Shown here in pieces: positions 1 to 20,614 of a stretch of 20,614 nt of DNA. Below the pieces are notes generated by a model that saw nothing but the letters and a program-made list of their open reading frames with translations, was not told the origin of the DNA and made no database searches. Origin of the DNA: a virus; the IMG/VR virus record IMGVR_UViG_3300009093_000139, positions 1 through 20,614 of that record; one strand, 5' to 3'. The translations under genes and the position numbers were made by a program. Position 1 is the first letter of the stretch. Every line of letters begins with the position of its first letter.

Positions 1-354
1 AGCGTAGCTCGCTGCGCCCTTCATGGCCGCACCGGAGACGCCAAGCCCCCTCGCTGCTGCGCCGTTCTGGACAGACTTCAAACCCTGCTGAAGGTTAAAT
101 TGGTAGCCTGGTGTCGTTCGCAGTGTCGCCTCATCCATCGTGATTGGAGCGGTCAACTGCGGAAGCTGACTCTGAAGCATGTTCGCGCCGACTTGGCCGA
201 ATTGCTGGTAGGGCTGCAAATCCTTGCGGGTCTGCTGGTACATGGCCATCTGCTGGGCAGAGGCGTTCTTGGTTGCGTCCGCCTGTGCATTGGCGCCCAT
301 GATTGACGCGCCAGCACCAACCACGGCTGAGCCTATAATTGCGGTTGCAACCAT
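1..354 (-). CDS. P22 gp7-like DNA ejection (DNA transfer) protein, 3' end outside window
   Basis: The first 118 codons are present and the frame runs off the left edge. The start is ATG at 354 with AAGGA about ten bases upstream, six bases after the acetyltransferase stop. The N-terminus is an Ala/Gly-rich hydrophobic stretch (about residues 3-20) followed by a Gln-rich helical region and the motif TPGYQFNLQQGL near residue 80, then RGLGVSGAAMKGAASYA. This pattern is known from DNA transfer or ejection proteins of P22-like phages, which are packaged in the capsid and move into the envelope on infection. Its place after the tail genes matches gene 7 in P22. The family call rests on recalled motif style and position. 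It could also be another internal virion protein. Confidence 0.65.
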   Translation of the reverse strand, partial: MVATAIIGSAVVGAGASIMGANAQADATKNASAQQMAMYQQTRKDLQPYQQFGQVGANMLQSQLPQLTAPITMDEATLRTTPGYQFNLQQGLKSVQNGAAARGLGVSGAAMKGAASYA

Positions 355-360
355 GGGTTG

Positions 361-831
361 TTATTCCTTGTCCAAGAATTGCCAGAACATCAGTTCCGTG
401 GCCTTGAAGCCTGCAGCCTCCAGAAGGGGGCCGGCATATTTCGCATGGCGGGTCTTGATGCCGATCTGCATCAGGTTGGCGCCGCGTCGTTTGCATTCCT
501 TCTTCCAAGCCTCGAACAGCAGCGAGCCGCCATGGAGACCGCGAAGATCCGGCGTCACGTAAAAAATGTCTGTCGTCGCCGTGAGGCAGCCCTGGTAGTG
601 CATGCCTGGAGCGATGAAGGAAACGAGATAGCCGATCAGGTCTCCGTCTTCGCGCAGGGTGACGTAGATGACCTGCCCCGCCGATGAGCGGGCGAGATAG
701 AGACCGTACTGCGGGTCCAGCGGGATGCCCGCCGCCTTGTGCTCTGAGAGTTCGTCATAGTGGCCAGGAAGAAGCGGTTGGACCTCGGCAAGCGTGATTT
801 CGTTGAGAGGTTCAATCTGGACACTGAGCAT
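361..831 (-). CDS. GNAT-family N-acetyltransferase in the tail operon
   Basis: This 156-residue protein has the size and layout of a single GNAT domain: an N-terminal helix-rich part, strand segments around residues 54-60 and 65-73, and the acetyl-CoA pyrophosphate loop region DLRGLHGGSLL at about 95-105, matching the R/Q-x-x-G-x-G/A signature. A final strand follows, with GFKATELMFWQFL near the C-terminus. GNAT enzymes move acetyl from acetyl-CoA to amines. The substrate is unknown. The start is ATG at 831, which shares its A with the TGA stop of the upstream hydroxylase gene (TGATG). A TTG at 846 is possible but lacks a better ribosome site. Similar acetyltransferases are known next to internal virion protein genes in podoviruses, so a role in modifying virion or host proteins is plausible but inferred. 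Confidence 0.75.
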   Translation of the reverse strand: MLSVQIEPLNEITLAEVQPLLPGHYDELSEHKAAGIPLDPQYGLYLARSSAGQVIYVTLREDGDLIGYLVSFIAPGMHYQGCLTATTDIFYVTPDLRGLHGGSLLFEAWKKECKRRGANLMQIGIKTRHAKYAGPLLEAAGFKATELMFWQFLDKE

Positions 832-1388
832 CAGTCGCACCTGCAATCGATTATGAGCACCAGCCGATCGTCGGCTGAATGGTTCTGAACCCAGTGCTCG
901 ACTTTGTTGTTGATGTGCCAGACATCGCCAGCGCGGAACGTCACGGACTCATCCCCGATGTAGAAAACCGCGCCCGGCAAGCACTGAAGCGCCACCATGT
1001 ATCGTTCGAAATAGGTTGCTGGCGCCCCACCATCTACATGCGGCGTGATGGTCTTTCCCGGCGGCAGCTTCGTGATTATCACGCGACCGAGACGGGTTGC
1101 CTCAACGGTGCGCATGAGATCGAAGACGATCGGCCGCAACTGGGGCAGTTTTTCCCAAGCTGGGTAGGCGATGCATTCCTTGTCATCGGTGATTGTCGTC
1201 GGGTCACCGGTACGTTCATACTCCGCGATGTCGTTGAACCGGCAAAGGATGTCGCTTACCTCGGCGTGAGCGGTGCCGGGATGCTTGGTGCGGATCGGAT
1301 GTGCATTCCATAGCTCTGGCTGGCGCTGCAATGCGCTGAGCAGCGGCGTGACATTGAGCCCAGCCGCGAGCTGCTGAAAGTTCTTCAT
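831..1388 (-). CDS. Aspartyl/asparaginyl beta-hydroxylase-like Fe(II)/2-oxoglutarate oxygenase
   Basis: This 185-residue protein carries a double-stranded beta-helix oxygenase signature. It has TPHVDGG at residues 116-121 (H117 and D119), a distal region WHINNKVEHWVQN at about 157-169 (H165 the likely second iron His), and R175 in RLVLIID, the expected position of the 2-oxoglutarate carboxylate anchor. Strand YMVALQCLPG and FRAGDVW fit the jelly-roll core of the AspH-like family, which hydroxylates amino-acid side chains using O2, Fe(II) and 2-oxoglutarate. The start is ATG at 1388 with AAGGA five bases upstream. The gene sits between beta-rich virion proteins and the acetyltransferase, with a stop-start overlap to the latter. 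Its target is unknown; virion proteins or host proteins are both possible. Confidence 0.8.
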   Translation of the reverse strand: MKNFQQLAAGLNVTPLLSALQRQPELWNAHPIRTKHPGTAHAEVSDILCRFNDIAEYERTGDPTTITDDKECIAYPAWEKLPQLRPIVFDLMRTVEATRLGRVIITKLPPGKTITPHVDGGAPATYFERYMVALQCLPGAVFYIGDESVTFRAGDVWHINNKVEHWVQNHSADDRLVLIIDCRCD

Positions 1389-1395
1389 GGTGTCC

Positions 1396-2091
1396 TTAGC
1401 GGAAAGACGCGCCGAGCATCAGAAAGTTTGATGTGCCGCTCACGCTGGCGGTCACGGCATAAGATGGATTGGCGGGGCCAATGAGCGCGTTGCCACCCTC
1501 TGTCACAGCGCTGGCTATCGCCGTATTGTAGTCCCTGGTTATTCCGGCGACTGTCGATGTCGTGTCCCAGAACAGGAACATCGGCGACAGCAATATCCCA
1601 CCCTTTTTGACCTGGAGGTGGTCGGTATGACTGCCGGTGCCAGTGGTATAGGATGAAAAGGTATCCACCGGAGTGTTCGGGTTGGCCAATCCGCCAGCGC
1701 TATAGGTTGCTACCCAGATATTGTAGAAGCTTGCACCCGGCTGAAAGGTCATCACCACATTACCGGTGGCGTCATTCGGAACTTGTGCCGAGACGATGGC
1801 ACAACCGACTAGGAAGAACCCGAGATCTCCACCATTCTGAATAACGATGTTAGCCGGGATGCCGTCGATGGTGACGGCTGTCAGTGGCCTTACTGGTCCT
1901 GATGTGGTGCCGTTATTCCAGCTTATGAGCGCGTAGACAGTGCGGAGCAGCGCTGGAGGTCCAAGTGCCCATCCGGCCGCTATGGCGACATTAGGACCGC
2001 CACTGATCGTTACATTGCCAAATTGTTGAAAAACCAGTGTAGCTGGGGGGAGTTCTCCCGCCAGCAGCATTTGCTGCATAACCGAGGGCAT
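1396..2091 (-). CDS. Beta-rich putative virion protein, unknown
   Basis: This encodes 231 residues rich in Gly, Thr, Ser and Val with alternating hydrophobic residues, typical of beta-sandwich virion proteins. There are no charged runs, no signal peptide and no catalytic motif. Recognisable landmarks are ALISWNNG near residue 60, GGDLGFFLVG near 90, and a C-terminus ending NFLMLGASFR. The ATG at 2091 shares its A with the TGA of the upstream gene (TGATG) and has AGGGA about seven bases upstream, so it is preferred over the TTG at 2121. Its place between tail genes suggests a tail-tip, fibre or decoration component. I do not recognise the family. Confidence 0.7.
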   Translation of the reverse strand: MPSVMQQMLLAGELPPATLVFQQFGNVTISGGPNVAIAAGWALGPPALLRTVYALISWNNGTTSGPVRPLTAVTIDGIPANIVIQNGGDLGFFLVGCAIVSAQVPNDATGNVVMTFQPGASFYNIWVATYSAGGLANPNTPVDTFSSYTTGTGSHTDHLQVKKGGILLSPMFLFWDTTSTVAGITRDYNTAIASAVTEGGNALIGPANPSYAVTASVSGTSNFLMLGASFR

Positions 2092-2603
2092 CAGGTAATC
2101 CCTGTGCCCGAGATGCGCCAACGGGTAGCGGCGACCTTAAGCGCCGTCGCCTGCCCCCCAGACGCTATCGTACGTGCACCAGTCGATCCCGTTCCAACTA
2201 AAACCAGCGTGTCATTTGTGATCGCAATCGTTATCGCCCCCGCACCGATATCATTATCGAACGTAACAGCCGTGCCGATCTCAAATGCCACCGATGAATT
2301 GGCCGGGATTGTCCATGTCCTGGGCGTGGTATCAGACGGAGGATGGTAGATATGCTTGGCGCTATCGGTGAGTACCAGAGTGTAATCCGAGATCTGAATG
2401 TTCTGCCGGATAAGTGATGAAAGCTGCGGGTCGTAAGCCTGGATCGTCACGCCGATTTGCGACGAGATATCTCCGCTACCTGCGGCGGAAACCAGGTTGT
2501 TGAAGAACCGGAGCCATCCCGGTGCTACATAGCTTCCATTGACGACGAGAGGATCGCCCGACTGCGGGATTATCGGCGTTCCCGGCTGCGATTTGTCTGC
2601 CAT
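2091..2603 (-). CDS. Putative tail fibre or minor tail protein
   Basis: This 170-residue protein begins with a Pro/Gly-rich segment (TPIIPQSGDPLV) and has GWLRFFNNLV at about 28-37, a pattern common at the start of short phage tail proteins. Its C-terminal two thirds form a beta-rich module containing YTLVLTDSAKHIYHP at about 74-88, RTWTIPANSSVAFEIG at 94-109 and a final TRWRISGTGIT. I recognise this module from the C-termini of phage tail fibre and neck-appendage proteins. The start ATG at 2603 lies in a TGATG overlap with the gp10-like gene, and AGGAAA lies upstream. The exact role (fibre, adaptor or tail needle replacement) cannot be decided. Its place after gp10 is where P22 has the tail needle gene 26, but no long coiled coil is seen. 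Confidence 0.7.
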   Translation of the reverse strand: MADKSQPGTPIIPQSGDPLVVNGSYVAPGWLRFFNNLVSAAGSGDISSQIGVTIQAYDPQLSSLIRQNIQISDYTLVLTDSAKHIYHPPSDTTPRTWTIPANSSVAFEIGTAVTFDNDIGAGAITIAITNDTLVLVGTGSTGARTIASGGQATALKVAATRWRISGTGIT

Positions 2604-4567
2604 CAGGAAGCGGCTTTCCTGATTTCGACCCAAGCTCCGTTCAGAGGGTTGCTCACGGGCGCCGACCAGGACAACTCGAAAACCCGGTCCCGAGCGATGC
2701 CGAGTTTGCGCCATTGGGGGGAAACGAGATATTCGCCTGTGGCCCCCATTGGCCTCAAGACTGGATTGCCGAAAGTTGCACCGCGATCATCGCTCCATCG
2801 CAGCGAAATCATCGGGGGATTGTCTAGTGTGGTCCCCGGTGTCTGGCCAACCTCGACATCGGCCACAAAACGGATGTATTCGACGCGGTTGCTGTCCTGC
2901 CCAACAAGATGAGGGAGCGTGCGAATTCTCGGGATCGACGTGGTACCGTCGAAATAATAATTCTGGTCAAAAACGTAGAGCGTACCGTTTTGGAAATCGC
3001 CCACATGACCTTCACCATAGGCAAACGCGAAAGAGTTTCCGCGATGGCGATTCAGAACGCCGTTACCATCCAGCGATCCGCGCTCGTGCCATTGTTTCGA
3101 AGCCAATTCATAGGCCCACGTCTTGTTCGCCGTGGGAAAATTAAGAATATAGAAGGCGTGCCCATCGATTTGGTGACAGTAACCGATCGCGTCATCGATC
3201 TTTGAATAAGATTGAAACTCAGCTTCAATGGCATGAGTGGAAACGCGCTCGACGGCATAGCCGGAACTCATCGCCACTATGGCGTTGCCCTGCCTGTCCT
3301 GGGTTAGCCAGAACATGGAAACGTCTTGCTGGGATAGAGAATATGGCGCCACGCAACCGTGATTGATGAAGGCTCCTTGGATTCGTCCGAACGTGAAATC
3401 TGCAGCGCCCGTGTTGGCCCAAATCTCCGAGGTCAATTCTCCGATCAGCCACAACTCGCCATGGATAGCCGCAAGACATTGAATGTTGTCGGCCGCACCT
3501 GTTTTTCCTGCAATGTCCAGCGGATCAAAGGCATAGCCATGAACGAAATCGACCGTGTAGACAAAGCCCCCAGTCACGAGAGAAACGATCCACGTGAAAC
3601 CTGTTCCGGTGCCACCGATCGATGCTGCTGTAGCGGACAGACTATCGTTGACCTTGTACCCAGAGCCGGCCGTGGTGATTGTCACTGACGAGACAACGGC
3701 ACCGGACACGACGATGGTTGCCTTCGCGCCCGTTCCCGATCCACCGGTCAGAGTAACGTTGGTATAGGTGCCGTTGGTGTAGGTCGCCCCAGACGAGCCG
3801 ATCGCGCCTGCCTTGACTGCTCCGGGCGTTCCAGGGGTGGTTGAGGTGAGCGTCAGCGTGTCATTGACAGCGTAGCCGGTTCCTGGTGCGTTGATCGTTG
3901 CGACGGTAATGATCCCGCCAGCTACCGTTAGATCGGCTGTAGCCCCAGTCCCCGTGCCGCCGGCAAGCGGAACGTTGGTGTAGGTGCCGTTCGTGTATCC
4001 GGCACCCCCAGAGACTATGGAGCCCTGATAAATTGCTCCCGGCGTTCCCGTCAGCATGGCGAATGTCACCAGGGACAGGGAGATGTAGAACTGGGCGGTG
4101 TTGGGCCGGTTGAAAATGAAGTAGGTATCGAGATAATCGACGCTCGTTGCGCCATAGAACGATGGGTCGGTGATCACTCCGAAGGCTCGCGTGACCATAT
4201 CCACAGCATAGCCCGTAGAAGTGCCATCTACGAAGATGATGACAAGGCCGTTGTCGGAGGCATTGACGATGTTGGTGCCGAAGGTAATGGTTCCTAGTAG
4301 TATCCAGATGTAGTCAGGTGAGACGAAATAGACCGAGCCGTTGATAACCGCGTAGAGATCGCCATTCGTGGCGCGGTAGGTGGTGCGATACCTGCCTACA
4401 ATCGGCGCTTGTGAAACGGGGCGAAGGCCAGGCGTCGGATAGTGGGTCACGGGAACTGGAGGTGACCCATCCGGTTCGTTGATTTCCGCATACAGATTTA
4501 CTGAGCGTTGCGCGCCAGCAACCAGGCTTCGTGACTGATAGGCGCCGCCGAGCAGGGGAATGCGCAT
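2603..4567 (-). CDS. P22 gp10-like packaged-DNA stabilization protein (tail hub) with repeat insertion
   Basis: This 654-residue protein starts MRIPLLGGAYQSRSL, followed by RSVNLYAEI and HYPTPGLRP near residue 47, and contains the later motifs GELWLIGELTSEIW and ALSxQD/FWLTQDRQGN. These are hallmarks of the P22 gp10 family, which forms the hub between the portal/gp4 ring and the tail needle and helps keep packaged DNA in the head. P22 gp10 is about 470 residues. The excess is explained by a Gly/Thr-rich tandem repeat inserted at about residues 172-333. Removing it leaves about 490 residues. The start is ATG at 4567, directly abutting the TAA of the gp4-like gene (TAAATG). The order gp4-gp10 is the same as in P22. 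Confidence 0.88.
   Translation of the reverse strand: MRIPLLGGAYQSRSLVAGAQRSVNLYAEINEPDGSPPVPVTHYPTPGLRPVSQAPIVGRYRTTYRATNGDLYAVINGSVYFVSPDYIWILLGTITFGTNIVNASDNGLVIIFVDGTSTGYAVDMVTRAFGVITDPSFYGATSVDYLDTYFIFNRPNTAQFYISLSLVTFAMLTGTPGAIYQGSIVSGGAGYTNGTYTNVPLAGGTGTGATADLTVAGGIITVATINAPGTGYAVNDTLTLTSTTPGTPGAVKAGAIGSSGATYTNGTYTNVTLTGGSGTGAKATIVVSGAVVSSVTITTAGSGYKVNDSLSATAASIGGTGTGFTWIVSLVTGGFVYTVDFVHGYAFDPLDIAGKTGAADNIQCLAAIHGELWLIGELTSEIWANTGAADFTFGRIQGAFINHGCVAPYSLSQQDVSMFWLTQDRQGNAIVAMSSGYAVERVSTHAIEAEFQSYSKIDDAIGYCHQIDGHAFYILNFPTANKTWAYELASKQWHERGSLDGNGVLNRHRGNSFAFAYGEGHVGDFQNGTLYVFDQNYYFDGTTSIPRIRTLPHLVGQDSNRVEYIRFVADVEVGQTPGTTLDNPPMISLRWSDDRGATFGNPVLRPMGATGEYLVSPQWRKLGIARDRVFELSWSAPVSNPLNGAWVEIRKAAS
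3602..4030 (-). repeat. Tandem coding repeat inside the gp10-like gene
   Basis: Two protein repeats of about 70 residues lie in tandem (residues about 180-249 and 251-322 of the gp10-like protein). Each contains YTNGTYTNV, then GG-T/S-GTGA, a T-x-I strand, and G-x-GY-x-VND-x-L. At DNA level the segments around 3745-3780 and 3972-4000 share long runs such as GTTGGTATAGGTGCCGTT versus GTTGGTGTAGGTGCCGTT. Such Gly-rich modules occur as inserts in other phage tail proteins. This one probably forms a surface beta domain on the hub. Confidence 0.85.
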
Positions 4568-5287
4568 TTACTGGCTGCCCCAGCCGTCGCTGTAGATATT
4601 GTAGCTTCCGCCTCCAACCAATGCGCGCGGCATCTGTAGTAGCGGGATCTGCGCATTTGTATTCTTGATGGTGTTCAGTGCGACCTTAGCCAGACCAATC
4701 AGGCTGGCATCAGGCGGCAATTGATAGGCAACGCGCAGCCGCACGGCGAGGTTTAGGCGGATGGCCTCTTCGTACTCCGGAGGTAGATTGAAAGCGGTGT
4801 TAAGGGTCGGGAAGCTTTGCAGCGCCGGCTTGACCGACAGATGCATCTCATAATTGGCATCCGGAACCGGCCAGATGAAAATATTGCCGAGCGGAAAGGC
4901 GGAATCGTAGAACAGATGGGCCGGGAAAGATGCAAGGCCCTTCAATGCGACACGGTTATAGTCCTCACGCGCTTCCCATACTTTCAGCGGGAAATCAACC
5001 TCAAGGGGAGCCCCGGTCAACTGGCGAAAGAAAGCTGCCTCGATGCGGTCGGGACGAGCTTGAGGAATATCGCCGCCCGGACCGACCGAATAGGATAGCG
5101 CACCGGTGCCCGTAAATACGATGTCGATCAGGTGGAAGACCAGCCAGCGACGGCGCGACCATTGTGCAATCATCGCATTGAGGCGCGACAAAGCTTTGTT
5201 CGTATCCTCAGCTAGCGGAGTCTGGCCAACGCCGATAATGCCGGCATCGTCCATCGCATCCGTGATGAGGTCGAGCGCGGTTGTCAT
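4568..5287 (-). CDS. P22 gp4-like tail accessory / head completion protein
   Basis: This encodes 239 residues starting MTTALDLITDAMDDAGIIG, then LNAMIAQWSRRRWLVFHL near residue 37-54. The alternation of helix then beta and the later LPPEYEEAIRLNLAVRLR (about 170-187) are typical of P22 gp4-type adaptor proteins, which bind the portal after packaging and close the head. P22 gp4 is shorter (about 166 residues), but longer versions are usual in other podoviruses. The ATG at 5287 overlaps the previous stop by four bases (ATGA). Position directly before the gp10-like gene supports the call strongly. Confidence 0.85.
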   Translation of the reverse strand: MTTALDLITDAMDDAGIIGVGQTPLAEDTNKALSRLNAMIAQWSRRRWLVFHLIDIVFTGTGALSYSVGPGGDIPQARPDRIEAAFFRQLTGAPLEVDFPLKVWEAREDYNRVALKGLASFPAHLFYDSAFPLGNIFIWPVPDANYEMHLSVKPALQSFPTLNTAFNLPPEYEEAIRLNLAVRLRVAYQLPPDASLIGLAKVALNTIKNTNAQIPLLQMPRALVGGGSYNIYSDGWGSQ

Positions 5288-5508
5288 GGAACAACCTTAC
5301 GAGGCCTGCCCGGGCCGCGCTTTATGGGAGCGCCCGCCTCATCGAAGGTCTCCGGCTCGTCGTCGGCTTCGACCGCATCGGGTTCGGCTGCCACTTCAAC
5401 GGGCGCCCACGAAGCCACGGCATCCGCATGCTCCTGCTCATTGTTGACGATGAGCATTTCGCCCTTGGGCGGGTAGATAGCCATCGGATAGAGGATGATG
5501 TCAGTCAT
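5284..5508 (-). CDS. Small acidic protein with C-terminal AT-hook-like motif
   Basis: This 74-residue protein has a short hydrophobic start (MTDIILYPMAIYPPKGE), a long acidic Ala/Glu/Asp-rich linker (about 25-60) and a sharply basic end, KRGPGRPRKVVP. The GRPRK core resembles an AT-hook, a minor-groove DNA-binding motif. The gene overlaps both neighbours by four bases (ATGA at 5505 and 5284) and lies between coat and gp4. No function is known to me. A head-associated protein that touches packaged DNA is one idea and is inference only. Confidence 0.7.
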   Translation of the reverse strand: MTDIILYPMAIYPPKGEMLIVNNEQEHADAVASWAPVEVAAEPDAVEADDEPETFDEAGAPIKRGPGRPRKVVP

Positions 5509-5705
5509 TTGGCCTCTGGGATTTCGATTGAGAAAGTGGGCGGTGCGACTGCAGCCGTCTCGATGAACGGCTTGGGATTTGGCGGGAAGCGAACGTCAGA
5601 CTGAGCGTCGCCCCAGTCCGGGCCAATCTCGGCTTCTTCGGCGGGGCTCAGGACGAGCCGGAACTCACCGGTCATTTGATGGTAGCGTGCGAGAGGGTAT
5701 CGCAT
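5505..5705 (-). CDS. Small hypothetical protein downstream of coat
   Basis: This encodes 66 residues from ATG at 5705 (MRYPLARYHQMTGEFRLVLS), followed by an acidic stretch and a Pro-rich middle (RFPPNPKPF), ending SIEIPEAK. It is translationally coupled to the next gene by ATGA. The start is uncertain. A TTG at 5741 would add twelve residues, but its first codons would lie across the hairpin that follows the coat gene. An ATG at 5675 is also possible. No strong ribosome site is seen for any of them. I do not recognise the family. Confidence 0.6.
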   Translation of the reverse strand: MRYPLARYHQMTGEFRLVLSPAEEAEIGPDWGDAQSDVRFPPNPKPFIETAAVAPPTFSIEIPEAK

Positions 5706-5712
5706 GGAAATA

Positions 5713-5734
5713 GGGGCGACCCGAAAGCCGCCCC
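5713..5734 (-). terminator. GC-rich hairpin just after the coat gene
   Basis: A perfect six-base-pair stem GGGGCG/CGCCCC (5713-5718 with 5729-5734) surrounds a ten-base loop, ten bases beyond the coat stop. On the minus strand it is followed by TATTTCC, a poor T-tract. It may act as a weak terminator or as an mRNA 3' end stabiliser that lowers expression of genes beyond coat. Confidence 0.45.
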
Positions 5735-5744
5735 AATCCAATCG

Positions 5745-6965
5745 TCAGATCTTGTCGGCCAAGATGCAGACCCACTCGGGGCGCACGTAGAGGTAGCCGT
5801 ACAAAATATCGAGCCTCGTGGCGAGCTGGTCTGTGCCCATCACGTAGGCAGTGACCATGCGCATCGAAATGCCGTCGTAGTTTTGACGAGCAGCCTCGTG
5901 GACGCCCTTCGGGATCACGAGATCGGCCGTAGCCATCGTGATAGCCTTCGGGGCATAGGCGAGGTTCTTGCGGTAGGTTTCACCCGCCTTGCTGGCGAGG
6001 CGCATGACAGCCGCATTGGCCGGCGAAGCCGTGACAGTCTGGTACTGGACCTGGTTGCCGCCCGAGGGGGGCGTCAGGGCCGGGTAGATCGGGATCACGG
6101 TCGCACCCGAAGCCACATTCGCAGTCACGACGAACTGCTGCAGTTTGCCCGTGGTGCGCTTGAACACGCGGTTCACCGCATAGACACCATCGAAAGTGAT
6201 GATGTCGCCCTTGTTCAGGGTTCCGGTGATCGCCGCCACGGTAATCGACGTTCCGGTCTGGTTGGCGCCACTGACAGTGCCAGACGCCGAATCATAGGTG
6301 CCAGTCGTGTGCTTGACGACCGTCTGATCCATGTAGAAGTCGAAGCCCAGAGCGTTCTTCATCTGGCCAGACTGGTACTGTTCGGAGATCTTCTGCGACG
6401 GATTGAACAGACCGGACAGGGTGGAGACGATGTTGGCTTCGGTCCACGGGTCCTGCACAACCTTGAGGCCAGGCTGCATCGGAGCCGAGTTGTCTTTCAA
6501 CATCGCGCCGGCCTGCAGGATGGTTGCAGTGTTCGGCGAGATGACGTTGTTGGAGCCGTCAACGTTGGAAACGTAGCGGGCAGCGCCACCGTCCGAACCG
6601 CTCATGATGTCAGCCGCCGCATCACCTGCGAGGTTGTTCATCATGGGCATGATGTAACGCTCGGAATAATCGTCGATCTTCAGGGTGCGCTCGGCAGTCG
6701 AGAAGGCGATGTCCACACCAGACTGGCTCTGAAGCTTCAGCGAGGTGAAGGTTTCCGTGGTATCCTGCGCAGAAAGCGCCGGCCCGTGGCGAACGGTGTA
6801 GTCGTTGGGCAGACGGACGCGGACGGCATCGCCAATCTTGGCGCCATCGACTCCGAACTGGTCGTCGTACTGGGTGTCAAGATTCTTGATGAACATGTTG
6901 CTGTTCTTGAACAGCGCGACCGACGCCTGGGTCACTTTGTCGATCGTGAGAAGGGTATTGGCCAT
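5745..6965 (-). CDS. Major capsid (coat) protein, P22 coat family
   Basis: This 406-residue protein starts MANTLLTIDKVTQASVALF. It contains GDAVRVRLPNDYTVRHG at about 45-61, then a strand-rich stretch leading to VDIAFSTAERTLKIDD (84-99) and YSERYIMPMMNNLA. These are core signatures of the P22 coat (HK97 fold) family. A beta-rich segment at about 222-315 (GTSITVAAITGTLNKGD and onward) corresponds in place and content to the extra I-domain of P22 coat. P22 coat is 430 residues. The start is ATG at 6965 with AAAGGA nine bases upstream; an upstream in-frame extension to 6986 has no better ribosome site. It follows scaffold, as in P22, after a 162-base gap with candidate control elements. Confidence 0.92.
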   Translation of the reverse strand: MANTLLTIDKVTQASVALFKNSNMFIKNLDTQYDDQFGVDGAKIGDAVRVRLPNDYTVRHGPALSAQDTTETFTSLKLQSQSGVDIAFSTAERTLKIDDYSERYIMPMMNNLAGDAAADIMSGSDGGAARYVSNVDGSNNVISPNTATILQAGAMLKDNSAPMQPGLKVVQDPWTEANIVSTLSGLFNPSQKISEQYQSGQMKNALGFDFYMDQTVVKHTTGTYDSASGTVSGANQTGTSITVAAITGTLNKGDIITFDGVYAVNRVFKRTTGKLQQFVVTANVASGATVIPIYPALTPPSGGNQVQYQTVTASPANAAVMRLASKAGETYRKNLAYAPKAITMATADLVIPKGVHEAARQNYDGISMRMVTAYVMGTDQLATRLDILYGYLYVRPEWVCILADKI

Positions 6966-6981
6966 CGAAATGGTCCTTTCG
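6966..6981 (-). promoter_or_regulatory. Hairpin over the coat ribosome binding site
   Basis: In the mRNA the sequence CGAAAGGACCAUUUCG lies immediately before the coat AUG. It can fold into a five-base-pair stem (CGAAA/UUUCG) with the GGA of the Shine-Dalgarno site in a six-base loop. The stem is short and AU-rich, so alone it would be weak. It could be a protein-binding or stability-tuned translational control site. Confidence 0.35.
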
Positions 6982-6997
6982 GGCAAACAGGGGGGAA

Positions 6998-7016
6998 GGC
7001 AGTCCTTTCAACTGCC
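6998..7016 (-). other. Small hairpin in the coat leader
   Basis: GGCAG and CTGCC form a five-base-pair inverted repeat with a nine-base loop, about 30 bases upstream of the coat start. The loop on the minus strand contains AAAGGA, a second Shine-Dalgarno-like sequence without a start codon close by. It may be part of a larger leader structure. Confidence 0.3.
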
Positions 7017-7055
7017 GGCTCTGCGGTGCCCGTGACCGCGATTTCGGGACATGAA

Positions 7056-7073
7056 CCCGGCTTAACGCCCCGG
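7056..7073 (-). repeat. Copy 1 of the CCGG-TTAACGC-CCGG leader motif
   Basis: On the plus strand this reads CCCGGCTTAACGCCCCGG, with CCGG at both ends able to pair. It matches the motif at 7968-7985 in 15 of 18 positions. It lies in the untranslated gap before coat. Confidence 0.45.
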
Positions 7074-7089
7074 TTGGCGAAGGACCCGG

Positions 7090-7095
7090 ATTATA
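7090..7095 (-). promoter_or_regulatory. Possible -10 box upstream of coat
   Basis: The minus strand carries a perfect TATAAT (in GCTATAATCC) between the scaffold stop and the coat start. No TTGAC-like -35 element lies at the usual spacing; the best upstream hexamers are poor. An internal promoter for coat is therefore only a possibility. Confidence 0.25.
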
Positions 7096-7127
7096 GCTTC
7101 CGGTCGCTTAGTCGGATGCGTTTCTGG

Positions 7128-7949
7128 CTATTTCTTCGCCAGCCGCGTGAGCAGCAGCGTTGCGAATTGGTCCATCGGCACATCGTCATCATCGAGACGA
7201 GCCGTGTTCTTAGGAGTGCCGCCGACTGGCGAGACAGGAGCCGGCGCCTTTGAGATTGGCTTGGCGACCGGCTTCGCGGCTTTGTCACTCATGCGGCCAA
7301 GCTCCAGGATCATCTTGTGCGACGGCATTTTCAGCAGCCGCTCGGCTTCCTCGGGATTGCGGCTCAGCTCGTAGTAGACCTGATGGCCGTTCTCCAAATC
7401 GGTGATGACTTGGAGGAATTCGGGGCGCTTCTGCATGTCGTCGCCGAGCGCCTGGGAGAGCGTGTTAGCGGCGGTCTCGAAGTCCTGCCCGTAAGCGGCG
7501 ACGCCCTGCTCAAACGTCTTGTTGCAGGCCTCGTTAAAGCGCTCGGTGGCAAGCCGAACAGCTTCTTCCTGCCTGATTTCATCGCGGGCTCGCGCTCGGA
7601 TCTGCTCGGCATCGACAGGAGCGGCTTCTTCCGTCGTAGCCGCAGGCTTGTCCACACCACGGAGGCGCTTGATCTCCGCATCCAGTTCGGCAGCGCGCCG
7701 TTCGGCTTCACGCCGCTTGTTGGTCTCCTCGTTGATCCGGCGAAGCTCCCACGAGATTTTCTTTTTCTCGACGGGCTTTTCGGGTTCCGGTTTCTCCGGC
7801 TCGGAAGTTTCCTCCGTTTCCGTTTCTGCCGGCTGCTCTTCGCTGGCCTCTACTTCCTGCTCCGGTGCAGGCGTCTCATCACCCGGATTGGTCACAGTTT
7901 CGCCTTCCGGCACGCCCTGAGTGGCGTCCAGTTCATCTGGGAGGATCAT
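7128..7949 (-). CDS. Scaffolding protein
   Basis: This 273-residue protein has the composition of a phage scaffold. It has a Glu/Pro/Thr-rich acidic N-terminus (residues 10-60), a charged helix (KKKISWELRRINEETNKRR and on, about 63-97), a long helical middle with VRLATERFNEACNKTFEQG, and a basic/Pro/Ala linker ending in an acidic patch and LLTRLAKK. P22 scaffold is about 300 residues and binds coat through a basic C-terminal helix pair. Here the C-terminus is only partly similar. The call rests on composition plus position between portal and coat. The start is ATG at 7949 with GGTGA four bases upstream, inside a hairpin. Confidence 0.85.
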   Translation of the reverse strand: MILPDELDATQGVPEGETVTNPGDETPAPEQEVEASEEQPAETETEETSEPEKPEPEKPVEKKKISWELRRINEETNKRREAERRAAELDAEIKRLRGVDKPAATTEEAAPVDAEQIRARARDEIRQEEAVRLATERFNEACNKTFEQGVAAYGQDFETAANTLSQALGDDMQKRPEFLQVITDLENGHQVYYELSRNPEEAERLLKMPSHKMILELGRMSDKAAKPVAKPISKAPAPVSPVGGTPKNTARLDDDDVPMDQFATLLLTRLAKK

Positions 7950-7953
7950 GGTT

Positions 7954-7974
7954 CACCGTGTTGATAGCCCGGTG
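7954..7974 (-). promoter_or_regulatory. Hairpin sequestering the scaffold ribosome binding site
   Basis: The leader mRNA can pair CACCG with CGGUG around an eleven-base loop. The 3' arm contains the GGUG of the Shine-Dalgarno site, four bases before the AUG. The left arm is shared with the TTAACGC-type motif. P22 scaffold is known to depress its own synthesis after transcription, so a control role here is a reasonable inference. Confidence 0.4.
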
Positions 7975-8010
7975 TAACGCGCCGGTACGTGCCACGGATT
8001 AACCGCCGTG
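7968..8010 (-). repeat. Copies 2 and 3 of the TTAACGC-type leader motif
   Basis: CCCGGTGTAACGCGCCGG (7968-7985) and CACGGATTAACCGCCGTG (7993-8010) lie side by side in the scaffold leader. Each can form a small hairpin with the TAAC core in or near the loop; in the second the stem CACGG/CCGTG is perfect. They resemble the motif upstream of coat. The alternative is chance similarity in GC-rich leaders. Confidence 0.4.
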
Positions 8011-8095
8011 TCGGGATTGGAGGCGCGCAGTCAAATCATTCCGTGCGCCGGCTCCGAGATTGTTGCCGCTAGTCTTCGCCTAACTCTAGCTTCGA

Positions 8096-8110
8096 CCGCT
8101 CATTGAGCGG
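8096..8110. other. Perfect hairpin in the gap upstream of scaffold
   Basis: CCGCTC-ATT-GAGCGG is a six-base-pair perfect inverted repeat with a three-base loop. It lies about 30 bases downstream of the stop of the 57-residue Lys-rich gene, in a non-coding gap of 188 bases (7950-8137). No T-tract follows on either strand, so it is more likely an RNA processing or stability element, or an operator, than a terminator. Confidence 0.35.
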
Positions 8111-8137
8111 CACCGCAAGGGTGTTTGGCACTCGGAA

Positions 8138-8311
8138 TCACTTGCCCTTCGCGCGAAGCTTTGACAGAACTGCGCCAGCAACTTTAGCGCCAGCAGCTTC
8201 GGAGCCGTACTCCTTGGCAGCCGACTTCTCGATCTTACTGAACTGCTTGCCAGGCTTACCGATATCGTGGCCCTTGGCGGCTGATTTGGCGGAATAGGAT
8301 TTGGTAGCCAT
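8138..8311 (-). CDS. 57-residue Lys/Ala-rich small protein
   Basis: The reading frame starts ATG at 8311 with AAGGA about ten bases upstream and ends TGA at 8138. The product (MATKSYSAKSAAKGHDIG ... KLRAKGK) has twelve Lys and one Arg in 57 residues with many Ala and Ser, giving a strongly basic protein. It contains GKPGKQFSKIEKSAAKEYG in the middle. Similar short basic proteins are common between portal and scaffold in phages of this type, but I know of no assigned role. Nucleic-acid binding is an inference from charge. Confidence 0.65.
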   Translation of the reverse strand: MATKSYSAKSAAKGHDIGKPGKQFSKIEKSAAKEYGSEAAGAKVAGAVLSKLRAKGK

Positions 8312-8329
8312 CACATGTCTTCCTTACTT

Positions 8330-8458
8330 TCAGCGCAGAATGGACTTGCACAGCCCTTCCTGATCCATGGCGTATCCGCAATTGTTGGCGTAATCGCGGT
8401 TCCGAGAGCCTGATGCGCAGCCCGACAGGAGAAGCGCAATGACGATCAGGCTCCTCAT
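8330..8458 (-). CDS. Small phage lipoprotein (42 residues)
   Basis: The frame starts ATG at 8458 and ends TGA at 8330. It reads MRSLIVIALLLSGCASGS and on: a positive n-region, a nine-residue hydrophobic core and a lipobox LSGC with Cys14. The residue after Cys is Ala, which favours outer-membrane sorting. The mature peptide is about 29 residues with Cys27 and Cys37, a possible disulphide pair. The frame is coupled to the 28-residue gene (TAGCATG), and AAAGG lies about ten bases upstream. Possible roles are a receptor-masking superinfection-exclusion lipoprotein or an o-spanin-like protein. It lacks the Pro-rich content of Rz1. Confidence 0.65.
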   Translation of the reverse strand: MRSLIVIALLLSGCASGSRNRDYANNCGYAMDQEGLCKSILR

Positions 8459-8459
8459 G

Positions 8460-8546
8460 CTACTTCGCCTTTCCGCAAGCACCCTTGCCGCCCTTAGACG
8501 GCTTCTTGTCGTCCTTCTTCGCGGGCTTGTAGGTGATCTTGCTCAT
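8460..8546 (-). CDS. 28-residue Lys/Gly-rich micro-protein
   Basis: The frame starts ATG at 8546 with GAGGA seven bases upstream, overlapping the previous stop by four bases (ATGA). It encodes MSKITYKPAKKDDKK followed by PSKGGKGACGKAK. It has ten Lys in 28 residues. The good ribosome site and overlap on both sides support a real gene despite its size. Function is unknown. Confidence 0.55.
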   Translation of the reverse strand: MSKITYKPAKKDDKKPSKGGKGACGKAK

Positions 8547-8851
8547 TGCCAGTTCCTCAGTGAAAGATTGCGGGGCGTTCCGGGCTTAGCGCGCTCGTGA
8601 AACTCCACAATCGCGTCGTGAATGCGCTCTTTCTCGCGCTCGTCAAACCCTGGCTGACTCAAAAGCTGCGCCATGCACTGGATCGTAACGCTGATATGGT
8701 CCTTCCAATGCCTGCGGATGAACTGCTTCTGAGAGCCAGCCTCTTTGCGGAAGCGCTCGGAGCGGTTTTCCTCGTAGAAGCAGCCGGCGATTTCTTCGGC
8801 CGTCTTACGAATGAGAACGGGCACGTCACCGGAGCGGATGTTGATGTTCAT
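8543..8851 (-). CDS. Hypothetical helical phage protein (102 residues)
   Basis: The product starts MNINIRSGDVPVLIRKTAEEIAG and is mostly helical and charged, with FRKEAGSQKQFIRRHWKDH at about 34-52 and FDEREKERIHDAIVEFHERAK near 69-89. It has no membrane segment or known catalytic motif. The start ATG at 8851 is two bases after the stop of the 94-residue gene, and its own end overlaps the next gene by ATGA. It belongs to the accessory string between portal and scaffold. The family is not recognised beyond being phage-like. Confidence 0.7.
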   Translation of the reverse strand: MNINIRSGDVPVLIRKTAEEIAGCFYEENRSERFRKEAGSQKQFIRRHWKDHISVTIQCMAQLLSQPGFDEREKERIHDAIVEFHERAKPGTPRNLSLRNWQ

Positions 8852-8853
8852 GG

Positions 8854-9138
8854 TCAGCGCCCGCCAGGATCGAGACCAAGCATGTCAGTCCAAACCCTGG
8901 TTGCTTCACGAACTCTTTCGATGGACAATTCCCCTCTAGCCACCTTGGCTGGCACCGCGGCCAGCGCTCGGTTCATGGGATTTAGACATCCATAGAGTTG
9001 GGTCATCATCTCAAATGTGCGGATATCGGCCTGCGTGACGTCACGCATCTCATCTAGGCTCAGATCGTACATTTGTGGGATAGCTGACGCCGCCTTTGGC
9101 TGACGAATTTCATCGGTGTGAACGTCGTACGCGGTCAC
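8854..9138 (-). CDS. Hypothetical phage protein (94 residues), GTG start
   Basis: The start is GTG at 9138, overlapping the portal stop (GTGA), with AGGA about eight bases upstream, which decides the start. The sequence has SLDEMRDVTQADIRTFEMM near 27-45, a Met/Leu-rich helix, and ends in VWTDMLGLDPGGR. It is probably all-helical. No family is recognised. Tight coupling to the portal suggests it is made in the same translation unit. Confidence 0.65.
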   Translation of the reverse strand: MTAYDVHTDEIRQPKAASAIPQMYDLSLDEMRDVTQADIRTFEMMTQLYGCLNPMNRALAAVPAKVARGELSIERVREATRVWTDMLGLDPGGR

Positions 9139-11276
9139 TGCTGCATTCCTATATCTGGCTGCGGGGTTTGCGGTGGCATTGGCTGGCCCATAGGCGGCTG
9201 CTGTGACGCATCGGGCTGTCCGCCCTGCGGCGCCGCGTCCTGACCACCAAACTGCTCTGGTGAGCCTCCTGTGAGCATTTCCAGCAACACCTGACGAATG
9301 AGCGGCTGAATTTGCTCGGGAGAGATCGCTGGCCCAGAATTGCCGATAGCCGTGATGCGCTTGGTCTCGGAATCGAAGGCCTTGATGTTGATCTCCTTGT
9401 CCTTCTCGTCCAACTGCTGCTGCAAATGCACGATGGCGTCGTGCGCCTGCTGCAACTCACCTGTAAGCTGCTGGACTTCCGGAGGTGGTCCCTTCCCCGT
9501 GATATTGGCGGAAATGGTCTTTTCCCAACGTTCCGCCAACTCATCAGCCATCGGAAAATCAGCCGCTTTCCACAGCAGATCGCCGCCGATCTTCATGAAC
9601 TCAGGGCTTTGCGATGCAATCTGCGTCATCGCATTGAAAGCTTCCTGCCGGCGCGTCGCATAACCTGGCCCTACATCGCTCTCGACCTCGTAGCGGCCGA
9701 CATTCGGGTTGAAGATGGCGGTGACGGCCTGCTTGTCTTCCGGATCTGCCCCAGTATCCTGATGTGCAGTCGGCGCATTAGGATCGACTTGCACGGAACT
9801 CTCAGTGCCATCCTTCGCCAGAATACGAACAACCCGCTCCGTGTCGTAAATCTTCGGGATGAGATCGATCAGGATTTTCCCGATGTACTTGATGCCGACA
9901 GCCAGCCCGTCGATATAGTGATAGGTGGCGTTGTCGCCCTGGCGTTGGCGTTCGTTGATCGCCTTGCCTGATGTGGCGTTCTCGTTCTGGCCGAACTGGC
10001 TCTGATACTGGCCAGAGGCAATCATCATCTGGTTTTCGCAGATTTTCATGCCATCGATAAAGGCAGTTGCCATGATCGGTGGCTGAGTGCGTGCCGGCGC
10101 CGGAATCTGGTGGCCGTCCTCGCTTAGTCCGTTGTAGGGGATAATCGCGGCGTCATCGATATTCGACTTCGACCAGAACGTTTCCAACCCTTCAATCGCC
10201 TCAACGGGTGCCGTCCATGGTGTCTTGGTCTGCAACGCGACCTGAGCTGTGGCCTCGCTCGTCCAATAGTTGTACATCCGCTGCGCGTCTTTCATCGAGC
10301 GGGTATGACCCTTGCAGTCCATCTTGCCCTGGATGATGGTTTCCTCGCCGATCACGCGAATGATCGGGATGTATTTGCCCGGCCAGATGCGGCGATCGAT
10401 GATTTTGTTGCCGGCGATCTTGAACCACTCGACCTCATCGTTGACCACATCACGCTGATTGGTCGATGGATCGTTTTTCACTATCTCAAAGGCTTGCTTC
10501 TGGCCCTCATCCATCATGGATTTGCGGATGATCACCTGTTGCCCCGTGAGTGGGTCGATGAAAGCCACCAGCTTGTCAGCCTTCTGGCGCTTGCGGTAAT
10601 ATTCCGCGACCTTCACATCGTCCTTGTTGCACCAGGAATCGCCATTGCCGATGACCGACAGGCCGGCATCGTCCTTGAAATCAGGGTTTTCGACCTCGAA
10701 GCGATCGCGGCTCATGTCTTCGAATACAAAACCGAAGCGCGCATCCGAGCCATCAACCTCGGAAATACCCGGATCGAGATAGACAGCATCCGGATTTTTG
10801 ACGCGGCGGATGTAGATTTCCTGATCGAAGCTGTCCGAACTCACATAGTCGGTGACGACGCGAATATAGCCTCGGCCGCCCCACACCTGAAACGTGGTTG
10901 CCGTATCGTAGGCTTGCTCGGCGTTGGACTGATATTCGATATGGCGAACAACGCCCTCGAACACCTGAGAGGCTTCGTAGGTTGCGCCATCTCCAACGGG
11001 TCGGATGTTCACTCCAGGTTTATTTTGTTTCGCATCATTAATAATCTGGAGGTTGTGTTGGCGCACCTTGTTGATCGTCAGGCAGGGCTTGCGCTTGTCA
11101 TTGCGGGATTGTTGGAGATCGGTATCCCATTGCCAGCCGTTTTCGGGATCGGCATTGGCGAATTTCAGATCCTCAACGAAGCGCTTGCGGAATTCGGCTT
11201 CCCAGTCCTCGCACTCTTGGAAGCGCTCCTTGGCTTCCTTGATGATATCGTCGTCGCGCTCAGTCTCTTTGGCCAT
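9135..11276 (-). CDS. Portal protein, P22 family
   Basis: This 713-residue protein (P22 portal 725) begins MAKETERDDDIIKEAKERF, then has the hallmark WQWDTDLQQ followed by CLTINKVRQHNLQIINDAKQ at about 64-83 and IRPVGD near 91. Later parts include VYLDPGISEVDGSDARFGF and SGKAINERQRQGD. A helical segment with coiled-coil character (about 605-650) precedes a Gln/Pro/Gly-rich tail (about 663-713). The portal forms the dodecameric ring for DNA entry and exit and docks terminase. The ATG at 11276 shares its A with the TAA of the large terminase gene (TAATG); the in-frame TTG at 11288 is rejected. Order terminase-portal is as in P22. Confidence 0.92.
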   Translation of the reverse strand: MAKETERDDDIIKEAKERFQECEDWEAEFRKRFVEDLKFANADPENGWQWDTDLQQSRNDKRKPCLTINKVRQHNLQIINDAKQNKPGVNIRPVGDGATYEASQVFEGVVRHIEYQSNAEQAYDTATTFQVWGGRGYIRVVTDYVSSDSFDQEIYIRRVKNPDAVYLDPGISEVDGSDARFGFVFEDMSRDRFEVENPDFKDDAGLSVIGNGDSWCNKDDVKVAEYYRKRQKADKLVAFIDPLTGQQVIIRKSMMDEGQKQAFEIVKNDPSTNQRDVVNDEVEWFKIAGNKIIDRRIWPGKYIPIIRVIGEETIIQGKMDCKGHTRSMKDAQRMYNYWTSEATAQVALQTKTPWTAPVEAIEGLETFWSKSNIDDAAIIPYNGLSEDGHQIPAPARTQPPIMATAFIDGMKICENQMMIASGQYQSQFGQNENATSGKAINERQRQGDNATYHYIDGLAVGIKYIGKILIDLIPKIYDTERVVRILAKDGTESSVQVDPNAPTAHQDTGADPEDKQAVTAIFNPNVGRYEVESDVGPGYATRRQEAFNAMTQIASQSPEFMKIGGDLLWKAADFPMADELAERWEKTISANITGKGPPPEVQQLTGELQQAHDAIVHLQQQLDEKDKEINIKAFDSETKRITAIGNSGPAISPEQIQPLIRQVLLEMLTGGSPEQFGGQDAAPQGGQPDASQQPPMGQPMPPQTPQPDIGMQQ

Positions 11277-12544
11277 TAGGCAGCCCAACCTTGTGATCCT
11301 GAGACTTGACGGGGAAGCGTTGGCAGCTTGAGCTTACGTTCTTTGGCGCCATCCCTCATGCCAACCGCGAAGTATCGGGCGGCATCGGCAAAGTGCGAAG
11401 CATCGTCATGCAGCGGGTTTTTGGAGAACTGGCCCGTCACCTTATCGACCTCGTAGCGATATCTGCGGAGAGCCTGGAGGCCTTCATCGCAAAGCGTTTG
11501 ATCCCACCAGACTTGCGGGAAGATCGTCCGTAGCGCGTTGATGCCATCTTCGACCGAGAGCCTAGGAACAATCCGCACCGGCATTCCGCTGGCGCGCGTG
11601 ATTTCCTCGATGCTCTTGCCCGTCCCAAGCTGCGTTGCCTGTGCATCGTGAGGAAGCCAGACACCCTCAATGATGTAGCCGAACGACTGGATCAGGTTCA
11701 GGTAGAATGGCCAAGGTTTCTGCCGATCCTGAACCGCACGCAAAACCCTGTATTCAAGCCCTACACGCTGCACGAACCACAGCGAGGTATGGTCGGCCCA
11801 TCCAAGGTCACAGAACACGCTGACAGGCTTGCTGGCGTCATATGGCACACGACAGATGCGCTCTTGCTCCTGAGCCTGTCGCATTTCATTCGCGTAGATC
11901 GCGCCTTCAAGCGTCTGCCGACAGTTGCCCTCCCAGACATTGAGATAGGCGTCGATGTCACGTAGCTTGAGATCATCCTTTTCCTTACGAAGCACCTCGG
12001 GAAACCAAGGGTTGTCACGCCAGTTGATTTTCTCGACTATCGATTCAGTCGGCGGGTTTTTGACAAACCGCTGGTAGGTCTCGTCGGTCTCAAGTTCCGG
12101 ATTGAAGCTCACCCAAATTTCAGATCCATCCTTGCGAATGGTCGGGATGAGTTTGTCCCACGAGAAGGCGGAGACCATGTGGGCTTCCTCAACCCAAACG
12201 ATGTCGATGCCTTCCTTTGATTTGAGGCTGTCCACATTGTGACGCAGGCCGGAGAATATGAACTCGCTGCCCGTCAGCTTATGAATGATAGTGGTCTTCT
12301 GCACCTCGTACTGATCACCGAGGCCAAGGGCTTCGATCTGATCGACTAGGAGCTTGTGAACTGAATCCTGGATCGAGTTCTGAAACTCGCGAGCACAGAG
12401 GATGCGCTTGGTCTTCTGGGCTGCGATGATGAGAAGTGCCCGAGCGATTGACCACGATTTAGCGGACCCGCGCCCTCCCCATGCGACCTTGTAACGTTTA
12501 GGCTGAAAGAGGAACGCGAGCTTCTGCGGAAACTCTGCGCGCAT
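11276..12544 (-). CDS. terL: Terminase large subunit
   Basis: This 422-residue packaging motor has an N-terminal ATPase and C-terminal nuclease. The Walker A is GGRGSAKS at residues 23-30, Walker B is IDIVWVEEA at 113-121 with catalytic Glu, and the coupling motif SFNPE is at 146-150. The nuclease domain shows FCDLGWADHTS (D246, D251), LPHDA (D300) and HDDASHFADAARY (about D381 and D387), the acidic residues that bind metal in RNase H-like nucleases. It fits the PBSX/Terminase_3-like branch. It starts at ATG 12544 in a TAATG overlap with the small subunit and overlaps portal in the same way. Confidence 0.95.
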   Translation of the reverse strand: MRAEFPQKLAFLFQPKRYKVAWGGRGSAKSWSIARALLIIAAQKTKRILCAREFQNSIQDSVHKLLVDQIEALGLGDQYEVQKTTIIHKLTGSEFIFSGLRHNVDSLKSKEGIDIVWVEEAHMVSAFSWDKLIPTIRKDGSEIWVSFNPELETDETYQRFVKNPPTESIVEKINWRDNPWFPEVLRKEKDDLKLRDIDAYLNVWEGNCRQTLEGAIYANEMRQAQEQERICRVPYDASKPVSVFCDLGWADHTSLWFVQRVGLEYRVLRAVQDRQKPWPFYLNLIQSFGYIIEGVWLPHDAQATQLGTGKSIEEITRASGMPVRIVPRLSVEDGINALRTIFPQVWWDQTLCDEGLQALRRYRYEVDKVTGQFSKNPLHDDASHFADAARYFAVGMRDGAKERKLKLPTLPRQVSGSQGWAA

Positions 12545-12933
12545 TACCCGGCATCATCTGGGGTGGGCGGAACGAGCACGATTTCAAAGCGGCTGTCGGT
12601 CTTGATGGGGCCGCCATTGGCTCCGGTAACTTCCTGCCGTTCGGTGTAGTCATCGCGGAAGCGCGCCTGCATGGATTTAGTCCAGACAGCCGAATTGAAC
12701 TTGTCTGCCGTCATGCCTTTGACGCCGGTTTCTTCCCACCAGGCTTGGGCGTGAACCTTCGCTCGCGATAACGCTTCTAAAAAATCTGGGTGAGCAGCCG
12801 CCCAATTGTCGATTGTCTGGCGCGCGATATCGAAGTGTGCGCACATCTGCGCAAGGCTCTTGCCGTCCCTGCCGAGACTCACGACTACATCGCAGTAGGA
12901 AGGATCGTAATCAGTCGGCCTACCAGCGGGCAT
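12544..12933 (-). CDS. terS: Terminase small subunit
   Basis: The product is 129 residues from ATG at 12933 (MPAGRPTDYDPSYCD). It has a helix-turn-helix at about 25-48 (LAQMCAHFDIARQTIDNW), expected to recognise the packaging site on DNA, then a helical middle (WWEETGVKGMTADKFNSAVW) for oligomerisation and a flexible C-terminus. A GGGACGGG stretch lies upstream. The longer frame to 13017 would overlap the Zn-ribbon gene heavily and is rejected; the chosen start overlaps it by 14 bases. The call rests on the HTH, size and direct coupling to terL. Confidence 0.85.
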   Translation of the reverse strand: MPAGRPTDYDPSYCDVVVSLGRDGKSLAQMCAHFDIARQTIDNWAAAHPDFLEALSRAKVHAQAWWEETGVKGMTADKFNSAVWTKSMQARFRDDYTERQEVTGANGGPIKTDSRFEIVLVPPTPDDAG

Positions 12934-13210
12934 TGAACCCGTCCCGCAATGTTCTGCGCTTGGCCACCAGAGGCGTAAAGCTTTCGCCGCGTGTCCCATA
13001 GCGAGTAATGCAACCACCGCTGCACCGAGAGCAGATGACTATGGTTCCGAACAGCATTGTGCCGGTGATCGAACCATCTTCGCTGGTAAACGTGCGAACT
13101 CTGGGGTTGAGTGTTTTGCTGCCTTTCCCATCGCAAGCCTCGCACTTGCGGAAGATTGGCACGGCGCCGGGCCCCCTCAGTACAGCGCAAGGTGTGAAGT
13201 AGCCGGACAT
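12920..13210 (-). CDS. Zn-ribbon protein with DnaJ-like CxxCxG motifs
   Basis: This 96-residue protein has CEACDGKG at residues 23-30 and CSRCSGGC at 60-67. Each is of the CxxCxGxG type found in the DnaJ zinc domain. The four Cys (23, 26, 60, 63) could bind one zinc ion; the segment between them is beta-like. The ATG at 13210 has AAGG eight bases upstream. The 3' end overlaps terS by 14 bases, suggesting coupling. Zinc binding is well supported by the motif; whether the role is in DNA binding, packaging or assembly is unknown. Confidence 0.75.
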   Translation of the reverse strand: MSGYFTPCAVLRGPGAVPIFRKCEACDGKGSKTLNPRVRTFTSEDGSITGTMLFGTIVICSRCSGGCITRYGTRGESFTPLVAKRRTLRDGFNARW

Positions 13211-13218
13211 GTTTTGCC

Positions 13219-13482
13219 TTAAGAAGCTGGCGGCAACAGCGCGGCAATCGCGGCGTTCTGCGCAGCGAACTTGGCAGCGATGTCGGCTTCAGCGGCCTGA
13301 GAAGCATCTAGGTCGGCCTGTTTCTGAGCGGCGTCCGACTGGGATGCAGCAAGCTGCTGTTCAAGCTCGGCAATGCGCTGTTCCGCGTCGGTAGGAGCGC
13401 CAATCACGCTGGCGAGCCTAGCGACATTGGCGGTTAGGTTTTCGAGCTGTGAATTGAGGGCGGCGAAATCAACCTGGGCCAT
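13219..13482 (-). CDS. Small coiled-coil protein
   Basis: The product is 87 residues from ATG at 13482 (MAQVDFAALNSQLENLT), with AAAGGAAG about eleven bases upstream. After a hydrophobic helix (15-35) there is an Ala/Gln/Glu-rich coiled coil (AEQRIAELEQQLAASQSD onward), ending in ALLPPAS. A longer start at 13530 adds MLIKFIAWLLGKEVVT, an amphipathic or membrane-like leader, but begins only four bases after the terminator T-run and has no good ribosome site. Similar small helical proteins accompany virion genes in phages of this type. The role is unknown. Confidence 0.65.
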   Translation of the reverse strand: MAQVDFAALNSQLENLTANVARLASVIGAPTDAEQRIAELEQQLAASQSDAAQKQADLDASQAAEADIAAKFAAQNAAIAALLPPAS

Positions 13483-13533
13483 AGTGACGACTTCCTTTCC
13501 AAGGAGCCATGCGATGAATTTGATGAGCATGTG

Positions 13534-13557
13534 AAAAGGCCAGCATTCGCGCTGGCC
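13534..13557 (-). terminator. Rho-independent terminator after the decoration-like gene
   Basis: A perfect seven-base-pair stem GGCCAGC/GCTGGCC (13538-13544 with 13551-13557) encloses a six-base loop and is followed on the minus strand by TTTT. It lies eight bases after the stop of the 194-residue gene. It should end transcripts of the adhesin cassette, possibly incompletely. Confidence 0.8.
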
Positions 13558-13564
13558 ATTGTCC

Positions 13565-14149
13565 TTAGTACAGGATCGCCACAGGGCCGACGCCAGCCGT
13601 GTAGGTCATCGGAGGCGTGATGGCGGCCGAGGTGCCGAACGTACCAGTCGCCGAACCAGTGAGGCGCTGCGATGCCGGTGCATTGTAGGTGGCAACCTTC
13701 GCTGTGGTGCCGTTTGACTGCACGACGATGAAGTACGGGTTCGTGATCACGGAAGGAAGGACGACAGGAGCCGTGAACGGAATAGCTTGGTAGGTGCCAG
13801 CCGTGCCGACAGTAACGCCGGCAAGCGCCGTGGTGGCAACGAGAACACCATTCGAGTCATGCAGTTCATAGATGAACTTGTCGGTGCCACCAACCGCGCC
13901 GATAAGAGCGCTGATGCCGGTGACAGTCGAGCTGGCGCCAACAGCCACGCTGCTGTAATAGCGCGTGCCGGCGACGGTCGTGGTGCTCAGATTGTTGCCG
14001 AGATAGTTCATTGCGGCCGCGAGCTTGTCGAGAGAGATGATCGCCATCTGCGGAACGGCGCCACCGACCAGATTGGTGTCCACTGCAAGCAATTCGGACC
14101 CGGTGATAAGAGGGAGCGTCGGGACGCCCGTCGAGATAATGCCGGCCAT
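13565..14149 (-). CDS. Putative decoration or fibre virion protein (194 residues)
   Basis: The product starts MAGIISTGVPTLPLITGSELLAVDT, a segment typical of the N-terminus of phage head-fibre or tail proteins. It continues as a Gly/Thr/Ser/Val-rich beta structure with KFIYELHDSNGVLVATT at about 90-106 and a C-terminus GVGPVAILY. It has no Cys and very few charges. A good ribosome site (AAAGGA, about eight bases upstream) and the following strong terminator suggest high expression, as for a many-copy decoration protein. The family is not firmly recognised. Confidence 0.7.
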   Translation of the reverse strand: MAGIISTGVPTLPLITGSELLAVDTNLVGGAVPQMAIISLDKLAAAMNYLGNNLSTTTVAGTRYYSSVAVGASSTVTGISALIGAVGGTDKFIYELHDSNGVLVATTALAGVTVGTAGTYQAIPFTAPVVLPSVITNPYFIVVQSNGTTAKVATYNAPASQRLTGSATGTFGTSAAITPPMTYTAGVGPVAILY

Positions 14150-14172
14150 TTCATAGTCCTTTCAGAGTTGAG

Positions 14173-14189
14173 CAGGCCGGTTGGGCCTG
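14173..14189 (-). terminator. Hairpin between two virion-type genes
   Basis: CAGGCC/GGCCTG form a six-base-pair perfect stem with a five-base loop, five bases beyond the stop of the 72-residue gene. No T-tract follows on the minus strand, so it may slow transcription or protect the mRNA, not end it fully. Confidence 0.4.
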
Positions 14190-14193
14190 TGGT

Positions 14194-14412
14194 TTAGGAG
14201 AACAGAGCGTCAGCGCTCAGGGTGCGGAGCGGCAGAAAAGAAAGCCCTTGCGCCCACTCCGCATATTTTGGGTCGTCAAGGAGACTGAGAGGACAGGCCC
14301 ATAGACCCGCCATGATGGAATTGGTGATCGCCTTCGGGGCGAGATCATCTGACACACCAAGAGCAAGCAGAGCGTCTTTCTGCTGCACGCTCATCAGCAG
14401 CCAGGATGGCAT
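14194..14412 (-). CDS. Small hypothetical protein (72 residues)
   Basis: The frame starts ATG at 14412 in a TAATG overlap with the upstream gene and ends TAA at 14194. The product (MPSWLLMSVQQKDALLALGV, later LLDDPKYAEWAQGLSFLP) is mainly helical with a Trp-rich pattern and no membrane segment. It could be a small assembly factor for the flanking adhesin-like proteins, as small chaperones often follow fibres. That is inference; the family is not recognised. Confidence 0.6.
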   Translation of the reverse strand: MPSWLLMSVQQKDALLALGVSDDLAPKAITNSIMAGLWACPLSLLDDPKYAEWAQGLSFLPLRTLSADALFS

Positions 14413-14705
14413 TAGTCTTCGATCTGGCTGGTGATCGCGGCAACCAGCGTGCCAGAGGTGCGCGTGAAGTTAACCCGCATAGACATAGGCATGGCGTTGT
14501 CGATCGGACAGTTTGCATTGGTAGTGAGCGCGATTGCCGTGCCCGTGGCATCCGTCATGTTCGACCATGAGCCATCAGGATTCGGGCCAGTCTGGAGATT
14601 GACTGTTCCAACCCACGTTCCCGTAAGTTGGAGCCAGCCATTTTGCACGGTGATTGGCAGGCCTGGGCCCGTGGCCGCAAGCGTGTCCTGTTGCCGGTTA
14701 GCCAT
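14412..14705 (-). CDS. Small beta-rich virion-type protein (97 residues)
   Basis: The product starts MANRQQDTLAATGPGLPITV and contains GWLQLTGTWVGTVNLQ at about 23-38, GSWSNMTDATG, and a C-terminal MRVNFTRTSGTLVAAITSQ. This is a compact beta-sandwich pattern seen in small phage virion proteins. AGGAG stands seven bases before the ATG at 14705, a strong ribosome site. It lies nine bases after the 408-residue protein stop and is coupled to the 72-residue gene. The exact role is unknown. Confidence 0.65.
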   Translation of the reverse strand: MANRQQDTLAATGPGLPITVQNGWLQLTGTWVGTVNLQTGPNPDGSWSNMTDATGTAIALTTNANCPIDNAMPMSMRVNFTRTSGTLVAAITSQIED

Positions 14706-14714
14706 ATCTGGCTC

Positions 14715-15941
14715 CTAAGTCGTCATCTGCTGAAGTTGAGCTGCGGTGAACCACAGGTTTTGATCGATGGCGAAGCGCTCGGTCCAGCCATTCAGAGGCA
14801 ATGTGGCGGCGCCATTGTTGGAAAGCACGAAATGCGTTGCGGATGGTGAAAGGACACCGCCTGTCCGCGTGTAGACAGCGCCACCATTGACGCAGAGCGC
14901 CATATTGCCGGCCGCATCCATGCAGGCCGCGACCTTGTTCAACTGGCCGTTCGGCTTCCACTCGCCGCCCGTGGTGTTGAGGTTAACCGAGGCCGAGAAC
15001 TGAACGTTGTTGCCCGTGAGCAGCTTGCAGTTGGTCACACCGTCAGAGACCCACAGGCCGCCGATATCCGTGACGTAGTTGTAACCCTGCCAGTAGGCGG
15101 CGTATGCGCCCTTGATGATGCCCGACAGCGGGCCGGCGTCGGTGTTCAATGCCCAGGGCGTTTCGTGGAAGATCGAACCGAATGCAGATCCGACAATCGT
15201 CGGATAATGCATAGGATCGATGTTCAGGCTTTGAAGCTGCCCCGTGACATTGAAGAAATCGACAGCGACCTGATCGCCAGAGGTTGCGAGTTGAAGCCCG
15301 AATGTCGGGTTGGTAACGGCTGTCTGAGTTACGAGGGTCTTGACGTAGGTCCCATTGACCAATTGCGAGGTGATGTCGATCGGCGTCGTGAAGTTGTCGA
15401 AGGTCAGGAAGACGTTCCCCGTACCCGTCACCCTCTTGATGAACGGGATCATGACCCGATTGGCTGATGCGGAAGTGGTTGCCTGGACAATCGTCGCGTT
15501 CGCCGCGCCGGCAGTTAGGAGTGTAGCTGCATTGGCAGAACCATCGGCGCCGACCTGGTTCTTCGCGGTCGTCATACTGTTGCCGACAGTCCAGCTACCC
15601 GTCTGGGTCAGATCGCGGTTCCAGAGCCCGAGCGTGCCTATGTTCTGGAACGAGACAGTGCCTTTGGTGGATCGACGCATCCCTAGCGCCGCCGTCGATG
15701 TCAAACCACCTGCCGCATTCGGAATGAAGCAGGCATTCGCAACACCACTGTCGCGGAAGAACCTGCCATCATTGTTGTTATTGCCGTAGGTCTGGAATCC
15801 ACCCTTAACGGTGTTGGCAACGAAGTTGATGTCGTATGTGAAGTCGGCAATCGTGCCTGTCAGGGTTGACCATGGCCCGACCAATGGGTTGTACAGCGGA
15901 GCCCTGATTGGAGAGCGGAGCGGCGAACGCAGGATCGTCAT
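14715..15941 (-). CDS. Candidate receptor-binding or lectin-like virion protein (408 residues)
   Basis: The N-terminus has repeated RSPLRSPIRAPLYNPL, a short pattern typical of phage or prophage surface proteins. A carbohydrate-binding-module-like segment (about 106-245: LWNRDLTQTGSW through VDFFNVTGQLQ) precedes a C-terminal region resembling concanavalin A-like LamG folds, ending WTERFAIDQNLWFTAAQLQQMT. There is no collagen repeat, coiled coil or visible enzyme motif. The ATG at 15941 overlaps the previous stop (ATGA). A host-binding role is inferred from these patterns. Its location before terminase is unlike P22, where the tailspike is after the ejection genes. Confidence 0.7.
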   Translation of the reverse strand: MTILRSPLRSPIRAPLYNPLVGPWSTLTGTIADFTYDINFVANTVKGGFQTYGNNNNDGRFFRDSGVANACFIPNAAGGLTSTAALGMRRSTKGTVSFQNIGTLGLWNRDLTQTGSWTVGNSMTTAKNQVGADGSANAATLLTAGAANATIVQATTSASANRVMIPFIKRVTGTGNVFLTFDNFTTPIDITSQLVNGTYVKTLVTQTAVTNPTFGLQLATSGDQVAVDFFNVTGQLQSLNIDPMHYPTIVGSAFGSIFHETPWALNTDAGPLSGIIKGAYAAYWQGYNYVTDIGGLWVSDGVTNCKLLTGNNVQFSASVNLNTTGGEWKPNGQLNKVAACMDAAGNMALCVNGGAVYTRTGGVLSPSATHFVLSNNGAATLPLNGWTERFAIDQNLWFTAAQLQQMTT

Positions 15942-16144
15942 TGGACCGGGATGACCTTGTCCAGGTCGATGCCCGCGATTTCATAAGCAGCCTTGACCGC
16001 AACAGACTGAGCCAGAGGCGCATAGGCGAAATGCACGCCCGCAATCAGATCGAGCATGTTGTCCACACCGAATTCAGACGCATAGCGAGCGCAGTGCTCT
16101 ACTAGAGCTATGCCGTCTGGTTGGTCGGTCTGGGTTTCGGGCAT
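15938..16144 (-). CDS. Small hypothetical protein, first gene of adhesin cassette
   Basis: From ATG at 16144 the product is 68 residues (MPETQTDQPDGIALVEHCAR ... DLDKVIPVQ), helical with a hydrophobic centre (LIAGVHFAYAPLAQ). GAGGGA stands just upstream and decides this start. An ATG at 16210 would add 22 residues (MNRQPQTAAKFLRWLV) but has no clear ribosome site. It overlaps the 408-residue gene by ATGA and is the first gene after the early terminator. No family is recognised. Confidence 0.6.
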   Translation of the reverse strand: MPETQTDQPDGIALVEHCARYASEFGVDNMLDLIAGVHFAYAPLAQSVAVKAAYEIAGIDLDKVIPVQ

Positions 16145-16321
16145 CGCATCCCTCGAATTGGTCACGAGCCACCGCAGAAACTTAGCGGCTGTCTGAGGCT
16201 GTCGGTTCATAGCGCTTACCGCCACCGCTCCCCGACTATCTTCGCGTGACGTGCTGCCCCGGCTCGTGATGGGCTTTGCCGGCGGCGACCTCGATCGATC
16301 AGCGCTTATCCCGAAACCATG

Positions 16322-16335
16322 TGCGTCTTAACGCG
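16322..16335. repeat. Copy 4 of the TTAACGC-type motif at the early/late boundary
   Basis: TGCGTCTTAACGCG contains GCGT-CTTA-ACGC, a short inverted repeat with the same CTTAACGC core as the element before coat. It sits in the non-coding stretch 16145-16442, between the early operon terminator and the adhesin cassette. In the rest of this stretch I see no gene and no convincing promoter. Confidence 0.35.
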
Positions 16336-16350
16336 GATGGGGAGGCCGGC

Positions 16351-16383
16351 AAACGGAAAGCCCGCGCGATTTCTCGGCGGGCT
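16351..16383 (-). terminator. Terminator of the early operon
   Basis: A seven-base-pair stem AGCCCGC/GCGGGCT (16359-16365 with 16377-16383) with an eleven-base loop is followed on the minus strand by TTCCGTTT. It lies about 60 bases after the stop of the 204-residue gene and marks the end of the early/middle transcript. Confidence 0.7.
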
Positions 16384-16387
16384 CTGA

Positions 16388-16400
16388 GACGCAAAGCGTC
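16388..16400. other. Tight hairpin beside the early terminator
   Basis: GACGC-AAA-GCGTC is a five-base-pair perfect inverted repeat with a three-base loop, five bases before the terminator stem in minus-strand order. It may be part of the terminator or an operator. Confidence 0.35.
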
Positions 16401-16442
16401 ACGATAGAATTTCCTGCACAGTCGGTGATTTGCGCAGGTAAG

Positions 16443-17057
16443 TCAAGTCCCCTCATAATGGCGCGAAAGCGAGTTAAGTCCACTCACCAGCCATGCCTTC
16501 ATGGGTGAATTCAGCGTGCGCAAATGATCCATGTCTTCGACGCAGACCGCATTGACGGTGTGGAGAACCTTGCGCCCAGTGTTGATATCCCCGCAGGAGA
16601 GCAGCAGATCGCGAAGCTTCGTCATCTTGGCGCGCGCCTTCGCAGCTCGATCACCGCGAGCCTCGTCGTCCTCGCCCGAACTGCCGCGCACTGCGAACAT
16701 ATTCTGAGCTTTTGCGCTCGGAAACGCTACGCCAGTTAGGCCATAGTATGAGGACATGTCTTCGCTATAGCGATTGCCAGCATCGTGCTGGGCTTTGTTG
16801 ATCACTCCATCCTTGAGTAGGCGCCCGAGGAGATAGCCCCAGTGAGGATCGCCGGCCAACTGCTGTGCGGTCTCATTCTTCGTTCCATGTATTCCGTAGT
16901 GACGCACACGCCGATCGATTGCGGGCTGCATGTTCATTTCGATATTTGCCTCCTTGGAGCGTGAGATTTGGCCCGATGCTGTGCGAGGAACATTCGGCTT
17001 TAGGGGGCGCCCTCGTTTCGCCCGTAGCTTCTGTGCCTGTGTGCGTGCTTTACCCAT
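16443..17057 (-). CDS. Basic hypothetical protein with N-terminal AT-hook-like motif
   Basis: This 204-residue protein starts MGKARTQAQKLRAKRGRPLKPN, with RGRP as an AT-hook-like core. It continues with GRLLKDGVINKAQHDAG (about 78-94), YSEDMSSYYGLTG and GDINTGRKVLHTVNAVCVED near 156-175. I recognise this layout from uncharacterised proteins in rhizobial prophages. No enzyme motif is seen. It is the last gene of the early operon, next to the late genes, where a late-gene activator could be encoded; that role is speculation. AAGGA lies nine bases before the ATG. Confidence 0.7.
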   Translation of the reverse strand: MGKARTQAQKLRAKRGRPLKPNVPRTASGQISRSKEANIEMNMQPAIDRRVRHYGIHGTKNETAQQLAGDPHWGYLLGRLLKDGVINKAQHDAGNRYSEDMSSYYGLTGVAFPSAKAQNMFAVRGSSGEDDEARGDRAAKARAKMTKLRDLLLSCGDINTGRKVLHTVNAVCVEDMDHLRTLNSPMKAWLVSGLNSLSRHYEGT

Positions 17058-17060
17058 TGG

Positions 17061-17267
17061 CTAGTCCTTGGCTTCGAAAAGAACGCATCCAAACTTTGGG
17101 CCTACAATCATTCCCCAGCCCTCATCCCCTTCGACCATACATTCGTTGTCCTTCATGTCGGGGGGGATGCTGTAGCCGATATGCCAACGTTCACAGTTGC
17201 CGAAACCATTAGGGTTGCCAAAATAGGTATCGCTGAAATGTTTGCACTTATCGCAAGTTTCGCTCAT
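17061..17267 (-). CDS. Cys-rich mini protein, probable zinc binder
   Basis: From ATG at 17267, preceded by a strong GGAGG site, the product is 68 residues. Cys5 and Cys8 form a CxxC in TCDKCKHF, with further Cys25 (NCERWH), Cys43 and Cys61. This resembles small Cys-rich phage proteins that bind zinc or an Fe-S group. The longer frame to 17393 has no ribosome site and overlaps the upstream gene, so it is rejected. Function is unknown. Confidence 0.65.
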   Translation of the reverse strand: MSETCDKCKHFSDTYFGNPNGFGNCERWHIGYSIPPDMKDNECMVEGDEGWGMIVGPKFGCVLFEAKD

Positions 17268-17280
17268 TCCCTGCCTCCGT

Positions 17281-17511
17281 TTATCGTGTTGGTCTGAGAT
17301 CGAGCGCGGAACGGCCCGGAATGGGGTCGCCGCACACGCGAGCGGTGAGGTTCCTGGTATCGGGCGGTATTTCAGCCAACCTTGCTGCGACATCAGCCGG
17401 GTTCGGGAAAACTTCGCGCTCGGAAAGGCCTGCCTGGCGGCGCAGCCGCGTCATTTCCCGCATTTCATCGCTGCGCCGGGCCTTGTATTTCGCGTGCGTG
17501 GATTTGCTCAC
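17281..17511 (-). CDS. Basic small hypothetical protein, GTG start
   Basis: The start GTG at 17511 overlaps the previous stop (GTGA), and GGAGAAA stands seven bases upstream, which supports it. The product is 76 residues: a basic N-terminus (SKSTHAKYKARRSDEMREMTRLRR) and a Pro-containing C-terminus with CGDPIPGRSALDL. It may bind nucleic acid given its charge. No family is recognised. Confidence 0.55.
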   Translation of the reverse strand: MSKSTHAKYKARRSDEMREMTRLRRQAGLSEREVFPNPADVAARLAEIPPDTRNLTARVCGDPIPGRSALDLRPTR

Positions 17512-17744
17512 AGCGTTTCTCCATAGGGGTTAGGAAGCCCGAGCCGCCGGCTTCGCTCGTAGGTTATCCAGCGCAGGATGGTGGCCTCTTGAACTTCAAG
17601 CCGAGCCGCGAGGTCGGCAGTGTCATTGCCCAATCGAAAGAGGTCGTAGGCCATTTGAGACCGAGTGCGGCGATGCCTTATCGGCTTCCTTACGACAAGC
17701 GGCTGCTTCCACCTTTCCCTGCCGGCATATCCAATAAGCGTCAT
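17508..17744 (-). CDS. Small helix-turn-helix protein
   Basis: The 78-residue product has a basic N-terminal arm (RKPIRHRRTRSQMAYDLFR) and a helix-turn-helix at about 41-62: DTADLAARLEVQEATILRWI, in which the second helix TILRWI is a typical recognition helix. It ends GLPNPYGETL. It overlaps both neighbours by four bases (ATGA at 17741, GTGA at 17508). A DNA-binding regulator within the early operon is the likely role; the targets are unknown. Confidence 0.7.
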   Translation of the reverse strand: MTLIGYAGRERWKQPLVVRKPIRHRRTRSQMAYDLFRLGNDTADLAARLEVQEATILRWITYERSRRLGLPNPYGETL

Positions 17745-18373
17745 GCCTTGCGCTCCGTATCGTGGCCAATCTTGGATGCGATCTGGCGAGGTTTCTTGAG
17801 TGCATCGAGGCGCGCCTGGCGATCTGCGCTAAGACCGAGATGTGCGGCGGCCTGATGTTTCGGATACCCGGCGCCGAAAGTCTCGGTCAATTCAGCAACG
17901 CGGCGCCTCACGGCCGGGTTCTGGCGCTCCATTTCGATCAGGTGGCGTTTCTGGTCGTCTGCAGCGCGCTCGATCAACTTCGATGCTTCGACCCGAAGCG
18001 ACGAAAGTTCCGCCAAGAACGGGGTCAGAATCCAGCGGGCGCGCTTGGCAAATTCCGCACAGGTCGGCATGAACTGGCCGGTGTGGCTTTCGACGCGGCC
18101 GGCAAGGAAGTCATTCGCAGTTTCGCTCACCGCCCATTCCGGCAGGTCTCTGCAGGCCGCCAGGTATTCGCTGGCAAGACTTGAGGCCTCTGTGTCTGGT
18201 TGTGCGCGGAACTGCCGCCGAAGTCGGATGACGGCATCCCCGATCTGCTCTGATCGGCACGGCTTCATGAGACCGTTGATTGCCTCGACGCGGAGCCTGA
18301 TTTGCTCGGCCCTGATGCGATATCGTTCCGGAAGCTTGGCATATGGGTCAAGAGAAATAACATTAGCCGGCAT
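17741..18373 (-). CDS. Putative replication-associated protein (possible helicase-loader type)
   Basis: The 210-residue product includes EYLAACRDLPEWAVSETAND (about 69-88) followed by GQFMPTCAEFAKRAR (about 98-112). I recognise this arrangement from phage proteins encoded next to DUF1376 genes, some annotated as replication or primosomal proteins. The C-terminal half is a long charged helix region. The start ATG at 18373 has a full AAGGAGG nine bases upstream, the best ribosome site of the window. It overlaps the DUF1376 gene by eleven bases. No ATPase motif is seen, so helicase loading is only a guess from context. Confidence 0.6.
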   Translation of the reverse strand: MPANVISLDPYAKLPERYRIRAEQIRLRVEAINGLMKPCRSEQIGDAVIRLRRQFRAQPDTEASSLASEYLAACRDLPEWAVSETANDFLAGRVESHTGQFMPTCAEFAKRARWILTPFLAELSSLRVEASKLIERAADDQKRHLIEMERQNPAVRRRVAELTETFGAGYPKHQAAAHLGLSADRQARLDALKKPRQIASKIGHDTERKA

Positions 18374-18839
18374 TGGCGAATGCCTCCTTCAATTCATCAA
18401 TCGGGGAATTTTTTCTCTCAGAAAAAGATTTATCTTTTTCTTTGGTGGTTATGAATGGATGGCATTCGTCGAGCATCGCTTGAGCATCAATGTTTTTCGT
18501 TTTATTCCAACGAGTTGTCGCAGCACCCTTTGCTTTCCCGCTTCTATCGACCGCCAATCGACGTTCTTTCTTGAGCCTTTTTTGACCCCACCGTTTGCTG
18601 CGGCCGTCGAAGGTCCAGAACGCCATAATGATGGATTTCATCTTCATCCAGCGAGCCGACGAGAGACCCGCGATCCTCGCAAGCATCTCATCGTCGTCAG
18701 CAAGGGTATTGCTAGGCGACGACCACGCAGCCATGAGAAGCATCAGGTAAGCCCCGTGCTCTTCCGTCGTCAGATGACGCGTGTCGCGCTGGTAATCGTC
18801 GACCCACAGCGGCATGTAGGGAAGGCGCTTCTTGCTCAT
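18363..18839 (-). CDS. YdaU/DUF1376 family replication-type protein
   Basis: The 158-residue product opens MSKKRLPYMPLWVDDY, then RHLTTEEHGAYLMLLMAAW (21-39). This is the hallmark of the DUF1376 N-terminal domain of YdaU-like phage proteins, a winged-helix fold associated with replication initiation. IAGLSSARWMKMKSIIMAFW continues the domain. The C-terminal part is Lys-rich and shorter than in full-length YdaU. It overlaps its neighbours by ATGA at 18836 and by eleven bases at its 3' end. The probable role is in phage DNA replication, from family and context. Confidence 0.8.
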   Translation of the reverse strand: MSKKRLPYMPLWVDDYQRDTRHLTTEEHGAYLMLLMAAWSSPSNTLADDDEMLARIAGLSSARWMKMKSIIMAFWTFDGRSKRWGQKRLKKERRLAVDRSGKAKGAATTRWNKTKNIDAQAMLDECHPFITTKEKDKSFSERKNSPIDELKEAFANAG

Positions 18840-19054
18840 TCGGCTGCCTCTTGCATCTGGCGCAGCCTTTCAGCCGATGCGCGATACTCAAAAGCCGCCT
18901 GCTTGAGGACAACCAGCTCCCGGCGCTTCTGATCGATTTCGTGGTCAGGACGCTTCTTCTGGCCTTGGCCGAAGTCGGCAAGCCAGGATGCCTTGGCGTA
19001 GATCATCAGATCGATCTCTGCCGCCATATCCAAGGAGGCTATACGGTCGCTCAT
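18836..19054 (-). CDS. Small helical hypothetical protein (72 residues)
   Basis: The product starts MSDRIASLDMAAEIDLMIY and has a charged helix (HEIDQKRRELVVLKQAAFEYR, about 38-58) with coiled-coil character, ending RLRQMQEAAE. It overlaps the nuclease gene and the DUF1376 gene by four bases each. No family is recognised; the setting suggests a replication or recombination accessory protein. Confidence 0.6.
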   Translation of the reverse strand: MSDRIASLDMAAEIDLMIYAKASWLADFGQGQKKRPDHEIDQKRRELVVLKQAAFEYRASAERLRQMQEAAE

Positions 19055-19422
19055 TTGGCCACCTCAACGGTGATCTGGTAGAGCACCTTCATGAGCTTCT
19101 GAGTGCGCGAGAAGCCTCGGGGAACAACTCCCTTGACGTCGATGCAGCGGAACCGATCGGCGATATGGTCCCAGAAACAGAAATCGGGCTTGTAGGACCC
19201 TATCTTGTCGCCATTGACGGTCAGGTCGTATTTCTTGTGAATGGCGAGGCCAGATATCTCACCCTTGCGCTCACGGATCTTCAGTTGCGCGTAATATTCG
19301 CCCTCCGCCTGGCTATCGAAGCGGATGCCGTCTATCGTGCATTTCTTGGCGCCGTACTTATTGGAGCCCGGCACCTTAATGCCGAGCTTGCGCCCCTCTG
19401 CCACAGAAAGGCGCGCAGCCAT
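19051..19422 (-). CDS. DUF1064-type phage nuclease (PD-(D/E)xK-like)
   Basis: From ATG at 19422 the product is 123 residues. NKYGAKKCTIDGIRFDSQAE at 21-40 is the DUF1064 signature, with E40 the helix Glu. SYKPDFCFW (D80) and IDVKG (D95-V-K97) complete a PD-(D/E)xK nuclease pattern. The family is thought to act as an endonuclease in phage recombination or DNA processing. The start is set by GGAGGG about ten bases upstream and by a TGATG junction with the small membrane gene; the frame from 19524 would cover that gene and is rejected. Confidence 0.8.
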   Translation of the reverse strand: MAARLSVAEGRKLGIKVPGSNKYGAKKCTIDGIRFDSQAEGEYYAQLKIRERKGEISGLAIHKKYDLTVNGDKIGSYKPDFCFWDHIADRFRCIDVKGVVPRGFSRTQKLMKVLYQITVEVAK

Positions 19423-19595
19423 CAGCCGAGCGCCCTCCACGCCATCATGAGGCACTGCCCTGCTCCGTAGAGAGCAAGGAGGCTGAAGAGTGTTGCTACC
19501 GTCCATGTTGCTCCTGATGCCCATGGCGGGAGCTTTGGATCTGGTTCTTCTATCCAGGGCTCTGGAATGCGAGAGTGGTCGAGGGGGGCGGTCAT
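19422..19595 (-). CDS. 57-residue single-span membrane protein
   Basis: The frame starts ATG at 19595, overlapping the previous stop (ATGA), and ends TGA at 19422, overlapping the nuclease start (TGATG). The product has a Pro-rich acidic head (MTAPLDHSRIPEPWIEEPDP) and a hydrophobic span at about 31-52 (WTVATLFSLLALYGAGQ and on) ending in AWRALG. It was hidden under an out-of-place extension of the nuclease frame. Exact junctions at both ends support it. A membrane-anchored accessory protein next to the prohibitin-like one is possible. Confidence 0.6.
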   Translation of the reverse strand: MTAPLDHSRIPEPWIEEPDPKLPPWASGATWTVATLFSLLALYGAGQCLMMAWRALG

Positions 19596-20011
19596 GGCGT
19601 CACCGGACGCTTGCCGGCTTCTAGGATCGGCAAGCCCGCCTCAGTCGGCACGTAGATAACATCGCGGCCAACATGGCCGGTGTTCTCCAGCATCTCGATA
19701 TAGCGCCAACGCAGATAGCCTTCCGGCCCGCCTAGACCTTCGGCAATGATGCGGTTGGCTTCTGCAACGCCCTTCGCGCGCTCGACTTCGGCCTTTGCTG
19801 TCAGAGCCGAGGCATCGAACAGCGCTTGGGCTTCAAGAACCTTGACGCGCCGAGTGCTTTCCGCGCTGGCGAGTTGCGCCTCGCCTTCCATGCGCTGGGA
19901 ATAGACATTGTATTGAGGGTAGACGTAACTGCATCCGCCGATGCCGCTCACGAGAACAACGCCCACTCCGATAATGGCGCCAAAGATTGCTGTGCCTGAA
20001 CTCAAGGTCAT
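19592..20011 (-). CDS. Minimal prohibitin-like membrane protein
   Basis: The 139-residue product has a membrane span (about 7-27, GTAIFGAIIGVGVVLVSGIGG), a short extracytoplasmic or linker part with YPQYNVYSQRMEGEAQLA, a long Ala/Glu coiled coil (about 38-90) and the conserved end VIYVPTEAGLPILEAG (118-133). This end matches the C-terminus of phage-encoded SPFH/prohibitin-like proteins. The main SPFH domain is absent. AAAGGAGA lies directly before the ATG at 20011. It may remodel the membrane or the HflKC-FtsH system as in related phage proteins; this is inference. Confidence 0.7.
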   Translation of the reverse strand: MTLSSGTAIFGAIIGVGVVLVSGIGGCSYVYPQYNVYSQRMEGEAQLASAESTRRVKVLEAQALFDASALTAKAEVERAKGVAEANRIIAEGLGGPEGYLRWRYIEMLENTGHVGRDVIYVPTEAGLPILEAGKRPVTP

Positions 20012-20310
20012 TCTCCTTTGGGTTGATCGAAAACTGCCGAAAGATCGACGCCGACGAGTTCAGCCACACGCTTGAGCAGCGCGACTTTCTCGTCCATTTC
20101 GCAGTGAGGCTCGCCGTTGCGCTCATCGTATTCCTTGGCGCGGAGGAGCAATTTTTTCATATCCTCCACTTCCTTCTTGAGCGCGTCGAACTCGTGCTGC
20201 TGCACAAATACGGTCGGTACCGCTCCGGGCCATAACGGAACCGGGTTGGCCTGGAACAGGTGATTGTATTTTTCAGAATAGTGGTCACCCACCATCGACA
20301 TCGTGCACAT
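20008..20310 (-). CDS. Hypothetical phage protein (100 residues)
   Basis: From ATG at 20310 the product starts MCTMSMVGDHYSEKYNHLF, a start I recognise from uncharacterised phage proteins. It has a Pro-rich stretch (NPVPLWPGAVPTV) and a C-terminal coiled coil (EFDALKKEVEDMKKLLLRAKEYD). GGAGA stands eight bases upstream and decides the start over the in-frame ATG at 20349. It overlaps the prohibitin-like gene (ATGA). Function is unknown. Confidence 0.7.
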   Translation of the reverse strand: MCTMSMVGDHYSEKYNHLFQANPVPLWPGAVPTVFVQQHEFDALKKEVEDMKKLLLRAKEYDERNGEPHCEMDEKVALLKRVAELVGVDLSAVFDQPKGE

Positions 20311-20312
20311 CG

Positions 20313-20614
20313 TTATTCTCCGCGATTTCTGGGCAAATCCATTCTGCAAGTCCCTGCCCCCAACCCCTCAACCTGATGGCAATGGAAAGCCTCGTCTTGA
20401 TGCTCAAGAAGCGCACGAAGAGAGGCGGTTTTCTCGATGAATGCGGCATGTTCTTTCCTCGCTTTCTGGAGCAATTCGCGCTCTTCTTTTGCCTTTGCCG
20501 CTGCCTGGTGGAGTTCCTTCATCTCCCGGAACTCGACATAGGCGGCTTCCTTGTTCCAGAAGGCGCGAACGCGGCGTTCGGTCCACTGCCACTCTGGAAC
20601 GTCCCGGTGTGGGA
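20313..20614 (-). CDS. Partial coiled-coil protein, 5' end outside window
   Basis: The frame is open from the right edge to TAA at 20313 (about 100 codons seen). It includes VPEWQWTERRVRAFWNKEAA, then a charged coiled coil (MKELHQAAAKAKEERELLQ and onward), and ends RMDLPRNRGE. An internal ATG at 20522 is possible, but the coding style continues upstream, so a longer gene is favoured. There are no recognised motifs. Confidence 0.6.
   Translation of the reverse strand, partial: PHRDVPEWQWTERRVRAFWNKEAAYVEFREMKELHQAAAKAKEERELLQKARKEHAAFIEKTASLRALLEHQDEAFHCHQVEGLGAGTCRMDLPRNRGE

Follow-up and report, generated by a model that had tools for sequence, protein, structure and literature searches.

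Fe(II)/2-oxoglutarate (2OG) oxygenases are numerous in phages, where most have been classed either as auxiliary metabolic genes or with DNA repair. The enzyme family considered here, PF05118, is known, and single phage homologues have been annotated as aspartyl/asparaginyl beta-hydroxylase (AspH) before. Two of these, ORF8 of Limnohabitans phage DC33 and a gene of Caudoviricetes ctXG1253 (record MW202665), are full-length homologues of the oxygenase described below, with 37.8% and 27.3% identity, respectively. In the available text of the DC33 paper, ORF8 is named aspartyl/asparaginyl beta-hydroxylase and classed by the authors as an auxiliary metabolic gene, and no discussion of a linkage to virion genes or to a GNAT-family acetyltransferase gene was found in that text (PMC12195039). 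AspH-annotated genes are also carried by pelagimyophages and cyanomyoviruses (PMC7029224, PMC3037559). Pseudomonas phage PfAn1 (PV364321), an isolate, has the same order of oxygenase, GNAT and ejection protein as our locus, and its oxygenase (~39% identity) is annotated only as hypothetical. Unlike in our locus, the DC33 oxygenase gene sits between TerL and a GNAT-portal segment.

Several members of the family have solved structures. L-proline cis-4-hydroxylase (PDB 4p7w) and cis-3-hydroxylase (PDB 1e5r and 1e5s), both in PF05118, have the same fold as the phage enzyme with the HxD...H...R residues aligned, and they include the top Foldseek match to our model. These enzymes act on free proline, share ~15-20% identity with the phage oxygenase and, at 280-290 residues, carry an extra C-terminal region, whereas the 185-residue phage protein stops at the core. 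They also differ in setting, the phage oxygenase being encoded among virion genes. Human AspH (PDB 5jqy) has the common PF05118 fold, and both histidines and the 2OG-binding arginine align with those of the phage protein. Human AspH, however, contains TPR and membrane parts that are missing from the phage protein, and acts on EGF-like domains.

An oxygenase gene between tail and ejection genes

The window, by which we mean the whole stretch of DNA analysed, is a 20.6-kb viral contig with its genes on the minus strand and in P22-type podovirus order: terminase, portal, scaffold, coat, SU10-type adaptor, head-closure protein Hc3, two probable tail genes, oxygenase, GNAT and first ejection protein. 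The P22-type portal (9135-11288; PF16510, E = 9e-157) and coat protein (5745-6986; PF11651, E = 1.1e-32) were readily recognized, as were the head-tail adaptor (4568-5287; Pfam SU10_adaptor and PHROG phrog_637, Ad3) and a 654-residue, P22 gp10-like Hc3 with a repeat-bearing insertion (2603-4567; phrog_578, E = 3.8e-93). A probable tail protein of ~170 residues (2091-2603) had only a weak PHROG match, and a second one of ~231 residues (1396-2091), whose family is unassigned, had no match in Pfam, PHROG or the phage collection.

The oxygenase open reading frame occupies exactly 831-1388, beginning with an ATG at 1388 and ending, after 185 codons, in TGA. A Shine-Dalgarno-like AAGGA at 1393-1397, read from the sequence, overlaps the TAA stop of the upstream gene (1398-1396). 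The stop codon of the oxygenase overlaps the start of the GNAT gene as TGATG (833-829), and the same overlap is repeated at the two preceding junctions, where the starts of the two probable tail genes overlap the stops upstream of them (2605-2601 and 2093-2089). The GNAT gene (361-831) adjoins the oxygenase on its downstream side and encodes 156 residues from the ATG at 831. It is followed by the first ejection (internal virion) protein, ej1, which is truncated where the window stops (1-354) and matches phrog_598, 'DNA ejection', as does its full-length relative in a close relative of the window (L010). Promoter and terminator scans near the oxygenase gene gave matches no more numerous than those in shuffled sequences.

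The first-pass annotation had placed the oxygenase between virion genes, and this arrangement bears it out, with tail-type genes upstream and GNAT and ejection-protein genes downstream. The tightly coupled GNAT, absent from that annotation, is the strongest local clue.

Two further features of this region were seen. The insertion in Hc3 spans approximately residues 181-336 and is made up of repeats rich in Gly and Thr, with matches to PHROGs for baseplate and tail-fibre proteins. In L010, a 177-residue open reading frame between adaptor and Hc3 (5195-5728) resembles a mobile HNH-type endonuclease.

Fold and predicted active site

The first-pass annotation had proposed an Fe(II)/2OG oxygenase at this position, to be checked by profile search and structure prediction, and both agree with the assignment. 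PF05118 (Asp_Arg_Hydrox) matched with an E-value of 5.9e-14 and 52.7 bits, against a curated cut-off of 22.6, and was also matched by all 45 homologues scanned. An AlphaFold2 model built on 42 homologues was confident throughout (pLDDT 94.6, pTM 0.90) and has the fold of a double-stranded beta-helix. The best structural matches were PF05118 enzymes (L-proline cis-4- and cis-3-hydroxylase, a nucleoside-antibiotic hydroxylase and human AspH), followed by other 2OG oxygenases, with Z-scores of ~14-15.7 to 2OG oxygenases. When the single protein was searched against the sequences of solved structures, no oxygenase was returned at a useful E-value; the alignment profile alone succeeded, with L-proline cis-4-hydroxylase as its best sequence match (E = 2e-10, covering residues 60-184 of 292 in 4p7w).

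The putative iron triad, H117, D119 and H165, and the 2OG-binding R175 are at the positions first proposed for them. Across the 198 homologous loci, H117 and D119 are invariant in all 196 sequences that cover them, and H165 and R175 in all 194. The predicted active site has the complete 2-His-1-carboxylate triad and follows the HxD...H...R pattern of the proline hydroxylases. An identity as AspH proper is not supported, since its His-x-Gly iron site has two histidines and no carboxylate, and the phage protein has an aspartate there. Because D119 pairs with a glycine in human AspH and with an aspartate in the proline hydroxylases, 'aspartyl hydroxylase' is to be read as a family name and not as a substrate. 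As originally applied to this gene it was too specific, the nearest solved enzymes being free-proline hydroxylases.

The oxygenase is under purifying selection comparable to that on adjacent structural genes: the median dN/dS over 25 pairs in the window lineage was 0.095, a figure that is approximate because many dS values are high, and the values for Hc3, the adaptor and ej1 were 0.06-0.17. The agreement of reading frame, family, residues, fold and context is far beyond chance, and the enzyme is probably catalytically active.

Recurrence among virion genes

Scans of viral contigs, genome contigs and a phage collection yielded the 198 homologous loci, and their neighbourhoods were obtained with a simple ORF-calling and clustering script. 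By clustering, a recognized virion or packaging gene lay within three genes of the oxygenase in 188 loci, and the addition of two type-E loci via PHROG brought this to 190; the genes in question were terminase, portal, head-closure or ejection genes. The remaining loci were mostly short or poorly resolved, with one (L092) clearly chromosomal. Six of the seven matches from genome contigs look like phage or prophage, L092 alone being in a non-phage setting. There, in a bacterial MAG, two adjacent divergent PF05118-like genes (L092:8770-10398) adjoin a gene for a probable sulfotransferase, an example of distant relatives in a cellular context.

About five layouts were found among the loci. Layout A is the P22-type order of adaptor, Hc3, tail, oxygenase, GNAT and ej1; it includes the window and PfAn1, and is over-represented because matches in the scan were ranked by query similarity. 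Layout B, of prophage type, runs from oxygenase to a 97-residue Cupin_2 protein and then ejection proteins, in many cases with lysis genes immediately upstream. In the DC33-type layout C the order is TerS, TerL, oxygenase, GNAT, a small gene and a T7-type portal, and in layout D it is TerS, oxygenase and TerL. Layout E, that of ctXG1253, has an internal virion protein, a 190-residue protein, the oxygenase, an ejection protein, a 534-residue protein and TerL. The oxygenase tree broadly tracks these layouts, grouping C with D, and A with B and E. Layouts A and B have ejection-protein families in common and may go back to a single origin. The oxygenase is not accompanied by the same virion gene throughout, because in DC33-type and L195/L199-type phages the genes next to the oxygenase are those for terminase and portal.

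Late genes make up about half of a 40-kb podophage genome, so in any one backbone a late position by itself has a fairly high probability of arising by chance and is modest evidence. The strength of the linkage to the virion module lies in its recurrence over backbones and in the coupled partner gene. From its position, the oxygenase is probably expressed late, together with the assembly genes. Distant PF05118 genes do lie outside virion modules, between uvsX and gp41 in cyanomyophage S-SM2 and beside a primosomal protein gene in Pseudomonas phage Itty13; the linkage is therefore a property of the close subfamily and not of PF05118 as a whole. Random placement across phage genomes, named in the first-pass annotation as an observation that would count against it, does not hold for the close subfamily, in which ~190 of 198 genes are near virion genes.

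Partner genes directly after the oxygenase

A GNAT gene is the next gene after the oxygenase in 109 of the 198 loci, in layouts A and C, although the two backbones (P22-type versus DC33-type with a T7-type portal) have little else in common near the oxygenase. The coupling is tight: in 92 of the 109, the first in-frame ATG of the GNAT is located 0-6 bases ahead of the point where the oxygenase stop codon ends. In layout B the place of the GNAT, directly after the oxygenase and overlapping its end, is taken by the 97-residue Cupin_2 protein (PF07883; 47 loci). This cupin (for example L110:8552-8845) carries the PHROG label 'tail fiber adhesin'. The oxygenase and the GNAT probably cooperate functionally.

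In Vibrio phage 1.209.O and ct2os315, GNATs of the window's family are found next to head-completion or stabilisation genes with no oxygenase alongside, and in phage PAE2 the slot immediately ahead of the ejection gene encodes a weakly GNAT-like protein. The T7 order of tail, gp13 and internal virion proteins is the same as the window's order of tail, slot and ejection proteins. In Cobaviruses, a GNAT adjoining internal virion proteins was suggested to correspond to T7 gp13 and to act in morphogenesis (PMC6775973); its location near internal virion protein genes is like that in the window, but no oxygenase partner has been reported for it. Identity of the window's GNAT family with T7 gp13 was rejected, as a profile comparison gave no match. 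A 186-residue protein preceding the ejection gene of Shewanella phage X14 was considered as a diverged oxygenase and likewise rejected after no profile match was obtained; it resembles a cupin-like 'tail fiber adhesin' PHROG and is a relative of the layout-B cupin.

Candidate targets of the modification

Since the oxygenase is conserved among DNA-injection genes and is usually followed by a GNAT, many short-tailed phages may chemically modify some protein at assembly. A virion protein as the substrate is our leading hypothesis. We tentatively favor an account, held at somewhat below even confidence, in which the gene product is a functional, soluble Fe(II)/2OG hydroxylase, made late and with the GNAT co-translated, that most likely hydroxylates a phage protein handled in assembly. 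The oxygenase would be transcribed late in the head-closure/tail/ejection transcript and co-translated with the acetyltransferase, and would hydroxylate a residue of an ejection or tail-connector protein during assembly, while the GNAT would act on the same or a neighbouring target. A broader proposal, which we hold more loosely, is that podophages carry a two-enzyme late cassette, a 2OG hydroxylase with a GNAT or cupin, that modifies a virion ejection or connector protein and so amounts to programmed particle hydroxylation.

Some P22-type phages (PAE2, P26218, X14 and Vibrio 1.211.A) have homologous genes for ejection and closure yet lack the oxygenase, which is therefore accessory and not essential for the ejection/closure apparatus. 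In a comparison with six control sequences, no conserved residue of ej1 separated oxygenase carriers from non-carriers, and all strongly conserved ej1 positions were common to the oxygenase-less relatives. A C1q-like tail domain (cluster 5), encoded near the oxygenase gene in two backbones, was rejected as a substrate because it is a modular tail domain present in only part of the loci.

The lack of a substrate signature in ej1 and the absence of the oxygenase from some relatives would also suit a host target, with the late genes carrying cargo: the oxygenase would hydroxylate a host protein, for example a ribosomal or envelope protein, and the GNAT would acetylate a host target. Accessory genes are common in such gaps, and the best NCBIfam match of the window's GNAT, though weak, is RimI. 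We consider a host target unlikely, as the late-module position has been retained across several backbones, late expression would come at a bad moment for taking over the host, and no relation of the oxygenase locus to known defence systems was found. Hydroxylation of a small molecule, such as a nucleoside, free L-proline or a different amino acid, would fit the nearest solved sequences and folds, with their same HxD motif. The identity to those enzymes is low, however, their C-terminal region is missing from the phage protein, no metabolic genes lie nearby and the gene is coupled to virion genes, all of which makes this quite unlikely. Late modification of the cell surface, for example of lipid A as by LpxO, could block superinfection or re-adsorption, and PF05118 includes LpxO. 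The NCBIfam LpxO matches are weak (E = 1e-4 to 5e-3), at ~16-21 bits against a cut-off of 500 (15.9 for the equivalog NF033391), the phage protein is shorter than LpxO (185 versus 297 positions), and the gene lies between tail and ejection genes, so we regard a surface role as very unlikely. The least probable alternative is an assembly chaperone that has kept the fold while its chemistry lost importance, because all four catalytic residues are invariant in ~195 divergent sequences, even though the gene is near the slot of T7 gp13, a virion morphogenesis protein encoded ahead of the internal core genes (PMC6775973).

A search of mostly open-access literature found no report of a late-module oxygenase subfamily or of such an oxygenase paired with a GNAT, and none of enzymes of this kind hydroxylating the virion proteins of phages. 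A subfamily that stays with assembly genes across several backbones, and has an acetyltransferase coupled to it, points to a role different from auxiliary metabolism or DNA repair, namely enzymatic modification in phage particle assembly or ejection, a little explored subject.

Two isolates that carry the oxygenase gene

The presence of the oxygenase gene in two isolated phages, PfAn1 and DC33, opens it to direct study. In PfAn1, the head-closure gene and a minor-tail gene (L001:7475-9611) have the opposite orientation to the other late-operon genes. The DC33 record (L002, PQ492659.1) is filed under Inoviridae, the filamentous ssDNA phages, although its genome is dsDNA of 39 kb and encodes TerL, a T7-type portal and major head and tail proteins. 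DC33 also has a single 9.4-kb gene (L203:5243-14620), encoding ~3,125 residues, between a tail-fibre gene and an internal-virion/endolysin-like gene.
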